NCBI RefSeq assembly: GCF_014643835.1 | Contig: NZ_BMKD01000008.1 | Coordinates: 186,001 to 250,000, forward strand | Source: Mucilaginibacter rubeus | Lineage (GTDB): Bacteria; Bacteroidota; Bacteroidia; Sphingobacteriales; Sphingobacteriaceae | Length of the DNA stretch: 64,000 bases | Direction: 5' to 3' | Part shown: positions 1 through 64,000 of the stretch, one piece after another | Layout of the letters: each line of letters starts with the position of its first letter | How positions within the stretch are numbered: position 1 is the stretch's first letter | Program-made: the position numbers and the translations under genes | The notes under the pieces: generated by a model | Database searches by the model: none | What the model saw: the letters and a program-made list of their open reading frames with translations, nothing else | What the model was told of the DNA's origin: nothing

Positions 1-1
1 T

Positions 2-748
2 ATTCTTGATGTATTGCTGGTGGCTTTGATCATTTACCAGTTGTATAACCTTATCAGGGGAACCATTGCAGCTAATATCTTCATTGGGTTTGCAGTGATC
101 TTTGCTCTCAATTTTGTGGTGAAGGCTTTGGATATGAAGCTGCTTACCATTATTCTGGGCAAATTTGTTGATGTGGGGATCATTGCCATTATCGTGGTTT
201 TTCAACAGGAAGTAAGGCGATTTTTATTATTGGTAGGTAAAAATGCTTCACTCCAACGCAATAAAGCCTGGTGGCAATATTTCTTCGGAAAATCGGAAGT
301 TGAGAAAAATAATTACGCCAGGATCAAGCCAATAATTGATGCCTGCAAAAGCCTGAAGCAAACCCGCACAGGGGCGCTCATTGTTTTCGCCAAGTATTAT
401 GACGAACAGTTTTATCAAAACAGTTGCGAGGTGGTGGAGGCCAAAATTTCAAAGCGATTGTTGGAAAGTATTTTTCAGAAAACCAGTCCGCTGCATGATG
501 GTGCGGTGGTGATTTCGGAGAATAAGATAAAATCGGCAAGTTGTATTTTGCCGCTTACCGAAAAAACGGATCTGCCGGCACAGTTCGGCCTGCGCCACAG
601 GGCAGGTATTGGTGTAACAGAAGCCAATGAGGCCACGGCGATCATTGTATCTGAAGAAACCGGTGAGATCTCGTATGCCAAACAAGGCCGGATTAAAATG
701 AATATCAGTTTTGCAGAGCTGGAAAAAGTTTTAAATAAGGATTTTTAA
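2..748 (+). CDS. cdaA: Diadenylate cyclase CdaA (partial, N-terminus off window)
   Basis: Makes cyclic di-AMP from two ATP; membrane-anchored DAC (DisA_N) enzyme. The reading frame is open to the first base, and codons before the first in-frame start (TTG at 14) read ILDV, which continues the family's first membrane segment, so the gene begins upstream of the window. Hydrophobic segments cover about the first 65 residues. The DAC domain follows, with the catalytic DGA motif in SPLHDGAVV (codons near 496-504) and the ATP-binding GLRHRA motif (near 590-604). The C-terminus is complete. No downstream operon partner is evident. Family assignment is secure; only the N-terminal residues are missing. 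Confidence 0.95.
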   Translation: MLDVLLVALIIYQLYNLIRGTIAANIFIGFAVIFALNFVVKALDMKLLTIILGKFVDVGIIAIIVVFQQEVRRFLLLVGKNASLQRNKAWWQYFFGKSEVEKNNYARIKPIIDACKSLKQTRTGALIVFAKYYDEQFYQNSCEVVEAKISKRLLESIFQKTSPLHDGAVVISENKIKSASCILPLTEKTDLPAQFGLRHRAGIGVTEANEATAIIVSEETGEISYAKQGRIKMNISFAELEKVLNKDF

Positions 749-885
749 TCGGATAAAAATAAGACAGGATGCGCCTTTAACTGGCGCAAGTATCGTGTGG
801 TTGCAAGAGCGGGGCGTACTTGTGCCCTCTAAGCTAATAAAGGATTGCTATATTGTGAATCAAAATAATCAGTGTTAAATTAACA

Positions 886-1716
886 ATGCCACTGCAACCC
901 TCCATCGATAAAATAACAGAAATCTCCCGGGTCCTGCTTTCGATAGCAGGGCGTTACCTGGTATTTGCCGGGGCATTATACTTCTTTTTTTACGTGTGGA
1001 GAAGACGAACATATTGGTATTCAAAAATTCAGCAACGCTATCCCGAAAGCAAGCATATCCGTCGCGAAATCGTTTATTCGTTTTTTACTATACTGATATT
1101 TGGTGCGGTGATCCTGTTGGTGATCTACGCCAGTAAGCAGCATTTAACAAGGATCTATCCAAACATCAGCGATAAAGGATATGTTTATTATTTTTTGAGT
1201 ATAGGGCTGATGATCCTGATGCACGACACCTACTTTTACTGGACACACAGGGCTATGCACTGGAAGCCTTTGTTTAAGCTGATGCACAAAACGCATCATT
1301 TGTCAACTAATCCGACACCATTTGCCGCTTATGCTTTCCATCCGCTGGAAGCCGTAGTGGAGATTGGGATTGTACCGCTTATCGCCTTTACTATTCCCTA
1401 TCACGGCACAGCGCTTACTATATTTTCTTTGTATTCGTTGCTATTAAACGTGACCGGTCATCTGGGCTATGAGCTTTTTCCCCAGGGGTTTACTACGCAT
1501 AAACTGTTTAAATGGCACAATACTTCAACGCATCATAATATGCACCACCGATTAGTTAAATGCAATTATGGTTTATATTTCAATATATGGGACAGGCTGA
1601 TGGGCACTAATCACCCCGATTATGAAAAGAGCTTTGAACAGGTGGTTGAAAAGCGCGAAAAAGTGAAGTGTAAAGGAGACCAGGGACTATTGTCAGACGA
1701 ACTGGCTACGGAGTAA
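886..1716 (+). CDS. Sterol desaturase / fatty acid hydroxylase family membrane protein
   Basis: 276-aa integral membrane di-iron oxygenase of the fatty acid hydroxylase superfamily. Histidine clusters expected for the di-iron site are visible: HDTYFYWTHRAMH, HKTHHLS, and HNTSTHHNMHH near the C-terminus. Four or more hydrophobic segments lie in the first 190 residues. The substrate cannot be told from sequence; relatives act on sterols, carotenoids, alkylglycerols or sphingoid lipids. The 3' end overlaps the convergent small gene by 11 bases. Start chosen at the first ATG, after an AT-rich leader. Confidence 0.85.
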   Translation: MPLQPSIDKITEISRVLLSIAGRYLVFAGALYFFFYVWRRRTYWYSKIQQRYPESKHIRREIVYSFFTILIFGAVILLVIYASKQHLTRIYPNISDKGYVYYFLSIGLMILMHDTYFYWTHRAMHWKPLFKLMHKTHHLSTNPTPFAAYAFHPLEAVVEIGIVPLIAFTIPYHGTALTIFSLYSLLLNVTGHLGYELFPQGFTTHKLFKWHNTSTHHNMHHRLVKCNYGLYFNIWDRLMGTNHPDYEKSFEQVVEKREKVKCKGDQGLLSDELATE

Positions 1717-2095
1717 CTTTTTCCTTTTTTACCCCGGCAGTATCCGGATTAACAACATCTATTCTTTTAATGAGCATATGGTATTTTATCCCGGGTTCGT
1801 CAGTTTTAACAATCGGCATGTTGTCGTTTGGGTAAGTTTTAACAATCGGCATCCGGCTGTAAACGGGCTCATCTGCAATAAGTTCGTGGGTGTTCAGTAG
1901 TGTATTGTTATGATTAAAAAAAACGTTTGGGGGAAGCGTTGGGATAAGTTTAGACAGATTAGTATCAGCCTTTAATAGTTTCAAGTTAAATAGCTTATCG
2001 GCAGCGTTATTGTTTTTAGGTGCCTTATTGAGGTTTTGTGCTTTAAGCTGGCCTGCACAGGCTATGATAGCAGCAAGGATTAAGGTTTTTTTCAT
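1706..2095 (-). CDS. Small secreted protein with duplicated MPIVKT motif
   Basis: 129-aa hypothetical protein. The N-terminus MKKTLILAAIIACAGQLKA followed by QN is a good type I signal peptide, so it is probably periplasmic or secreted. The mature part is hydrophilic and Asn/Lys/Asp rich, with no recognised domain. The hexapeptide MPIVKT occurs twice, 11 residues apart (near 1790-1860), suggesting a small internal duplication. The 3' end overlaps the convergent hydroxylase gene by 11 bases. Function unknown. Confidence 0.7.
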   Translation of the reverse strand: MKKTLILAAIIACAGQLKAQNLNKAPKNNNAADKLFNLKLLKADTNLSKLIPTLPPNVFFNHNNTLLNTHELIADEPVYSRMPIVKTYPNDNMPIVKTDEPGIKYHMLIKRIDVVNPDTAGVKKEKVTP

Positions 2096-2220
2096 GGTGA
2101 TATTATTTTATACTAATATACCTATCATTCAATAATATTTAAATGTTAAATAATGTTATTAAATGTTAAATGCTTTTGAATTGAACCCAAATACCAAAGC
2201 CATAAACTGATAGATTTTAT

Positions 2221-2228
2221 TACTTTTG
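2221..2228 (+). promoter_or_regulatory. frr promoter -7 box
   Basis: TACTTTTG matches the Bacteroidota -7 consensus TAnnTTTG, 18 nt before the frr ATG. No clear -33 TTTG is present at the usual distance. Confidence 0.55.
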
Positions 2229-2246
2229 TGGAAAATTTAAAAACCG

Positions 2247-2810
2247 ATGAGCGAACTCATTAAAAAACAAGTGAACGATGCAAAGGCCTTGATGGAAAAG
2301 GCCATTGACCATGCAGATAGCGAATTAAATAAAATACGTGCAGGTAAGGCAAGCCCTTCATTACTTGACGATATCAGGGTTGATTACTATGGTACCCCAA
2401 CACCACTAAGCCAGATAGGTAGTGTTAACACCCCTGATGCCCGTACCATTGTTGTTCAGCCATGGGAAAAATCATTGTTAAACCCTATTGAAAAAGCCAT
2501 TAAAGAAGCTAATTTAGGTGTTAACCCTCAAAACGATGGTATCATTATCCGTATTAATGTACCGCCGCTTACCGAAGAGCGCCGCCGTGATTTGGTTAAA
2601 AAAGCTAAAGCCGAGGCTGAGACCGGTAAGGTGGCTGTTCGTAACATCCGTAAAGATGCTAACGAAAAGATCAAAAAATTAAAATCAGAAGGTGTTTCTG
2701 AAGACGAAATAAAGACAGGCGAAGCTGAAGTTCAAAAACTTACTGATGCTTATATTGCTAAAGTTGATCAGCTTTCAGAAGCTAAAGAAAAAGATATCAT
2801 GACGGTTTAA
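2247..2810 (+). CDS. frr: Ribosome recycling factor
   Basis: 187-aa RRF, which with EF-G splits post-termination ribosomes in the cytoplasm. Full length for the family (about 185). The sequence is typical: IRAGKASPSLLDDIRVDYYGTPTPL near the N-terminus, VQPWEKS, and NPQNDGIIIRINVPPLTEERRRDLVKKAK, the RRF signature. The usual upstream partner pyrH is not next to it; the upstream gene is divergent. Its own promoter and a strong terminator make it look monocistronic. Confidence 0.98.
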   Translation: MSELIKKQVNDAKALMEKAIDHADSELNKIRAGKASPSLLDDIRVDYYGTPTPLSQIGSVNTPDARTIVVQPWEKSLLNPIEKAIKEANLGVNPQNDGIIIRINVPPLTEERRRDLVKKAKAEAETGKVAVRNIRKDANEKIKKLKSEGVSEDEIKTGEAEVQKLTDAYIAKVDQLSEAKEKDIMTV

Positions 2811-2831
2811 TATTAACCTTGTGTCAAATTA

Positions 2832-2866
2832 AAAGGGAATGAGCTACTTAGCCATTCCCTTTTTTT
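2832..2866 (+). terminator. Rho-independent terminator after frr
   Basis: Stem AAAGGGAATG (2832-2841) pairs with CATTCCCTTT (2853-2862), followed by a run of T. It lies just after the frr stop and before the ABC transporter gene. Confidence 0.8.
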
Positions 2867-2883
2867 ATGTTTGCCGTTGAAAC

Positions 2884-4644
2884 ATGAATGTATTAATCTC
2901 TTACTTAAAAAAACACCGCTGGATAGTTGTATTTGCACTTTTCCTGGCGGCGATGAATATAGGCTTCTCACTGCTCGACCCATGGATAACCGGGCGTATT
3001 GTTGACCGTGTTATTGAACAACGCAGTAAGCTACAATATGACGCATACCTTAACCAGGTGCTGATGCTGGTTGGCGCTGCTATTGGTGTTGCCATGATAT
3101 CGCGTATAGCTAAAAACTTCCAGGATTATTTTACCAATATCATTACCCAAAAGGTAGGCGCTGAGATGTATGCCGATGGTTTAAAGCACTCGCTTGAGTT
3201 GCCCTACCAGGTATTTGAAGACCAGCGAAGCGGCGAAACTTTGGGCATATTGCAAAAGGTACGTTTAGATTGCGAAAAGTTTATTACCTCCTTTATCGGG
3301 ATCCTTTTTGTGTCGCTCATCGGGATGGTATTTGTTATCGTTTACTCGGTGAGCGTGAGCTATAAGGTTACCCTGGTATATTTCGCCGCGATACCCATCA
3401 TCACTTTTGTGAGTATGGCCATGAGCCGGAGAATTAAGAAAATCCAAAAGACAATTGTGGCCGAAACAACAGCGCTGGCAGGTTCAACAACCGAATCGCT
3501 AAGGAATATCGAGCTTGTAAAAAGTTTGGGCCTGGCAAAACAGGAAATAGCACGGTTGAATAATACTACCTACAAAATTCTCGACCTGGAACTGAAAAAA
3601 GTGAAGTATGTACGCAGCATGAGCTTTGTACAGGGTACTACCGTAAACTTTGTGCGCAGTGTGATGGTGGTAGTTCTGCTGATGCTCATTTTTAAAAGCA
3701 CTATCTCTCCGGGCCAATATTTCAGTTTTTTATTTTACTCATTCTTTTTATTTAACCCATTGCAGGAGTTAGGCAATGTAATCCTTTCCTGGCGTGAGGC
3801 TGAGGTTTCCCTTGGTAACTTTAACCGGATATTGAGTATTCCTATTGATAAAAAGCCCGAAAAACCTGTATTGCTTGAAAAAGTGAATACCTTAACATTT
3901 AATGACGTTAGCTTTAAACACTTAACCGCAAATCGTAACGCGCTTAACCATATCAGCTTTGAAACCAATTCGGGCGAGACGATCGCTTTTGTTGGTCCTT
4001 CCGGTTCGGGCAAAACTACGCTCGTTAAATTATTGGTTGGTTTATATCAGCCTTTGCAGGGCGATATTTTATACAACGGCACATTAAGTAAAGAAATCGA
4101 CCTTGATCAGCTGCGCGAAAAAATAGGCTTCGTAACCCAGGATACGCAACTATTTTCGGGTACCATCCGTGAAAACCTGCAGTTTGTACGCCCGGATGCT
4201 ACCGATGAGGAATGTATGGATGTGCTGCAGCGTGCCGCATGCCAAACCCTGCTGGCCCGGGCCGATAAAGGTTTAAGCACTGTAATTGGCGAAGGTGGTG
4301 TAAAAGTATCTGGCGGTGAAAAACAACGCCTGTCAATAGCCCGTGCTTTATTACGCCGGCCGGATATCCTGGTATTTGACGAAGCTACGTCATCCCTTGA
4401 TTCTATCACTGAGGAGGAGATCACCGAAACTATCCGTAACGTATCTGAAAAAGAGAACCATATTACTATCCTCATCGCTCACCGGCTATCAACCATTATG
4501 CATGCTGATAGTATTTACGTATTGGAGAAAGGCCGTATTATTGAATCGGGCAAGCATGCCGATCTCATTTCCCAGAAAGGGTTATATTATGCTATGTGGA
4601 GGCAACAGATAGGGGAAAAGGATACGGTAGACGCACTGGATTAA
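2884..4644 (+). CDS. ABC exporter, fused permease and ATPase (MsbA/LmrA type)
   Basis: 586-aa half-transporter. An N-terminal exporter membrane domain with six predicted helices (about residues 10-310) precedes a nucleotide-binding domain (about 335-575). Visible motifs are Walker A GPSGSGKTTL, Q-loop FVTQDTQ, signature VSGGEKQR, Walker B ILVFDEATSSLD and the H-loop in LIAHRLS. It should work as a homodimer or with another half-transporter. A second exporter of this class lies at 41.2 kb. Substrate (lipid, peptide or drug) not determinable. It starts shortly after the frr terminator. Confidence 0.92.
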   Translation: MNVLISYLKKHRWIVVFALFLAAMNIGFSLLDPWITGRIVDRVIEQRSKLQYDAYLNQVLMLVGAAIGVAMISRIAKNFQDYFTNIITQKVGAEMYADGLKHSLELPYQVFEDQRSGETLGILQKVRLDCEKFITSFIGILFVSLIGMVFVIVYSVSVSYKVTLVYFAAIPIITFVSMAMSRRIKKIQKTIVAETTALAGSTTESLRNIELVKSLGLAKQEIARLNNTTYKILDLELKKVKYVRSMSFVQGTTVNFVRSVMVVVLLMLIFKSTISPGQYFSFLFYSFFLFNPLQELGNVILSWREAEVSLGNFNRILSIPIDKKPEKPVLLEKVNTLTFNDVSFKHLTANRNALNHISFETNSGETIAFVGPSGSGKTTLVKLLVGLYQPLQGDILYNGTLSKEIDLDQLREKIGFVTQDTQLFSGTIRENLQFVRPDATDEECMDVLQRAACQTLLARADKGLSTVIGEGGVKVSGGEKQRLSIARALLRRPDILVFDEATSSLDSITEEEITETIRNVSEKENHITILIAHRLSTIMHADSIYVLEKGRIIESGKHADLISQKGLYYAMWRQQIGEKDTVDALD

Positions 4645-4678
4645 AAGCACAAAAAGCAGATTGATATTAGGAAATCCA

Positions 4679-4709
4679 GACTTACGAAGTTTCAAAAACT
4701 TCGTAAGTC
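4679..4709. terminator. 14-bp perfect palindrome between convergent genes
   Basis: Arms 4679-4692 and 4696-4709 are perfect inverted repeats with a 3-nt loop, followed by a T-rich stretch (4715-4722). It lies between the ABC exporter (+) and the response regulator (-), and may terminate both. It could also be a member of a dispersed repeat family. Confidence 0.65.
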
Positions 4710-4816
4710 TTCTACGTTTTTGCTATTTGCCCGTAACAGCTTCTATATACTAATGTCATTTTTCCTTCAATATTTATTGAGTTTAAAACCGCATTAGCAA
4801 TCCCAAATACCCAAGT

Positions 4817-5551
4817 TTAAATATTTTTATTCTCAATCATCCTGAAAAACTCATCACGATAGGTATCGCCTACAGGGATGATCTTGTCGCCTATCTGGAT
4901 GCGGCTCCGTTCAATGCTGTCTATTTTATTGAGGGCTACAATGTATGATTTGTGTACCCGAACAAAATGTTTTTCGGGCAAGGCATCTTCCATCTTTTTC
5001 ATGCCCTGCAGGGTAATGATCCTCTCGGCAGAGGTAAAGATGCTGATATAATCCTTTAAACCCTCTATAAACATAATATCGTGCAGGTATACTTTCTGAA
5101 TTTTATGCTCGGTTTTTACAAAGATAAAATCGGTTGAAAAATCATCCTGCTGCACGGGTTCGGCCTGCATCACCACCTGTGGTTTGGCTGCAACAGGCTG
5201 GATAATGCTTTGTGCTTTTTGTACCGATTTAAAAAAGCGATCAAATGCGATAGGCTTTAACAGGTAATCAACTACATCAAGCTCATAGCCTTCAAGCGCG
5301 TACTGCGGGTAGGCTGTAGTTAAAATAACCTTGGCTTTGCCGTTGGCGATCTTCAAAAATTGAATGCCGGTAAGCTCGGGCATCTGAACATCTAAAAACA
5401 CAAGGTCAGCTTCGGCGGCCTGCACCATGGTAAGCGCTTCGATGGGGTTGGTTGTAGCTTTAACCAATTGCAAAAAAGGCATCTTGGAAATATAATCTTC
5501 CAAAATATGCAGCGCCAAAGGCTCATCGTCAACTACCAAACATCTGATCAT
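4817..5551 (-). CDS. LytTR-family response regulator
   Basis: 244-aa DNA-binding regulator. An N-terminal receiver domain (about 1-120) has the acidic pair in VVDDEPLAL, the phosphoacceptor Asp in DLVFLDVQMP, and the conserved Lys in YLLKPIAF. A C-terminal LytTR domain (about 145-240) contains FIFVKTEHK, HDIMFIEGLKDY and FVRVHKSYIVAL. It is the last gene of a minus-strand set, 54 bases after a DUF1080 gene, with its cognate-looking kinase one gene further upstream. LytTR regulators bind phased direct repeats, and such repeats occur in the divergent promoter region at 8115-8175. Confidence 0.93.
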   Translation of the reverse strand: MIRCLVVDDEPLALHILEDYISKMPFLQLVKATTNPIEALTMVQAAEADLVFLDVQMPELTGIQFLKIANGKAKVILTTAYPQYALEGYELDVVDYLLKPIAFDRFFKSVQKAQSIIQPVAAKPQVVMQAEPVQQDDFSTDFIFVKTEHKIQKVYLHDIMFIEGLKDYISIFTSAERIITLQGMKKMEDALPEKHFVRVHKSYIVALNKIDSIERSRIQIGDKIIPVGDTYRDEFFRMIENKNI

Positions 5552-5605
5552 AGCGTAAAAATAATGTAATAATGGTTATTCTAAATTTTTTAATGTGCTG
5601 TTTTG

Positions 5606-6940
5606 TTATAACGGCGTCAATTCAACAGATTTATACCAGATTTCGGCGCCTTCCGATTGTAAAAGGATGCGACCGTGCGATAAGGAAGCTATTCCCCAGT
5701 TCACCAAATGTCCGTTAACATAATGTTCAATCTGGTTGCCATTGCAAATGATTTCGATGGTGTTCCACTCGCCGCGCGGATTTTCAAAATTGGCGGTGCG
5801 GTAAACACGCTGCTGGTCCCACTCAATGGCCGATTTATTGGGCGTAACCACATTAGTATGTTGTACGCACCAAATATCGCCGCAATCACCTTCCTGGATC
5901 TGGCATTCTATCGATCTTGGCCATACGATATCTTTATCCCCCTCTCCAAAATGATATAAAACACCTGCATCGCGTACGCCCTTTTCGCGTGGGTGATATT
6001 GCTTGCTCCCCCATTTAAATACTACTTTCAGGTAATAATTATCGTACGATTTTTTGGTGGCCATATAACCAAAATACTTGCCCATTACATGCACCATGCC
6101 ATTTTCAATGGCAAAGTTGTTATGTACATCATTATCCTTGCCTAAAGTATCCAGGTAGGTATACCAACCCTTTTTATCCTTGCCGTTTAACAATTTTTGA
6201 ACCCCAATCTCCCTGATCCAGATATTGCGGAATGATACCGGAAACTCATGTTCTTGCAGCAACAAGGGTAAGGCGAAGGCGTGTTTTTGATATTTGGGCT
6301 GACCAACATGCGCCACTGTTCCTTTTATAGCTACATGGTTTTGTATCAGTATGCCATTGTGTAATACGGTAATGTAAGCCGGTGATTTAACCGAGCTATC
6401 GATATTAAAGCGTGGAGCGGTATAAATGATATCATACTTTTGCCACTGGCCTGGTTTAAGCGAGGCATTTACCTGCGGCAGGTATTGTTTATAAACAGAA
6501 CCGGCCTGTCCGTTTGAGTAAGTGCGGTTTTTATAACTATCCAGGATCTGCAGTTCGTAGCGGCTTTGCATAATTACACCGCTGTTGCCACGCTCCTGTC
6601 CTTCGCCTTTAACAACAGCTGGTGTGCGCCATTCTATATGCAGCTGGCAATCGGCAAAGTTTTGTTTGGTGATGATGGAGCCGCTGCCCGGCTTAACGGT
6701 TACAATACCGTCCTTTACTATCCAGCCCGGTTTGTTACCTTTCTGATCTGTCCATTTGTCCAAATTTTTGCCATCAAACAAAATAATAGCATCAGATGGC
6801 GGCTTGTTGCCGGCGCCCGGTAAAACTACTTCAGGCTCAGGGTCCCAAACTTCGGTTGCTTTAGGATCGGTTTGTGCAGATGCGGTAATGGCCGATGCTG
6901 CAAGAAACAGGGCTGGGAGCAATTTTTTCAAACAGGTCAT
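5606..6940 (-). CDS. DUF1080 (3-keto-disaccharide hydrolase-like) secreted protein, two domains
   Basis: 444 aa. Signal peptide MTCLKKLLPALFLAASAITASA ends before QTDPK, so the protein is exported. Two DUF1080/concanavalin-like modules follow: about 48-250 (ILFDGKNLDKW, GNSGVIMQSRYELQILDS) and about 255-440 (KKGWYTYLDT, DAGVLYHFGEGD, ECQIQEGDCGDIW). DUF1080 proteins include 3-keto-glycoside hydrolases and many uncharacterised sugar-related proteins. It lies between the kinase (18-nt gap) and its response regulator (54-nt gap), an unusual place that suggests co-transcription and a link to what the kinase senses. Enzymatic activity is not shown by the sequence. Confidence 0.87.
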   Translation of the reverse strand: MTCLKKLLPALFLAASAITASAQTDPKATEVWDPEPEVVLPGAGNKPPSDAIILFDGKNLDKWTDQKGNKPGWIVKDGIVTVKPGSGSIITKQNFADCQLHIEWRTPAVVKGEGQERGNSGVIMQSRYELQILDSYKNRTYSNGQAGSVYKQYLPQVNASLKPGQWQKYDIIYTAPRFNIDSSVKSPAYITVLHNGILIQNHVAIKGTVAHVGQPKYQKHAFALPLLLQEHEFPVSFRNIWIREIGVQKLLNGKDKKGWYTYLDTLGKDNDVHNNFAIENGMVHVMGKYFGYMATKKSYDNYYLKVVFKWGSKQYHPREKGVRDAGVLYHFGEGDKDIVWPRSIECQIQEGDCGDIWCVQHTNVVTPNKSAIEWDQQRVYRTANFENPRGEWNTIEIICNGNQIEHYVNGHLVNWGIASLSHGRILLQSEGAEIWYKSVELTPL

Positions 6941-6958
6941 GGTTATAATGGGTTATAA

Positions 6959-8014
6959 CTATAAATCTATTGATAATTCGCAGGTGTAAGTATATTCTTC
7001 ATCCCTTATTTTTAAAGAGTACCTGTTGGGGTAAAGCAGGTTGAGCCGGCGCTGCACATTTATCAAGCCAATTCCACCTACAGCATCACGGTTATTGTTA
7101 TGTTTTTTATTTTGGATGTAGAAATGCAGTTTACCATCCGCCACGTTAATAAGTAGCTTTATAGGTGAGTTGATATCATTTGCAACGCCATGCTTAAAAG
7201 CGTTTTCGATAAAAGCGATCAGTAGCAAAGGTTCTATTTTTTGATCGGTGATATTGCCATCTACCTTAAAATCAATAAAGGCCTTACTGCCAAAGCGGAT
7301 CTTTTGCAGATCGATATAGTTTTGAAGGTATTGAAGTTCTTTGCTCAGATCAACCTTGTTATCGTTACATTCATACAGCATATAACGCATAATTTCCGAA
7401 AGCTTTAAAATGGCTTCGGGGGTAGTTTCGGATCGCTGATAAGCCAGTGAATAAATACTGTTTAAGGAGTTAAATAAAAAATGCGGGTTGATCTGCGATT
7501 TCAGAAAAGCCAGCTCGGCAATAAGGCGCTGATTTTCCAGGTCGCGCTGGATGCGTTCATTCAGGAACCAGTCTGTACTGAATTTTAGTGCAGTGCTCAA
7601 AAATACAAATATGAGGCTGGTAAAAATACTGCTGTAGAAATAAGTAGCAAAACTGGTGACATGACCTTTTTGATGCACCAGTACAATATCTTTAAATAAA
7701 AGCCCCACGCCGTATTTGGCTACGCCGTAAACTATGATGCTTGTAAGCACAAAGGTGGCGTATTGCCAGTAGCGTTTTTTATTTAGAAATTTAGGTATAA
7801 AAACCAGGTAGTTAAGGTAAAATAAGCTGATATTAATAGTAGGATAAAGCAAAAAAATCACTAGTAACTCCTTGGTACTGAGCATAGCATCGTTAAGCCT
7901 CGCCAAAAAAACAAAAAAGGATATAATGGCCGCCCAGAAAAACAGGTGCCAAAAAATTATCCAGGCGGTTTTTATTCCGGTTCTGGATTTAGGTAATGGT
8001 AATGAAGCCTCCAT
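6959..8014 (-). CDS. LytS/YehU-type sensor histidine kinase
   Basis: 351-aa membrane kinase. About four transmembrane helices occupy residues 18-150, without a large extracytoplasmic domain. A coiled linker and a His_kinase domain follow, with INPHFLFNSLNSIYSL carrying the phosphoacceptor His, and an ATPase region with LIAFIENAFKHG and a GGIGLINVQRRL G-box. This kinase type pairs with LytTR regulators; the one at 4817-5551 is the obvious partner, although a DUF1080 gene intervenes. The gene is first in the minus-strand operon and is transcribed divergently from a micropeptide-ABC operon. Confidence 0.92.
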   Translation of the reverse strand: MEASLPLPKSRTGIKTAWIIFWHLFFWAAIISFFVFLARLNDAMLSTKELLVIFLLYPTINISLFYLNYLVFIPKFLNKKRYWQYATFVLTSIIVYGVAKYGVGLLFKDIVLVHQKGHVTSFATYFYSSIFTSLIFVFLSTALKFSTDWFLNERIQRDLENQRLIAELAFLKSQINPHFLFNSLNSIYSLAYQRSETTPEAILKLSEIMRYMLYECNDNKVDLSKELQYLQNYIDLQKIRFGSKAFIDFKVDGNITDQKIEPLLLIAFIENAFKHGVANDINSPIKLLINVADGKLHFYIQNKKHNNNRDAVGGIGLINVQRRLNLLYPNRYSLKIRDEEYTYTCELSIDL

Positions 8015-8114
8015 TCGCTGTTTTTAAATCCCTTTTATGTTTGGGGGTGTGGCATCTAATTTAATATTTTGATAATGATATCGGCCTGTTATTTATATAT
8101 AGCGGCCCATTTTT

Positions 8115-8175
8115 TCGATGAACTGGCTTTTATTATCGATGAACCGGTTAAAAGATGCAGAAAAGCGTTCATCTA
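8115..8175. promoter_or_regulatory. Candidate LytTR operator: phased GTTCAT-core repeats
   Basis: Two near-identical 12-mers, TCGATGAACTGG (8115-8126) and TCGATGAACCGG (8136-8147), are spaced 21 bp start to start, two helical turns. An inverted copy of the core, GCGTTCAT, lies at about 8165-8172. Read on the other strand, the core GTTCAT resembles the GTT-containing half-sites of LytTR regulators, which bind two direct repeats at about this spacing. The site lies between the kinase operon and the ABC operon, so it could control either or both. Binding is inferred. Confidence 0.5.
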
Positions 8176-8255
8176 TAAACAAAGTGTGTTGGTCTAAATG
8201 ATTTTAGCAGGTTATTTTTTTAATATTCCTTTGTTGTATAAAATCACCACTCACA

Positions 8256-8468
8256 ATGAAAACGCTTATCAAAAATTCAAATCCTTTTATCATGTTATTG
8301 ATCCCGGTAATGTTTGCCCTTATTTTGGGTGTAAGCTACCAGTTCGAGCAAAAAAAGGAAACAGCAATAATTGGCCGCACAGCAGTACATGCTACCTCAT
8401 TGTTTCACAAAGGTTTTGTAATGGTTAAAACTGTTTGCTCAATAGCAAAAAACAATAACATATGGTAA
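8256..8468 (+). CDS. 70-aa single-span membrane peptide coupled to ABC transporter
   Basis: Short basic N-terminus, one hydrophobic segment (about residues 11-29, FIMLLIPVMFALILGVSY), then a basic tail. Its stop codon lies inside the next gene: the ATPase ATG is at 8462 and this frame ends at 8468, a 7-nt overlap typical of translational coupling. An alternative frame beginning at 8198 overlaps it, but has no such coupling and no sensible composition. No family recognised. It may be a small subunit or regulator of the transporter. Gene status rests on the overlap and the membrane segment. Confidence 0.6.
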   Translation: MKTLIKNSNPFIMLLIPVMFALILGVSYQFEQKKETAIIGRTAVHATSLFHKGFVMVKTVCSIAKNNNIW

Positions 8469-9361
8469 TTACTACCGAAGGCCTTTCCTTCACCTTTGGT
8501 AAGCAGCAGGTAGTTAATTCACTGGCGCTGCAAGTTCCGGAAGGAAGTATATATGGTTTTCTCGGTCCCAACGGCGCCGGGAAAACCACTACCATCAAAC
8601 TCCTGCTTAACCTGCTAAAACCCGATGCAGGTAACATCCACATTTTTGAGCAGGATATCAAAACAAACCGCATCAGCATACTTTCGCAAATAGGCTCGCT
8701 TATTGAACAGCCTGCTTTATACCAGCATTTAACCGGGAGGGAAAATTTATTGAACAGGGCCTTATTATTGCAGGTGCCTACCCAGCGCGTTGAAGATATG
8801 CTTGACCTGGTACAGCTAACCGCCGCCGCCAATAAAAAGGCCGGGCAATATTCATTAGGGATGAAGCAGCGCCTCGGTATTGCGCTGGCCCTGCTGGCCG
8901 ATCCTAAATTGTTGATTTTGGATGAGCCCACCAACGGCCTCGACCCAAACGGTATCATCGAGATCCGCGAGCTTTTGAAAAAGCTTGTTGCCCAACATGG
9001 CAAAACTGTTTTTATATCAAGCCATTTGCTTGGTGAGATTGAACGGATGGCCACGCATGTGGGCATTATAAATAACGGCGCAATGCTTTTTCAGGGCAGT
9101 GTTGCCGACCTGCAGTCCATTAGTAAACCGCTGGTGCGCGTTGATGCCGAAAATACCGTTGACGCCGCCAACCTTTTAACCCGCCACCATATTAATGTTA
9201 CCGAAGTAACCGACGAGCATTTACTGGTACCCTACATCTCCAAACAGCAAATGGGCGAGATCAACGCACTGCTCAATAAAAACGGGCAAACGGTTTACAG
9301 CATCAGTAAACAACAAAAGGACCTGGAAAAACTATTTTTAGATATCACCCAAAGCGCCTAA
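8462..9361 (+). CDS. ABC transporter ATP-binding protein (BcrA/LanF type)
   Basis: 299-aa ATPase with Walker A GPNGAGKTTT, signature YSLGMKQRLGIA, Walker B LLILDEPTNGLDP and a C-terminal extension after about residue 220, as in bacitracin/lantibiotic immunity-type ATPases. Its start lies within the end of the 70-aa membrane peptide gene, and the permease begins 3 nt after its stop, so the three form one operon. The operon is divergent from a LytS/LytTR two-component set, the arrangement seen when a transporter is induced by cell-envelope or peptide stress. Substrate unknown. Confidence 0.92.
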   Translation: MVITTEGLSFTFGKQQVVNSLALQVPEGSIYGFLGPNGAGKTTTIKLLLNLLKPDAGNIHIFEQDIKTNRISILSQIGSLIEQPALYQHLTGRENLLNRALLLQVPTQRVEDMLDLVQLTAAANKKAGQYSLGMKQRLGIALALLADPKLLILDEPTNGLDPNGIIEIRELLKKLVAQHGKTVFISSHLLGEIERMATHVGIINNGAMLFQGSVADLQSISKPLVRVDAENTVDAANLLTRHHINVTEVTDEHLLVPYISKQQMGEINALLNKNGQTVYSISKQQKDLEKLFLDITQSA

Positions 9362-9364
9362 GCC

Positions 9365-10165
9365 ATGAAAGGATTTATACTGTCATTCCGTTCGGAGTTT
9401 TACAAAAGCCGTAAAACGCTTGGTTTCTGGGCCTCTGTAATGCTTCCTTTATTTATAGGGGTTTTGCTGTTCGTGGGATTTTATACCAAAAGTGAAAAGT
9501 TGGTGTCAATGCCGCCGATGATGCTTTGGCTACAGTTTGCTGGTGCTATTTTGGGTATCATGGGCTCATTGGTGCTGCCAATGTATATCATATTTATAGC
9601 ATACTCCGTAAACAGTATCGAACACCGGGCCGATACCTGGAAAACCTTGTTTAATCTGCCAATCCCCCGCTGGTCGGTTTATGCGGCTAAATTTTTTTAT
9701 GCGGTTTTCCTTGTATTTCTTTGTCTTGCATTGTTTGTGCTGTTTACCATTGGTTTCGGCAATTTGTTAAGCATCGTAAAGCCAGAGTTACGGTTCGATA
9801 ATTTCCACATGGAGAAAGAACTGGCACAGATCTATTTTAAATTGTTTTTATCATCATTAGGGATCCTCTCCATTCAGTTTTTACTCAGTTTATTTTGGGC
9901 CGATTTTTTAAAGCCGATGGGGATTGGTTTTATATGTACTATAGCCGGCGTTGTAGCTGCTTCAAAAGGCTGGGAATATAGCTACCTGTTTCCATATGCA
10001 CACCCCATGGCCGCCATCAGCAGCATGCTGAAAAATAATCATGGTGATCCTGCTAACCAGTTACAGATAGATGTTTTCACTAAAGATGTATTTGTAAGTA
10101 TGGCTATAGCAGTTGTAGTATTTGTGGCAGGATATTTTATTGTGCAGCGTAAGAGCGTGAAGTAG
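9365..10165 (+). CDS. ABC-2 type permease (lantibiotic immunity-like)
   Basis: 266-aa integral membrane protein with about six hydrophobic segments (near residues 22-42, 53-80, 105-130, 158-175, 180-200 and 242-260). The N-terminus MKGFILSFRSEFYKSRKTLGFW is typical of ABC-2 permeases partnering BcrA-type ATPases. The FNLPIPRWSVYAAKF stretch is a likely cytoplasmic coupling region. It begins 3 nt after the ATPase and ends the operon. Exports or detoxifies an unknown amphipathic compound. Confidence 0.87.
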   Translation: MKGFILSFRSEFYKSRKTLGFWASVMLPLFIGVLLFVGFYTKSEKLVSMPPMMLWLQFAGAILGIMGSLVLPMYIIFIAYSVNSIEHRADTWKTLFNLPIPRWSVYAAKFFYAVFLVFLCLALFVLFTIGFGNLLSIVKPELRFDNFHMEKELAQIYFKLFLSSLGILSIQFLLSLFWADFLKPMGIGFICTIAGVVAASKGWEYSYLFPYAHPMAAISSMLKNNHGDPANQLQIDVFTKDVFVSMAIAVVVFVAGYFIVQRKSVK

Positions 10166-10193
10166 ATGTTAGTGATTAGAGGCTGGAGGTTAG

Positions 10194-10626
10194 TTAATCC
10201 TCGATATTAATGATTTTTATTGCTTTAAAATCGGGGTGTAAAGGGTTGAGCAGGTAGTTAAAATCGCCGGTAACAGTGGCGGATGGTACCTGGAGCGCTA
10301 AATATTTGTTGGCTTTCACAAAGCTTTCCTCAATTTGCTGTGTTGCTTTGATCAGGGGGTTACTATTCCACTTTTCGGGCAACTGATCAATGTCAGGCTT
10401 AAAAATATCTGCATTATCAGGCAGCTCAATAGTCGCCATAAAATAATCAGCAGGCATAAATCCAAGCGGCGTATGTACCGCAACTTCAAGTACAGCCAGG
10501 GCACGTGATGATGAGGTATAAACTACAGCAGTTCCTTTACTGTTCCAGCGCCCGCCGTTTTAGTTCAGCCCCCCTGCCGCTCAAGTCATGAATGTAAGCC
10601 TGCTTACTTAAGCGATAAACGATCAT
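10194..10626 (-). pseudogene. RES-domain toxin, interrupted by a single-base frameshift
   Basis: Reading down from ATG at 10626 gives MIVYRLSKQAYIHDLSGRGA then AEL, and then the frame breaks at an A run (TTTT at 10558-10561 on the plus strand). One A fewer would restore NGGRWNSKGTAVVYTSS, the conserved RES core, and join the open 87-aa C-terminal part (10194-10457). The full locus would encode about 143 aa, normal for a RES NAD+-degrading toxin. The ATG overlaps the antitoxin stop codon by 4 nt. The extra A makes the toxin non-functional unless frameshifting or a sequencing error is involved. Confidence 0.8.
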
Positions 10627-11030
10627 GCAAGTATGCCATGTTCAATACGGCCCAATTCATCGCGGATCATATTGATCCCAAAAGCTGTATCCAAAAGTTC
10701 TTTAGGCTTTACTCCGCCCAGGGGGATGCTTTTATAATCCATCCAGGCGTAAAAATTATTTTCATCGCCAAAAACCTCAATACCCCTTTTATAGAGTAAT
10801 TCAATCATGATTATCTTTTCAGAATATATGGGATCAAAGGTTTTGTTTTCCTTTTTATAACGTTGAATAGTTCGCTCGGAAAGATGAAGGTACGAAGCCC
10901 AGTCATCAATATTAAAATGGATATGATTTGATAATTTGGTAAGATAAGGAAATGATATGCCCTCCCTTACCATGAAGGTTAAATTAACCTCATCATCATT
11001 AAGAAATTTATAGGGTTTTGGAGTCCTCAT
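10623..11030 (-). CDS. Xre/MbcA/ParS-type antitoxin (DUF2384)
   Basis: 135 aa. A helix-turn-helix-like segment sits in the middle (LHLSERTIQRYKKENKTF, about 48-65). The C-terminal toxin-binding DUF2384 region has EVFGDENNFYAWMDYKSIPLGGVKPKEL and ends in DELGRIEHGILA. This is the antitoxin half of a RES-Xre type II module. Its TGA stop overlaps the ATG of the RES toxin (ATGA), as in coupled toxin-antitoxin pairs. The antitoxin is intact while the toxin is frameshifted. Confidence 0.85.
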   Translation of the reverse strand: MRTPKPYKFLNDDEVNLTFMVREGISFPYLTKLSNHIHFNIDDWASYLHLSERTIQRYKKENKTFDPIYSEKIIMIELLYKRGIEVFGDENNFYAWMDYKSIPLGGVKPKELLDTAFGINMIRDELGRIEHGILA

Positions 11031-11086
11031 GGCCTTTATTGTAAATTGACCATAGATTTACGACAATTGTCGTCGAAAAGCAAATC

Positions 11087-11809
11087 TTATTTTTTAGCAA
11101 AAATAGCCCTTACTGCCGCCTTCAGTTTATCAACCCACATTCCATACATTTTACCGGATGGATGCAAACCATCATCAGCCAATAAGGTAAGATCATTGGC
11201 GGCCAGTTTGGAGATCCCTGTTATTTCAACATAATTAACCTTTGCATTAGCACTTATTTTACGGTTAATATCATTGAACTGATCTATCTCAGGGCCGATA
11301 GCGGCATCCTGCCCTTGAGCAAAAGGTGTAACACCATAGTCGGGGATAGACAGCACAAACACATGCTCGCTGATACCCTCAGCAAATTTGATGGCCGTAT
11401 TTAAAACCTGCTCAAACTTAACGCGGTAATTTTCCTGGCTTAAGCCATCATATTGATCATTTACACCTATCAGCAGTGTGACTACATCATAAGTATTGCT
11501 TTTGATGCTGCTTTGATCAATAGCTTCAATGAGTTGATCGGTTGTCCAGCCGGTGCGGGCTATGATAGTCGGCGTATTTACTTTGAGGCCTTGTAACTGG
11601 TTAGCCAGTTGATTAGGAAATGCCTGTTCAGGGGGCACAGACTGGCCTATGGTATATGAATCGCCGAGGGCAAGGTATGTTAGGGTATCCTGTATCACGG
11701 TAACTGGTTTTGGCGGGGGATTATTATAGCTAACCGGCGCCGGTGTGTTTTTGCCTGCACAGGCCGATAATGTAATTGCTGTGAGTAAACTGAAAATTAT
11801 TCCCTTCAT
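11087..11809 (-). CDS. SGNH/GDSL-family esterase lipoprotein
   Basis: 240 aa. The N-terminus MKGIIFSLLTAITLSAC is a lipoprotein signal (lipobox LSAC), so the enzyme is membrane-anchored in the envelope. SGNH motifs are YLALGDSYTIG (block I, nucleophile Ser), LIGVNDQYDG (Asn block) and DDGLHPSGK (catalytic Asp/His near the C-terminus). It hydrolyses an unknown ester, perhaps a lipid or acylated glycan. The start codon shares one base with the lipB stop, and it is third in an overlapping operon with a phosphopantetheinyl transferase and lipB. Confidence 0.88.
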   Translation of the reverse strand: MKGIIFSLLTAITLSACAGKNTPAPVSYNNPPPKPVTVIQDTLTYLALGDSYTIGQSVPPEQAFPNQLANQLQGLKVNTPTIIARTGWTTDQLIEAIDQSSIKSNTYDVVTLLIGVNDQYDGLSQENYRVKFEQVLNTAIKFAEGISEHVFVLSIPDYGVTPFAQGQDAAIGPEIDQFNDINRKISANAKVNYVEITGISKLAANDLTLLADDGLHPSGKMYGMWVDKLKAAVRAIFAKK

Positions 11810-12564
11810 TATAATATCTCCATACCAAAAAGTACGGAAATATGGTGTTTAAGGATTTTTTTTACTTCATTAATATCAACCTCATACCCAAGTTCCTGCT
11901 GCATGGAGGTAACAGCCTTATCGTCAATACCGCAGGGCACTATGTTTTTAAAATAGCTCAGATCGGTGTTTACATTAAGCGCGAGGCCGTGCATGGTTAC
12001 CCAGCGACTGCAGCGTACGCCCATGGCGCATATTTTACGGGCTTTGTCATTATCGGCATCAAACCATACGCCGGTATAACCTTCATAGCGACCGGCGTGC
12101 AGGCCAAAATCGGTGAGGGTAAGGATCACTGCTTCTTCCAGCGTACGCAGGTACAGGTGTATATCAGTAAAAAAATTATCAAGGTCCAGTATCGGGTATG
12201 AAACAATTTGCCCCGGCCCATGATAGGTAATATCACCGCCCCTGTTTATCGGGTAATAAACAGCCTGCTTTTCTTTCAAGCCTGCCTCATCTAACAATAG
12301 ATGCTCGGGCTTGCCGCTTTTACCCAGGGTATACACGTGCGGGTGCTCGCAAAATACCAGATAGTTAAAAGTTTCGTCGGCTTCGATAGTATCGTAGGCT
12401 ACAGCAGTCCCTGCGTTTTTAGCAACTGCTTCGTAAGCCGTTTCACGATTACGGTTGTCTATTTTAGTTTTAACCGTTTCACTAAAAAGGGTTTCCTGTT
12501 TATCCCAGGCCTGCTGATAATCAACCAGGCCCCAATCCTGAAAAAATACTTTCTTGTTTTTCAT
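11809..12564 (-). CDS. lipB: Octanoyl-[ACP]:protein N-octanoyltransferase LipB
   Basis: 251 aa. LipB moves octanoate from ACP to lipoyl domains. Key motifs are NRGGDITYHGPGQIVSYPI, the active-site Lys in KARKICAMGVR, and the nucleophile Cys in NIVPCGI. It overlaps the upstream PPTase and the downstream esterase by one base each. The pairing with a carrier-protein-modifying PPTase is metabolically sensible, as both act on ACP. Slightly longer than E. coli LipB at the N-terminus. Confidence 0.95.
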   Translation of the reverse strand: MKNKKVFFQDWGLVDYQQAWDKQETLFSETVKTKIDNRNRETAYEAVAKNAGTAVAYDTIEADETFNYLVFCEHPHVYTLGKSGKPEHLLLDEAGLKEKQAVYYPINRGGDITYHGPGQIVSYPILDLDNFFTDIHLYLRTLEEAVILTLTDFGLHAGRYEGYTGVWFDADNDKARKICAMGVRCSRWVTMHGLALNVNTDLSYFKNIVPCGIDDKAVTSMQQELGYEVDINEVKKILKHHISVLFGMEIL

Positions 12565-13205
12565 TACTCGCCCTTTACGTACCCTATCATATAATCTTCA
12601 TATTGCAGATAGCCTACTGTATAATCAATGGTGGTATCTTTTTTATTCAATTGCGCATTCACCACGCCATGATGCTCAAACTGGAAAGGCTCCAAAAAAA
12701 TGTTATCGGCAAATGAAACCTCTTTTTGCCCGTTACATTTATAAACAGCCTCCTTGGCGCACCAGCAAACATATAGTTGTTCAATTTTTTGCGGGCCATT
12801 TATAAATTTCAACTCTTCCTTACGCATAAACTTGTTGGCAATGCGCTCAACTTTTTGCTTAATCTGCTCAATATCAATCCCAACCTTATGTGTTTTGCTG
12901 ATCATCACAGCGGCATAATCAAACGAATGGCTTAAGGAGATGTGGTAAGGGAGGTTTACCAGGTAAGGCTTGCCATGCTCATCAACTTTACAATCAATAT
13001 ACTCATCGGTACGAAGCATTTTACGCAGCAGCACGCGGGTACCCAGCCAGTGCAGGTGGCGCTTGCCATTGCTCAGGCTTTCTACAAAATCCTTTTCCTG
13101 CTGATCAAGTTGCAATTGGCTGTACAGGTCCGTAGCCTCCTCCTCGATACGCCAGAGTGCAAACTCGGTGTCATCATCAATACGCTGCCTGTATGCTATC
13201 GCCAT
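12564..13205 (-). CDS. 4'-phosphopantetheinyl transferase superfamily protein
   Basis: 213 aa from ATG at 13205. An in-frame ATG at 13244 is less likely because a -7-like box (TATGTTTG on the minus strand, 13231-13238) falls between the two. Sfp/AcpT-type motifs are KVGIDIEQIKQKVERIANKF and WCAKEAVYKC, with ISLSHSFDYAAVMIS before them. It attaches phosphopantetheine from CoA to a carrier protein; the acceptor is unknown, and no PKS/NRPS genes occur here. First gene of the PPTase-lipB-esterase operon. Confidence 0.88.
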   Translation of the reverse strand: MAIAYRQRIDDDTEFALWRIEEEATDLYSQLQLDQQEKDFVESLSNGKRHLHWLGTRVLLRKMLRTDEYIDCKVDEHGKPYLVNLPYHISLSHSFDYAAVMISKTHKVGIDIEQIKQKVERIANKFMRKEELKFINGPQKIEQLYVCWCAKEAVYKCNGQKEVSFADNIFLEPFQFEHHGVVNAQLNKKDTTIDYTVGYLQYEDYMIGYVKGE

Positions 13206-13416
13206 AAAAGTAAAATTGCAAAATAGGTTGCAAACATATGTCAAAAAAAATTAAATAATATCAGCGCAGCTACATATTCGTAATCGGCTGAACCATATCA
13301 GGTTTAGGAATTGTTTCTGCGCTATCTGAACGCATTTCGCCGGCCAATATTGTTTATAAAAGCCGGCGCCGATTAGGCTAATTTTCATAATTTAGCGCCA
13401 GCAATAACCTGCCTGT

Positions 13417-13953
13417 ATGATACTATCTGATAAGCGCATCCTCGAAGAAATTGAACAAGGCCATATTATTATTGAACCATTTAACCGCGAATACCTGGGC
13501 ACTAACTCGTACGACGTTCATTTGGGCAAATATTTAGCTACTTACCGTAGCCGGGTGCTTGATGCCAAAGTTCATAATGAGATAGATGGCTTTGAAATTC
13601 CGAAGGATGGCTTTGTGCTTCAGCCCAATACCCTTTACCTGGGCGTAACGATGGAGTACACCGAAACACACCGGCATGTTCCGTTTTTAGAGGGCAAATC
13701 AAGCACAGGGCGTTTAGGTATCGATATTCACGCAACAGCGGGTAAAGGTGATGTTGGTTTCTGCAATACCTGGACACTTGAAATTTCATGTGCCCAGCCG
13801 GTGCGCATTTACGCCGGCATGCCCATTGGCCAGCTTATTTATTTTGTAGTTGAAGGCGAGATCGAAACGCTGTACAACAGCAAAGCCAACGCCAAATACA
13901 ACAATCCTACTACACGCCCCGTTGAAAGCATGATGTGGAAGAATAAGTGGTAG
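13417..13953 (+). CDS. dcd: dCTP deaminase
   Basis: 178-aa trimeric enzyme converting dCTP to dUTP and ammonia in pyrimidine nucleotide synthesis. The motifs GTNSYDVHLGKYL, EGKSSTGRLGIDIHATAGKGDVGF, TLEISC (catalytic Glu) and MPIGQLIYF are clear. Length is normal. It stands alone; upstream is a 211-bp divergent spacer, and downstream is a repeat/terminator region. Confidence 0.95.
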   Translation: MILSDKRILEEIEQGHIIIEPFNREYLGTNSYDVHLGKYLATYRSRVLDAKVHNEIDGFEIPKDGFVLQPNTLYLGVTMEYTETHRHVPFLEGKSSTGRLGIDIHATAGKGDVGFCNTWTLEISCAQPVRIYAGMPIGQLIYFVVEGEIETLYNSKANAKYNNPTTRPVESMMWKNKW

Positions 13954-13964
13954 GTTTAAGCCAC

Positions 13965-13989
13965 AAGTCTTAAGTCGGGAGTCTTAAGT
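13965..13989 (+). repeat. AAGTCTTAAGTC-type dispersed repeat, copy 1
   Basis: A 25-nt stretch made of two AGTCTTAAGT words. It matches 23 of 25 bases of the complement of 34723-34747. A looser relative is at about 45172-45212. Confidence 0.6.
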
Positions 13990-14066
13990 ACCAAGTAGAA
14001 AATATAAGTCAAACTTTCGACTAAAGACTTCGAACTTCAGACTTAATACGACTTGGTACTTTTTTT
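13987..14066 (+). terminator. Hairpin with T run upstream of the MG2/plug protein gene
   Basis: AGTACCAAGT (13987-13996) pairs perfectly with ACTTGGTACT (14051-14060), followed by TTTTTT. The 54-nt loop is rich in AAGTCTT words. Likely ends dcd transcription; the long loop makes it unusual. Confidence 0.5.
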
Positions 14067-14097
14067 GCGTATCTTGGTAGTTCAAGATTATCTTTCT

Positions 14098-16815
14098 ATG
14101 AACCTAAAACGCCTATCGGTTGGAATCCTGATCACCTTAATTGCCGGTGCTACCTTAGCTTTTATAAAACCCGATGATGAACTGGTAACAAAAATCATTG
14201 CCCAGCTTGATAAATGGCGTACCGAGCATCCGCAGGAAAAAGTTTACCTGCACTTTGATAAGCCCTATTATGCCATTGGCGAGGATATCTGGTTTAAAGC
14301 CTATGTTACTATAGGCAGTGAGCATAAGCTTTCGGCTTATAGCGAAACCCTGAATGTTGACCTTATTGATGATAACGATTCGATAAAACGCAGCCTTAAA
14401 CTTCCCTTAACAGCTGGCCTGGCCGCGGGAGATTTTGCTTTGGCCGATAGCATGGCCGAAGGAAACTACCGCATCCGCGCTTATACCAATTGGATGCGTA
14501 ACGAAGGGGAGGCCTATTTCTTCAATAAAACCATCACTGTGGTAAACGGGATCAGTAACAAGGTTTTCACTAAAACAACCTATGCCTACAGCACCTTAAA
14601 CGGCAAACAAAAAGTAACTGCTATTACTACCTACACAGACCTCAACGGGATAGCCTACGTTAATAAACCAGTAAGCTATGAAGTTGAAATAAACGGAAAA
14701 TCAATCTCCCGGGGGAAAGGTATAACTGATGATAAAGGGAACCTCACAATCAGCTTCACTACCAGTCAGGTAGTTTCAATAACATCCGGCCATATCAATA
14801 CCGAGGTTAAATTGGATGAAAAGCATACTATAGCCAAAGCCGTACCTATAAAAACGCTATCAAATAAGGTTGATGTTCAGTTTTTCCCGGAGAGCGGAAA
14901 TTTAATTAATGGTGTTTTTGAAAAAGTAGCTTTTAAAGCTGTTGGCGCCGATGGGTTAGGGGTTGATATTAAAGGCTTTATTGCCGACGACCAAAACAAC
15001 CAGGTTGCGCCATTAGGCGATAGCCATTTTGGCATGGGTACTATTACCTTTGAGCCTGAAAGTAGTAAAACCTATAAAGCGCACATTACTTATGCCGATG
15101 GCTCTGAAGGTGTTTTCGATTTGCCCAAAGCAGTTGATAATGGCTATGTATTAAGCGTTAACAGCATGCGCGACGATAAGGTGTTTGTATCCATCATCCC
15201 CGGTAAAAACACCGGTAACGGCACGGCCTCATTATCGGGTTTAACGCTGATAGCGCAATCTGGTGGCGAGCTTTGTTATGCAGGCAAAAGCAAGGATGGG
15301 GCAACATCCTTTTCGGCTGCCATCCCTAAAAATAAATTCCCATCGGGTATAGTACAATTCACCTTGTTTTCGGCAACCGGCGAACCATTGAATGAACGCC
15401 TCATCTTTGTTCAAAACCCCGATCAGCTTAAGCTTGCTGTCACCACAGAAAAACAGAGCTACAAGCCGCGCGAAAAAGTGACCATAAACCTCAACGCTAA
15501 AAACAGTGAGGATAAACCCGTCGTCGGTAGTTTTTCAGCATCGGTTATTGATGAATCAAAAGTTACTACTGATGAAGCTAATGAAAGCTCTATATTTTCA
15601 ACGTTGCTGCTTACCTCCGACCTGAAAGGATATATTGAAAAACCGAACTATTACTTTACTAATGTAAGTAACGAAACCAAAGCCAACCTTGATGCACTGA
15701 TGCTTACCCAGGGCTACCATCGCTTTGAATGGAAACAACTGCTTGCTGATAAATTTACCCCCATAGTTTTTAAGCCCGAAAAATCACTGGAGGTAACAGG
15801 CCATCTCAAAACTTTTGGGGGCAAACCGGTACCAAACGGCAAGGTTACCCTGTTTTCAACGTCGGGAGGTACTTTTATTATGGATACCGTGGCTGATGCC
15901 GAAGGTAAGTTTACTTTTAAAGACCTGGTTTTTAGGGATAGTATCAAATTTGTGATCCAGGCGCGCACAGCCAAAGACCGCAAAAACCTCGATATTACGC
16001 TTGATAATGTAGCCCCGCAACCTGTTGGGCTAAATAAAAATGCCCCCGATATCCAGGTCAACATCAATGATGGGGCATCGGCCTATCTGTTGAACAGTAA
16101 AAAGCTTTATGATGAACAGGTAAAATATGGTATCGGCAATCATACTATTGTATTAAAAGAAGTAGTGATCCGCGAGAAACGGGAAAACCCTTTTAAAAAT
16201 TCGTCCAACCTTAACGGGGCAGGTAATGCTGATCAAACACTTACCAGTAAAGACCTGATGTATGGCGGAGGGCAGCTTTCACAAATATTACAGGGACGGT
16301 TAACAGGAGTGATATTTCGTGGAGGGATTCCCTATTCAACCCGCAGCCCGGGTAGCCCAATGCAAATTGTGCTTGACGGAACTTATGTGGAGGCCGACTT
16401 TCTTGATAATTTAAATGTAAATGATATTGCCACTATTGAATCTTTACGCAGCATTGGCAATACCGCGATTTACGGATCAAGGGGAGCTGGCGGCCTGTTG
16501 GTTATCACAACCAAACGCGGCGGCGAAAGTGTTTATAATAGATATGCTCCGGGCATTGTTACTTATGCCCCTAAGGGATATTATAAAGCGCGCGAATTTT
16601 ATTCGCCTAAGTATGATGATCCTAAAACCAATGCCCAAATGCAGGACCTTCGCAGCACCATTTACTGGGCACCAGGCTTGTTAACAGATAAGGACGGCAA
16701 TACATCGATGAATTTTTTTAACGCCGATGCAAAGGGCACGTACCGGGTAATAATTGAAGGTATTGATGTTGATGGCAATTTAGGAAGGCAGGTTTACAGA
16801 TATAAGGTGGAATGA
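14098..16815 (+). CDS. Large secreted MG2 / carboxypeptidase-regulatory / TonB-plug domain protein
   Basis: 905 aa from ATG at 14098, which begins a signal peptide (MNLKRLSVGILITLIAGATLAF); an upstream in-frame start would place 15 extra residues before it. A macroglobulin-like MG2 domain lies near the N-terminus (KVYLHFDKPYYAIGEDIWFKAYV), followed by Ig-like segments, a carboxypeptidase-regulatory-like region near 570-640 (GKPVPNGKVTLFS), and a TonB plug-like region near 690-810 (LSQILQGRLTGV, SIGNTAIYGSRGAGGLLVITTKRG). No beta-barrel follows. Such plug-without-barrel proteins occur in Sphingobacteria. Role unknown; perhaps a surface or periplasmic partner of TonB receptors. Confidence 0.8.
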   Translation: MNLKRLSVGILITLIAGATLAFIKPDDELVTKIIAQLDKWRTEHPQEKVYLHFDKPYYAIGEDIWFKAYVTIGSEHKLSAYSETLNVDLIDDNDSIKRSLKLPLTAGLAAGDFALADSMAEGNYRIRAYTNWMRNEGEAYFFNKTITVVNGISNKVFTKTTYAYSTLNGKQKVTAITTYTDLNGIAYVNKPVSYEVEINGKSISRGKGITDDKGNLTISFTTSQVVSITSGHINTEVKLDEKHTIAKAVPIKTLSNKVDVQFFPESGNLINGVFEKVAFKAVGADGLGVDIKGFIADDQNNQVAPLGDSHFGMGTITFEPESSKTYKAHITYADGSEGVFDLPKAVDNGYVLSVNSMRDDKVFVSIIPGKNTGNGTASLSGLTLIAQSGGELCYAGKSKDGATSFSAAIPKNKFPSGIVQFTLFSATGEPLNERLIFVQNPDQLKLAVTTEKQSYKPREKVTINLNAKNSEDKPVVGSFSASVIDESKVTTDEANESSIFSTLLLTSDLKGYIEKPNYYFTNVSNETKANLDALMLTQGYHRFEWKQLLADKFTPIVFKPEKSLEVTGHLKTFGGKPVPNGKVTLFSTSGGTFIMDTVADAEGKFTFKDLVFRDSIKFVIQARTAKDRKNLDITLDNVAPQPVGLNKNAPDIQVNINDGASAYLLNSKKLYDEQVKYGIGNHTIVLKEVVIREKRENPFKNSSNLNGAGNADQTLTSKDLMYGGGQLSQILQGRLTGVIFRGGIPYSTRSPGSPMQIVLDGTYVEADFLDNLNVNDIATIESLRSIGNTAIYGSRGAGGLLVITTKRGGESVYNRYAPGIVTYAPKGYYKAREFYSPKYDDPKTNAQMQDLRSTIYWAPGLLTDKDGNTSMNFFNADAKGTYRVIIEGIDVDGNLGRQVYRYKVE

Positions 16816-16841
16816 TATTAAGCCGGAAGCCCGCAGTCGGC

Positions 16842-16893
16842 AAGTCCGAAAGATTTAAGCAATGCTAATGTTTATCTCTTTCGGACTTTATTT
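16842..16893. terminator. Bidirectional terminator
   Basis: AAGTCCGAAAGA (16842-16853) pairs with TCTTTCGGACTT (16877-16888), then TATTTTT. It lies between the MG2/plug protein (+) and the Gly/Arg-rich protein (-). Confidence 0.7.
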
Positions 16894-16906
16894 TTGGCGA
16901 GCAAAC

Positions 16907-17776
16907 TTATTTACTGCTCAAATAATACTTCTCCCAAAAATCAACAGATTTTGACATCTCGCCTGAACCGCCCGCCGCACCACGGCCTGCGCCGCCTCCC
17001 ATGCCACCGCGACCGCCTCTTCCACCACGGCCGCCACCCATGCCGCCTCCGCCCATTCCACCTCGTCCGCCGCGACCACCGCCGCCGCCAAAGCTGCCAC
17101 CGTCTTGCTCGCCCCCACCTGTGCCTGCCGGTCGCTGGAAACCGTTGATCTTAAAATTAAAAGCCCACTCATTTTTAAAAGCATCGTTACCGGCGTGGAA
17201 AAAGCTTAAGGGTATGGCCGCTTCATAAACCAAATCGCCATTGGCATCGTAATTTATGGCTGTTTTAATGCCGTAGGTGTTTGATGTGGTGATCATATCG
17301 CCATCAATATCCTTAAACCCAACAACCTTAATATATCGCAGCTTAGTTATCCGCTCGCGCATCAGCTCGTCACGGTCGGCCTGGGTAATTTCGCCGTTAT
17401 CATCTTTTGGCTTGGCAAACTCCGGCTTTTCATCCGGGGCTGCCAGTGGAAAAGTAAGCATAAAACTATCTTTCTTTTTCCCTTTAGGATCAATGCTTAT
17501 TGTAATCCCTGCATTCAACACTTTCATTTTATCAAGCCTGTCGCTAATGCGGATAGCGGCATACAGGTAATCCTTATCATTGGCCAGCACGTAGTTCAGC
17601 TTCTTCTCTTCATTATAGTAACGCAGGCTGTCGCCCCAGTCTTTCAGGCTACCATCAATGTTAATATTAGCGGGCGGGCCCTGTAAGCTGTTTTGAGTAC
17701 TTTGGGCCGATGAATGGTGAGCTGTTAAAAGTTGTGCGGTTAATGCTAAAACAAAAGCCGGGGATGCTTTTTTCAT
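16907..17776 (-). CDS. Secreted protein with Gly/Arg-rich (RGG-like) tail
   Basis: 289 aa from ATG at 17776, the start of a signal peptide (MKKASPAFVLALTAQLLTAHHSSA); an ORF start at 17821 adds 15 basic residues. The folded part (about 40-210) has INIDGSLKDWGDSL and DYLYAAIRISD, reminiscent of CBM9/DOMON-like carbohydrate or haem-binding folds. A low-complexity run of GGRGGRGGMGGGG units (about 215-270) then leads to a conserved-looking end, VDFWEKYYLSSK. A long RGG tract is unusual in an exported protein. Function unknown. Confidence 0.75.
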   Translation of the reverse strand: MKKASPAFVLALTAQLLTAHHSSAQSTQNSLQGPPANINIDGSLKDWGDSLRYYNEEKKLNYVLANDKDYLYAAIRISDRLDKMKVLNAGITISIDPKGKKKDSFMLTFPLAAPDEKPEFAKPKDDNGEITQADRDELMRERITKLRYIKVVGFKDIDGDMITTSNTYGIKTAINYDANGDLVYEAAIPLSFFHAGNDAFKNEWAFNFKINGFQRPAGTGGGEQDGGSFGGGGGRGGRGGMGGGGMGGGRGGRGGRGGMGGGAGRGAAGGSGEMSKSVDFWEKYYLSSK

Positions 17777-17858
17777 GTGAAGTTTTTTAAGGGTTTTATG
17801 TAACATGATTTTTAAGACCATGGAACACGATTTTAATACTTTTATTATTGTTTTTGAG

Positions 17859-17866
17859 TAAATTTG
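17859..17866 (+). promoter_or_regulatory. clpS -7 box
   Basis: TAAATTTG fits TAnnTTTG and ends 9 nt before the clpS ATG, implying a leader of only a few nucleotides. Confidence 0.5.
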
Positions 17867-17875
17867 TAGTTACGT

Positions 17876-18157
17876 ATGCCAACTGAAGTACAGGAAGAAA
17901 CATTTACCCTCGAAGAGTTACTTGCAGGACTTAAAGAGATGCATCGTTTAATACTCTGGAACGATGATTTTAACACTTTTGACCACGTGATCCACTGCAT
18001 GATGAAATACCTGGATTACTCCGAACCACAAGCCGAAAAGATAGCATGGAAAGTACATAACGAAGGCAAATGCGCCGTACTGGAAGGCTCCTTTACCGAA
18101 ATGGAGATCTACCGAAAAATCCTTCAGCAGGAAGGGTTAACAGTTTCAGTAGAATAA
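17876..18157 (+). CDS. clpS: ATP-dependent Clp protease adaptor ClpS
   Basis: 93-aa adaptor that delivers N-degron substrates to ClpAP/ClpCP. The core HRLILWNDDFNTFDHVIHCMMKYL and the late segment KVHNEGKCAVLEGSFTEMEIYRKIL match the ClpS fold, including the N-end-binding Asn-Asp and the histidine-containing ClpA contact. It is short at the N-terminus. It is followed 19 nt later by a lipoprotein gene on the same strand; clpA is not nearby. Confidence 0.92.
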   Translation: MPTEVQEETFTLEELLAGLKEMHRLILWNDDFNTFDHVIHCMMKYLDYSEPQAEKIAWKVHNEGKCAVLEGSFTEMEIYRKILQQEGLTVSVE

Positions 18158-18176
18158 AACACTAAAAACAACCGAC

Positions 18177-18725
18177 ATGTTAAAAAGATCATTTTTATTT
18201 TTTTTATTAGTCGGTTGGGCAAGCCTGACCGCCTGCGGCCAGGGCAAAAACCTGAAACTGGTAATTATCCGTCATGCCGAAAAGCCCGATGTTGGGGATA
18301 ACCTTTCGTGCGCCGGGTTTAACCGTTCGCTCAAACTGCCCGAAGTTTTAAAAGCCAAATTCGGTTTGCCCGATCATATTTATGTGCCGGCAATGCACCA
18401 GGGTAAATCAACCGCGAGGGTGCGCATGTTCCAAACCGTCTCGCCGTTTGCTGCAAAATATAATCTTTCTATCAATAGTAATTTTGAAGAAGAGGATGAT
18501 AACGGCGTCGCTAAAGAACTTACCTCAAAAAAAGGCACCATCCTTATTGTATGGGAACATAATCAAATTAAACCTTTACTGAAAGCTTTAGGTATGAAAG
18601 TTAAAGACCTGGAATGGCCCGACAGTGATTTCGACAGCATCTGGATAGTGACTTTCAAAAAAGGCAAACCGTCGTTAACGATGGATAAAGAAGGGATTAC
18701 ACCGGCTTCGGGGTGTAGTTTTTAA
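18177..18725 (+). CDS. Histidine phosphatase family lipoprotein
   Basis: 182 aa. Lipoprotein signal MLKRSFLFFLLVGWASLTAC (lipobox LTAC). The histidine-phosphatase start motif LVIIRHAEKP carries the phospho-accepting His, ARVRMFQT the second Arg, and VWEHNQIKPL the later catalytic His. Likely a periplasmic or membrane-anchored phosphatase of unknown substrate. Follows clpS by 19 nt and ends before a large repeat/terminator block. Confidence 0.8.
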   Translation: MLKRSFLFFLLVGWASLTACGQGKNLKLVIIRHAEKPDVGDNLSCAGFNRSLKLPEVLKAKFGLPDHIYVPAMHQGKSTARVRMFQTVSPFAAKYNLSINSNFEEEDDNGVAKELTSKKGTILIVWEHNQIKPLLKALGMKVKDLEWPDSDFDSIWIVTFKKGKPSLTMDKEGITPASGCSF

Positions 18726-18748
18726 ATTAATCCACCTCATCGTTTACG

Positions 18749-18858
18749 CCGCCGCTCGGCTCCAGCCGAGTGGCAACTATTAAGCGGCCTCCCGACCGCC
18801 GGATAACGCAGGCCGGAGGCCTTGGAATAATAACCACTCGGCTTGAGCCGAGCGGCGG
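18749..18858. repeat. 110-bp multi-hairpin palindromic element (REP-like)
   Basis: Outer arms 18749-18773 and 18834-18858 are inverted copies with one mismatch in 25. Each arm is itself a small palindrome around CTCGGCT/AGCCGAG. Between them a second GC-rich pair (GGCCTCC...GGAGGCC) forms another hairpin. Much more GC-rich than neighbouring DNA. Resembles a REP/BIME-type element. Confidence 0.7.
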
Positions 18859-18866
18859 CAAAGTAT

Positions 18867-18919
18867 AACATAAAACACAAAACGCCCCGGATTTTCCGGG
18901 GCGTTTTGTGTTTTATGTT
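18867..18919. terminator. Bidirectional terminator with 25-bp perfect stem
   Basis: Arms 18867-18891 and 18895-18919 are perfectly complementary with a 3-nt loop. A GC core (CGCCCCGGA) is flanked by A-rich and T-rich ends on both sides. Serves the convergent phosphatase lipoprotein (+) and ilvE (-). Confidence 0.9.
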
Positions 18920-18928
18920 AACTGATAA

Positions 18929-19999
18929 TTATTCGCTAACCAGGTAATTCCAGTTATGCGTATCCGGAACATTACCATACTTAATGGCATCCAGTGTATC
19001 AAATACCTTGTTCGAAAACTCGCGTGTTTTCGGATCGCTCAGGAAATACTCCTGGCCTTCGTAGCTGATTGAAGCTACAGGAGCTATAGTTGCGGCAGTA
19101 CCGGCACCAAAGGCATCGGTAAGTTTGCCATTTTTAGCACCTTCAACAATCTCGGCTACAGAAACTTTGCGTTCCTCAACAGTGATACCCCACTCTTTGG
19201 CTAAAGCTATAACGGTATCGCGGGTTACACCATCTAATATCGTGTCTTTTGCTTCGGCCGTGATCAGTTTACCATCTAACAGGAACATCGCGTTAGCAGC
19301 GCCCATTTCTTCAATAAACTTATGCTCTTTGGCATCAGTCCAAATTAGTTGATCAAAACCTTCTTCGGTTGCTTTACGGGCCGGCAGCATGGAGCTTCCG
19401 TAGTTACCGGCAGCTTTGGCATAACCCATACCGCCTTCGGCAGCGCGGGTATAGTGTGTTTCAATTTTAACACGCAATGGTTTTGAAAAGTACGGGCCAA
19501 CGGGGCCAATCAATACCATGTATTTATAAGTTGAAGATGGTGTTACCCCCAGGTAAGGATCGGTAGCGAACATGAACGGGCGGATATACAAAGCATGGTT
19601 TGGCTTTGAAGGTACCCAATCGCGGTCAAGGTCAACCAGAGTAGCTATACTTTGCAAAAAGATTTCTTCGGGCAGGGTTGGCATACAAAGGCGTTCGGCC
19701 GATTTGTTGAAACGGATAGCATTCTTATCAGGGCGGAAAACGGTGATTTTTCCATCCGCATGTTTATAGGCTTTCAGTCCTTCAAAAAACGCTTGTCCGT
19801 AATGAAGTGCTGAAATTGCAGGGCTTAGACCAATTTCGCCGTAGGGAATGACCGAGAGATTTTTCCATTCACCGTCCGCGTAATCGGCCACAAACATGTG
19901 GTCAGAAAATGTTTTTCCAAAAGGTAAGTTGTCAAAGTCCGTTTGCTGCAAACGGGAAGCAGTTGTCCTGCTGATCTTGATGTCCAATGTCTCGGTCAT
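18929..19999 (-). CDS. ilvE: Branched-chain amino acid aminotransferase
   Basis: 356-aa PLP enzyme (class IV) exchanging amino groups between Leu/Ile/Val and 2-oxoglutarate. BCAT landmarks are YGQAFFEGLKAY, ALYIRPFMFATDPYLGV, the likely PLP Lys in GYAKAAGNYGSSM, FIEEMGAANAMFLL and AFGAGTAATIAPV. This is the longer eukaryote-like BCAT type common in Bacteroidota. A single gene with its own terminator. Confidence 0.95.
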   Translation of the reverse strand: MTETLDIKISRTTASRLQQTDFDNLPFGKTFSDHMFVADYADGEWKNLSVIPYGEIGLSPAISALHYGQAFFEGLKAYKHADGKITVFRPDKNAIRFNKSAERLCMPTLPEEIFLQSIATLVDLDRDWVPSKPNHALYIRPFMFATDPYLGVTPSSTYKYMVLIGPVGPYFSKPLRVKIETHYTRAAEGGMGYAKAAGNYGSSMLPARKATEEGFDQLIWTDAKEHKFIEEMGAANAMFLLDGKLITAEAKDTILDGVTRDTVIALAKEWGITVEERKVSVAEIVEGAKNGKLTDAFGAGTAATIAPVASISYEGQEYFLSDPKTREFSNKVFDTLDAIKYGNVPDTHNWNYLVSE

Positions 20000-20128
20000 G
20001 GCATTATAAATTAATAAATAATAGAAAATGGCAAGTTAGGCATTTTTATGGCCTGTGCCAAAAAATTAAGCGTGTAAATGGTGATTATCACATATAAAAA
20101 TATCATTTTGACAATATGATTGCCGGGC

Positions 20129-21082
20129 TCAATTACTACTCAGCACATCATCAACCCAGGCCTTACCCCAGTTCTCTTTTTCCTCTTCGCTCCATACCCA
20201 GGGATAAAAGATTCGCTTTTGAAAACGCGGCGGCAAGTACTTTTGCCAGTTAGTGCCGCCTGTTGCCTTAATATCCTCCGGCTCACGATTAAGGTAACGC
20301 ACCGCAGATTTATAATGTGAAAGCGGCCAGTTTACGTTGACATTGATATCCAGCTGGCGCAATTCGTTACGCAATTCAGGAGTCAGTTCTGATGATGACT
20401 CAAATTGTTTAGCCAGCGTATTAAAGTTATGCTTAACAGCGGCCTTGCCCAGTTCAATAAATGTTTTTGAATATTTTTTCTCGAACTGTTTAAGCGTCAA
20501 AGTCTTTTTACCGGTGGAAAGTTCGGTAGCGCCAAACTTCCAGTACAGGTATTCAAATTGCGCTTCAATAGTTGCATGCAGCAGTTCCTCACGTTTATCT
20601 TTAGCAACCAGGTTTATAAAATCCGTAGCGTAGATCTCGATCATCCGGTACTGCCCGGATTGGAAACCGCTTGCCGGCAGCAACGACATCCTGAATTTCA
20701 GGAACTGCTCTTTTTCCATACCATCAACCATGATCTCGAACGAGTGGGTTAAGGCACCAAAATACCTGTTGATCCTTTTTAACCGCGCAGTAAAAAACTC
20801 GGCTGTCAGCGGCGCTGCTTCAGCAATTTGCCTGCACTCATGCAGGGCAAGCTTAAAATACAATTCAGTTATCTGGTGATAAATGATAAAGATCTCCTCG
20901 TCGGGAAATGGGGTTTTAGGGTTTTGTAAACTAAGCAGGGTATCCAGGTGGATATAATCCCAATAGGTTAAAAAATCTGCATAAAGCAGGCCATCAAGGT
21001 ATGAGTTCATATCCTGGCCCATAGCTTCGTACTTTTCCTGCAGCTGATTTAACCGGTCTTCAATTTCGGGAGAGAAATGCAT
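20129..21082 (-). CDS. Tryptophan 2,3-dioxygenase family protein
   Basis: 317-aa haem dioxygenase opening the indole ring of tryptophan (kynurenine pathway). Signatures are YWDYIHLDTLLSLQ, IIYHQITELYFKLALHE (the TDO substrate-site block), FGALTHSFEIMVDGM, SGFQSGQYRMIE, and a probable haem-ligand His in NWPLSHYKSAVRYL. Other kynurenine genes are not adjacent. A consensus -7 box ends 4 nt before the ATG, predicting a leaderless mRNA. Confidence 0.9.
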   Translation of the reverse strand: MHFSPEIEDRLNQLQEKYEAMGQDMNSYLDGLLYADFLTYWDYIHLDTLLSLQNPKTPFPDEEIFIIYHQITELYFKLALHECRQIAEAAPLTAEFFTARLKRINRYFGALTHSFEIMVDGMEKEQFLKFRMSLLPASGFQSGQYRMIEIYATDFINLVAKDKREELLHATIEAQFEYLYWKFGATELSTGKKTLTLKQFEKKYSKTFIELGKAAVKHNFNTLAKQFESSSELTPELRNELRQLDINVNVNWPLSHYKSAVRYLNREPEDIKATGGTNWQKYLPPRFQKRIFYPWVWSEEEKENWGKAWVDDVLSSN

Positions 21083-21086
21083 ACTT

Positions 21087-21094
21087 CAAAGGTA
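21087..21094 (-). promoter_or_regulatory. -7 box abutting the tryptophan dioxygenase start
   Basis: On the minus strand TACCTTTG, then AAGT, then ATG. The transcription start should fall at or next to the start codon. No -33 box seen at the usual distance. Confidence 0.55.
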
Positions 21095-21166
21095 ATAAAA
21101 TAGTATACTGCTAAAACATATCCGTATTAGGTTGTTATAATGGATACAAGCCTTATAAATATTATT

Positions 21167-21649
21167 ATGAAGATCAGGAAGATACTCATCGGTATTGATG
21201 AAAGCGAATTTTCACGTTATGCAGCGGCGTTCGCTTTTGATATAGCCCATACCTATAATGCCGAAGTTGGTTTGGTACACATAGTTGAACCTATTATTGT
21301 GCCCACCGATACCCAGGAGGGTTTATTAGGAGGGATGCCATTTGATCCTAATATAAATCTGCCAGGCACAGAATTAGAAACATTGCAAACCGAGCGCTCT
21401 GCCGCATTGCTGGATCAGACGGCAAAAGAATGGGGCGGGGGACTGGAAATAGCTCAATTTACCCAGTACGGTTCTACAGCTGAAGGTATTATTGAATGCA
21501 GCCAGGAGTTTAATGCCGACCTGATAGTTTTAGGTACCCACCGCCGTACCGGTATCGATAAATTCTTTTTAGGAAACGTTGCCGAGCAGGTGGTCAACAA
21601 ATCATTGATCCCTGTATTGGTTGTGCCTTATAATGAAGAGAAAAATTAA
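21167..21649 (+). CDS. Universal stress protein (UspA family)
   Basis: 160 aa from ATG at 21167, which gives the usual N-terminus MKIRKILIGIDESEFSRYAA; a start at 21140 would add nine untypical residues. USP fold with a C-terminal segment ADLIVLGTHRRTGIDKFFLGN and NKSLIPVLVV that resembles the nucleotide-binding loop. Role in stress or metabolic resilience, inferred from family only. Its stop overlaps that of the convergent SerB-like gene by 4 nt. Confidence 0.85.
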   Translation: MKIRKILIGIDESEFSRYAAAFAFDIAHTYNAEVGLVHIVEPIIVPTDTQEGLLGGMPFDPNINLPGTELETLQTERSAALLDQTAKEWGGGLEIAQFTQYGSTAEGIIECSQEFNADLIVLGTHRRTGIDKFFLGNVAEQVVNKSLIPVLVVPYNEEKN

Positions 21650-22935
21650 TATAAAAGCCTGAACTTAATGGTATGCTCAATCGCTTTTAACTCGTTCAAT
21701 ACTTCAGTATCATAGCCTGTATTAACATCGGTGATTACATAACCTATTTGCGGGTTGGTAACCAGGAACTCACCCACAATGTTAATATTATGACGGGCAA
21801 ATACATCATTAATTTTAGCCAGTATCCCCGGTACGTTTTTATGGATGTGAATTAAACGGTGGGCATTGTTAACACGCGGCGGCTGCAGATCGGGAAAGTT
21901 ACAGCTGGTATGCGTTTTGCCTTCATTCATGAAAGCCATTACCCTTTTTGGCAAAAAGTCGGTACTGTGCGGATTATGCCTTGGGTCGTCAAATATAATG
22001 ATCCCGTTTTCGGCAGCGGCATCGGCCAGCTTGCGGCTACATTTGCCAAAAATACCAATCACCTTTAACCTGCCTGCATTTTGAACTTGTTCGGCGCTTG
22101 GCTGATGTTCTTCGTCACAAAATAACACACCGGCTTCCTCAAGATATTTTTCTTCAACATCGTCGCGGTGGCGCATGTTGTAGCCCTCTTTTTTGAGCTG
22201 GTCCAGTGCATCCTCATCCACATTGCCCACAACCAAACATTTAATACGGTTTTTAGGGTAGGAGATGGCACGCGGCAGTTTATTCAGATAGAGGAACTCG
22301 TCAAAGCTTGGGGTAATATGGTCGGCCTTTTCGGCTACTGATTTACGTTCGATGTTTTCGGTAAAAGCGAAGAACTTTTTGATCATACCCGATTCCTTTA
22401 GCTGGAAATCAGAATAACCATCACCGATACCATAGATATCGCCCGGTAACTGAAGCTCTTTCAGCAGCTTTACCTTGCCACCTTCCTGCGAAAGCGGGTT
22501 TTCACGATCGTAACCTATAATATTGCCTTCCTCGTCAAACACGAAAGTGTTGGCGTAGATATTTTCTTTTTTAATGTGGTACTCGGTTACTACCGGTGTA
22601 ATGAACTCTTTGAACCCACCGGATACGATCAACACCTCGTCCTGGTGATTTTTAAAGAAGATAGTATTCCGCGAAAAAGAAGTAGAAACTTTCTTTTTAA
22701 GATGGCTGATCAGTTGCTTTAAATGATCGCGGTTAGCATTTAGCAATTTCACCCTGCGCTCTAAACTTTCGGTAAACGACAGCTTACCTTCCATCGAGGC
22801 ATTGGTCAAATCTTCTATCTGTTTGTAGATATCTTCGCGGTCGGGGCGATTTTTGAGAGAGATCCGGGCCAGTTCATCAAGGGCCTCAACCTGTGTAAAG
22901 GTACTATCGAAATCAATAATAAAGTACTGTTCCAT
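21646..22935 (-). CDS. SerB-like HAD phosphatase fused to partial SerA-like region and ACT domain
   Basis: 429 aa. Residues 1-210 are a phosphoserine phosphatase-type HAD domain (IIDFDSTFT with the nucleophile Asp, IVSGGFKEF, GIGDGYSDFQL). Residues about 230-330 resemble the substrate-binding lobe of 2-hydroxyacid dehydrogenases (VLFCDEEHQPS, GRLKVIGIFGKCS). Residues about 350-429 are an ACT domain like the C-terminus of SerA (NVPGILAKINDVFARHNINIVGEFLVTN). No Rossmann GxGxxG motif is visible, so dehydrogenase activity is unlikely; serine feedback through ACT is plausible. Catalyses the last step of serine synthesis, by inference. Confidence 0.8.
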   Translation of the reverse strand: MEQYFIIDFDSTFTQVEALDELARISLKNRPDREDIYKQIEDLTNASMEGKLSFTESLERRVKLLNANRDHLKQLISHLKKKVSTSFSRNTIFFKNHQDEVLIVSGGFKEFITPVVTEYHIKKENIYANTFVFDEEGNIIGYDRENPLSQEGGKVKLLKELQLPGDIYGIGDGYSDFQLKESGMIKKFFAFTENIERKSVAEKADHITPSFDEFLYLNKLPRAISYPKNRIKCLVVGNVDEDALDQLKKEGYNMRHRDDVEEKYLEEAGVLFCDEEHQPSAEQVQNAGRLKVIGIFGKCSRKLADAAAENGIIIFDDPRHNPHSTDFLPKRVMAFMNEGKTHTSCNFPDLQPPRVNNAHRLIHIHKNVPGILAKINDVFARHNINIVGEFLVTNPQIGYVITDVNTGYDTEVLNELKAIEHTIKFRLLY

Positions 22936-23106
22936 CTTGGCTGCAAAGGTGCGAAAAAATTTGATGAGGAAGTATAGGGAGTTTGTAGTTTAATTAAAAT
23001 AACCTTTTTTTGGTAACTCCATCATTAATTGATATATTTGATAACGTTCAAACAGTTTTAAAGCAAAAACAATGAAAAAATCAATAACATTTAATAAACC
23101 TTAGCA

Positions 23107-23421
23107 ATGCAGGTAATTATTGAAGATCACTTTCTGGGTGAAGTGGCCAATTACAATAAAGTAACCGGAAAATCACCTTTTCCGGACCAAGTGATCAAAG
23201 CTTTTAGAAAACGACTGTATCAAATCAAACAGGCAAAAAGCACTGCTGATTTGAGGATGATTAAAAGCTTACATTTTGAAAAACTAAAAGGAAAGAAATA
23301 TGATGGAAAGTATTCAATACGATTGAATATATCTTACCGTTTAATATTTCGGATTGAAAACAACGAGATCAGCAGGTTAGAGATCATTTGCATTGAAGAG
23401 ATCAATAACCACTACTCATAA
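23107..23421 (+). CDS. higB: HigB-like type II toxin (RelE/ParE superfamily)
   Basis: 104-aa basic protein matching HigB mRNA-interferase toxins: LRMIKSLHFEKLKGKKYDGKYSIRLNISYRLIF. It is followed 29 nt later by a HigA-type antitoxin; toxin-first order is characteristic of higBA. Unlike the RES locus at 10 kb, both partners are intact here. Regulated presumably by HigA binding upstream; no operator was identified. Confidence 0.87.
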   Translation: MQVIIEDHFLGEVANYNKVTGKSPFPDQVIKAFRKRLYQIKQAKSTADLRMIKSLHFEKLKGKKYDGKYSIRLNISYRLIFRIENNEISRLEIICIEEINNHYS

Positions 23422-23450
23422 ACCCGGGCCAGGAGCCCTTTATACTTATT

Positions 23451-23744
23451 ATGAATAATCAGGTATTAGATCATAATGGTAAGGAAATTGAAATAGAAGC
23501 ATTTCATCCGGGCGAATTTTTGCAGGAAGAAATTGAAGAAAGGGCTATCCTTAAAAAGGATGTAGCTAAGGCCCTCCATATTTTGCCGCACCATTTAAGC
23601 GAGATATTTGCAGGCAAAAGAAATATTTCTGCAAAGCTTGCTGTAAGGCTTGAAAAGTTCTTGGGCATCAGTTCCCATTACTGGTTAGGATTACAAATGG
23701 AATATGATTTATTTATTGCCAGAGCAGAAGAGTTATCGGTTTAA
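23451..23744 (+). CDS. higA: HigA family antitoxin
   Basis: 97 aa with an Xre-type helix-turn-helix: FHPGEFLQEEIEERAILKKDVAKAL, HHLSEIFAGKRNISAKLAVRLEKFLG, then WLGLQMEYDL, the HigA/VapI signature. It neutralises HigB and represses the operon. The gene ends 7 nt before the stop of the convergent epimerase gene. Confidence 0.9.
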   Translation: MNNQVLDHNGKEIEIEAFHPGEFLQEEIEERAILKKDVAKALHILPHHLSEIFAGKRNISAKLAVRLEKFLGISSHYWLGLQMEYDLFIARAEELSV

Positions 23745-23751
23745 CCTCTAA

Positions 23752-24720
23752 TTACTTTAATGCCTCACATATCTCAGTAATCGTTTTGCTGATCGGTTTA
23801 AACTCAAAGCCAATGGCCTTTTTAATTTTTGAATTATCAAACTCGCGGGTTAAGGAAGCAGCCTGGGCTGATGTTTTGTCGATGGCCGGATCTCCGCCGG
23901 TTATAGCCGAAACAAAAGCAGCCCCGCGCCAGGCCAGTTCCATCATCCATGGTTTAGCGTAAATAGTAGGTGGTTTAATGCCAAAACCATTTGCTATCTC
24001 GGTAACCATACCTTTATAGTCCCGGTTTTCGGCGCTGATGATATAACGCTCGGCCGTAATATCGCTATTCATTAAACCCACCATGCATTTGGCAACATCT
24101 TCTACATCAACAAAACCTATAGTGCCCGAAGTGTAAAATTTTAGCCCCTTACGTACCGTATTGAATAAAGCGCCGCTGCCCTGGGTGCCGGCACTCGCGC
24201 CAATTATCAACGAGGGGTTAACAATAACAGCGTCCAAACCCTCGGCAATACCACGCCAAACCTCCATCTCGCTTTCCAATTTGGATATGGCATAGCCATC
24301 ATTTTCTGTTGACTGCTCCAGGTGGTGGTTTTCGGTAATTAACTCCCCTGGTTTTGCGGCGCCAATAGCAGCTATTGAACTTACATGTACCATCCTTATG
24401 CCACGCTCATTGCAAAGGTTAACCAAATTGGCAGTCCCGGTAACATTGGTATTGATCATCGGCTTTTTATCTGCCTGCTTTAATGATACCCAGGCGGCAC
24501 AATGGTAAACTTGGGTAATACCGTCGAGCGCGTCGGCCAACGCAAAAATATCCATCATATCAGCGTCAACCCAGTCGATGTTTTGCTGATAAGGCAACAG
24601 TAACTTTGGAATAACTGAACTTTCCCTTTTGGTGCAGCGGATTCGCTGCCCGGTAGTGGTAACCAATAGTTTTGCCAGTTCGGCCCCGAGAAAACCAGTT
24701 GCGCCTGTTATTAAGATCAT
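23752..24720 (-). CDS. NAD-dependent epimerase/dehydratase (extended SDR)
   Basis: 322 aa. The N-terminal Rossmann motif is LITGATGFLGAELAKLL (GxxGxxG). The active-site YxxxK is YAISKLESE, and the Ser lies in MVHVSSIAAIG. Resembles dihydroflavonol reductase/NAD(P)-dependent steroid dehydrogenase-type SDRs common in Bacteroidota; substrate unknown. A near-consensus -7 box (CACATTTG on the minus strand) ends 4 nt before the ATG. Confidence 0.87.
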   Translation of the reverse strand: MILITGATGFLGAELAKLLVTTTGQRIRCTKRESSVIPKLLLPYQQNIDWVDADMMDIFALADALDGITQVYHCAAWVSLKQADKKPMINTNVTGTANLVNLCNERGIRMVHVSSIAAIGAAKPGELITENHHLEQSTENDGYAISKLESEMEVWRGIAEGLDAVIVNPSLIIGASAGTQGSGALFNTVRKGLKFYTSGTIGFVDVEDVAKCMVGLMNSDITAERYIISAENRDYKGMVTEIANGFGIKPPTIYAKPWMMELAWRGAAFVSAITGGDPAIDKTSAQAASLTREFDNSKIKKAIGFEFKPISKTITEICEALK

Positions 24721-24747
24721 GATGCAAATGTGATTATTTTTTATCTC

Positions 24748-24840
24748 AAAGCAGAAAGCCTAAGGCCTAAAGCTTTCTTTTTTAAACTTAAGCAAAATGG
24801 TAAGAAAAGCTTTCTGCTTTTAGCCTTAAGCTTTAGGCTA
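24748..24840. repeat. Inverted repeat with GCAGAAAGC words in a divergent promoter region
   Basis: AAAGCAGAAAGC (24748-24759) is complementary to 24809-24820. Further in, GCCTAAGG/CCTAAAGC words are partly complementary to 24822-24840. The block lies between the epimerase (-) and the arginase-like gene (+), just before a stretch of repeated CTGCACATTTGCACATC-type words. Confidence 0.55.
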
Positions 24841-24886
24841 AAAAATCTGCACATTTGCACATCTGAAATCTGCACATTAAATAATT

Positions 24887-26068
24887 ATGTCATTAGCTGA
24901 TTTTTTTACGCCGATTGATCTTAAAAAGATAGCTCCTAAAAAAGGCTATTATACCAGCCAGCTTGGCGATAAAATTGTGCATTACTCTATCGATTTCCCT
25001 GATCTGCAGGAGAAAACGGATATTGCCATTATCGGTGTTATGGATGATCGTAACGCGGTTGGCAACTCCGGTTGCTCGCTTGCGCCCGATTATATCCGTG
25101 AAAAACTTTACCAGCTAAATGAAGGGGGGTATAGTGTAAAAATTGCCGATCTCGGAAATATCCGTGCCGGCGAAAAAGTTACCGACACCTACTTTGCCGT
25201 TAAAACTGTAGTGGCCGAACTGATCAAAAAAGATATCATCCCGGTTATTTTAGGCGGGGGACAGGATCTTACTTACGCCCAGTACCTGGGTTATGAGGAG
25301 CTTGAACAGAAAGTTGACCTGGTGGTAATCGATTCGCATTTTGATTTGGATGAAGATAATCACGGCGAAAGCATTGAAACTACTTCTGCTTCCTATCTCA
25401 ACAAAATATTCCTGCATGATCCAAATTACCTGTTTAACTTCAGCAACCTTGGCTATCAAACCTATTTTGTAAGCCAGGACAGCCTCCGGGTAATGGATAA
25501 GCTTTATTTTGATGTACACCGCTTAGGCGAACTGAGCGGCAATATTGCTGTTACCGAACCTGCCATCCGCAATGCCAGCATGGTAAGTTTCGATATCGGC
25601 GCAATTCGCGCTGCCGATGCCATGGGGAATGCCAATGCCACGCCAAATGGTTTTTATGGCGAAGAAGCCTGCCAGCTCTGTCGTTACGCGGGCTTTAATG
25701 ATAAACTTACCTCGATAGGTTTTTATGAATTTAATCCGGCTTATGACAGTAACGGGCAAACCGCCTGGCAACTGGCGCAAATGATCTGGTATTTTATTGA
25801 CGGTTTTTATAACCGTAAGCGCGATTTTCCACTTAACCCTAAATCACAATACCTTATTTATAAAACCAGCTTAACCCACGACGACCAGGAAGTAATATTT
25901 GTAAAAAGTAAAAAATCCGACCGTTGGTGGATGCAGGTGCCCTACCCGTCGGCAGGTTCGCCTAATGAGCGTTTTCATTTGGTACCCTGCAGCTATGCCG
26001 ACTATAAAACGGCAACATCAGGCGAATTGCCGGACCTTTGGTGGCGTACCTATCAAAAATTAAACTGA
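24887..26068 (+). CDS. Arginase/formimidoylglutamase superfamily protein with altered metal ligands
   Basis: 393 aa with the ureohydrolase fold: ILGGGQDLTYAQYLGY, VVIDSHFDLDED and MVSFDIGAIRAADA correspond to the three metal-binding blocks (GGDH, DAHxD, SxDxD). Here the first-block His is Gln and the second Asp of the last block is Gly, so the binuclear Mn site is not canonical. The chain is longer than arginases, with a C-terminal extension (about 320-393). Often annotated as formimidoylglutamase in Bacteroidota; no hut genes are adjacent. Activity uncertain. Confidence 0.78.
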   Translation: MSLADFFTPIDLKKIAPKKGYYTSQLGDKIVHYSIDFPDLQEKTDIAIIGVMDDRNAVGNSGCSLAPDYIREKLYQLNEGGYSVKIADLGNIRAGEKVTDTYFAVKTVVAELIKKDIIPVILGGGQDLTYAQYLGYEELEQKVDLVVIDSHFDLDEDNHGESIETTSASYLNKIFLHDPNYLFNFSNLGYQTYFVSQDSLRVMDKLYFDVHRLGELSGNIAVTEPAIRNASMVSFDIGAIRAADAMGNANATPNGFYGEEACQLCRYAGFNDKLTSIGFYEFNPAYDSNGQTAWQLAQMIWYFIDGFYNRKRDFPLNPKSQYLIYKTSLTHDDQEVIFVKSKKSDRWWMQVPYPSAGSPNERFHLVPCSYADYKTATSGELPDLWWRTYQKLN

Positions 26069-26125
26069 TATTCACAATTTTAACACTTGCTTAAACGTTA
26101 GCAGCGTAGAGTTTTATATATTCTA

Positions 26126-27313
26126 ATGAAGAAATTATTTTTTTACATAGCCGCCATGCTGCCGGTAACGGCGCTTGCACAGGCTACAGACACCTTTGTT
26201 ATTAATGGTAAATTAGGCAATGTCACCACACCTGCCAAAGTATATTTATCGTACCAACTGGGTGCTAATAATGTTACCGATTCGGCCAATGTGGTTAACG
26301 GGGCATTTTCATTTACCGGCACTATCTTTAACCCCGTTAATGCCACATTAGCCGTTAACTACAAGGGCTTACCCCTCGAAAAATTTATCGACGGCAACTA
26401 TAAATATGCCGATAACGGCAGCCTGATTTCAAAGACGGCCGACGACATAGATTTTTTCCTGGAAAAAGGGACCATCACCATCACCAGCAAAGATTCGATA
26501 GATAAAGCGCAGATCACAGGTTCGCAACTTAATACAGATAATGTAAAACTCCAGGCACAGTTAAAAGCCATCAATCAAAAAGGCGAAAAGCTAATGGCCG
26601 ACGCCAAGGCAGCAACGCCGGAGCAGCAAAAATCGGCAGCTTTCAGGAGTGCCATGCAGGCAAGGTATAAAGCCCTGCAAACAGAGCAAAAGACAACTTT
26701 AAAAAGCTTTATTGCAGCCAACCCTGATAGTTATTTAAGTTTACTTGCACTAACCTCGGTAAGCGGTCCTGCTCCTGACCTTAGCGAGGTTGAGCCATTA
26801 TACAATTCGTTATCTCAAAAAATCAAAGATACCGAAGCCGGTAAAATGATGAAGGTGCAGCTCGACGCCCTAAAAGTTACGGCTATCGGCTCCGAAGCTC
26901 CTGATTTTATACAAAACGACGTTAACGGAACTCCTGTAAAGCTATCGTCGTTCAGGGGCAAGTATGTATTACTTGATTTTTGGGCATCATGGTGCGGTCC
27001 CTGTCGTCAGGAAAACCCGAACGTGGTACGTAACTATGCAAGGTTCAAAAACAAAAACTTTACCGTAGTTGGGGTTTCGTTGGATAGGCCCGACGGCAAA
27101 TCGGCGTGGCTTGCTGCCATTAAAAGCGACGGATTGGAATGGACGCAATTATCTGATCTTAAATTCTGGAACAACCAGGCTGCGGCTTTGTACTCGGTAA
27201 CATCTATCCCTCAAAACTTCCTGATCGATCCTCAGGGAAAAATCATTGCAAAAAACCTCCGTGGCGAAGATCTTGATGCCAAACTGGAACAGTTATTTGG
27301 AAAATATAATTAA
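26126..27313 (+). CDS. TlpA-like thioredoxin with DUF4369 domain (copy 1)
   Basis: 395 aa, exported by MKKLFFYIAAMLPVTALA. An N-terminal DUF4369 domain (about 22-130) is followed by an Ala/Lys-rich helical linker. A C-terminal thioredoxin/TlpA domain (about 255-395) carries the redox motif in FWASWCGPCRQENPNV and the cis-Pro in SIPQNFLIDP. Acts in periplasmic disulfide reduction or metallochaperone-linked redox chemistry, by family. A close paralog follows about 100 nt later. Confidence 0.88.
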   Translation: MKKLFFYIAAMLPVTALAQATDTFVINGKLGNVTTPAKVYLSYQLGANNVTDSANVVNGAFSFTGTIFNPVNATLAVNYKGLPLEKFIDGNYKYADNGSLISKTADDIDFFLEKGTITITSKDSIDKAQITGSQLNTDNVKLQAQLKAINQKGEKLMADAKAATPEQQKSAAFRSAMQARYKALQTEQKTTLKSFIAANPDSYLSLLALTSVSGPAPDLSEVEPLYNSLSQKIKDTEAGKMMKVQLDALKVTAIGSEAPDFIQNDVNGTPVKLSSFRGKYVLLDFWASWCGPCRQENPNVVRNYARFKNKNFTVVGVSLDRPDGKSAWLAAIKSDGLEWTQLSDLKFWNNQAAALYSVTSIPQNFLIDPQGKIIAKNLRGEDLDAKLEQLFGKYN

Positions 27314-27370
27314 TTGATACTAAGGCCCTGCCTGGGCGATATTAATTAATATGTCATATTCACCGTTGAA

Positions 27371-27401
27371 TTAGCCGGATATTTAATACCCGGCTAATTT
27401 T
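27371..27401 (+). terminator. Terminator between the TlpA-like paralogs
   Basis: TTAGCCGG (27371-27378) pairs with CCGGCTAA (27390-27397), followed by TTTTATTAT. It suggests the two paralogs are separately transcribed, or that the second gets reduced readthrough. Confidence 0.65.
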
Positions 27402-27414
27402 ATTATATTGCGAT

Positions 27415-28545
27415 ATGAACTTGACCTCAATTAAAAAAATAGCTTTAACAGCAATTGCAAGCGCCCCTGCTTTAGCTTTTGCCCAGGATGCCCAATATAC
27501 TGTGCAAGGTAAAATTGGCGCCTATAACGCACCGGCGAAAGTCTATGTGCAATATCGTAAAGATGGAAAAACGGTTGTCGATTCGGCAGTATTGAACGAA
27601 GGAGCCTTTAAATTTACCGGTAAAACAAGCACAACAACACCTGTAAGCGGTTATATTTTGTTTAACCCCAAAGGTACCGGCCTGCATAGCTCAGAAGATT
27701 ATCGTTCCATTTACCTTGAACCAGGTACCATCAACGTAAGCGCAACTGATAAAATTGCCGATGCCAAAATAGAAGGCACCAAAACCAATAACGATAACGA
27801 AAAATATAACCTGGCCGAAAAACCGATTAATGATGCCTATGAGGCGCTTTCGGCAAAACGTAAAACCGCCACGCCGGACCAACTTGCCGAACTAAATGCT
27901 GAGGAAAAAAAGATCGACGACCAGGATGCGCAGCTAAATAAAAAGTTTATTCAGGAAAACCCCGATTCATATGTAAGCCTTAACGCGCTTGAATCATATG
28001 CCTACAGTGCCGATTACGTTGATATTGCCCCATTGTTTAACAGCTTCAGTCCTGCTATTAAAGCAACCGAAGCAGGCAAGAAATTTGCCGAACGCCTGCC
28101 AAAATTAAAAGCTGTGGCATTAGGTGCAACCGCACCCGAATTTGCCGAAGCTGATACTGCCGGTAAAATGGTTAGCCTGTCATCATTTCGTGGTAAATAT
28201 GTACTGATAGATTTCTGGGCATCATGGTGCGGCCCTTGCCGTCGTGAAAACCCTAATGTGGTAAAGGCTTACAATGCTTATAAAGGCAAAAACTTCACCA
28301 TACTTGGCGTGTCGCTCGACAGGCCGAATGCGAAAGATAAATGGCTGGCAGCTATCCACAAAGATGGTCTTACCTGGAATCATGTATCCGACCTTAAATT
28401 CTGGGACAGTAAAGCTGCCGATCTGTATGCGGTACGCGGAATCCCTCAAAACTTTTTATTAGATCCTAACGGAAAGATCATCGGTAAAAACCTAAGGGGC
28501 GAAGATCTGCAAAACAAGCTTGCCGAGATCTTTGGGAAAATTTAA
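27415..28545 (+). CDS. TlpA-like thioredoxin with DUF4369 domain (copy 2)
   Basis: 376 aa with signal peptide MNLTSIKKIALTAIASAPALAFA, DUF4369 (about 25-125), a charged linker, and a thioredoxin fold with FWASWCGPCRRENPNV and GIPQNFLLDPNGKIIGKNLRGEDL. The C-terminal half is very similar to the preceding gene while the N-terminal halves differ, as after tandem duplication and divergence. Possibly two substrates or two redox partners. Confidence 0.88.
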   Translation: MNLTSIKKIALTAIASAPALAFAQDAQYTVQGKIGAYNAPAKVYVQYRKDGKTVVDSAVLNEGAFKFTGKTSTTTPVSGYILFNPKGTGLHSSEDYRSIYLEPGTINVSATDKIADAKIEGTKTNNDNEKYNLAEKPINDAYEALSAKRKTATPDQLAELNAEEKKIDDQDAQLNKKFIQENPDSYVSLNALESYAYSADYVDIAPLFNSFSPAIKATEAGKKFAERLPKLKAVALGATAPEFAEADTAGKMVSLSSFRGKYVLIDFWASWCGPCRRENPNVVKAYNAYKGKNFTILGVSLDRPNAKDKWLAAIHKDGLTWNHVSDLKFWDSKAADLYAVRGIPQNFLLDPNGKIIGKNLRGEDLQNKLAEIFGKI

Positions 28546-28561
28546 TAATACCAAATCATTG

Positions 28562-28602
28562 ATCAAAGGAAAGAGGCTAATAGCCGCTTTCCTTTGATTT
28601 TT
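28562..28602 (+). terminator. Terminator after TlpA-like copy 2
   Basis: ATCAAAGGAAAG (28562-28573) pairs perfectly with CTTTCCTTTGAT (28587-28598), then TTTT. Confidence 0.85.
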
Positions 28603-28643
28603 GCACCAATCAGTTGAGATTTGGTTTGCACTTTATATGTTCC

Positions 28644-29420
28644 CTATCGCGCCAGCACCTTTGGTGAAATAGTTATCCCTGTTGAATCGTCCCAGTGAAA
28701 AATGATCTGTGTTGCGGTCACTTCCATACTGCCCTCGTAGTCCGTGTTAATATCCTGGCCAAAGCCTGCATAAAACTTATAAACACCTTCCTTTAATACG
28801 GGTTGATAAAATGCATAATTATTATGTGCTGTCAATATGGCTGTACCAGTACAAGCGGTATTGTCCAGACTTTTTATAACAGCACCGGTGAAATTTATAT
28901 AATACTTATCATGTAAAGGAAATGGTACAAAAAGGCTATAGGTAAACATAAAGTTGGTGCAATATTTTTTTTTGGTGCTTATGGTAAATGCAAGGTATGC
29001 CGAATCAGACTTGGCGCTTTTTACATACTGCGGCACAAAGGTGATCGAATCACTTTTATCGAACGGAATAAAATACACAGGAGGCGCATATACAGAATCG
29101 ATAACAGTTATAACTATGCTTTTCGAAGTAATATCGCTATTTTTCGCGCTGATGGTATAATTTCCGGCTTTGGTGAACTTTATCCGGGCAGCATTTTTTG
29201 CAGTGCGAATGGTATCAAAACCTGAAGGGGCTACCATCCAGGTAACCTCCTTGTTATCTGCTCCCACCAGCAGCATCGAGTCCGGCTCGTTTATTTTTAC
29301 CTTTAATTTACTAACGGCAATTTCTCCCTCAGGAGCGTTAGGCTCGCCATTCTTTTGGCACGAGGATACTACACAAAAGCACAATGCAAGTATAGCAAGG
29401 TAAAATAATAACTTTCTCAT
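28644..29420 (-). CDS. Hypothetical lipoprotein with PKD/Ig-like region
   Basis: 258 aa. Lipoprotein signal MRKLLFYLAILALCFCVVSSC (lipobox VSSC). Residues about 40-110 look like a PKD/Ig-like beta sandwich (DNKEVTWMVAPSGFDTI, FTKAGNYTISAKNSD). The remaining beta-rich part ends in MEVTATQIIFHWDDSTGITISPKVLAR. No enzymatic motif. Surface or periplasmic, function unknown. Lies between two plus-strand genes. Confidence 0.7.
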   Translation of the reverse strand: MRKLLFYLAILALCFCVVSSCQKNGEPNAPEGEIAVSKLKVKINEPDSMLLVGADNKEVTWMVAPSGFDTIRTAKNAARIKFTKAGNYTISAKNSDITSKSIVITVIDSVYAPPVYFIPFDKSDSITFVPQYVKSAKSDSAYLAFTISTKKKYCTNFMFTYSLFVPFPLHDKYYINFTGAVIKSLDNTACTGTAILTAHNNYAFYQPVLKEGVYKFYAGFGQDINTDYEGSMEVTATQIIFHWDDSTGITISPKVLAR

Positions 29421-29639
29421 TATAAGGGATATGAATGAACGAATTTAAAAAAATAACTATAATTGGGATTAATAAATTTTGAGAGAAAGGGCCTTTTCAG
29501 TATTGTTCCGCTCTATTCTGACAAATCTGCAATACATGTGTAATATAGTTGCAGCGTGATGATCAGATGTCCGGAAAGAAAAAGTTAGCAACATCAAGAT
29601 ATTTACAAGTGGGCGATATCCTTTTACAAGTATAAAAAC

Positions 29640-29647
29640 TATTTTTG
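29640..29647 (+). promoter_or_regulatory. -7 box before the TonB receptor
   Basis: TATTTTTG fits TAnnTTTG, 24 nt before the ATG at 29672. This supports 29672 rather than the TTG at 29645 as start. Confidence 0.5.
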
Positions 29648-29671
29648 AGGGTCATCCCTGATTGTCAATCT

Positions 29672-31750
29672 ATGCTAAAACGCTTTACTCTTATAACTCT
29701 TATACTTGCTGCTTTTACTGCAACTCACGCACAAAATAAGATCAAACCTAAGAGAGACACCACCGAACTTAAACCGGTGATCATCAAAGGTTACCTGAGC
29801 GACCAGCCTGTGATAAGTGTACCGGCGTCGGTAAGTGTGCTTAATGCAGCCCAGCTCAGGATCCAGCCTGATAATTCATTTGTAAATGCCTTAAATACGG
29901 TTCCGGGAGTACGTACCGAGGAGCGTTCGCCGGGCAGCTATCGTTTATCCATCAGGGGCAGTTTATTACGTTCGCCTTTTGGCGTGAGGGACGTAAAGAT
30001 CTATTTTGACGATATCCCGCTTACCGACGCCGGCGGCAACAGTTATTTAAATACTATTGATATTGCTTCGATACAAAAGGTTGAAATATTAAAAGGGCCG
30101 GATGGCAGCTTATTTGGGGCTAACTCGGGCGGTGTCGTGATTCTTAGTCCGCTTAACCGTTATAACGACAGCACCTATATTTCGGCGGGGGTAAACGGTG
30201 GTTCGTACGGGTTGTTTCATGAAAAGGCAGCAGTGCAATTAAAAACTACCAATTACCTGCTCGACATTAACCAAAGTTTTCAAACCTATCATGGCTACAG
30301 GCAAAACAGCGATACCCATCGCAACTACCTGCAACTGGCCGATAGCTGGAATTACAGCGGTAAAAACACACTAAAAGCATTGGGGATTTATTCGGATCTT
30401 GCCTATCAAACACCGGGTGGCTTAAACCTGGCCCAGTATACCGCCAATCCGCGATTAGCCCGCCAGCCTACGGCAACTTTGCCGGGGGCTATTCAGCAAC
30501 GGATAGGTATTACTACCAAGATGTATTTAGGCGGCCTAACCAACGAATATCATTTTAACGACCACATTCGCAATGTACTGGCTGTGTTTGGCAATCACGT
30601 TGATTTCGCCAATCCGTTCATTACTAATTATGAGCAACGCAGTGAAAATACCTATGGTTTCCGTACTTATTTTGAACTAACCGGCGATAAGAAACCCAAT
30701 TTAGACTGGAAAGTTGATCTCGGTTTTGAATGGCAGCAAACCAACTCGCACATTGCCAACTATGGCAATAAGAAGGGGGTAAAAGATACCGCCCAAACCA
30801 TTGATGATATCCACACCAACCAGCATTTTGTATTTGCCCGTTATGCTGCTGATGTGTACAAACGCCTGCATATAGAGGCCGCGGTAAGCTTAAATGATTA
30901 TGGTTATGACTTCAAAAACCTGTATCCGCTTAATCAAAACAACTTTACTAACCGCAACTTTAGCGCACAGCTAATGCCGCGGCTGGCTTTGTCATACCAG
31001 ATCATTAATCCCTTTGCATGGCGGGCAAGCGTAAGCCGCGGTTACTCGAGCCCTACCACTGCCGAGGTGCGGCCAACCGATAACATTGTAAACACCAGCC
31101 TGCAAGCCCAATACGGCTGGAACTACGAAACCGGGTTCCGCCTGCGCAACAGCGATGAAACTTTTATGCTTGATGCATCAGTTTATTATTATCGTTTAAA
31201 TAATGCCATAGTACGTCGCCTTAATGCCAATGAAACCGAGCATTACGTCAACGCGGGTGGTACTAACCAGTTAGGCACCGAAGCGTCATTATACTATTGG
31301 ATTATTCGCCCAAACAGGTATAACTTCATCCGTGGGCTACAACTCAACGAATCTTTTACGTACAGTCATTTCCGGTTTAGGGATTATATGGTTACCAATG
31401 CCAATTATTCGGGTAACAGGCTAACGGGCGTGCCTAAAAACGTATTTGTAAGCAGCGTACAGATCAGGTTTCCGGAAAGTATTGCATTATTTGTTCAGCA
31501 TACCTTTACTTCAAAAATTCCGCTGAACGATGCAAGCAACGTATATGCGCCAAAATATAACCTGTTGCAGTCCCGCGTTAGCTATCAGCCAACCATTGGC
31601 CGTAAAAATCGTTTTGAAATATTTGCTGCCGCGGATAATTTACTGAATCAGAAATATAGCCTTGGTAATGATTTGAATGCTGTAGGTAACCGATATTATA
31701 ATGCGGCTCCGCTGAGGAATTACTCGGTTGGGATGAATTTTATGTATTAG
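29672..31750 (+). CDS. TonB-dependent outer-membrane receptor
   Basis: 692 aa from ATG at 29672, the start of a signal peptide (MLKRFTLITLILAAFTATHA). Plug domain about 40-165 with SVSVLNAAQLRIQPDN, NTVPGVRTEERSPG, SIRGSLLRSPFGVRDV and VEILKGPDGSLFGANSGGVV. A 22-strand barrel region follows and ends in aromatic YSVGMNFMY. It lacks the CarboxypepD-like N-terminal extension of SusC, so it is more like siderophore/cobalamin receptors. A cobalamin-binding protein gene lies 3 kb downstream, but a direct link is only suggestive. Confidence 0.92.
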   Translation: MLKRFTLITLILAAFTATHAQNKIKPKRDTTELKPVIIKGYLSDQPVISVPASVSVLNAAQLRIQPDNSFVNALNTVPGVRTEERSPGSYRLSIRGSLLRSPFGVRDVKIYFDDIPLTDAGGNSYLNTIDIASIQKVEILKGPDGSLFGANSGGVVILSPLNRYNDSTYISAGVNGGSYGLFHEKAAVQLKTTNYLLDINQSFQTYHGYRQNSDTHRNYLQLADSWNYSGKNTLKALGIYSDLAYQTPGGLNLAQYTANPRLARQPTATLPGAIQQRIGITTKMYLGGLTNEYHFNDHIRNVLAVFGNHVDFANPFITNYEQRSENTYGFRTYFELTGDKKPNLDWKVDLGFEWQQTNSHIANYGNKKGVKDTAQTIDDIHTNQHFVFARYAADVYKRLHIEAAVSLNDYGYDFKNLYPLNQNNFTNRNFSAQLMPRLALSYQIINPFAWRASVSRGYSSPTTAEVRPTDNIVNTSLQAQYGWNYETGFRLRNSDETFMLDASVYYYRLNNAIVRRLNANETEHYVNAGGTNQLGTEASLYYWIIRPNRYNFIRGLQLNESFTYSHFRFRDYMVTNANYSGNRLTGVPKNVFVSSVQIRFPESIALFVQHTFTSKIPLNDASNVYAPKYNLLQSRVSYQPTIGRKNRFEIFAAADNLLNQKYSLGNDLNAVGNRYYNAAPLRNYSVGMNFMY

Positions 31751-31783
31751 ATGGTTAATAGTTGATGGTTCATAGATCATAGT
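31751..31783 (+). repeat. Word-repeat related to the insertion inside truA
   Basis: Begins ATGGTTAATAGTTGATGG and runs on to TTCATAGATCATAGT. Nearly identical to one arm of the 66-nt insertion in truA (43711-43776); the other arm of that insertion is a diverged inverted copy of the same word. It sits immediately after the TonB receptor stop codon. Confidence 0.7.
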
Positions 31784-31832
31784 AATCGCGGACTACGCTC
31801 GCCTTAATCAATAAAAACCCGGAAGGTAAAAC

Positions 31833-31922
31833 CATGTCATTGCGAGGAACGAAGCAATCGCACGGAAGCAGAGCGGCTCTGTAATGTATGCGATTGCTTC
31901 GTCGTTCCTCCTCAATGACATG
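31833..31922. repeat. GTCATTGCGAGGAACGAAG palindromic repeat, copy 1
   Basis: About 90 bp with imperfect inverted arms: GTCATTGCGAGGAACGAAG on the left, and complementary GCTTCGTCGTTCC...AATGAC on the right. A second member lies at 52877-52970. This word family is widely dispersed in many bacterial genomes. Confidence 0.8.
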
Positions 31923-31952
31923 ATTTTAATATGAACCCGGCGATTGTTATTA

Positions 31953-31992
31953 AAAAAAGGCCGGTTTTGCTTCGCAAAACACGGCCTTTTTT
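31953..31992. terminator. Bidirectional terminator
   Basis: AAAAAAGGCCG plus GTTTTGC (31953-31970) pairs with GCAAAAC (31974-31980) and CGGCCTTTTTT (31982-31992), with one bulged A. Lies between the TonB receptor (+) and the hexosaminidase (-). Confidence 0.85.
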
Positions 31993-32016
31993 AAAGCTTG
32001 CAAACTGCAAACTGAA

Positions 32017-34572
32017 TTACGGATTCAAATTGTTATTACCTCCTTCAGCTATATTGCTTCCCCTGCCTTTCGGATCAAAAGCGCGGAATTTGATAACGCC
32101 GCCATTGTAGTTAACAGGGCCAGTGTAAACCTTACTGCCAGCGTCAGGATCTTTACCATTGGTTGTATACCGGATAGTTAAACCCGGGAACTCCACATTG
32201 CTCAAGTATTTACCATCCTGCAGGCTGATCCCTGGCTTAGGCACACGATAATCGTAGCCACCGTTGTAATAGGATAAACGTGGCAGTTCTCGTTTGCCCA
32301 ACACATTCAAAAAGTTTGACCAGGCTACCTGGTATGCCTCTTTACTTTTTACAGGGTCTTTTTCGGTGGCCCATGCCGGGTCTTGCGCCCAGGCACGTTC
32401 GGCCAGGCCAAGTAGTCGAGGGAAAATCATGTAATCCATTCTTTCGGGGCCTTTCACTGTTTCGGCCCATAAGGCACCTTGCAAGCCTACTATATTGCTT
32501 TTGCCATAATCGGTAAGGCGTTGCTTGCCGATGAAGATATTCCTGTTAATTGGATTGCCTTGCTTATCAACGTCAGCATTTTTAAAATAGTCGTATGGGA
32601 TAAACGAGAAAAATTTATCAATGCCCAAAAACGCGCCCCAGTAATAGCCCGGCTCATCAAATGATTTGTAGTTGGCCATATCAAAATACAGGTTAGTAAC
32701 GCAGGTTAGCACAACCTTGTAACCACCATTAGCCAAACGGTAAGCCAAATCTTCCTGCCCTCCGCCTAATACGTTGTTCCAAACATCAACCTGTAGGTGT
32801 TCTTTTGTAAAATCCGGATTTGGTACGTAAGCCGGCTGACCGTCGAGCGTAGTTTTACGAAGCGCCATTTCTTCCCAACCTGAAAGACGAATGCCTTTCG
32901 CCTTAAGGATCTCATTAACGCGACCGTAAAAGTAATACCACAGATCATTGGTGCTTTGTATTTCGGGATGTGCAGCTTTAAGCGCCGCATAAGCCGGCGA
33001 TTTTTCCCATACATTGGCCGGAACCTCATCGCCACCAAAATGAATTGTTGATAACGGCGCTTCGGCTTCTTTATAAGTGCTGATGAGGTCATTTACAACA
33101 GTCTCCACAAAGTTATAGGTTGAAGGGAGCGATACATCAATCACGTTATCGTTCCAGTATTGTACCGAGCGATACTCAGATTTATCATTCAGGTCATACA
33201 GTAAATACTTTTCTGCTTCTGCCTTTTTGCCTTCGGCTATCAGGCGGTCATAGCGGGCGTTCATTGCCTTGATAGCTCCACGGGCATGACCGGGTGTTTC
33301 AATTTCAGGGACTACGGTGATATGGCGATCATTGGCGTATTTCAGGATCTCGATATAATCTGCTTTCGTATAATAGCCGGTGCCAAAAGGGTTATTAACC
33401 TCCGGGCCAGAGCCGTGCGACGGTGGCAGGTGGCGTTTGCTATCAAGGGTATGCCCGCGTTTCGAGCTGACAGCAGTAAGCTCAGGCAGCGCAGGAATCT
33501 CTATTCTCCATCCCTCATCATCCGTTAAATGCAGGTGCAACACATTAAGCTTGTACAGGCTCATCGCTTCGAGCAGTTTCAATACCTGCTGTTTTGACTG
33601 GAAGTTACGGGCTATATCAAGCATTACGGCACGATACGCAAAACGAGGGGCATCGGTAACTTCAACGCATGGAATTTGTACCGATGATGGCGTTTTAGCT
33701 AAAGCGCTCGCCGGGATCAGGCTTTTGAATGATTGAATACCATAATAGATGCCGGTATTTGCAGATGCGCGGATAACCACAGTGGTTGGTTTTACACTTA
33801 GCTCGTAAGCTTCATTGCCCAAACCGGCTTTGTATTCAAATGAAATAACTTTACCCGGTTTTCCTGTTTCCTTTTTTCCGAAGATGCCGCCAATGTAATT
33901 ACGTAAAACAGCTGCTTCTTTGCTGAACCGCGCATCGGCAGATGAAACCTGAACACCTGCAGTGAACGAAAAACTGCCGCTGTTTAGGCTATAACTTACC
34001 GGTGTAGGGAAAACTTTCACCAATTGATCGGCAGGAATATCGCTAACCGTCTTGTTCCTGTCGAAAACAATTTCGGGTGTTATCAACCCCTGGTAAGTTG
34101 GTTTGTACGGCGTAATGTCATACGAGCCGAAAGAATAGCCTTTTTCAGGGGCGTTATCCCAAACAAGGTATGGCCCTTCAGGTGCATCGGTAATGTTTAC
34201 CACAGGATCATCGCACACAAATTCAATGCGGGAGGTTTCGCCGGGTTTCAGGTCTTTGAAGCCGGATGTTGGGGTTATGCTGTATAAGTCGCCGTTAACC
34301 TGTTCAATCAGGGCGTTATTGCTAACGGCCGTTTTGGTAAAACCGCGCCCGGAATTAAAGTAGATCTTCCATCCCACCGCAGGCAAAACCTCATGACTTT
34401 TATTGGTTATCACCAGTGCAGTGAGCGCTTCATTTTTATTTTGATAGTTATTATCCATTACCTGCCAGGTGAGGTGCAGGTTGGTTACGTTCGGTTTTTT
34501 ATCATCACTAATTTTAAAACCGCTGCATACAAAAACCGCGGCGATAACCACCAGCGTAAAAATTTTGTTCAT
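32017..34572 (-). CDS. Beta-N-acetylhexosaminidase (GH20)
   Basis: 851 aa. N-terminal signal MNKIFTLVVIAAVFVCSGFKI. Domain order: CHB_HEX carbohydrate-binding domain (about 28-160), GH20b (about 185-320), GH20 TIM barrel (about 325-720), and a chitobiase C-terminal Ig-like domain (about 770-840). The catalytic Asp-Glu pair is in STIHFGGDEVPANVW; VLHLHLTDDEGWRIEIPALPEL and VVPEIETPGHA are typical. It removes terminal GlcNAc/GalNAc from chitin oligomers or glycans in the periplasm or outside. Confidence 0.95.
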   Translation of the reverse strand: MNKIFTLVVIAAVFVCSGFKISDDKKPNVTNLHLTWQVMDNNYQNKNEALTALVITNKSHEVLPAVGWKIYFNSGRGFTKTAVSNNALIEQVNGDLYSITPTSGFKDLKPGETSRIEFVCDDPVVNITDAPEGPYLVWDNAPEKGYSFGSYDITPYKPTYQGLITPEIVFDRNKTVSDIPADQLVKVFPTPVSYSLNSGSFSFTAGVQVSSADARFSKEAAVLRNYIGGIFGKKETGKPGKVISFEYKAGLGNEAYELSVKPTTVVIRASANTGIYYGIQSFKSLIPASALAKTPSSVQIPCVEVTDAPRFAYRAVMLDIARNFQSKQQVLKLLEAMSLYKLNVLHLHLTDDEGWRIEIPALPELTAVSSKRGHTLDSKRHLPPSHGSGPEVNNPFGTGYYTKADYIEILKYANDRHITVVPEIETPGHARGAIKAMNARYDRLIAEGKKAEAEKYLLYDLNDKSEYRSVQYWNDNVIDVSLPSTYNFVETVVNDLISTYKEAEAPLSTIHFGGDEVPANVWEKSPAYAALKAAHPEIQSTNDLWYYFYGRVNEILKAKGIRLSGWEEMALRKTTLDGQPAYVPNPDFTKEHLQVDVWNNVLGGGQEDLAYRLANGGYKVVLTCVTNLYFDMANYKSFDEPGYYWGAFLGIDKFFSFIPYDYFKNADVDKQGNPINRNIFIGKQRLTDYGKSNIVGLQGALWAETVKGPERMDYMIFPRLLGLAERAWAQDPAWATEKDPVKSKEAYQVAWSNFLNVLGKRELPRLSYYNGGYDYRVPKPGISLQDGKYLSNVEFPGLTIRYTTNGKDPDAGSKVYTGPVNYNGGVIKFRAFDPKGRGSNIAEGGNNNLNP

Positions 34573-34722
34573 AATTGATCCTGTGCCTGGGAGATAGCAG
34601 ACAGGTAAATATATTACTTTTTAAATTATTTTAATAAGTATTTTAAAGAAGTCGTTAGTCTAAAGTATTAAGTCTTAAGTTAGATTTAGTATAGCTCTGT
34701 TAACTATTCTTATTTCATTTCG

Positions 34723-34747
34723 ACTTAAGACTTCTGACTTAAGACTT
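34723..34747 (-). repeat. AAGTCTTAAGTC-type dispersed repeat, copy 2
   Basis: On the minus strand matches 23 of 25 bases of 13965-13989. Together with 34649-34680 it forms an imperfect inverted repeat. Its end runs into the stop codon of the cobalamin-binding protein gene. Confidence 0.6.
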
Positions 34748-35672
34748 ATAAAGAAAACTTAATCCACCCCTCACCCTCATATCCGAATATAAATTGTTTA
34801 GGGCGGATGATTTCGGCCAGGATCTCAATAGAATCTACAATCCTCGGGCCGGGACGATTGAAATATTGGTTGCCATCGGCAATATAAAACCTGTCGTTTT
34901 TTACCGCTTTGAGGGATGCAAAACCCGGGCGGTCCAAAAGGAGGTTAATCTCCCGCATAGTACGTTCAATGCTGAACCCGCAAGGCATCACCACAATAAT
35001 TTCCGGGTCCTGCTGCAGGATCTCATCCCACTCAATATAAGGCGAGTGCTTACCTTCCTGTGCCAAAACGGGCGTTCCGCCTGCTATGTCTACCAGGCCT
35101 GGTACCCAGTTGCCGGAAATCATTAAAGGTTCAAGCCACTCAATGCAGGCAACCGTAGGTTTACTGTCGATAAACTTCAGCTTGTGCTTGATGATATCAA
35201 CGCGTTCCTGCAAACTCTCGATTAATTCGGCACCGGCTTGCTGTGCATTTAGCCCGTTGGCAACGTTGGCAATGTCATTAAAAATATCATCGAGGCTATT
35301 GGGTTGCAGCGATATAATTTGTGCCTGTTTATCCAGGTAGTTTTCAAGCGCCTCTTCAACATCTTTTAACGATACTGCGCAAACCTCGCACTGGGCCTGG
35401 GTTACCACGACGTCCGGTGCAAGGGTTTTAATTTGTTCGCGCTTTACGGTATAAACCGATAGTGCATCGGCCAGGATCTCTTTCACTTTTATATCAATAT
35501 CGGCGCTGCTTAAACCATCCGGAAAATTAGCTTCAGTACATATGGGTAATTCTTTAACAGATGCCGGAAAATCGCACTCATGCGAACGGCCTACCAGGTT
35601 TTTCTCTAATCCTAAAGCACAAATTATCTCGGTAGCGGCCGGCAGTAATGAAACTATTTTTTCAGTTGGCAT
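34746..35672 (-). CDS. Cobalamin-binding protein (BtuF-like) without signal peptide
   Basis: 308 aa, periplasmic-binding-protein fold of the BtuF/FhuD class: RIVSLLPAATEI-like start (KIVSLLPAATEIICALGL), VVTQAQCEVCAVSL, VACIEWLEPLMISGNWVPGLVDIAGG and PEIIVVMPCGFSIERTM. No signal peptide is present and no upstream start supplies one, so it may be cytoplasmic or exported otherwise. Proteins of this short class are annotated as cobalamin-binding in many bacteria. No BtuCD genes adjoin. A TACATTTG box (35693-35700, minus) lies 20 nt before the ATG. Confidence 0.8.
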   Translation of the reverse strand: MPTEKIVSLLPAATEIICALGLEKNLVGRSHECDFPASVKELPICTEANFPDGLSSADIDIKVKEILADALSVYTVKREQIKTLAPDVVVTQAQCEVCAVSLKDVEEALENYLDKQAQIISLQPNSLDDIFNDIANVANGLNAQQAGAELIESLQERVDIIKHKLKFIDSKPTVACIEWLEPLMISGNWVPGLVDIAGGTPVLAQEGKHSPYIEWDEILQQDPEIIVVMPCGFSIERTMREINLLLDRPGFASLKAVKNDRFYIADGNQYFNRPGPRIVDSIEILAEIIRPKQFIFGYEGEGWIKFSL

Positions 35673-35708
35673 GTTAACACGTTTAAAGTTTGCAAATGTA
35701 AGGAAGAT

Positions 35709-35798
35709 TCTGAACCGGGATTAAACGGATTTGTCAGATTATTGGATTCTAATGCAGATATCCGGGTAATCCCCAAATCCTATAAATCATGGTTCAGA
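35709..35798. repeat. Palindromic element A upstream of the LysE gene
   Basis: About 90 bp; arms begin TCTGAACC on both sides and are imperfectly complementary (TGAACCGGGATT versus AATCATGGTTCA). Same family as 36464-36562 and 40752-40860. It ends only a few bases before the -33 box of the LysE gene. Confidence 0.6.
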
Positions 35799-35803
35799 CA
35801 TTA

Positions 35804-35834
35804 TTTGCCAACTCCAATTAACAACCTATCTTTG
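35804..35834 (+). promoter_or_regulatory. Complete Bacteroidota promoter for the LysE gene
   Basis: -33 TTTG (35804-35807), 19-nt spacer, -7 TATCTTTG (35827-35834). Only 5 nt separate the box from ATG, so the mRNA should be leaderless or nearly so. Confidence 0.7.
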
Positions 35835-35839
35835 CTGCG

Positions 35840-36463
35840 ATGATATTTCTAACATTTTTCATCGGGATCATAGCCAACTTTATAGGCTATATTCCCCCCG
35901 GCAACATAAACCTAACTTTAGTACAGATCACTATAAACCGTGGCATTAAGGAAGCTGTACGCTTTATAACCGCTTTTTCGGCTGTTGAATTTTTCTTTAC
36001 TTATTTCATCATGCATGCTGCCCGCTGGCTTTCTGGGCAATTGCAACTTAATACAGTTATCGACTGGATAATGGTAGTGCTGTTCGGCGTTATGGGATAC
36101 ATCACCTGGATCCATCGTAACAAGCCGCCTAAAGCCAATTACTCCGAACATGCCAGTATCAAATATGGTATTTTATTAGGCTTTTTAAACCCCATGCAGG
36201 TGCCCTTCTGGATGGTAACCGGCACATACCTTATTACGCATGAATGGATCCTTGACGGTAGGGTAGCCCTTGTTATTTTTAGCCTGGGCTCGGCGGCAGG
36301 TGCTTTTTTATGCCTGTTTATCTATGCCAAATTCGCTAAATACATACAGGAAAGATTTGCGTTAAGCACCAGGCTTATCAATACCAGCATAGCTATATTA
36401 TTTTTCGCTTTCGCGATGTATCATATTGTGAAACAGATCTACTTGTCGTTTTTTAAGCATTAA
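35840..36463 (+). CDS. LysE-family amino acid exporter
   Basis: 207-aa membrane protein with about six helices. The signature IGYIPPGNINLTLVQITINRG near the N-terminus and LLGFLNPMQVPFWMV in the middle are typical LysE/RhtB features. It exports amino acids or analogues; substrate unknown. The gene is bracketed by two members of one palindromic repeat family, and has a strong consensus promoter but virtually no 5' leader. Confidence 0.88.
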   Translation: MIFLTFFIGIIANFIGYIPPGNINLTLVQITINRGIKEAVRFITAFSAVEFFFTYFIMHAARWLSGQLQLNTVIDWIMVVLFGVMGYITWIHRNKPPKANYSEHASIKYGILLGFLNPMQVPFWMVTGTYLITHEWILDGRVALVIFSLGSAAGAFLCLFIYAKFAKYIQERFALSTRLINTSIAILFFAFAMYHIVKQIYLSFFKH

Positions 36464-36562
36464 AACCTTGATTTTCTTGATTTAGGGATTGCCTGATGCG
36501 GTGCGTAAGCTGCCAATCCATATTGAATTCAAGGTAATCCTTAAATCAAGCAAATCATGGTT
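36464..36562. repeat. Palindromic element B filling the LysE-ribF gap
   Basis: 99 bp that start right after the LysE stop and end at the ribF stop. Arms AACCTTGATTTTCTTGATTT and its complement (AAATCAAGCAAATCATGGTT) differ at about 4 of 30 positions. Probably also a bidirectional terminator. Confidence 0.7.
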
Positions 36563-37488
36563 CAATTCATGACTTTCAGCACATCTACCTTATCCTGGGC
36601 CAACTGAACTTTCAACTCATCAAGCGATGAAAACTTAACATCCCCCCGTATGTAGTGGTGAAACTCCATCCGGATAGTTTGATTATAGATCTCTTCGCCA
36701 AAGTCAAAGATATTTACCTCGATGTTGCGTGTAAGGCCATTAACCGTTGGGCGGCTACCGATGTAGGCCATCCCTTTATATTTCTGATCAGCTATAATTA
36801 CTGTTACTGCAAAAATACCATCGCATGGAATAAGCTTATATTTTTCTTCAACCACGATATTGGCTGTCGGATAACCAAGCTGACGGCCGATCTGATCGCC
36901 GCGGACAACCTTTCCGGTAATAAAGAAAGGATAGCCTAAAAAGGCGTTAGCCAAATGAATATCGCCGCTTAACAGGGCGTTACGGATGCGGGTTGAGCTG
37001 ATGGCCACCTCGTTGATGTCCTGTTCGGGAATTTCTACCACATCAAAACCATACACAGGGCTAAGGCGCTGCAGATCTTCAAAGCCGCCCTGCCTGTCTT
37101 TACCGAAGCGATGGTCATAGCCTATTACTATTTTTTTTGTACCAATTTTATTAACCAGCACATCACGGATATAGCTCTCGGCAGATTGATTGGAGAAATC
37201 TCTTGAAAAAGGGGTTATAATGAGATGGTCAACCCCGATGCGTTCCAGTAGTTCGGCCTTTTCGGCAATGGTGGTTATCAGTTTCAGGCTTTCATCTTCC
37301 GGGTGCAGGATCATACGCGGGTGCGGAAAAAAAGTAAGGATCACCGTTTCGCCTCCTGTACTTTCGGCCAGCTCCTTAATGCCTGAGATAATTTTACGGT
37401 GCCCTAAGTGTACCCCATCAAATGTACCGATGGTGACTACTGCATTGTTTACCGCTGTAAATTCGTCGATATTATTGTAAACCCTCAT
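36562..37488 (-). CDS. ribF: Bifunctional riboflavin kinase / FAD synthetase
   Basis: 308 aa. The N-terminal FMN adenylyltransferase domain (about 15-180) has TIGTFDGVHLGHRKII and FSRDFSNQSAESYIRDVLV, plus STRIRNALLSGD. The C-terminal riboflavin kinase domain (about 185-308) has GKVVRGDQIGRQLGYPTANI. It converts riboflavin to FMN and FAD. Last gene of the ftsX-DUF3098-uppP-truB-ribF block, 75 nt after truB, with a possible own promoter (minus-strand TAACTTTG at 37503-37510). Confidence 0.96.
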   Translation of the reverse strand: MRVYNNIDEFTAVNNAVVTIGTFDGVHLGHRKIISGIKELAESTGGETVILTFFPHPRMILHPEDESLKLITTIAEKAELLERIGVDHLIITPFSRDFSNQSAESYIRDVLVNKIGTKKIVIGYDHRFGKDRQGGFEDLQRLSPVYGFDVVEIPEQDINEVAISSTRIRNALLSGDIHLANAFLGYPFFITGKVVRGDQIGRQLGYPTANIVVEEKYKLIPCDGIFAVTVIIADQKYKGMAYIGSRPTVNGLTRNIEVNIFDFGEEIYNQTIRMEFHHYIRGDVKFSSLDELKVQLAQDKVDVLKVMN

Positions 37489-37563
37489 TTATGAGTAAAA
37501 CACAAAGTTAATTTTTAGTTGATGGGATTAAAAACCGGAGTGTTTGAGCTTTGTAAATTTCCT

Positions 37564-38286
37564 TTACCGCGCTGTACGTACATCTGATACTTTTAATTCC
37601 CTCACGGTATTTACCAGTTCCATCACTTCCCAGGCATCCTCAATTCTGAAGTTACCGCTCCGTGTACGTCTTAGTTTTGAAAGATAAGCCCCGTTTCCTA
37701 AAGCCGAGCCAAAATCATTCACCAGCGAACGGATGTAAGTGCCCTTACTGCACACCACTCTGAAATCAACCTCGGGCAGCTCAATACGGGTTAGTTCAAA
37801 CCCGGTTATAGTGACGTTACGGAGCTTCAGTTCCACATCCTCGCCCCGGCGCGCCTTTTCATATAAACGCTCACCATCAACTTTTATGGCCGAGTGCGCC
37901 GGCGGATATTGCTGGATATCGCCAATGAACTGTCTGCAGTTGTTACGCAGCATTTCTTCAGTGAGTTGGCTGATGTCGAAACTTTTGTCCTGTGCCGTTT
38001 CCATATCATATGAAGGCGTAGTTGCGCCCAATACCATGGTCCCGGTATATTCCTTTTCTTCGGCCTGGAAAGTATCTATCTGCTTGGTCATTTTACCGGT
38101 GCAGATGATCAGCAAGCCGGTAGCCAACGGATCGAGTGTGCCTGCATGGCCAACCTTCAGCTTAAGCGGCTTAAATGAATTGCGGAGTTTGCCAACCACA
38201 TCAAAGCTTGTCCATTGATACGGTTTATTAACCAGCAGGAGCTGCCCCTCAGCAAATTCCTCTATTTTTGTATACGTGTTCTTCAA
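37564..38286 (-). CDS. truB: tRNA pseudouridine(55) synthase
   Basis: 240 aa. TruB makes pseudouridine 55 in the T-loop of tRNA. Motif KVGHAGTLDPLATGLLIICTGK contains the catalytic Asp. LLVNKPYQWTSFDVV at the start, QYPPAHSAIKVDGERLYEKAR and VVCSKGTYIRSLVNDFG are all conserved. Lacks the PUA tail of longer TruB proteins. Adjacent to ribF and uppP. Confidence 0.96.
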   Translation of the reverse strand: MKNTYTKIEEFAEGQLLLVNKPYQWTSFDVVGKLRNSFKPLKLKVGHAGTLDPLATGLLIICTGKMTKQIDTFQAEEKEYTGTMVLGATTPSYDMETAQDKSFDISQLTEEMLRNNCRQFIGDIQQYPPAHSAIKVDGERLYEKARRGEDVELKLRNVTITGFELTRIELPEVDFRVVCSKGTYIRSLVNDFGSALGNGAYLSKLRRTRSGNFRIEDAWEVMELVNTVRELKVSDVRTAR

Positions 38287-38325
38287 ATCTTTTATTTACA
38301 CCGGATCAATTTATCCGATTTTTCG

Positions 38326-38333
38326 CAAAGGTA
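38326..38333 (-). promoter_or_regulatory. -7 box for truB
   Basis: Minus strand TACCTTTG, about 40 nt before the truB ATG. A TTG lies at about 38357-38359, a longer than usual spacing. Confidence 0.45.
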
Positions 38334-38372
38334 CGATTTTCGCCCCTATTGCCGGACAAGCTATAAATTACT

Positions 38373-38413
38373 GCGCCGGATCAATCTCTTTTGATATGAG
38401 AATGATCCGGCGC
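38373..38413. repeat. Hairpin between uppP and truB
   Basis: GCGCCGGATCA (38373-38383) is perfectly complementary to TGATCCGGCGC (38403-38413). No T run on the minus strand, so this is a structure of uncertain role rather than a clear terminator. Confidence 0.6.
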
Positions 38414-38442
38414 GGCAAAATTAATGTGATATACTTAAATGC

Positions 38443-39237
38443 TTAAATCGTTTGTAATTGGTGCCCGCTCAAAATTAATCCTATAATAACAGCTCCAATC
38501 ACAATACGGTACCAGCCGAAAATCTGGAAACCACGGCGCTCAAGAAAAGTAATGAATGTTTTAATAGCCAGCATGGCAACAATAAAAGCAATGATATTAC
38601 CTATGGCCAGTAATTTAATTTCTTCGCCGGTAAATACGTGCCCTTCTTTATGGAAGTCATATAGTTTTTTTGCAGTTGCGGCAAACATAGTGGGCACTGC
38701 CAGGAAGAATGAAAACTCGGCAGCTGCAGTACGGTTTAGTTTTTGCGCCATGCCACCAACAATAGTAGCAGCCGAACGCGATGTACCGGGGATCATGGCT
38801 AAACACTGAAAAAAGCCTATTTTAAGTGCCGTTAAATTGCTGATATCCTTTTCTTCTTTAATCACCGGCTTGTTGAACCATTTATCAACAAACAATAAAA
38901 TAATGCCGCCAACAAACAGGGTAATACCAACGGTGAGCGCGCTCTCCAATAAAGCATCTATCTTTTTGCTAAACAATACGCCAAATACCGCTGCAGGTAT
39001 AAAAGCGATAAACAGTTTTAAATAAAAATTAACCGATTGCAAGAACCTTCTCCAGTACAGGAACACTACCGATAAGATGGCGCCCAGTTGTATGGCAATA
39101 GTAAAAAGCTTAACAAAAGGATCGGCTGCTATGCCCATTACTGATGAAGCAATGATCATGTGCCCGGTTGATGATACAGGTAAAAATTCAGTTATCCCTT
39201 CAATAATTGCAAGGATAATAACATGGATTAAATTCAT
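38443..39237 (-). CDS. uppP: Undecaprenyl-diphosphatase
   Basis: 264-aa BacA/UppP membrane phosphatase that recycles undecaprenyl pyrophosphate for peptidoglycan synthesis. Signature motifs are [19 protein letters not shown] near the N-terminus and [20 protein letters not shown] in the second half; about eight membrane helices. Belongs to the conserved Bacteroidota ftsX-DUF3098-uppP-truB-ribF order. Confidence 0.96.
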
Positions 39238-39332
39238 TGGGGTTTTAAGGGGTTGAGGTAGAGATATACGTTATTACAGTAGATATCTTTCACTAAAACA
39301 TATCTACTGTAAAATTCAGCATGGTTACTGTA

Positions 39333-39617
39333 TTAATTAGCCGAAGGCTTTTTAAGGATAGCGAAGAAACCCAAAGCAAAACCGCCCAAAACTACTATTG
39401 GGGCGATAACTATTTTGGTAGTGCTGTAAATGTCAGTTGTGCCCGACATCAGGACAAAACCGAAGGCAACAACCGCCACGCTGATGATCAGCATACGGTA
39501 ATTGCTTTTATCAAATATAAATTGTACCGGCGCAGTAGCTTTTGCGGCACCGGTAGCTGCCGGCGATGTTGCAGCAGTTGTTTTTACAGGAGCCGCTGGT
39601 TTAAATTTTTGTGCCAT
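39333..39617 (-). CDS. DUF3098 family membrane protein
   Basis: 94 aa. A low-complexity Ala/Thr/Pro N-terminus (about 1-33), then FIFDKSNYRMLIISVAVVAFGF and a second membrane helix IVIAPIVVLGGFALGFFAIL. DUF3098 proteins sit between ftsX and uppP in Bacteroidota, which matches here. A role in cell division or envelope assembly is inferred only from location. Confidence 0.85.
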   Translation of the reverse strand: MAQKFKPAAPVKTTAATSPAATGAAKATAPVQFIFDKSNYRMLIISVAVVAFGFVLMSGTTDIYSTTKIVIAPIVVLGGFALGFFAILKKPSAN

Positions 39618-39702
39618 ATATCTTTTAATTACTGAATTATTGAGTTAATGAATTAGTGATTTAAGGCCCGGATCAAAACCTTTCAGCTTTGGCCTTTAAC
39701 CT

Positions 39703-40581
39703 CTATCTGTACAGATCGTATATTTTTAAACGTAAAAACTTGTTAACTGCTAAAAAGGTACTGAAGCCTGATATAAAAATACCCAGCCCAACTACAACTA
39801 AAAACACGATGCCAAACTCGGTGTAGTTTTGCAAAAATACAAGGTCCGGTACGTTGTCATAAGCAACATATAAAGTACCTATCAGCAGGATAATGGCAAT
39901 TAACCCGCCTAATAAGCCATGCCAGATCCCGTACAGTAAAAAAGGCTTGCGGATAAACCCTTTTGTAGCCCCAACCAGTTGCATTGACTTGATCAGGAAA
40001 CGCTGCGAATAAATCGCCAACCTGATGGTATTATTAATCAACGCTACCGAAAGCACTACAAAAATGCCCGCAAATGTAAGGATGATCAAACTAATTGTTG
40101 TCACATTCTGGTTCATCTGGTCAACCAATGATTGCTGATATTTAACCTCTTTTATCAATGGATTTTTCAGCAATTCGGCTTTAAACTTTTCGATATCCTT
40201 GTTGTTGGCATAATCCGCTTTCAGATAAACATCAACTGACTGCGATAGCGGGTTATAGCCTAAAAACTTTACAAAGTCTTCGCCAAGGTCTTTTTGCAGG
40301 TTGCGGGCGGCAAGCTCTTTACTTACGTATTGGGTTTGTTTTACCATTACGTTGCCATCCAACTGCTTTTGAAGTTGCAATACGTCGCTTTCGTGGGCGG
40401 CATCATCAACAAAAATATTAAGCACGATGTTTTCTTTAACATAGCTCGAAATATTTTTAGCGTATACCAGTATTAAACCCAGCAGCCCTACCATTAACAG
40501 CACCATGGCAATACCAAATACAGTTGAAATGTAGATGGTTTTTGTCTTTTTAGAGGATGCGCTTGCTTCAAATTCTTCCAT
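39703..40581 (-). CDS. ftsX: FtsX-like cell-division ABC permease
   Basis: 292 aa. One N-terminal helix (about 18-42), an extracytoplasmic domain (about 45-165) with FVDDAAHESDVLQLQ and TQYVSKELAARNLQKDLG, then three C-terminal helices (about 168-190, 218-240 and 255-280). Together with FtsE (not in this window) it controls periplasmic peptidoglycan hydrolases at the septum. First gene of the block leading to ribF. Confidence 0.93.
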   Translation of the reverse strand: MEEFEASASSKKTKTIYISTVFGIAMVLLMVGLLGLILVYAKNISSYVKENIVLNIFVDDAAHESDVLQLQKQLDGNVMVKQTQYVSKELAARNLQKDLGEDFVKFLGYNPLSQSVDVYLKADYANNKDIEKFKAELLKNPLIKEVKYQQSLVDQMNQNVTTISLIILTFAGIFVVLSVALINNTIRLAIYSQRFLIKSMQLVGATKGFIRKPFLLYGIWHGLLGGLIAIILLIGTLYVAYDNVPDLVFLQNYTEFGIVFLVVVGLGIFISGFSTFLAVNKFLRLKIYDLYR

Positions 40582-40930
40582 TTACTCTTGTTAGATGTGA
40601 GATATTAGACATGAGATTTGAGATCACTATCCCCCTCAAGTTAATATCATATTTCTGCGAAAATAAGAAACCCTCCCTAAAGGTAAAAGTTTATTGCTTA
40701 TAAATATGTTTAATAACGCTTTAGCTTAACAGATTTAACATTTATTAACAACAGAACCGGGATTTTGTCAGAACTCGAATTAAACGAATTAATGAATTGC
40801 CTTGCATTCGATAAATTCCTTAATTCAAAAGATTCGAGTTCTGACAAAATTCTGATTCAGACAAATTAAACATCGAATTCTGATCTAAACCTGGAGTTAA
40901 ACAAAGCGCCACCGCTATTGTTATCAATAC
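40582..40930. other. 349-bp divergent spacer between ftsX and a small basic protein
   Basis: Contains TTAGATGTGAGATATTAGAC-type words just upstream of ftsX, an A/T-rich stretch (40680-40750), and the palindromic element C at 40752-40860. I see no additional reading frame or RNA gene. Confidence 0.6.
40752..40860. repeat. Palindromic element C with 19-bp perfect arms
   Basis: The core arms 40762-40780 and 40832-40850 are perfect inverted repeats (ATTTTGTCAGAACTCGAAT). Pairing continues outward and inward with mismatches over about 109 bp. Shares the CAGAACCGGGATT start with element A at 35709. Confidence 0.7.
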
Positions 40931-41131
40931 ATGACAAAGCCAGCAAACGAAAAAGATAAACCTTCGCCATCAGATACCCCGACCCACAGGCCAAATGACA
41001 ACGGGCATAAAAGCAAGGTGCGAAAGGAAGATAAACAATATCATGCCGATAATCCGCATGGAGGTGATATCGCCAAAAAGCATGAGAAAGAAGAACAACC
41101 GGTTCATTCGGTGAAGAGTGTACCGAAATAA
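40931..41131 (+). CDS. Small hydrophilic hypothetical protein
   Basis: 66 aa, very rich in Lys, Pro, Asp, His and Glu, with no hydrophobic segment; probably disordered and cytoplasmic. No family recognised. It begins with ATG in a sensible position and no competing frame is better. It ends just before short GC-rich hairpins. Could be a stress-type small protein, but that is a guess. Confidence 0.45.
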   Translation: MTKPANEKDKPSPSDTPTHRPNDNGHKSKVRKEDKQYHADNPHGGDIAKKHEKEEQPVHSVKSVPK

Positions 41132-41143
41132 GCCCCTTCTAAA

Positions 41144-41209
41144 TCTCCCCCGAAAGGGGAGACTTAATTAAGATCTTTAAGCCCTCCCTGCTGGGGAGGG
41201 TTGGGTGGG
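41144..41209. repeat. GC-rich double hairpin (CTCCCC/GGGGAG type)
   Basis: TCTCCCC (41144-41150) with GGGGAGA (41156-41162), then CCCTCCC with GGGAGGG (41182-41200), followed by TTGGGTGGGG. Related words occur near 43150-43180 and 52981-53000. Probably a dispersed repeat that can terminate both convergent genes. Confidence 0.55.
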
Positions 41210-41210
41210 G

Positions 41211-43091
41211 TTATCTCGCAATCCCTGCCGAATTAAACTGCAAATCATACAATTTGCGGTAGTGACCGTTCTCAATTTTAAGCAACTCCTGGTGGGTACC
41301 CATTTCCATGATCTCGCCATGGTCAAGTACAATGATCCTGTCGGCATTTTGAATGGTGGAAAGCCTGTGGGCTATCACTATGGCCGTACGGCCTTCCATT
41401 AATTTATTGATGGCATTCTGGATCAGGATCTCGGTTTCTGTATCAACAGATGACGTAGCTTCGTCCAAGACCAGGATTGCGGGATTATAAACCAGTGCCC
41501 TGATAAACGAGATTAGTTGCGATTGCCCGGCCGAAAGTGTTGAGCCGCGTTCCATCACATTATAATCGTAGCCACCGGGCAGGCGTTCGATAAAATCATG
41601 CGCGCCAACATCTTTGGCTGCAGCTATGATCTGCTCGCGGGTGATATTGGGATTATTGAGGCTGACATTATTGGCAATGGTATCGCTGAACAAAAACACA
41701 TCCTGTATCACAGTTGCTATCTGCGAACGCAGGTAGTTTACGTCATAATCATGGATATCGTGCCCATCAACCCTTACACAGCCTTTGCCAATTTCATAAA
41801 AACGGTTCAGGATATTAATGGTTGATGATTTACCTGCGCCGGTTGCGCCTACCAAAGCCAGGGTTTCGCCGGGCTTGATATGGAAGCTGATGTTTTTCAG
41901 CACCCAGTTTTCATCATTATAGGCAAACCATACTTTATCAAAGCTGATATCGCCCTGCAGCCTGCCTGTTGTAAGTGTGCCTTTATTTTCGGCCACCTCG
42001 TCGGTATCCAATACTTTAAAAATCCTGTCGGCACCTACCATACCCATTTGTAGGGTGTTAAATTTATCGGCCAGCTGGCGGATAGGCCTGAACAACATAT
42101 TCAGCAATACAATAAAGCTGGTGATCAATCCTGGAGTAATACCCTTACCTGAAGCAGAGATAGTTAACATTTGACTATCAGACAGCATCCTTTTGCAGCC
42201 ATACCAAACCAGCAAGCCCATACATATGGCAAACAGGATTTCAACCACCGGAAAAAATATCGAGTAATACCAATTTGAGCGGATGTTAGCATCACGGTAC
42301 TTTTCATTCACGGCTTTAAACTTGCGCATCTCCTGGTCTTCACGGGCAAAGATCTGGATCACGCTGATACCTGAAATATGTTCGGCCAAGAAAGTATTGA
42401 GCCGTGCCACCTGCGTACGCACCTCCTGGAATGAGGACTTAATAGCCTCCTTAAACACATAGGTTGAAGCAAACAGGAAAGGCATCGGAATGAGCGTAAT
42501 CAGGGCCAGTTTCCAGTCTTGCCAAAGCATATAGCCTATCACAGCAACCACCAACAGCATATCACCCATGATAGAGATCAACCCTTCCGAAAAAATATCG
42601 GCAATAGTTTCCAGGTCGGACACCGTACGGGTAATAAGCATACCGATAGGCGTACGGTCGAAGTATTTTAATCTTAAACTGGTAATGTGGTTAAAAATAT
42701 CGATCCTCAAATCGCGGATCACATATTGGCCCAGCGCATTGGTTAAATAAGTTTGGTAGTACTGCGCAATAGTTTGAATGAGAAGCTGTGCTATCATGAG
42801 CTCAACCATAAAAACCAACCCATTATAATCATCGTTCAAAATATTAACATCCAATGTACGTTGGATCAGGATTGGCTGCAGCAAAGCATTGGCTGCTATA
42901 AAAATGGTGAGGAAAGTAGCTATAACAAAGGTTTTATTATACGGCTTAACGTAATGCATTACCCGGCCCAGTAGCTTCCAGTCGAGGGCCTTTCCGGTTA
43001 CGACCCCTGAAGGGGGGGCTGCTTGCTTGGTTGCTCCCTCATTTGCTGAGGAGAGAGTTTCCTGTTTATTATCTTTTTCTTCTTTAGCCAC
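41211..43091 (-). CDS. ABC exporter, fused permease and ATPase
   Basis: 626-aa half-transporter with a GTG start. A charged N-terminal tail (about 1-35) precedes the six-helix membrane domain (about 45-345) and an NBD (about 375-615) with GATGAGKSST, a non-standard signature LSAGQSQLISF, ILVLDEATSSVD and IVIAHRLS. Multidrug/lipid exporter class, possibly pairing with the half-transporter at 2.9 kb. A full promoter (43097-43127) leaves only 5 nt before GTG. Confidence 0.92.
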   Translation of the reverse strand: MAKEEKDNKQETLSSANEGATKQAAPPSGVVTGKALDWKLLGRVMHYVKPYNKTFVIATFLTIFIAANALLQPILIQRTLDVNILNDDYNGLVFMVELMIAQLLIQTIAQYYQTYLTNALGQYVIRDLRIDIFNHITSLRLKYFDRTPIGMLITRTVSDLETIADIFSEGLISIMGDMLLVVAVIGYMLWQDWKLALITLIPMPFLFASTYVFKEAIKSSFQEVRTQVARLNTFLAEHISGISVIQIFAREDQEMRKFKAVNEKYRDANIRSNWYYSIFFPVVEILFAICMGLLVWYGCKRMLSDSQMLTISASGKGITPGLITSFIVLLNMLFRPIRQLADKFNTLQMGMVGADRIFKVLDTDEVAENKGTLTTGRLQGDISFDKVWFAYNDENWVLKNISFHIKPGETLALVGATGAGKSSTINILNRFYEIGKGCVRVDGHDIHDYDVNYLRSQIATVIQDVFLFSDTIANNVSLNNPNITREQIIAAAKDVGAHDFIERLPGGYDYNVMERGSTLSAGQSQLISFIRALVYNPAILVLDEATSSVDTETEILIQNAINKLMEGRTAIVIAHRLSTIQNADRIIVLDHGEIMEMGTHQELLKIENGHYRKLYDLQFNSAGIAR

Positions 43092-43096
43092 TATAT

Positions 43097-43127
43097 CAAA
43101 GTTAAAGTATAATTATCTATCGTCAAA
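43097..43127 (-). promoter_or_regulatory. Complete promoter ending 5 nt before a GTG start
   Basis: Minus strand: TTTG (43124-43127), 19-nt spacer, TAACTTTG (43097-43104), then ATATA and GTG. Predicts a leaderless mRNA for the ABC exporter. Confidence 0.7.
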
Positions 43128-43167
43128 TCTCATCCACATTATCCACCATTGTTCCCCCTTCAGGGGG

Positions 43168-43986
43168 TTAGGGGGCTAATGGAGTGACCAGTTGGTAAGG
43201 ATATTTAACTTCCGTCAAATACAACCCGCAAGCCGGTACGCTGGTGCCGGCATTGGAGCGGTTTTTACTTTCAATAATTTCACGGATACCTTCCGGTTGC
43301 ATTTCTTCCCGGCCAATCATCATCAAGGTACCCACAATGGCCCGTACCATGTTACGCAAAAATCTGTCGGCAGTGATGTGGAAAACAATGCCGTTTTCGG
43401 TTTTCACCCATTCGGCACGGGTAATTTTGCAGTTATTGGTTTTTACCTGGGTGTTTGATTTGCTAAAACAACTAAAATCGATGTACTCCATCATAATAGC
43501 CGCGGCCTGGTTCATCAAATTAATATCAGGCACATCGCGCAATTGCCAGGAAGCCCCTTGCAAAAAAGGGTCTTTATTAAAGTGAACATGATACTGATAC
43601 GAGCGCGATGTGGCATCAAAACGGGCATGCGCATCGGCATGTACCGGGATAATATTTTTTATAGCGATATCAGGTGGGAGCAGGGCGTTGAGGCCCCTCA
43701 CCACCTGTTCATGGTTAATAGTTGATGGTTCATGGCCGTCAGCTTTGCCATGATCTATGAACGATGAACTATTACCTTCAATATCAAAATGCGCAAAAAA
43801 CTCCTTTGCATGTACGCCTGTATCTGTGCGGCCGCAGCCGGTTGTTTCTATGGGCTGCCGTAAAATTGTGCTTAGTGCCTTGTTCAGCAATTCCTGAACA
43901 CTTACGGCATTTTGCTGTATTTGCCAGCCGTGATAGGCGGTGCCGTTGTAGGCCAGTTCAATAAAATAACGCTGGTTGTTGCTCAC
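43168..43986 (-). CDS. truA: tRNA pseudouridine(38-40) synthase with 22-codon palindromic insertion
   Basis: 272 aa with a GTG start. TruA modifies positions 38-40 of tRNA. Conserved blocks are RYFIELAYNGTAYHGWQIQ, TGCGRTDTGVHAKEFFAHFD (catalytic Asp in GRTDTGVHA), RGLNALLPPDIAI and HARFDATSRSYQY. Between HFD and the RGLNALLP block lies an insert encoded by a 66-nt palindrome (43711-43776), exactly 22 codons, related to the intergenic repeat at 31751. The C-terminal residues PLAP and stop are encoded by another repeat-like sequence (43142-43190). The protein otherwise looks intact. Confidence 0.94.
   Translation of the reverse strand: MSNNQRYFIELAYNGTAYHGWQIQQNAVSVQELLNKALSTILRQPIETTGCGRTDTGVHAKEFFAHFDIEGNSSSFIDHGKADGHEPSTINHEQVVRGLNALLPPDIAIKNIIPVHADAHARFDATSRSYQYHVHFNKDPFLQGASWQLRDVPDINLMNQAAAIMMEYIDFSCFSKSNTQVKTNNCKITRAEWVKTENGIVFHITADRFLRNMVRAIVGTLMMIGREEMQPEGIREIIESKNRSNAGTSVPACGLYLTEVKYPYQLVTPLAP
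43711..43776. repeat. In-frame palindromic repeat inside truA
   Basis: 66 nt. One arm starts ATGGTTAATAGTTGATGGTT; the other, 43749-43776, is a diverged inverted copy. The intergenic sequence 31751-31783 matches both arms. Length divisible by three and no stop in the truA frame. Confidence 0.75.
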
Positions 43987-43991
43987 GACGG

Positions 43992-43999
43992 CAAAGTTA
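43992..43999 (-). promoter_or_regulatory. -7 box abutting the truA GTG start
   Basis: Minus strand TAACTTTG, then CCGTC, then GTG. No clear -33. Confidence 0.55.
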
Positions 44000-44041
44000 A
44001 TAATCTGCCGCCTATGCCGGGTTCATAATTTGGTCATAGTA

Positions 44042-44563
44042 TTATGCGGGTTCGGTTATATAGGCCTTATAGATAGCCTCAAACGCCAGTTTATTTTTAA
44101 CAGCCAGATTAAAAGGCTTATTGATAAAGGAATTGCTATAGCCAATGGTTTTTGCCAGGTTACGCAAAACATCAAAATAGGTTATTTCAATCCCTTCGAT
44201 GATCTGCACATAAAATACAATGAACACATCACGCTCCATGGCAGTTTTCCCGGTTTTAATTGCCGATATATAAGCTTCAAGCGTCATGGCTTTTATGCCA
44301 AGTACCGTCGTTTTTGATGGCGTTTCATTAATGGCGCTGTAAATAGAATCGAGATGGGTAAGCTGCTTTTGGGTAGCTTCATAACATTCCTGTACAGCCT
44401 CCTTTAAATAAGCTAAGGATGCAAGCTCTTTTATCTCTTCAAAAAAATCAATCAGATGTTTTTTACCAAAATAAATACTGTTCAGGTGCTCAAGGAAAAT
44501 CCTTTTTAAATGGACGTTCTCAAATTTAACATCTTCGGGGTTTTGTTCACTAATGCGGGGCAT
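44042..44563 (-). CDS. Ferritin-like DUF892 (YciE-type) protein
   Basis: 173 aa from ATG at 44563; a longer frame to 44857 runs back through the divergent DUF4293 gene and is rejected. Helical, with HLKRIFLEHLNSIYFGKKHLIDFFEEI, CYEATQKQLTHLDSIY and GIKAMTLEAYISAIKTGK, fitting the DUF892 four-helix bundle. Family proteins are stress-induced; some bind iron. Divergent from DUF4293. Confidence 0.78.
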   Translation of the reverse strand: MPRISEQNPEDVKFENVHLKRIFLEHLNSIYFGKKHLIDFFEEIKELASLAYLKEAVQECYEATQKQLTHLDSIYSAINETPSKTTVLGIKAMTLEAYISAIKTGKTAMERDVFIVFYVQIIEGIEITYFDVLRNLAKTIGYSNSFINKPFNLAVKNKLAFEAIYKAYITEPA

Positions 44564-44664
44564 TTGACAATTGTTTAAATACAAATAAATATACATTAAA
44601 TAATTATCATTCAAAGCAAGCGATATCGCTATTAAATTAGTGCTTCTCCAATAAGCAAAACATT

Positions 44665-44672
44665 TATATTTG
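44665..44672 (+). promoter_or_regulatory. -7 box for the DUF4293 gene
   Basis: TATATTTG fits TAnnTTTG and lies 20 nt before the ATG. No clear -33 TTTG at the usual distance. Confidence 0.5.
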
Positions 44673-44692
44673 CCTTTATAATTTTTAATATC

Positions 44693-45160
44693 ATGCTGCA
44701 ACGCATCCAAAGCATTTACCTTTTGTTCGCCAGCCTTGTGCTGTTCGCCCTTTTCTTTTTTCCGCTTGCCCACAACGTCTATGTTAATGATAAACCATCC
44801 AGCATTATGGTTACCGGTATTTACCAGGATGTGAACGGCGTACAGCAACATACCCAAACATTTGTGGCACTCGCCGCTATAACAGCTATTGTTGCCCTCA
44901 TTCCCCTGGTCATCATTTTTCTATATAAAAACCGAAAACAGCAAATAGCCTTCTGCTACAGCGCTATACTGGTACTTATTGGCTACAGTTTCTGGATGGC
45001 ACAAACTGTTAAAGGCGCAGCAGGCAGCATTACCCTTGACACACGCACGATGGGTATTGGCCTGTTCCTTACTTCATTAAGCATCATACTGATCATCTTC
45101 GCACAAAAAAGCATAAAAAAAGATGAGAAGCTGGTAAAATCGGCCGACAGGTTGAGGTAA
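44693..45160 (+). CDS. DUF4293 family membrane protein
   Basis: 155 aa with four predicted membrane helices (about 8-28, 55-80, 88-105 and 118-140). The N-terminus MLQRIQSIYLLFASLVL is the typical start of DUF4293, a Bacteroidota-specific family of unknown function. A charged C-terminal tail follows. Transcribed divergently from the DUF892 gene. Confidence 0.85.
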   Translation: MLQRIQSIYLLFASLVLFALFFFPLAHNVYVNDKPSSIMVTGIYQDVNGVQQHTQTFVALAAITAIVALIPLVIIFLYKNRKQQIAFCYSAILVLIGYSFWMAQTVKGAAGSITLDTRTMGIGLFLTSLSIILIIFAQKSIKKDEKLVKSADRLR

Positions 45161-45535
45161 CCCCGGTTAGCGTTAAGTCGACAGTACTAAGTCGGAAGTT
45201 AAAAGTCTGGTTTTTCTTTTTCATACCTGGAGCTTGTGGCTGAAGCCTTAAGTCCCTTTTTTGCAATACTGGTGTAAAAACCAGGTAATGGATTGATGAT
45301 TTTCATGCTTACTAAAGCCCCTTATTATCAAAAATCGGGCTTTAAAAACCGGAGAAAAAAGTAATCCTTGTTATGAAATTATTAATTAACTGGTTTTTTT
45401 TCAGTCAATTAGTGGCTTATTCTCAATAATACTACCAAACTTCATTTTATCTCAACCCGCCTATTGGAATTATAAAACATTAACACTATCTTTGCGCCCG
45501 ATTTGACGATGTTGTCAAATTCGTTATTTAAATTC
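45161..45535. other. 375-bp spacer before the DEAD-box helicase
   Basis: Begins with AAGTCG/AAGTCT words (45172-45212) related to the dispersed repeats at 13965 and 34723. A low-complexity A/T-rich stretch follows, and the helicase promoter lies at 45464-45494. I see no convincing reading frame. Confidence 0.6.
45464..45494 (+). promoter_or_regulatory. Promoter of the DEAD-box helicase
   Basis: -33 TTG (45464-45466), 20-nt spacer, -7 TATCTTTG (45487-45494). Supports ATG 45536 as start, because ATG 45509 would lie almost at the transcription start. Confidence 0.65.
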
Positions 45536-47371
45536 ATGAACAACCCATTTATTGAACTGGGAATCCGTCATGATATTGTTAATGCCATCTCTGAGTTAGG
45601 ATTTGAGAATCCTACACCAATCCAGGAGCAGTCAATCCCGGTATTGTTAACAGGCAGCAACGATTTTGTCGGATTAGCCCAAACCGGGACCGGAAAAACT
45701 GCTGCCTTTGGCCTACCATTATTGGAACTGCTTGATTTCGAAGAAAATCATCCACAGGCACTTGTTTTATGCCCAACACGCGAACTTTGTTTACAAATCG
45801 CGAACGACATTAAGAACTACTCCAAAAAAATGAGCAACGTACACGTTGTTGCTGTTTATGGCGGAGCAAGCATTATGGATCAGTTACGTCAGATCAAACG
45901 CGGCGTACAGATCGTAGTTGCTACACCAGGGCGTATGCTTGATATCATTAACCGTAAGGCTATTGATTTTTCGGCTGTGAAGTATGTAGTATTGGATGAG
46001 GCTGATGAAATGCTCAATATGGGCTTTCAGGAAGACATTGATAGTATCTTATCTACCACACCCGAAGAGAAAAAAACCTGGCTATTCTCGGCCACCATGC
46101 CTGCCGAAGTTAGGCGGATCGCGAAAAAATACATGACCGATCCTTTCGAGCTTACCATGGGCGCAAAAAACACCGGCAATGCCAACATCGAGCATGAGTA
46201 CTATATAGTACGTGCACGTGACAAGTATGCCGCGTTTAAACGTATTGTTGACTTTAATCCTGATATTTTTGGTATCGTATTTTGCCGTACCAAAATTGAA
46301 ACCCAGGAAATTGCTGAATCGCTGATCAAAGACGGCTACAATGCCGATTCATTGCACGGTGACCTTTCACAGCAACAACGCGATAAAGTGATGAAACGCT
46401 ACCGTGAGCGCAGCCTGCAATTATTAATTGCTACTGACGTTGCCGCACGTGGTATCGACGTTAACGACGTAACTCACGTTATTAACTATTCATTACCCGA
46501 CGAGATTGAAAACTACACTCACCGTAGCGGCCGTACAGCCCGTGCAGGTAAAACCGGTGTATCAATCTCTATCGTTAACGCCAAAGAATTAGGCAAAATT
46601 CGCCAGATTGAGCGTGTTATTGGTAAAAAATTCGTGAAAGCTGAGATCCCTACAGGTTTTGATGTTTGCGAAAAACAATTATTCTCTATCGTTCACAAAG
46701 TACATAACGTAACTGTTAACGAAGAGCAGATTGAGCAATACCTGCCGCGCATTTATGACGAGTTTAAAGATTTCACCAAGGAAGATTTCATCAAACGATT
46801 TGCTTCAATTGAATTTAACCGTTTCCTTGATTATTACAAAAACGCTCCTGACCTGAATGCCAGCGTTGAAGAAGGCCGTAACAGGTTCGAAGAACGCGGC
46901 GAACGCGGCAATGGTGTACGTGGCAACTTTACCCGTTTATTTATAAACTTAGGTTCGGTTGATGAATTTAACCGCGGCGATTTGTTAGGTTACATCTGTA
47001 ACACTACCAAAATAAGCGGCCGTACCGTAGGTAAAATCGATGTTAAAGGTGTGTACTCTTTCTTTGAAGTACAAAACGAAGATGTTGATAAAGTGATGGC
47101 CAGCTTTAAAGAAGCCGAATATAAAGGTCGTCCGGTAAGGATCGAGATCTCAGGCGAAGGCACCAGCGAACGTCGTGAAGGCGGATATCGTGGTGGTGAC
47201 CGCAGAGAAGGCGGATACCGTGGCGGAGATCGCCGTGAAGGTGGCTACCGTGGTGGTGACCGTCGTGAAGGCGGATACCGTAGTAACGAACGCCGCGAAC
47301 ACAGTGGTGGTTTCCGCGACTTTTCAGGCAAACCCCGTGAAGATCGTCCTGAGCGCAGAAGGAGATTTTAA
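45536..47371 (+). CDS. DEAD-box RNA helicase with DbpA-like domain and RGG-type repeats
   Basis: 611 aa from ATG at 45536. RecA-like domains: Q motif PTPIQEQSIP, AQTGTGKTAAF, PTRELCLQ, DEAD in VVLDEADEML, SATMP, and HRSGRTARAG. A DbpA-type RNA-binding domain lies at about 455-535 (LFINLGSVDEFNRGDLLGYI). The tail has four near-identical 10-residue units, RREGGYRGGD type, encoded by 30-nt repeats at 47171-47290. Unwinds RNA in ribosome assembly, mRNA decay or cold adaptation, by family. Has its own promoter and terminator. Confidence 0.94.
   Translation: MNNPFIELGIRHDIVNAISELGFENPTPIQEQSIPVLLTGSNDFVGLAQTGTGKTAAFGLPLLELLDFEENHPQALVLCPTRELCLQIANDIKNYSKKMSNVHVVAVYGGASIMDQLRQIKRGVQIVVATPGRMLDIINRKAIDFSAVKYVVLDEADEMLNMGFQEDIDSILSTTPEEKKTWLFSATMPAEVRRIAKKYMTDPFELTMGAKNTGNANIEHEYYIVRARDKYAAFKRIVDFNPDIFGIVFCRTKIETQEIAESLIKDGYNADSLHGDLSQQQRDKVMKRYRERSLQLLIATDVAARGIDVNDVTHVINYSLPDEIENYTHRSGRTARAGKTGVSISIVNAKELGKIRQIERVIGKKFVKAEIPTGFDVCEKQLFSIVHKVHNVTVNEEQIEQYLPRIYDEFKDFTKEDFIKRFASIEFNRFLDYYKNAPDLNASVEEGRNRFEERGERGNGVRGNFTRLFINLGSVDEFNRGDLLGYICNTTKISGRTVGKIDVKGVYSFFEVQNEDVDKVMASFKEAEYKGRPVRIEISGEGTSERREGGYRGGDRREGGYRGGDRREGGYRGGDRREGGYRSNERREHSGGFRDFSGKPREDRPERRRRF
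47171..47290 (+). repeat. Four tandem 30-nt units in the helicase tail
   Basis: Each unit encodes RREGGYRGGD or a close variant; the last reads RREGGYRSNE. Copies differ mainly at synonymous positions. Confidence 0.85.
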
Positions 47372-47385
47372 TCATCCATCATAAA

Positions 47386-47418
47386 AAAACCACCATGTGC
47401 AAAGCATGTGGTGGTTTT
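47386..47418 (+). terminator. Terminator after the helicase
   Basis: AAAACCACCATGTGC (47386-47400) pairs with GCATGTGGTGGTTTT (47404-47418), with a 2-nt irregularity. Confidence 0.8.
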
Positions 47419-47600
47419 CATGAGCTTCCTTTAGTAAGAAGCATTAGTTTTAGTTTAGTTTTGTTAACAAAGCCTTTTTACCGCTGCATACGGGAACAAA
47501 GGCTTTTGTTTTATATATAAGCCCGCCTTTTCTGGTTATAAGCAAACTTCAACCTATCCATAAAACTTATGAGCTTTAGGCATTCAGCTTTCCGCTTACA

Positions 47601-47921
47601 TTAACGGCTAAATTCAACAATATCCGAATCCGGATAACAAAGCGTTAGCTTACTGTCGGTAAGTTCCTTAATAAAAAACTTGGTATAAGGCCTGCTCCCC
47701 TGGTAGGAGGTGTAAATGGTATCATTTTTTACAAAATAATCCTCTTTGCTTGCCTGCCCGTCGTCCATAATAAAATCTTTATCCGTTATTGAAAGCTTGG
47801 TAGCACCATCCTTGGATTTCCAGTTACCTTCCAGCTTTTTATTGGCAGCCGGCGGCTCAGAACAAGCGTATATCAATAACATGCCTGCAACTGCAGCAAA
47901 TATGGGAGCAAACTTTTTCAT
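47601..47921 (-). CDS. Small lipoprotein, lipocalin-like
   Basis: 106 aa. The N-terminus MKKFAPIFAAVAGMLLIYAC is a lipoprotein signal (YAC at the lipobox). KKLEGNWKSKDGATKLSITDKDFIMDD resembles the opening strands of small lipocalin-like proteins of Bacteroidota; the rest is predicted beta. No known function. Follows a small secreted protein gene on the same strand with a 47-nt gap. Confidence 0.72.
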   Translation of the reverse strand: MKKFAPIFAAVAGMLLIYACSEPPAANKKLEGNWKSKDGATKLSITDKDFIMDDGQASKEDYFVKNDTIYTSYQGSRPYTKFFIKELTDSKLTLCYPDSDIVEFSR

Positions 47922-47968
47922 GACGGATCAGGATTTTTTAGAACGGCTTACGCCTTTGTTGAATTTAA

Positions 47969-48280
47969 TTATTGGGTAGGTTTATCAATCAGTTCAGATT
48001 TTTTCAGATAAACCCGGTGACCTTTTTTATTCACATAAAAATAATGCGAATATTTATCAATGTAAATGGTTTCGCCATTAGGGCCAGCCTTGCCGGCATA
48101 TTTCTTATCAGCTACCGTAGCTGCGCCTTTAGCCGCAATCTCGGATGTTTTATGGCCTATTTTTTTTGTGGTTTTGCTGATCTTCCCACCGAGGGTTGAA
48201 TCCTTATGCGTTTGGGCAAAGCCCGGGCTAACCATAAATGTACCGGCAGCAAACAGGGCTATTTTAAACAGATTTTTCAT
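47969..48280 (-). CDS. Small secreted hypothetical protein
   Basis: 103 aa, signal peptide MKNLFKIALFAAGTFMVSPGFA. The mature part is basic: SKTTKKIGHKTSEIAAKGAATVADKKYAGK, then a Tyr-rich end YIDKYSHYFYVNKKGHRVYLKKSEL that may be a small beta unit. No family recognised. Located between gpsA and the lipocalin-like lipoprotein, all on the minus strand. Confidence 0.7.
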   Translation of the reverse strand: MKNLFKIALFAAGTFMVSPGFAQTHKDSTLGGKISKTTKKIGHKTSEIAAKGAATVADKKYAGKAGPNGETIYIDKYSHYFYVNKKGHRVYLKKSELIDKPTQ

Positions 48281-48310
48281 ATTGACAGTAATTAAGTTTC
48301 TTTAATAAAA

Positions 48311-49321
48311 TCAACTCAATTTCTCGGCCAAATTTCTCATTTCTACTACAGGTGAGCGTTTTTGATATAAAATAGCATAAACAGCTTCGCATATAGGGAT
48401 GCTCACGCCGTATTGCTTATTAACCTCGTGTAGGCAATTTACTGCATAGTACCCCTCGGCAATCATGTTCATTTCCAGTTGGGCCGATGTTACTGTATAT
48501 CCCTTGCCTATCATGTTACCAAAGGTGCGGTTACGGCTAAATTGCGAATAAGCAGTAACCAGCAAATCGCCCAGGTAAGCCGATTCTTTAATATCCCTGT
48601 CGATAGGATGTACAGCGGCTACAAAACGCTCCAATTCGCGAATAGCGTTTGATATCAGCACCGCCTGGAAATTATCTCCATAGCCCACACCATGGCAAAT
48701 ACCACTGGCAATTGCGTATACATTCTTCAAAACAGCCCCGTATTCTGTACCATAGATATCATCAGAAATGTTTGTTTTGATATACCGGGTATTGATCATG
48801 CCCGCAAACTGCGAGGCAAGTCTTGTATCTCCGGAAGCTATAGTTAAATATGATAATTTTTCGAGCGCCACTTCCTCGGCATGGCACGGACCGCTGATCA
48901 CCATAAAATCATCAAACGATATATCGTATTTTTGATGGAGGAATTCGGCAATTATCAGGTTTTCATCGGGCACGATACCTTTTATAGCCGATACTATCTT
49001 TTTACCTTTCAGATCGGCAGTGGTAATGTCTTTTAGTGCGTCTTTCAAAAAAGCAGCCGGTACATTAAGCAACACAATGTCAGCAGCCGCTATGAGTGGT
49101 TTCAGATCGGTAGATATATTTTGTTCGGGAAGTTTGATCTCCACCGAACTCAGGTAATGCGGATTACGCGCAAACTTTTTCAAATGTTCCACAGCTTCGG
49201 CGTTACGCATCCACCAAAAAATTTCTTTTGGGGTGGTGTTGTCGATAAGCATTTTGATATTAGCCGTAGCCCAGCTCCCCCCGCCAACAACTGTGATCTT
49301 GTTTAATTTTTTATCCATCAA
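48311..49321 (-). CDS. gpsA: NAD(P)-dependent glycerol-3-phosphate dehydrogenase
   Basis: 336 aa. Reduces dihydroxyacetone phosphate to sn-glycerol 3-phosphate for phospholipid synthesis. Rossmann motif TVVGGGSWATANIKML (GxGxW/A), VSAIKGIVPDENLIIAEFL, SGPCHAEEVAL, the active-site region EYGAVLKNVYAIASGICHGVGYGDNFQA, and YLGDLLVTAYSQFSRNRTFGNMIGKG. Full length. Forms a minus-strand set with two small envelope-protein genes. Confidence 0.95.
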   Translation of the reverse strand: MMDKKLNKITVVGGGSWATANIKMLIDNTTPKEIFWWMRNAEAVEHLKKFARNPHYLSSVEIKLPEQNISTDLKPLIAAADIVLLNVPAAFLKDALKDITTADLKGKKIVSAIKGIVPDENLIIAEFLHQKYDISFDDFMVISGPCHAEEVALEKLSYLTIASGDTRLASQFAGMINTRYIKTNISDDIYGTEYGAVLKNVYAIASGICHGVGYGDNFQAVLISNAIRELERFVAAVHPIDRDIKESAYLGDLLVTAYSQFSRNRTFGNMIGKGYTVTSAQLEMNMIAEGYYAVNCLHEVNKQYGVSIPICEAVYAILYQKRSPVVEMRNLAEKLS

Positions 49322-49588
49322 TAAATAATAGAAATATCGCTGCCTGGTTTTAATCGGCCAAGCAAATTAATGAAATATTATGCAGATTGGCGAATGAGAG
49401 AAAAAGTGGGCCGAATTACTTTTCTGAACCTTTTTTGCAAGACAATAACCTGGCTCCGGGCCGATGCTACCGTTTTTCTTTTCTAAGTTAAGGCGTTTAA
49501 GATAGCTTGCATGCTCCCGGGTTTCTTTTATCGGGATGGTCGGTTAAAGAATCACAGAGGAGCGCAGGATGCTATTAGTTGTTAAGCA

Positions 49589-51745
49589 TCAATTTAAAAA
49601 CACCTCATCCAAAAACACCCAGCCCGGTTTGCCTTTGGCCGGATGCCATGCCGGCACGCTTTTAAGCGGTTGGGCAACCAGTTTGATGCAGGATATCTTT
49701 TGTTCGGATTTTAACTTACATTCCAATGGGATCAAAGCAAACGGATCGGATTTTTTTGGTGCCCCTGTTTTAAGTGTGCTCAACAGCTTGAGATGGTTTT
49801 GATCGGTGCCTCCCCAAACCTCAACTCCGGCGGGCAAAAAGATCTGGGAACCTGTATTGCGCATTACATTGAGGCCAACCGAATGCAGATCAATTGGTTT
49901 ATTAAACCACATGATCACCGTCAGATCCTTTTGCGATGCAACCCATTTTCCGTTGCCAAAATTGTCGCCGCCTAATTCTTTATCGATAATTGTTTTAGCG
50001 CCATCGCCTTTGTATTTGTCGTCAGGATATTTGACAAAGCTGATGCTATCAGGCGTATAGGCACATTTATAAACATTGAATTGCACGGTATCGCTGCCAA
50101 TCCATCCCGCTTTAAACGCCCTTGTCCTGATCGCAGTACTTCGGGTAAGTATAATTCCCGGTTTGTAAGATGCAGCCTTGATACTATCAGGCACCGAACC
50201 ATCAGTAGTGTACCGAATATCCGCACCTTTTATAGGGTTGCTAAGTAGTAAAGCATAACTCTGCTTAAATATAACTGCCGTATTTTTTAACTGCGGACTG
50301 GTGAGCTTAAGCGCCTTACCATCATCCTTAAAGCCGGTTAACAGGCTCAGTTTGGGGTTTTGTTTTTGAAGCGATTGCAGATCGGCCGGGTTCAGGCCGC
50401 TATTCCATACCGCCAGTTCATTGAGGCTTTTTATAGCGACGAGCTGTTTTACATCGGCTATATTAAGTTTAACACCCGTTAGTGAAATACTTTTGAGGTA
50501 TTTTAAACCTGCTAATTCCTTTAAACCTTTGCCCGTAACATCGCTGAAGTTAAGGTTTAGCCTGCGAAGGTTTTCAAATTTGGCGATGGTTTTCAGGTCG
50601 GCGTCCTTTACGGGCATCTTGTTCAGATCGAGCGATACCACCTGTTTTTTTATAGAACTTAACTCCTCCAGCACTTTTACATTATAGGTGCTTTTATTGT
50701 AAATATTAACCGCCAGCGCCGGCGACTCGCTGGCCAGCGGATAAACCACCCGGTAGTTGTTGTTCAGCTTTTGAATTTCCTTTTCGTTAGCTGCCGAAAA
50801 GTCATAAACCTCTTCTTCGCTTTCTGCGGGTTTTAAGTGGGTGGCGGCTATCATCCGTAATGAATCGTTAGCTGGCAGGTCGATCACTTTTTTGCCGAAG
50901 CGTGCCTTGCTTTTTACCCACAGGTAAAGCAGCATTTTTTCATCATCGGTAAGCTGCGTTTTGCCGGTAGGTGGCATGTGTTTCTTTTCGGTTTCGGGCA
51001 GGTGCACGCGCTGCAGTAACAAGCTCATGGCCGGGTCGCCAGCGATGAATAGTTTGCCGTTTTTACCGCCTTTCATGATTGCCGCCGAATCAGTGAGCAT
51101 TAAGCCGCCTTTCATTTTATCGGCATTATGGCAGCTTTGGCATTTTACCTCAAATATGGGGCGGATCACATCGTTATAAACCAGCGCCTGGTCTATCGGT
51201 ACAGCGTTCTTGCTTTTATCCATCACCGGGCCCAAAACAAAATCCTGCCCGTGGGTAAGGTTGCCGCCAAGGTGCCCGGCAACAATCAAACAAAAAACAG
51301 TTATCACGGCTCCGGCTTTAGCCAGCGTTACGGTATATTTTGATGTATGGCGAATGAGATATACACCATAGCCGGCAAAGGCCACGCTTACGCCAAACCA
51401 TTTATGCCATTGTAAGGTATCACCTTCGTATCCCGGTTCTCTTGAAAGGAACAAGCCCATGATCACCGTTATTGATGACAGTAATGCACCCAGCAGCAGC
51501 AGGTAACTTGTAAAGGTTTGATACAGTTTTTCGTTAATAAACTCGGCCCGATAACGGAAAAACTCCATCACCATGGCCAGCATCAGTATCACGATGGGGA
51601 AATGCAGAATGAGTGGGTGCATACGGCCAACCGGTTGCAGCCAGCGGGGCACAACCAGGCTATCGCCGGCTATAAGCAGCACTACAATAAAAATATTAAG
51701 GGCAAATAATGTCCCTTCCGCAAAACCTTTGTGGCTGCTTTTCAT
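49589..51745 (-). CDS. Membrane DUF2231 / planctomycete-type cytochrome / LRR / chitobiase-C fusion
   Basis: 718 aa. Four or five N-terminal helices (about 12-160) include a DUF2231-type GRMHPLILHFPIVILML. A PSC1-like cytochrome segment (about 190-290) has EVKCQSCHNADKMKGGL (CxxCH) and KHMPPTGKTQLT, giving one covalent haem. A leucine-rich-repeat stretch spans about 370-470, a chitobiase-C-like beta domain about 490-560 (ADIRYTTDGSVPD), and a discoidin-like end about 580-718. Last in a four-gene minus-strand cluster with DUF1553, DUF1501 and NHL genes. Likely membrane electron transfer plus ligand binding. Confidence 0.82.
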   Translation of the reverse strand: MKSSHKGFAEGTLFALNIFIVVLLIAGDSLVVPRWLQPVGRMHPLILHFPIVILMLAMVMEFFRYRAEFINEKLYQTFTSYLLLLGALLSSITVIMGLFLSREPGYEGDTLQWHKWFGVSVAFAGYGVYLIRHTSKYTVTLAKAGAVITVFCLIVAGHLGGNLTHGQDFVLGPVMDKSKNAVPIDQALVYNDVIRPIFEVKCQSCHNADKMKGGLMLTDSAAIMKGGKNGKLFIAGDPAMSLLLQRVHLPETEKKHMPPTGKTQLTDDEKMLLYLWVKSKARFGKKVIDLPANDSLRMIAATHLKPAESEEEVYDFSAANEKEIQKLNNNYRVVYPLASESPALAVNIYNKSTYNVKVLEELSSIKKQVVSLDLNKMPVKDADLKTIAKFENLRRLNLNFSDVTGKGLKELAGLKYLKSISLTGVKLNIADVKQLVAIKSLNELAVWNSGLNPADLQSLQKQNPKLSLLTGFKDDGKALKLTSPQLKNTAVIFKQSYALLLSNPIKGADIRYTTDGSVPDSIKAASYKPGIILTRSTAIRTRAFKAGWIGSDTVQFNVYKCAYTPDSISFVKYPDDKYKGDGAKTIIDKELGGDNFGNGKWVASQKDLTVIMWFNKPIDLHSVGLNVMRNTGSQIFLPAGVEVWGGTDQNHLKLLSTLKTGAPKKSDPFALIPLECKLKSEQKISCIKLVAQPLKSVPAWHPAKGKPGWVFLDEVFLN

Positions 51746-51770
51746 ATACGCCGGGCTATATGTGTATTAA

Positions 51771-52796
51771 TTAAACCCTTGTGAATTTATAAGGATATAC
51801 TTTGCCTGATGCCCATTGGGCTACGTACAAATTCTCGTCGTTATCCACACAAACATCATGTGGGTTCAGGAAAATCTTTTCGGCCTGGGCCATTGGTTGC
51901 AGTACGCCGTCGGTATACACTGGTTCGGTACCGCCAAGGTTGGATACTACTTTGTTGTTTTTATCTAATATGGTAGTAAAGCCGGTATTCTCCTTGCTCA
52001 GGTCGGGCGAGCGAAGTACGGCAGCATACAAATGATCGCCCTTAATTACCGGGCGGCAAACGCAGGCTCCCGGAAGCTTGATCACTTCCTGTAGTTTGCC
52101 ATCCATGCTGAAGCGCTTAAAGCAGTTACGGGTACGATCGGTGACCAGTAATGTCGGTGTATCATATCGCCTGTCAATCACGATACCGTGCGCATTATCC
52201 AGGTGTTCGTCCCCCTCGCCTTTACCACCGAAGAAGCCTTTCAGTTTGCCATCTTTATCATAATGGGTAACGTATTGCGCACCGTAGCCATCGGCAATAA
52301 AAATATCGCCATTGCTGTCGATAGTAGTTTCGGTGGGAACAAATTCTTCGGATTTTTTGTAAACGCCGGTTTCGAGCGGCACATTAATGGTCATTAAAAT
52401 ACGACCATCAAGCGTGGTTTTATAAACCTGGTGTTTTACGGTATCGGTTATGAACAGTACTTCGGTGCCGTTTTCATTAAACAGGGTGAGGCCATGTGCG
52501 CCGGGAAAATCATGCCCCCAGGTACTTAGCAGCTTGCCCGATTTATTATAAATGAGTACATTGTTCTTAGTCTCGTTAGTGAGCAGTAAAATGCGGCCTT
52601 TTGAATCCTGTACCATCTCATGGCAATCATTCACCGGGTTCTTCTGCGAATCGGCTTTGCTCCAGTTTTTATCCATGCGATAGCGCATATTACCATGACC
52701 GTAAATTGGCCCGTCATCTTTTGCTAACATGTCTTTAGCTATAAAAAAGCCTGCTGATAAAACTGAAGTGTGCTTGATAAATTCTCTTCTTTCCAT
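51771..52796 (-). CDS. NHL-repeat beta-propeller protein
   Basis: 341 aa. The N-terminus MERREFIKHTSVLSAGFFIA resembles a Tat-like signal (RREF). Six-bladed propeller units are seen in KGRILLLTNETKNNVLIYNKSGKLLSTWG, NGDIFIADGYGAQYVTHYDKDGKLKGFFG and NPHDVCVDNDENLYVAQW. Similar to peptidylglycine-lyase/NHL-type secreted proteins in planctomycete-like clusters. Starts 26 nt before the DUF2231/cytochrome gene; likely co-transcribed. Function unknown. Confidence 0.82.
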   Translation of the reverse strand: MERREFIKHTSVLSAGFFIAKDMLAKDDGPIYGHGNMRYRMDKNWSKADSQKNPVNDCHEMVQDSKGRILLLTNETKNNVLIYNKSGKLLSTWGHDFPGAHGLTLFNENGTEVLFITDTVKHQVYKTTLDGRILMTINVPLETGVYKKSEEFVPTETTIDSNGDIFIADGYGAQYVTHYDKDGKLKGFFGGKGEGDEHLDNAHGIVIDRRYDTPTLLVTDRTRNCFKRFSMDGKLQEVIKLPGACVCRPVIKGDHLYAAVLRSPDLSKENTGFTTILDKNNKVVSNLGGTEPVYTDGVLQPMAQAEKIFLNPHDVCVDNDENLYVAQWASGKVYPYKFTRV

Positions 52797-52876
52797 GCCG
52801 TTGATTTTTATGATTGCGTTGATTTCACTGATTATTTCTTTTGATTACACCGATTTTTTGAATCCTTGTTCATCCC

Positions 52877-52970
52877 GTCATTGCGAGGAACGAAGAAATC
52901 GCGAACTTTACAGGGGCGGACTTGCATAGCCCCTCGGCCTCCGTGCGATTGCTTCGTACCTCGCAATGAC
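52877..52970. repeat. GTCATTGCGAGGAACGAAG palindromic repeat, copy 2
   Basis: About 94 bp with complementary arms (52877-52903 and 52945-52970). Matches the element at 31833-31922 in both arms. Lies inside the DUF1501-NHL gap and may separate transcription of the two halves of the cluster. Confidence 0.8.
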
Positions 52971-53000
52971 ATAGTTGAATGGGGAGGGTTTAGGTGGGGT

Positions 53001-54458
53001 TTACGCTATGATCCCCTTCACCACATTCCCCGCTACATCCGTTAACCTATATCTTCTGCCCTGGCTTTTATAAGTTAGTTTTTTATGGTCGATACCTAAT
53101 TGATTTAGGATGGTGGCATGGAAATCATGCACGTGCACCGGATCTTTTACGATGTTGTAGCCAAACTCATCTGTTTCGCCGTAAACGATGCCCGGCTTAA
53201 TACCACCGCCGGCCATCCAGATGCTGAAACAGCGGGGATGATGGTCGCGACCATAATTGGCTTTTTCCAGTTTACCCTGGCTGTAATTGGTTCGTCCGAA
53301 TTCCCCGCCCCAGATTACCAGTGTTTCATCCAACAGACCACGTTGTTTCAAATCAGTAACCAGTGCTGCGGATGCCTGGTCGACATCTTTAGCTTGCCCG
53401 GCCATTTCCTGCGGTAGGTTGCTGTGCTGGTCCCAGCCCTGGTGGTAAAGCTGCACAAAGCGTACGCCGTTTTCAGAAAGTTTGCGGGCCAGTAGGCAGT
53501 TAGCCGCATAAGTGCCGGGAATAAGACACTCCGGCCCGTACATCTTCACAATATCGTCCGACTCCTTACTTACGTCCATAATTTCGGGTACGGCGGTTTG
53601 CATGCGGTAGGCCATTTCATATTGCTGTACCTTGGTATTTATTTCCGGGTCGCCGAACTCTTTGTAGTTCATGTCATTGAGCTCGGCCAGTTTATCCAGC
53701 ATTTTACGGCGCTCGTGACGGTTCAGTCCTTCAGGATCATTCAGGTACAGGATTGGGTCTTCGCCGCTGCTGAACTGTACACCCTGGTGAATGGAATCTA
53801 AAAAGCCATTGCTCCACAGTTTGGAGTAAACACCCTGCCCGTTTCCCTTGCCTTTAGATAACAATACGGTGAAAGCCGGCAGGTTTTTGTTTTCGCTGCC
53901 GAGGCCGTAGCTTACCCACGAGCCCATGCTTGGGCGGTTACCCTGCTGTGCCCCTGTCTGGAAAAAAGTTAGCGCCGGGTCATGGTTGATGGCATCGGTA
54001 TTAAGCGATTTAATAATGCAGATATCATCGGCAATTTTGCCTATGTGCGGAAACATATCGCTGATCCAGGCGCGCGACTCGCCGTACTGCTTAAAATCAT
54101 AAAACGAACCCACCAGCGGAAATGAAGCCTGCTTGGCCGTCATGCCGGTAAGGATCTGGTTGCCGCGTACCGATGCCGGCAGTTCCTGCCCCATCATTTC
54201 ACGCAGCTTGGGCTTGTAATCAAACGACTCCAGTTGTGAGGGCGCTCCATCCTGGAAAAGGTAGATTACCCGCTTGGCCTTTGGCGCAAAGTTGGGGATG
54301 CCGGGGATAAAATCAGCCTCGGCTTCATCGCCCTTGCCGCTAAACAGATCAGGAATGAGCAATGAACCCAATGCCACGCTGCCAATGCCCAGACTGAGCC
54401 TGGAAAGAAACCTGCGCCGGTTGATGTTAAGCCTGTTTTCTAAAAAATATTTTTCCAT
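53001..54458 (-). CDS. DUF1501 (sulfatase-like fold) secreted protein
   Basis: 485 aa. Tat-type N-terminus NRRRFLSRLSLGIGSVALG. DUF1501 landmarks: RVIYLFQDGAPSQLESFDYKPKL, NHDPALTFFQTGAQQGNRPSMGSWVSYGLGS, FVQLYHQGWDQHSNLP, VIWGGEFGRTNYSQG and NYGRDHHPRCFSIWMAGGGI. DUF1501 has an alkaline phosphatase/sulfatase-like fold but unknown activity. Starts 4 nt after the DUF1553 gene, the arrangement seen in Planctomycetes where these two are regularly paired. Confidence 0.9.
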   Translation of the reverse strand: MEKYFLENRLNINRRRFLSRLSLGIGSVALGSLLIPDLFSGKGDEAEADFIPGIPNFAPKAKRVIYLFQDGAPSQLESFDYKPKLREMMGQELPASVRGNQILTGMTAKQASFPLVGSFYDFKQYGESRAWISDMFPHIGKIADDICIIKSLNTDAINHDPALTFFQTGAQQGNRPSMGSWVSYGLGSENKNLPAFTVLLSKGKGNGQGVYSKLWSNGFLDSIHQGVQFSSGEDPILYLNDPEGLNRHERRKMLDKLAELNDMNYKEFGDPEINTKVQQYEMAYRMQTAVPEIMDVSKESDDIVKMYGPECLIPGTYAANCLLARKLSENGVRFVQLYHQGWDQHSNLPQEMAGQAKDVDQASAALVTDLKQRGLLDETLVIWGGEFGRTNYSQGKLEKANYGRDHHPRCFSIWMAGGGIKPGIVYGETDEFGYNIVKDPVHVHDFHATILNQLGIDHKKLTYKSQGRRYRLTDVAGNVVKGIIA

Positions 54459-54462
54459 GTGC

Positions 54463-56781
54463 TCAGGTTTTTGTTATGGCTTCTTCCAGATTATACATGG
54501 TATCAACCACTTTCATCATAGCTGCGAGGGTTATTTTATCCAAATTGGCCGGTACCGGGTATTCGCCCACGGTTAGCAATTTTTCGGCATCGGCCTTTTT
54601 CATGGTTTTTAGTTCATCTGTATAGTACGAAGTTAAAATAGCCAGTTCTTTTTCCTGCGGATGGCGGCAGAGGATCAAGCGGAACGCTTTGGTGATCTTT
54701 GCTGTCGGCGTGCTTTTATCCTGCAAAAGCTTTGCAGCTAAAACCCTCGCACTTTCCAATACGGTTGGGTCATTGAGCATTACCAGGGCCTGTAATGGTG
54801 TATTGGTACGCAGGCGTTTTACCTCGCACTGGTCGCGGTTGCTGGCATCAAAAATACCTAAGGATGCTGGCGGAACGGTACGTTTAATTAGGGTATACAT
54901 TCCCCTGCGGTACAGGTTAGGCCCATGCACCTGTTTGTAATTTGCCAAAATCCCCCTGCCCGAGGTGGCATTTTCCCAAAGGCCTGGCGGCTGGTAAGGG
55001 TTAACACTCGGGCCGCCAATGGTTGGATTAAGCAGCCCGCTGCTGGCCAGCACCAGGTCACGAACAAATTCGGCAGGTAAACGGCCCCTTGGGCCCCGGG
55101 CTAATAAAGTATTATCCGGATCTCCCTTCAGTTTTTCGGGTGTGGCCGCTGCCGATTGCCGATAAGTGGCCGACATTACCATCTGTTTTACCAGCCGTTT
55201 AATATTCCAGCCATGATCGCGGAAATCAACCGCGAGCCAGTCAAGCAATTCCGAATGCGACGGCAGATCTCCCTGCATACCGAAATCTCCAGAGCTTTTT
55301 ACGATGCCCTTGCCGAAAAACTCCTGCCACATTTGGTTTACAAATACACGTGCGGTAAGCGGGTTATTTTTGTTGAATAGCCATTCGGCCAAACCCAGGC
55401 GGTTTTTTGGGTAGTTATTGGTAAATGGCAAAATGGATTTGGGCGTACCGGCCTGCACCTCATCGCCATGGGCATCGTAGTTGCCTCGTTTGAGGATGTA
55501 TGTCGGCCGCACCTTGTCACTATCCGTCATGATGGATACGATGAGCTTATCGGTATCGCGCTTGTTCACAAAAGTCAGGATCTTTTTAACATCGTCGTTA
55601 CTGATCTGCATCATCGGATTTTTGGCGTAGGTTTCGGGCCCACCCACGGTTGATTGCAAGCCCACTTCTTTCACATTATTAAAAAAGGCATAAACCTGGT
55701 AGTACTCTTTTTGCGAAAAAGGGTCGTATTTGTGATCATGACAATGCGCGCATTCAAGCGTGACGCCCAACATGGCCTTGCCGAAGGTATTGGTTCGGTC
55801 GGTTACATAACTTACCCGGTATTCCTCATCAATTACGCCGCCTTCTTCGGTTATTTTGTGGTTGCGGTTAAAGCCCGTAGCCAGCAACTGCTCCTTAGTG
55901 GCGTTTGGTAGTTGATCGCCCGCCAGCTGCCAGGTAATGAATTTATCATATGGCAGGTTTTCGTTATAGGCATGGATCACCCAGTCGCGCCATGGCCATT
56001 GGGTGCGGTAATTATCATCCTGATAACCGTGCGAGTCGGCATAGCGGGCAACATCCAGCCAGTGCAGCGCCATTTTTTCGCCGTATTGCGGAGCTGCCAT
56101 CAGCTTGTCCACCATTTTTTCGTAAGCATTGGCGCTTTTATCGGCTAAAAACTCATCCATTAAAGCAAGGGATGGCGGCAGACCGGTCAAATCGAGTGAA
56201 ATGCGTTTCAGCAGGCGTTCTTTATCCGCTTCGGGATTAGGCTCCAGGCTGGCCTGCTCCATTTTTTGCAGTACGAAATTATCGATAGCATTTTTAGGCC
56301 ATGCCGTGTTTTTAACCTGCGGAACCGGGTAATTTCGCGGAGCGACAAAAGCCCAGTGCTTTTCATATTTGGCGCCCTGTTTTATCCATTTGTGAATGAG
56401 TTCAACCTCATAGGGCGATAATCTCTTAAGATTGGATGATGCCGGCGGCATCTGCTCGGTAGTATCTTTGGTAGAGATTCGGCGATAAACCTCCGATTGC
56501 ATAGGATCTCCGGGCACAAGCGCGTGCGAAGATGGGTTATCTTTTAATGCCTTATAGGCGCTCTCCGGAAGATCAAGCCTAAGGTCGGCTTCACGATGAG
56601 AAGCATCAGGGCCGTGGCATTTATAGCACTTGTCTGAAAGTATTGGGCGGATATTAAAGTTGTAGCTGATGGTATCGGGCACCTGTTCTTCGGCTATCCC
56701 GCCGGATGAATGGCAGGAATAAAGCGTGTACAGCATGCAGATGGCTATTGTAAGCCACACATAATACAACTTCCGGTACAT
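54463..56781 (-). CDS. PSC1-DUF1549-DUF1553 planctomycete-type cytochrome protein
   Basis: 772 aa from ATG at 56781; an upstream ATG at 56832 would add 17 untypical residues before the signal segment MYRKLYYVWLTIAICMLYTLYSC (possible lipobox). PSC1 cytochrome segment ILSDKCYKCHGPDASHREADLRL (CxxCH) with MPPASS as possible axial Met. Then PSCyt2/DUF1549 (about 175-390; NAIDNFVLQKMEQASLEPNPEAD, HWLDVARYADSHGYQDDNYR) and PSD1/DUF1553 (about 480-750; NRLGLAEWLFNKNNPLTARV, RRGMYTLIKRTVPPASLGIFDASNRD). First gene of the cluster. Confidence 0.92.
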   Translation of the reverse strand: MYRKLYYVWLTIAICMLYTLYSCHSSGGIAEEQVPDTISYNFNIRPILSDKCYKCHGPDASHREADLRLDLPESAYKALKDNPSSHALVPGDPMQSEVYRRISTKDTTEQMPPASSNLKRLSPYEVELIHKWIKQGAKYEKHWAFVAPRNYPVPQVKNTAWPKNAIDNFVLQKMEQASLEPNPEADKERLLKRISLDLTGLPPSLALMDEFLADKSANAYEKMVDKLMAAPQYGEKMALHWLDVARYADSHGYQDDNYRTQWPWRDWVIHAYNENLPYDKFITWQLAGDQLPNATKEQLLATGFNRNHKITEEGGVIDEEYRVSYVTDRTNTFGKAMLGVTLECAHCHDHKYDPFSQKEYYQVYAFFNNVKEVGLQSTVGGPETYAKNPMMQISNDDVKKILTFVNKRDTDKLIVSIMTDSDKVRPTYILKRGNYDAHGDEVQAGTPKSILPFTNNYPKNRLGLAEWLFNKNNPLTARVFVNQMWQEFFGKGIVKSSGDFGMQGDLPSHSELLDWLAVDFRDHGWNIKRLVKQMVMSATYRQSAAATPEKLKGDPDNTLLARGPRGRLPAEFVRDLVLASSGLLNPTIGGPSVNPYQPPGLWENATSGRGILANYKQVHGPNLYRRGMYTLIKRTVPPASLGIFDASNRDQCEVKRLRTNTPLQALVMLNDPTVLESARVLAAKLLQDKSTPTAKITKAFRLILCRHPQEKELAILTSYYTDELKTMKKADAEKLLTVGEYPVPANLDKITLAAMMKVVDTMYNLEEAITKT

Positions 56782-57016
56782 GGGTTTAAAATTGGTTAAA
56801 CAGAAATTAAAGTTATATAATTTATAGCACAATTTGCAAATACATATTTATGTACTCAAATTGATTTAGCGGGGGCAATATAGCATGAAAAATGATATGT
56901 TCATACATTTTGTACAAATGTTTTAACATACGCGCAAAGGAGGGCATTTTTAAAAGAATAAAAACGGAATAGCCGATGAACAATAAATTGAATTTGACCG
57001 GCTAATATTTGTTTTT

Positions 57017-57520
57017 TTAATGTAAAGGAGCAATGTTCTGATTGATCATCTTTTCCAACTTTTTAATATCCCGGTAAACGATATATAAAGGGATGATCCC
57101 AAAAATACCGAAGCAGCAGTCAATGAACCGCCAGTAAACGGGGATACCGCGGATTGGGCCGGCAATAAAGGCCAGCGGGAACACCATTACACAGGCGATC
57201 ATGCCAAACTCAATTATCCAAATGTTTTTAACCGGATCTTTCAGCGGGCCAACAAATGCCATAGCAATAACAAGGTGACCGAAAGCCAGCCAGTCGGTAC
57301 CATACGCCAGGTAAGGATAGTTTTGATTGGTTGTTTTTACAGCGAGATAAACATTGGTTAGCCAGTTCTGCATAAATCCCGGAAATACGGAGGCATGATT
57401 AGCAAGCCAGGCAAGCTCAGTTTCGATAGGGAAAGCGGTTACACCACTTAGTACCAGACCGATGATAAATACAATTACCCAGGTTTTTATTTTTTTGCGA
57501 AGTTCAGGTTCGGTTTTCAT
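57017..57520 (-). CDS. Hypothetical four-helix membrane protein
   Basis: 167 aa with four predicted membrane helices (about 12-32, 78-96, 102-122 and 130-150) and basic ends. No recognised domain. Follows the TonB-like gene on the same strand with a 47-nt gap. Role unknown. Confidence 0.7.
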   Translation of the reverse strand: MKTEPELRKKIKTWVIVFIIGLVLSGVTAFPIETELAWLANHASVFPGFMQNWLTNVYLAVKTTNQNYPYLAYGTDWLAFGHLVIAMAFVGPLKDPVKNIWIIEFGMIACVMVFPLAFIAGPIRGIPVYWRFIDCCFGIFGIIPLYIVYRDIKKLEKMINQNIAPLH

Positions 57521-57567
57521 AACAAGGGCAAGTTAGGGAATTTGGTGGCATATTCTCCCTTTAGGGG

Positions 57568-58242
57568 TTAGTGAGCGCAATACTTTTTTATAAAATTATC
57601 GGCTTTATCGCTGCCTATGTTGCGGATAAAATTCCAGTCATGGCAGGCACCTTCTGTGTCGCCTTGTTTAAATTTTTCGCCGGCCTGGCTTAGTACATCA
57701 TTTATAAAATCATCATCGTAGCCAAGTTGTTTTTTGAGGTTAATAATGATAGCCTCTTTGGTGGTATCGGCCTTGCCTTTGTATTTGTTGCTGTAGTAAT
57801 TGGTAACCGCGTTTTCCAGCTCCTGCTGAGCTTTATAGCTGGCAATAGCGCTTTGCATATCGCGGATGCTGGCTGGGCCACAACGTGCGGGATCAGGGTC
57901 AAAACGGATGGGTTGAACGATATTGGTTTTAAGATTATATCCCGCCGGGACTACCCACTGGCCCGATGTAAGTTTAATAACCCTCAAAGCTTCGTCGTCG
58001 AGGTCGATACCGGGGCCATCCTGTATTTTTGCATCATGTACCATACCATCTTTATCAACCATAAACGAAACATTGATGGTTCCCGAAATACAATTTTGCC
58101 GCGAGTATTCAGGATAAATGATCTTTGTCTTCAGGAAATCGTTAAACGCCTGCTGTCCGCCTTTAAACGCAGGCTGCTGGGCAAGCAAATAACCCGCTGT
58201 AAAAATGATGAACGCGATATGGAGACAAAGCGCTTTAAGCAT
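57568..58242 (-). CDS. TonB C-terminal domain protein
   Basis: 224 aa from ATG at 58242 (signal peptide MLKALCLHIAFIIFTAGYLLA); an ORF start at 58326 adds 28 non-signal-like residues. TonB_C-like domain about 30-125: FNDFLKTKIIYPEYSRQNCISGTINVSFMVDKDG and LRVIKLTSGQWVVPAGY. No N-terminal proline-rich energy-transducing segment. A C-terminal helical part with a Cys near GACHDWNFIRNIGSDKADNF resembles tetratricopeptide-like ends of such proteins. Probably periplasmic; may not energise transport. Confidence 0.75.
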   Translation of the reverse strand: MLKALCLHIAFIIFTAGYLLAQQPAFKGGQQAFNDFLKTKIIYPEYSRQNCISGTINVSFMVDKDGMVHDAKIQDGPGIDLDDEALRVIKLTSGQWVVPAGYNLKTNIVQPIRFDPDPARCGPASIRDMQSAIASYKAQQELENAVTNYYSNKYKGKADTTKEAIIINLKKQLGYDDDFINDVLSQAGEKFKQGDTEGACHDWNFIRNIGSDKADNFIKKYCAH

Positions 58243-58439
58243 AGTATAAATATCGACAATAAATTGCGGATTATGTTTAGATAGCCTTAGAAAGAATTGT
58301 GGCTGAGTAACTAAACGGATAGTCATATTGGTTTCAGTACCCCATTTGCAAGCGGCTTACCAATCAACTTGCTGTCATTGGCTTACTACCTATTTTATAT
58401 GTATAACTAAATCCAAAATAGAAGATCCGAATTCCCAAA

Positions 58440-58862
58440 TCAAAGTACCTGGTTAAACTCCAACCGTTCGCCATCCGGCCCGGTGATGTTGAAATATTTG
58501 CAGCCATTTTTCCAGAATTGTAAAAACACGGGCTCTGGTTCGATCACGTTGAAGCCAGCTTCTTTAATAGTTTTAAAGGCGAGGTTGATATCATCAACAT
58601 CAAAGGCTACGTGATCAATGTGCCCGTTTGATCTTGAACGGATCTCGGCCAGCGAAGCTTCAGGCAATTGGTAAAGCTCCATGATCATATTGCCGCGCTG
58701 CATCATAACGCAGGTGCCGGTACCGCTGTTATCGGTAAAAGGGGCTTGCATTACATTGTGAAAGCCCAGTCTGGCGTAAAATTGTTGTGATGCTTCAATA
58801 TTGGTTACCGGCACGCCGATATGTTGTATTCCGTTTATTGCTAAATTTATATGATTGCTCAT
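58440..58862 (-). CDS. VOC-family protein (glyoxalase/epimerase-like)
   Basis: 140 aa. Two beta-alpha-beta-beta-beta units with metal-ligand-type residues in IQHIGVPV, IMELYQLP, HIDHVAFDV and GERLEFNQ. Resembles lactoylglutathione lyase or methylmalonyl-CoA epimerase; substrate undetermined. Divergent from bshA. Confidence 0.85.
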   Translation of the reverse strand: MSNHINLAINGIQHIGVPVTNIEASQQFYARLGFHNVMQAPFTDNSGTGTCVMMQRGNMIMELYQLPEASLAEIRSRSNGHIDHVAFDVDDINLAFKTIKEAGFNVIEPEPVFLQFWKNGCKYFNITGPDGERLEFNQVL

Positions 58863-59038
58863 GCTGATAATCAGTTGTTTATTATGGATTTAATGTATGT
58901 TTAAACACTCGGTAACAGATATGGTTGGCAACGCCGGCAAAATAAATATGCAGTAATTATCATCCATCCATCATTTTACACAAGCTTAACACATTTGATG
59001 TAAATTGCAGTTAAACTTGCACCAATTAAAACATATTA

Positions 59039-60193
59039 ATGAAGATCGGAATTGTTTGTTACCCAACCTTTGGCGGAAGCGGGGTTGTTGCCACTGAACT
59101 TGGTAAAGCCCTTGCAGACCGTGGTCACCAAGTTCATTTTGTGACCTATAACCAGCCGGCGCGGTTGGATCTCTTTTCCGAAAACCTGTTTTATCACGAA
59201 GTTTCGGTTTCCAACTATCCGCTGTTCGATTTTCCGCCGTACGAGCTGGCCCTGGCAAGCAGGCTGGTTGATGTGGTGCGTCATGAGCAATTGGATGTAC
59301 TGCATGTGCACTATGCTATACCCCATGCTTCGGCTGCGTTTATGGCCAAGCAAATATTAATGACCTATGGCATTTACATCCCGGTGGTAACTACGCTGCA
59401 CGGCACAGATATTACGTTGGTTGGTAAAGACCGTACCTTTAAACCGGTTGTTACTTTTTCCATTAACCAAAGTGATGGTGTAACAGCCGTATCGCAAAAC
59501 CTTAAAGAGGATACCTATAAGTTTTTTGATATTAAGAAGGATATCCTCGTGATCCCTAACTTTATTGACCTTAGCAGGTTCAGCCTTAAACCTAAAGATC
59601 ATTTTAAGAAAGCGATTGCACCTTCGGGCGAAAAAATCCTGGTGCATACCTCCAACTTCCGTAAGGTTAAACGTACCGAAGACGTAGTGAAGATTTTTGC
59701 TAAAGTGATTAAAAAGATCCCGTCGAAACTACTGATGGTAGGCGACGGCCCCGAACGTTCCATGTGCGAGCAGCTTTGCCGTGATTTGGGCGTTACCGAT
59801 AATGTACGCTTTTTAGGTAAACAGGATGCTGTTGAAGAGATCCTTTCTGTATCCGATTTATTCCTGATGCCATCGCAATCAGAAAGTTTTGGCTTAGCGG
59901 CTCTTGAAGCTATGGCTTGTAAAGTGCCGGTGATCAGCAGTAATGCCGGTGGTTTGCCCGAATTAAATATTGATGGTGTAACAGGCTTTTTGAAAGAGCC
60001 AGGAGATGTAGAAGGTATGGCAGAAAAAGCAATATTTATTTTGGAGGATGAAGAACGTTTAGCTAAATTTAAAGAAAATGCACTGGCACACGCCAAAGAG
60101 TTTGAATTATCTACCATTTTGCCCAAATATGAAAACTTTTATCTTGAGGTAATTGAGCAAAATAAAGCTAAGCTGTTTAACCAACAGTTGTAA
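59039..60193 (+). CDS. bshA: N-acetyl-alpha-D-glucosaminyl L-malate synthase BshA
   Basis: 384-aa GT4 glycosyltransferase making the first intermediate of bacillithiol. The N-terminus MKIGIVCYPTFGGSGVVATELG is the BshA signature; HYAIPHASAAFMAKQI, TTLHGTDITLVG, FRKVKRTEDVV and the nucleotide-sugar block PSQSESFGLAALEAMACKVPVI follow. Indicates the organism probably makes bacillithiol; bshB/bshC are not in the window. Confidence 0.95.
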   Translation: MKIGIVCYPTFGGSGVVATELGKALADRGHQVHFVTYNQPARLDLFSENLFYHEVSVSNYPLFDFPPYELALASRLVDVVRHEQLDVLHVHYAIPHASAAFMAKQILMTYGIYIPVVTTLHGTDITLVGKDRTFKPVVTFSINQSDGVTAVSQNLKEDTYKFFDIKKDILVIPNFIDLSRFSLKPKDHFKKAIAPSGEKILVHTSNFRKVKRTEDVVKIFAKVIKKIPSKLLMVGDGPERSMCEQLCRDLGVTDNVRFLGKQDAVEEILSVSDLFLMPSQSESFGLAALEAMACKVPVISSNAGGLPELNIDGVTGFLKEPGDVEGMAEKAIFILEDEERLAKFKENALAHAKEFELSTILPKYENFYLEVIEQNKAKLFNQQL

Positions 60194-60287
60194 TAAACCT
60201 GATACAATTCAAAAAATATTCTTAAAAAGTTAAATTTTATCGGTTTCGTTAATTAATTTAGTTTTTCACTCCTAAAAGTTAAAACTT

Positions 60288-60479
60288 ATGGCAAAGCACA
60301 CACTAAAAAGCGGACAACTCCTTAAGTACATCGGAAAGAAATGGAAAAACCTGCACATTGGTCATCCATTAAAATTTATGGGGTACGATGAGAATAGTTT
60401 CGCCGACATCTGGGTGGAATACCAGGGTAAATTAATGCTTCTGGCACTTAAGGATGTGGAAACACTAAGCGTTGCTTAA
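60288..60479 (+). CDS. Small conserved-looking hypothetical protein
   Basis: 63 aa, basic, no membrane segment: KYIGKKWKNLHIGHPLKFMGYDENSFADIWVEYQGKLMLLALKDVETL reads like a small SH3/OB-like beta barrel. ATG preceded by an A-rich leader (GTTAAAACTT), and followed after about 40 nt by a strong hairpin terminator. No family recognised. Confidence 0.65.
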   Translation: MAKHTLKSGQLLKYIGKKWKNLHIGHPLKFMGYDENSFADIWVEYQGKLMLLALKDVETLSVA

Positions 60480-60516
60480 GTAAATAACTTGAGCCGGTCT
60501 GTTCAAAAGACAAGGG

Positions 60517-60566
60517 AAAATAGCCTTACTCATGCATACGTGCTAAGTAAGGCTATTTTATTTTTA
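60517..60566 (+). terminator. Terminator after the 63-aa gene
   Basis: AAAATAGCCTTACT (60517-60530) pairs perfectly with AGTAAGGCTATTTT (60546-60559), then ATTTTTA. Confidence 0.85.
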
Positions 60567-60711
60567 GCGAAAAGAAACCTATATTAGCGTCACAAAAGGA
60601 AATGGTGTCTTCCTACTTAACCGCCCTAAAAAGCTGATGGCGCCTACAGACAATTAACTCACGGGCTTTTATCCTGTGCTAATTTTTTGTGGGTACATAA
60701 ATATCAGCAAC

Positions 60712-62100
60712 ATGCAAAATCAAAACCAACTTTTTTCTTCGCAACATTTCGCAATTCTTAAAAACGCCCTCCGGTGGACGGTCATTATCATCCCCATAGC
60801 TGTTGTTATTGGCAGCGCGGTTGCCTTATTCTTGTGGTTGTTGAGTTGGGCTATCCATTTTAGGTTTGCACATAACTGGCTGTTGTATTTGCTGCCGTTG
60901 GCAGGTATCGCGATATTTTTCATTTATAAATTTTTTGGTGGTCCGGCCGAAAAGGGGAATAATTTAATTATTGATGAAATCCATAACCCCGGTGGCGGGG
61001 TCCCTAAGCGTATGGCCCCACTGGTGCTGATTACTACTATTATTACTCATTTGTTTGGCGGCTCGGCCGGGCGCGAGGGAACGGCGGTACAAATGGGCGG
61101 CAGCTTAGCCCAAATGATAGGCAAATGGCTTATGCTTAATGAAGCTGATACCCAAACAGTACTTACCGCGGGCATAGCGGCGGGTTTCGGTGCGGTATTT
61201 GGTACGCCGTTAACTGGTGCTGTTTTTGCAATGGAGGTGCTGACGATAGGCCGGGTGCAATATAATGCGCTGCTGCCATGTCTTATTGCGGGCATTGCCG
61301 GCGATATTACGGTGGCCGCCTGGGGTGTTCATCATACGCCTTATCATATTGATATTATCCCTGTTATCCCGCATTGGTTTTCAGGCTATGTTTCAACCGA
61401 CCTGTTAATGATCTTCAAAACTATAGTAGCTTCTATCGCTTTCGGGCTGGTCAGTTACCTTTTTGCCAAAATGGTACATGGCATCAAAAGTTTTTTTACA
61501 CAATACATCAAAACGCCCTGGTTGATCCCGTTTATTGGCGGGCTGATCATTATCGCGCTTACTTTTGTTAATGGCAAACCCGATTACCTAAGTTTAGGGG
61601 TAGATGCCGAACATGCTGGTGCTGTTACAATCCCTTCAGCTTTTCATGCCGGCGGTGCCGATACCTGGAGCTGGCTCTGGAAAACCATTTACACTACCGT
61701 AACCTTAGGTACAGGTTTTAAGGGCGGAGAGGTAACACCGCTGTTTTATATTGGCGCTACTTTGGGTAACACTTTATCCGGTTTACTTGATGCGCCGGTT
61801 AGCCTTTTTGCCGCTTTAGGTTTTATAGCGGTTTTTGCAGGCGCAACTAATACCCCGCTGGCCTGTACTTTTATGGGTATAGAGCTTTTTGGTGGCGAAC
61901 ACGCCCTGTTGTTTGCCGTGGCCTGTTTCACAGCCTATCTTTTCAGCGGGCATACGGGTATATATGGCTCCCAAAGAATTGGAGTTACTAAGTTAACCGG
62001 TGGACCGGCCGATGACAAAACGCTTTCGGAAGCAATGAAAAGGCGCGGATATTTATATCATAAGCTGGCAAAATATAGTTTCCTTAAAGCGAAGGAATAA
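60712..62100 (+). CDS. ClC-family chloride channel/transporter
   Basis: 462 aa from ATG at 60712; an upstream in-frame start at 60676 adds 12 residues. About ten or more membrane helices. ClC filter motifs GSAGREGTAVQMGGSLAQ and GTGFKGGEVTPLFYIGATLGN, with AAGFGAVFGTPLTGAVFAMEVL. The first motif differs from GKEGP, as in the distant prokaryotic ClC group, some of which are fluoride transporters. No CBS domains. Halide specificity not determinable here. Confidence 0.88.
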   Translation: MQNQNQLFSSQHFAILKNALRWTVIIIPIAVVIGSAVALFLWLLSWAIHFRFAHNWLLYLLPLAGIAIFFIYKFFGGPAEKGNNLIIDEIHNPGGGVPKRMAPLVLITTIITHLFGGSAGREGTAVQMGGSLAQMIGKWLMLNEADTQTVLTAGIAAGFGAVFGTPLTGAVFAMEVLTIGRVQYNALLPCLIAGIAGDITVAAWGVHHTPYHIDIIPVIPHWFSGYVSTDLLMIFKTIVASIAFGLVSYLFAKMVHGIKSFFTQYIKTPWLIPFIGGLIIIALTFVNGKPDYLSLGVDAEHAGAVTIPSAFHAGGADTWSWLWKTIYTTVTLGTGFKGGEVTPLFYIGATLGNTLSGLLDAPVSLFAALGFIAVFAGATNTPLACTFMGIELFGGEHALLFAVACFTAYLFSGHTGIYGSQRIGVTKLTGGPADDKTLSEAMKRRGYLYHKLAKYSFLKAKE

Positions 62101-62103
62101 GCA

Positions 62104-62850
62104 TTATTTAGTGGCGGTAACCACAATGTAAGGAGATAATAGCTTTGATTCTACCGGGATGATTTTGGTAAAAACCTTGCCTGCTACCCACACCAGTTTG
62201 GTGATGGCTTTAGCTATGGCAGGCTTGTTAGCCTTATCTTCCAGCCAAACCGAAAATTTGCCGTAATAATATGCCTCAACATTTTTTAAGCCAAGTTCCT
62301 TGCAATAGCTGGCCAGTAATGGAGGGTTCATACTATTGATGTTGTGTTTTTCGTAGTTATTAAGGTCGTAGTTGCGTTGTACCCATCCGTTAACACCGGT
62401 AAAGTTAGGCAGGGTAATAAACAGTGTGCCTCCCGGTTTAAGGAAAGAGAGGTGTTTTTCAATAATGCCTTTGGTATCATTAAAATGCTCTATCAATCCG
62501 CATGAAAGTACCAGGTCATATTCGGTTTCGGGTTGGTATTTGAACAGGTCGCCTTCAATAACCGCGATGTCCCGATCATTAAGCTGATTGGCATCCAGTA
62601 CTTCCTTCAAAACTTTTGGGTGCACATAAAAATCGAACAGCGTAGTTTTTAACCCGAAATACTTCTTCAAAAAAATGGCAAAATAACCCGGAAAACCCCC
62701 AAGCTCAATAGCCGACGCCGGTTTGTTGGTATCGATAATGCTTTTTAGCAGCTTATGAAAAGTATAATTAGCCGGCACATTAAAAGCCAGGTCTTTTTTT
62801 GATTCCCAGTAACCGGCCCAAAATGCCTTGTCGGTGAGTTCGTTGCTCAT
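62104..62850 (-). CDS. Class I SAM-dependent methyltransferase
   Basis: 248 aa. SAM-binding motif in SAIELGGFPGYFAIFLKKYFG; post-I segment VIEGDLFKYQPETEYDLVLSCGLIEHFND; then FLKPGGTLFITLPNFTGVNGWVQR. A C-terminal hydrophobic segment may touch the membrane. Substrate unknown. -7 box TACCTTTG ends 5 nt before ATG (62856-62863). Convergent with the ClC gene with a 3-nt gap. Confidence 0.85.
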   Translation of the reverse strand: MSNELTDKAFWAGYWESKKDLAFNVPANYTFHKLLKSIIDTNKPASAIELGGFPGYFAIFLKKYFGLKTTLFDFYVHPKVLKEVLDANQLNDRDIAVIEGDLFKYQPETEYDLVLSCGLIEHFNDTKGIIEKHLSFLKPGGTLFITLPNFTGVNGWVQRNYDLNNYEKHNINSMNPPLLASYCKELGLKNVEAYYYGKFSVWLEDKANKPAIAKAITKLVWVAGKVFTKIIPVESKLLSPYIVVTATK

Positions 62851-62855
62851 GGGTG

Positions 62856-62863
62856 CAAAGGTA
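62856..62863 (-). promoter_or_regulatory. -7 box abutting the methyltransferase start
   Basis: Minus strand TACCTTTG, then CACCC, then ATG. No clear -33. Confidence 0.55.
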
Positions 62864-62874
62864 TAAAAAGTAGG

Positions 62875-62996
62875 CAGTTTCCGGTTGGCGGTTTTCAGTT
62901 GGCAGTTTTCATTGTGCAGTAAGCAGTATTTAATAAATGGGAATGTTTAACAACTTACAGTCGCCAACAGAGCACTGCCAACTGCTTACTGTAAAC
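62875..62996. repeat. TTGGCAGT-word inverted repeat
   Basis: CAGTTGGC/TTGCAGTAAGCAG-type words on the left are complementary to CGCCAACAGAGC and CTGCCAACTGCTTACTGT on the right (62949-62992). About 120 bp between the methyltransferase and deacetylase genes; it reaches the deacetylase stop codon. Confidence 0.5.
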
Positions 62997-63606
62997 TCTT
63001 AAAACTATACCCTTCCTTACTCCAAACCTCCAAAGCCCGCGGCAGTACATACTCCAATCGATCAAAAGCTTTGATGCTGTCATGAAATACTACCATCGAT
63101 CCTGCTTCAGTATATTTAAGCACTCCTTTTAGGCAATCTTCAGGTTTAAGGGCCGCATCAAAATCGCCGCTGAGCACATCCCACATAAAAATATTTAGAT
63201 TGGGTCTCGCTGCTTTCAGCGCCCGGATCTGCTCCCTTTTGATCCTTCCGTACGGAGGACGAAACAACGGCGTATCCAGCAATTTATCGGCCTGTAAAAA
63301 ATTATCAAGATAGGTTTGCGTATCGGTTTTCCAGCCTTTTAGGTGGTTAAAAGTATGGTTGCCTATGGCATGGCCGCCGGCTTTTACCTGTTCAAAAATA
63401 TCGGGGTGCTTGCGTACATTGTCGCCAATGCAAAAAAAGGTGGCTTTGGCATTGTATTGTTTTAAAATATTTAATACAGCCGGTGTAACAATTGGTATAG
63501 GGCCGTCGTCAAAAGTGAGATAAATGCAACGGTCAGTTGATTTTATATCCCAGGTAAGTTGGGGATAAAGCTTTTTCAGCAGCCAGGGAGTTTTAACCAG
63601 GTACAT
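62986..63606 (-). CDS. Polysaccharide deacetylase family protein
   Basis: 206 aa. NodB-homology motifs: IYLTFDDGPIPIVTP (catalytic and metal Asp), AIGNHTFNHLKGW (metal His pair), FRPPYGRIKREQI, MWDVLSGDFDAAL and MVVFHDSIKAF. Deacetylates GlcNAc-type polymers such as peptidoglycan, chitin or capsule. No signal peptide visible; the protein is short, so it may act in the cytoplasm or be exported otherwise. Confidence 0.9.
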   Translation of the reverse strand: MYLVKTPWLLKKLYPQLTWDIKSTDRCIYLTFDDGPIPIVTPAVLNILKQYNAKATFFCIGDNVRKHPDIFEQVKAGGHAIGNHTFNHLKGWKTDTQTYLDNFLQADKLLDTPLFRPPYGRIKREQIRALKAARPNLNIFMWDVLSGDFDAALKPEDCLKGVLKYTEAGSMVVFHDSIKAFDRLEYVLPRALEVWSKEGYSFKSLQ

Positions 63607-63707
63607 ACAGATGAGGTAGTTTGTGTTTTATCCCTATTAACAACATTTAACAAAAATAAACACTGCAATGTAATGAACAGTTGCTTACCATTGTATAGAA
63701 AAACCTT

Positions 63708-64000
63708 ATGAAACTAAAATTATTACTATCAGTTAAAGCAACGCTCATTTGCACAATTATATTTTCGGTATGCAGCTTTAATGCCGGCGCGCAGGAAGTA
63801 ATAGGCTTGCAAAAGGCAGTAGACCTGGCCCTTGAACGTAATCTTACTATTAAACAAGCCGAGTTCACAGCTGCCATCACCAACGAAGATCTTAAACAGT
63901 CGAAATATAATCAACTGCCAAATTTAGCAGTAAGCCCACAGGGCTCATTCAACTTTGGCCGTAATATCGACCCTTCAACCAACCAGTTCAGCAACCAGCG
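63708..64000 (+). CDS. TolC-family outer membrane protein (partial, runs off window)
   Basis: Open from ATG at 63708 to the window end, 97 codons. Signal peptide-like MKLKLLLSVKATLICTIIFSVCSFNAGA then QEVIGLQKAVDLALERNLTIKQAE, the usual start of a TolC/OEP repeat, and LPNLAVSPQGSFNFGRNIDPST. Such proteins form the outer membrane channel of efflux pumps or type I secretion. The rest, and any MFP/RND partner genes, lie beyond the window. Confidence 0.88.
   Translation, partial: MKLKLLLSVKATLICTIIFSVCSFNAGAQEVIGLQKAVDLALERNLTIKQAEFTAAITNEDLKQSKYNQLPNLAVSPQGSFNFGRNIDPSTNQFSNQ

Follow-up and report, generated by a model that had tools for sequence, protein, structure and literature searches.

One loop of TruA in Mucilaginibacter as a probable recurrent landing site for palindromes, mostly of 7-nt words, that are otherwise found between genes

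The REP/REPIN and RAYT systems are known as short palindromes dispersed in intergenic DNA, and the heptanucleotide repeats of cyanobacteria go under the name STRR. According to excerpts of PMC4679880 and PMC4692102, heptanucleotide repeats with the word TAACTGA occur in Beggiatoaceae, cyanobacteria and five Bacteroidetes (PMC4679880), those with the words GGGAATC and GGGGAYT in Xanthomonas and Nostoc, with Calothrix heptanucleotides also mentioned (PMC4692102), and slippage has been proposed for the origin of such bacterial repeats in both papers. Palindromic elements that are read in frame are best known from Rickettsia, as summarised in part of PMC10969869: in the work of Ogata (2000, 2002) cited there, dispersed palindromic DNA is translated in frame within otherwise normal proteins, and these Rickettsia palindromic elements (RPEs) are about 150 bp long, encode a conserved peptide and occur in many unrelated genes, with nearly half of the copies in open reading frames (ORFs). 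No paper on heptad palindromes in truA or on palindromes of Mucilaginibacter was found, judging by the titles and abstract starts of the open-licence PubMed Central papers listed.

The DNA analysed here, called the window, is a stretch of 64,000 nucleotides from Mucilaginibacter rubeus. An initial annotation had described a 66-nt palindrome inserted in frame inside truA, flanked by the HFD and RGLNALLP blocks of the protein. The element is found at this place and, like an RPE, is a palindromic repeat translated in frame inside an ORF; its palindrome, however, is imperfect and is better described as an array of 7-nt words which begin at 43707. The features of the window are as follows.

43168..43986, minus strand: truA, tRNA pseudouridine(38-40) synthase, an ORF of 272 amino acids (TIGR00071, 168.7 bits, cut-off 142.85)
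43707..43777, minus strand: in-frame heptad palindrome with period-7 segments and inverted repeats, coding for the greater part of the loop NSSSFIDHGKADGHEPSTINHE, which HFD and RGLNALLP enclose
43707..43735, plus strand: arm 1, words GTTCATG, GTTAATA, GTTGATG and GTTCATG
43747..43777, plus strand: arm 2, words of the complementary type (YATNAAC)
43762..43764, minus strand: codon TCG of serine 75, where the last base of one heptad departs from the consensus
31751..31783, plus strand: second copy, one arm only, with 31751–31773 identical to arm 1 of truA
43154..43180, no strand assigned: second repeat kind, a C-rich palindrome of the CCCCCTAACCCCCTGAAGGGGG type at the 3' end of truA, giving its last codons (Ala-Pro) and the TAA stop
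43003..43018, minus strand: CCCCCTAACCCCCTGAAGGGGG-type repeat read in frame close to the N-terminus of the ABC transporter encoded downstream (ORF 41211–43091), giving ..AAPPSGVV..

The unit of the element, which is 66–71 nt long, is a 7-nt word that reads GTTNATR outward and YATNAAC back. Period-7 segments lie at 43707–43735 and 43750–43777, and there is an outer pair of inverted arms of 26 nt (43711–43736 with 43747–43772, 77% complementary) as well as an inner pair of 18 nt (43716–43733 with 43757–43774, 89% complementary). Both the lag-7 and the inverted-repeat signal of the loop gave p=0.003, in each case the floor of 300 shuffles. The TruA blocks on either side are intact, as had been annotated: the GRTD motif, containing the aspartate that is catalytic by homology, is kept, and so are all residues invariant across 42 aligned relatives. 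Alignment places the loop opposite a short segment of E. coli TruA (2nqp) which leads from the strand after the catalytic motif to the next conserved stretch, and the loop would therefore be expected at the surface of the enzyme, away from catalysis. C- or G-runs of at least five were seen at the gene end in 12 of 28 TruA ends read, and the N-terminus of the ABC transporter has APPSGGGGG-like stretches in several relatives, others starting directly at MSEVTGKALDW.

The same word had also been annotated in intergenic DNA at 31751–31783. The match to arm 1 is indeed exact over 23 nt, but this copy is a single arm. An ORF ends with its stop codon at 31750, and this copy begins at the very next nucleotide; the matching place in a related genome (locus L090 of G001) holds the same half copy. 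An 18-mer of the arm, with up to three mismatches allowed, has exactly two matches in the window (43711 and 31751), as against 0.07 expected. Beside the half copy, at 31833–31922, lies another dispersed palindrome of the CATTGCGAGGAACGAAGCAATC type, and no 11-mers are more frequent than its words in the 800 kb examined of genome G014.

The copy in the window is one member of a heptad family that is dispersed. Dozens of related copies are present in each near genome, mostly outside genes: 54–77 matches to the window element were obtained in each of G001, G014, G072 and G032 (E<=10; arms and strands counted separately and truA copies included). Whole intergenic copies consist of two to five words, a spacer and inverted words. 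Of the 149 genus genomes, 130 have the strict three-word GTT pattern and 110 a GTC sister pattern, the reversed-pattern control being zero in most of them. Apart from the C-type loops described below, the repeats resemble the known heptanucleotide repeats in having a 7-nt tandem unit (arms of two to five words) and in being dispersed and mainly intergenic, and the loop SVISEQRSAVSYQ of locus L150 is similar to LSVISYQ, the peptide into which reversed TAACTGA repeats translate according to an excerpt of PMC4679880. The known repeats, in contrast, are direct repeats of fixed words, whereas here the arms are inverted, positions 4 and 7 are variable and several word kinds occur per genome; repeated residence inside one housekeeping gene is a further difference. 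More families of 7-nt words (TTGACTC, GAGATNT and AAAGC types) were noticed in intergenic DNA of G050, in L284 near position 994 (G050:C5 near 260994) and in other pieces of this genome, among them a TTGACTC-type array of about 20 units.

One intergenic copy was compared across eight genomes and found in all of them, degenerate in one, so heptad repeats can be old and static; neither a filled site with its exact empty counterpart nor a target duplication was seen in this comparison. Open frames are rare in the dispersed elements. A set of 23 GTT elements, in which the truA copy of G014 is included and some members are orthologues, has 138 strand-frames; just 6 of these are open, and in 17 elements every frame is closed. 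In the window, the sense word GTTCATC departs from the consensus exactly where an A would make the stop codon TAG (residue 75). As the window copy is open and off consensus at the would-be stop while dispersed elements seldom are open, coding copies would represent a filtered or edited subset.

The TruA loop is hypervariable throughout the genus, and what is seen in the window is not one isolated insertion of one repeat. Loops were read at 70 places in genus genomes (including two TruA paralogues, L069 and L070, and one contig end, L068), at 80 named loci and in 20 further relatives. They could be extracted from 162 of 171 loci, the remainder being contig ends or having paralogue-like or unusual motifs, and removal of exact duplicates left 132; two of the nine loci outside the set, L029 and L054, have loops which were read in frame. 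At least six repeat kinds occupy this site, five with heptad words and one with a C-rich palindrome. Besides GTT words there are loops with GTC words (peptides such as SPWSMVDS..LSTIDYG and MDHRPWTMDK), with words of the CAG type (SVISEQRSAVSYQ) and with words of the GAG, AATCC and AACTC types, and the C-rich palindrome loops (CCCCCTGAAGGGGG) yield peptides of the form APQPPEGG..FPLQGV. The loop peptides differ between species. In the 132 loops base identity peaks at lags 7, 14 and 21 only (0.409, 0.370 and 0.339, other lags 0.21–0.30), downstream truA as a control giving 0.249, 0.262 and 0.280 at these lags. With 300 dinucleotide shuffles for each loop, the lag-7 signal was significant at p<0.01 in 66 of 132 loops, an inverted repeat in 48, and at least one of the two in 84. 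The C-type loops have a significant inverted repeat in 15 of 22 cases and a lag-7 signal in none of the 22, so that a heptad structure is not evident for this type.

In 25 loops from outside Mucilaginibacter (Daejeonella, Sphingobacterium, Flavobacteriales and others) the length is 36–39 residues, and the lag-7 signal was absent in all 20 of these that were tested. Of the full-length TruA matches in other families, 41 of 42 are 12–19 residues shorter than the window protein (matched span), the remaining one (G110) being 5 residues shorter; three further families gave partial TruA matches and two none. The 22 residues attributed to the insert by the initial annotation are accordingly not conserved in distant TruA. 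One Flavobacteriales loop (L171) has a significant inverted repeat without the lag-7 signal, which looks like chance at the p<0.01 threshold. A fast-evolving, disordered loop of low complexity which resembles repeats by chance would be an explanation in keeping with the evidently weak constraint on the region and with the 48 of 132 loops that pass neither repeat test. The peaks at lags 7, 14 and 21, the inverted repeats, the exact 23-nt identity with intergenic DNA and the many dispersed relatives in each genome argue against it and make it highly improbable overall, and for the 84 loops with a significant repeat it is already refuted.

The same TruA site holds several different repeat kinds across species, with many switches on the truA tree. 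This tree was built from core truA without the loop (163 rows from 171 loci, 135 after removal of exact duplicates and 133 without the two TruA paralogues). Word classes were set by regular expressions and counted only if the lag-7 or inverted-repeat shuffle test was significant, and several visible C-type remnants (e.g., in L006, L009 and L016) are therefore labelled 'none'. On the 133 rows 55 changes among nine labels were counted, 'none' and 'other' included. The changes amount to 12 for GTT, 25 for GTC and 11 for the C-type (CCC), of which well-supported branches force 11, 14 and 6, respectively; 45 of 130 inner branches are weak. The labels are clustered beyond shuffles (55 changes versus a shuffle mean of 73.4), as inheritance plus turnover predicts. 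In the Mucilaginibacter-centred clade (SH-aLRT 99) 79 of 103 rows have a significant repeat, and 24 of the 48 tree rows without one fall inside this clade. Close kin may differ in kind, such as L011 with GTC and L111 with GTT words (support 97) or the trio of L138, L150 and L157 with GAG, CAG and GTT words (support 100). Some label changes may result from exchange rather than arrival, and some of those between a repeat and 'none' may come from the choice of threshold alone.

Two species suggest exchange, their loop alleles being at odds with the remainder of truA. Among the named genomes scanned, the TruA proteins nearest to that of the window are from M. kameinonensis SCK (92% identity in the best segment) and M. 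gossypii Gh-67 (89%). The 6.8 kb around truA show 94.9% identity between the window and M. gossypii. In its core truA the window shares 91.2% with M. gossypii and 83.6% with M. kameinonensis, whereas in the loop the identity is 66.2% with the former and 88.3% with the latter. Between positions 213 and 285 of the coding sequence, 25 of 26 diagnostic sites of the window truA are kameinonensis-like, the sites just upstream being mixed. M. endophyticus is the mirror case, with a core that is 92.2% kameinonensis-like and 21 of 22 diagnostic sites gossypii-like at 237–310 (own reading). M. gossypii and G072 have loops of 98.7% and cores of 87.3% identity. Homologous recombination of short tracts between species explains such swapped loops more simply than repeated independent insertion, and as the mismatch between loop and core fits recombination, part of the 55 label changes would be exchange and not new arrival.

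Among the genes sampled, which are those near truA, truA is an outlier in its content of period-7 segments. At 51 named truA loci there are 44 such segments in 41 kb of truA (at 34 of the 51 loci) and 40 in 49 kb of intergenic DNA, as compared with one internal segment and five near gene ends in 293 other ORFs (241 kb), all of them neighbours of truA. The lag-7 threshold was 16 of 21, with control lags, because the stricter 18 of 21 fails to detect the element of the window. For G014, 800 kb with 720 ORFs were scanned; of the 33 segments there, six lie in ORFs, namely in truA, near the start of three ORFs, in one ORF of 95 amino acids and inside an ORF of 297 amino acids. On a 769-kb contig of G050 (615 ORFs) the fraction is 11 of 47, with one segment in truA, four in the linker that joins a zinc ribbon to DUF6371 in one gene, five at ORF starts and one in an ORF of 1388 amino acids with weak ATPase matches only. 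ORF starts account for 8 of the 17 in-ORF segments of these two genomes. Control lags gave 1–9 segments in G014 (five lags) and 0–13 in G050 (nine lags). The G050 linker is a second coding niche for heptads. Its gene (L293:16810-18297) contains several in-frame GTC heptad arrays, in which SIVDSPWTMAGKGK is repeated. An apparent match inside an EF-P ORF was discarded as an overcalled start, as the EF-P domain begins near residue 43.

As to the origin of the loop repeats, REP-type elements moved by RAYT (Y1_Tnp) transposases have to be considered, and the palindromes do share with REP/REPIN systems their short length and their dispersal between genes. PF01797 was found in all eight genomes tested, with 46 matches, 30 of which were read; a C-type word lies within 1.5 kb at 3 of these 30 loci. 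GTT or GTC words, however, are within 1.5 kb of none of the 30, and the palindromes seen by eye next to some of the transposase genes are of other kinds, so a RAYT origin appears unlikely; for the heptads it has no support from these loci, for the C-type repeats it may still apply. The heptad architecture and the coding residence are further differences from REP/REPIN. Downstream of the PF01797 match at L246 and L252, inspection by eye showed short palindromes of other types around Y1 transposase genes (e.g., CCGTTGGTTTTAACCAACGG); these may be the REPs that belong to the transposases.

A different proposal is that the heptad arrays are born in place, by replication slippage and hairpin template switching inside truA with a preferred 7-nt step and without insertion; a shared mutational bias or subsequent gene conversion would then account for the likeness to intergenic words. 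The period of 7 common to the heptad kinds fits this, as does the slippage proposed for heptanucleotide repeats (Mrazek 2007, as quoted in part of PMC4679880). So do loop lengths: GTC loops such as MDHRPWTMDK have a total of 38 residues, the same as repeat-free loops, and some heptad loops thus seem to replace ancestral residues, overwriting rather than adding. The loops of the window and of M. gossypii, equal in length and heptad register while many words differ, point the same way. Against birth in place stand the identical words in truA and in intergenic DNA of the same genome, the near absence of arrays from other genes sampled, and the C-type loops, which match whole dispersed elements, both arms and spacer, several at full length, with 70–80% identity. 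A C-type loop gave 52–102 matches (E<=1) in each of five genomes, its own copy and both strands being counted. Birth in place is therefore held as a tentative alternative, and the weight given to it overlaps that of the preferred reading, which allows slippage as one route.

The loop word also tracks the pool of the genome in which it resides. In 76 genomes the median GTC fraction elsewhere was 0.57 for 29 GTC loops and 0.00 for seven GTT loops (p=0.0007, uncorrected for kinship and with these seven GTT genomes only); GTC loops compared with all 32 loops that are neither GTT nor GTC gave p=0.015, likewise uncorrected for kinship. Five rows without a tree label (L029, L054, L231, L236 and L240) were classed by hand for this test. 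M. endophyticus (G032) is an exception, its strict GTC pattern occurring in truA alone (4 of 4 matches), so that the local pool is not the present source there.

Taken together, the loop between the HFD strand and the LNALLP helix of TruA is probably a tolerant and recurrent landing site for dispersed, otherwise intergenic repeats, mostly palindromes of 7-nt words. Copies would arrive by insertion or by template-switch copying of an intergenic element, or would grow in place by slippage of 7-nt units. Only copies that are in frame and free of stop codons would survive, and TruA would keep working owing to the position of the loop at the surface, away from catalysis. Later changes may come about by recombination with other loops or elements, by which a repeat is swapped or overwritten. 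The repeats most likely do nothing for TruA itself, being of selfish or mutational origin and neutrally tolerated.

Alternatively, the hypervariable loop could be kept for a benefit, such as tuning of tRNA binding or phase variation of TruA, since adding or losing a single 7-nt word would put the reading out of frame. Strong coding hairpins were obtained in all four relatives folded (z values of -3.0, -3.6, -8.1 and -10.5), and in Pseudomonas loss of TruA raises the mutation frequency, as stated in an excerpt of PMC7822408, so that an on/off switch could matter. The mRNA hairpin of the window copy, on the other hand, is unremarkable (z -1.12 and -0.58 in two folding runs), the loop shows no conservation of its letters, the genus includes loops that lack a repeat signal, and none of the 132 extracted loops contains a stop, a weak point as extraction itself needs an open frame. 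A selected function is regarded as quite unlikely. It is conceivable, although rather doubtful, that Bacteroidota carry a word-independent system of heptad palindromes, in which one copying mechanism of slippage and hairpin template switching makes, spreads and homogenises inverted arrays, with the TruA loop as a standing coding niche where arrays are overwritten or exchanged between species as cassettes.

The parallel to RPEs drawn by the initial annotation holds insofar as a dispersed palindrome codes for part of TruA in frame. It does not extend to the distribution: several kinds pile up and turn over genus-wide at one loop of one gene, with some alleles swapped, while RPEs occur in many unrelated genes. 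The Mucilaginibacter repeats are mostly intergenic, as seen from the low in-ORF fractions of G014 and G050, and neighbouring genes are nearly free of them. The window element is also less than half as long as an RPE, and there is no common loop peptide comparable to that of RPEs. On these comparisons the data are best read as an RPE-like colonisation of one tolerant loop by heptad palindromes, which would have been filtered for stop-free copies and then swapped or overwritten. What is new is the concentration of RPE-like protein palindromes, mostly made of heptanucleotide words, at one site.

For soil Mucilaginibacter this means that a housekeeping enzyme, TruA, would serve as a recurrent landing pad for repeats which normally reside between genes. 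Repeat kinds have changed many times in this single loop of a conserved enzyme of free-living bacteria, and most of the genomes concerned still carry related words at dispersed sites. This amounts to a natural experiment in which one can ask how DNA of selfish or slippage-born origin gets into proteins, why its unit measures 7 nt and how a protein copes with it. It also cautions that recycled repeat DNA can lie behind a variable stretch of an alignment.
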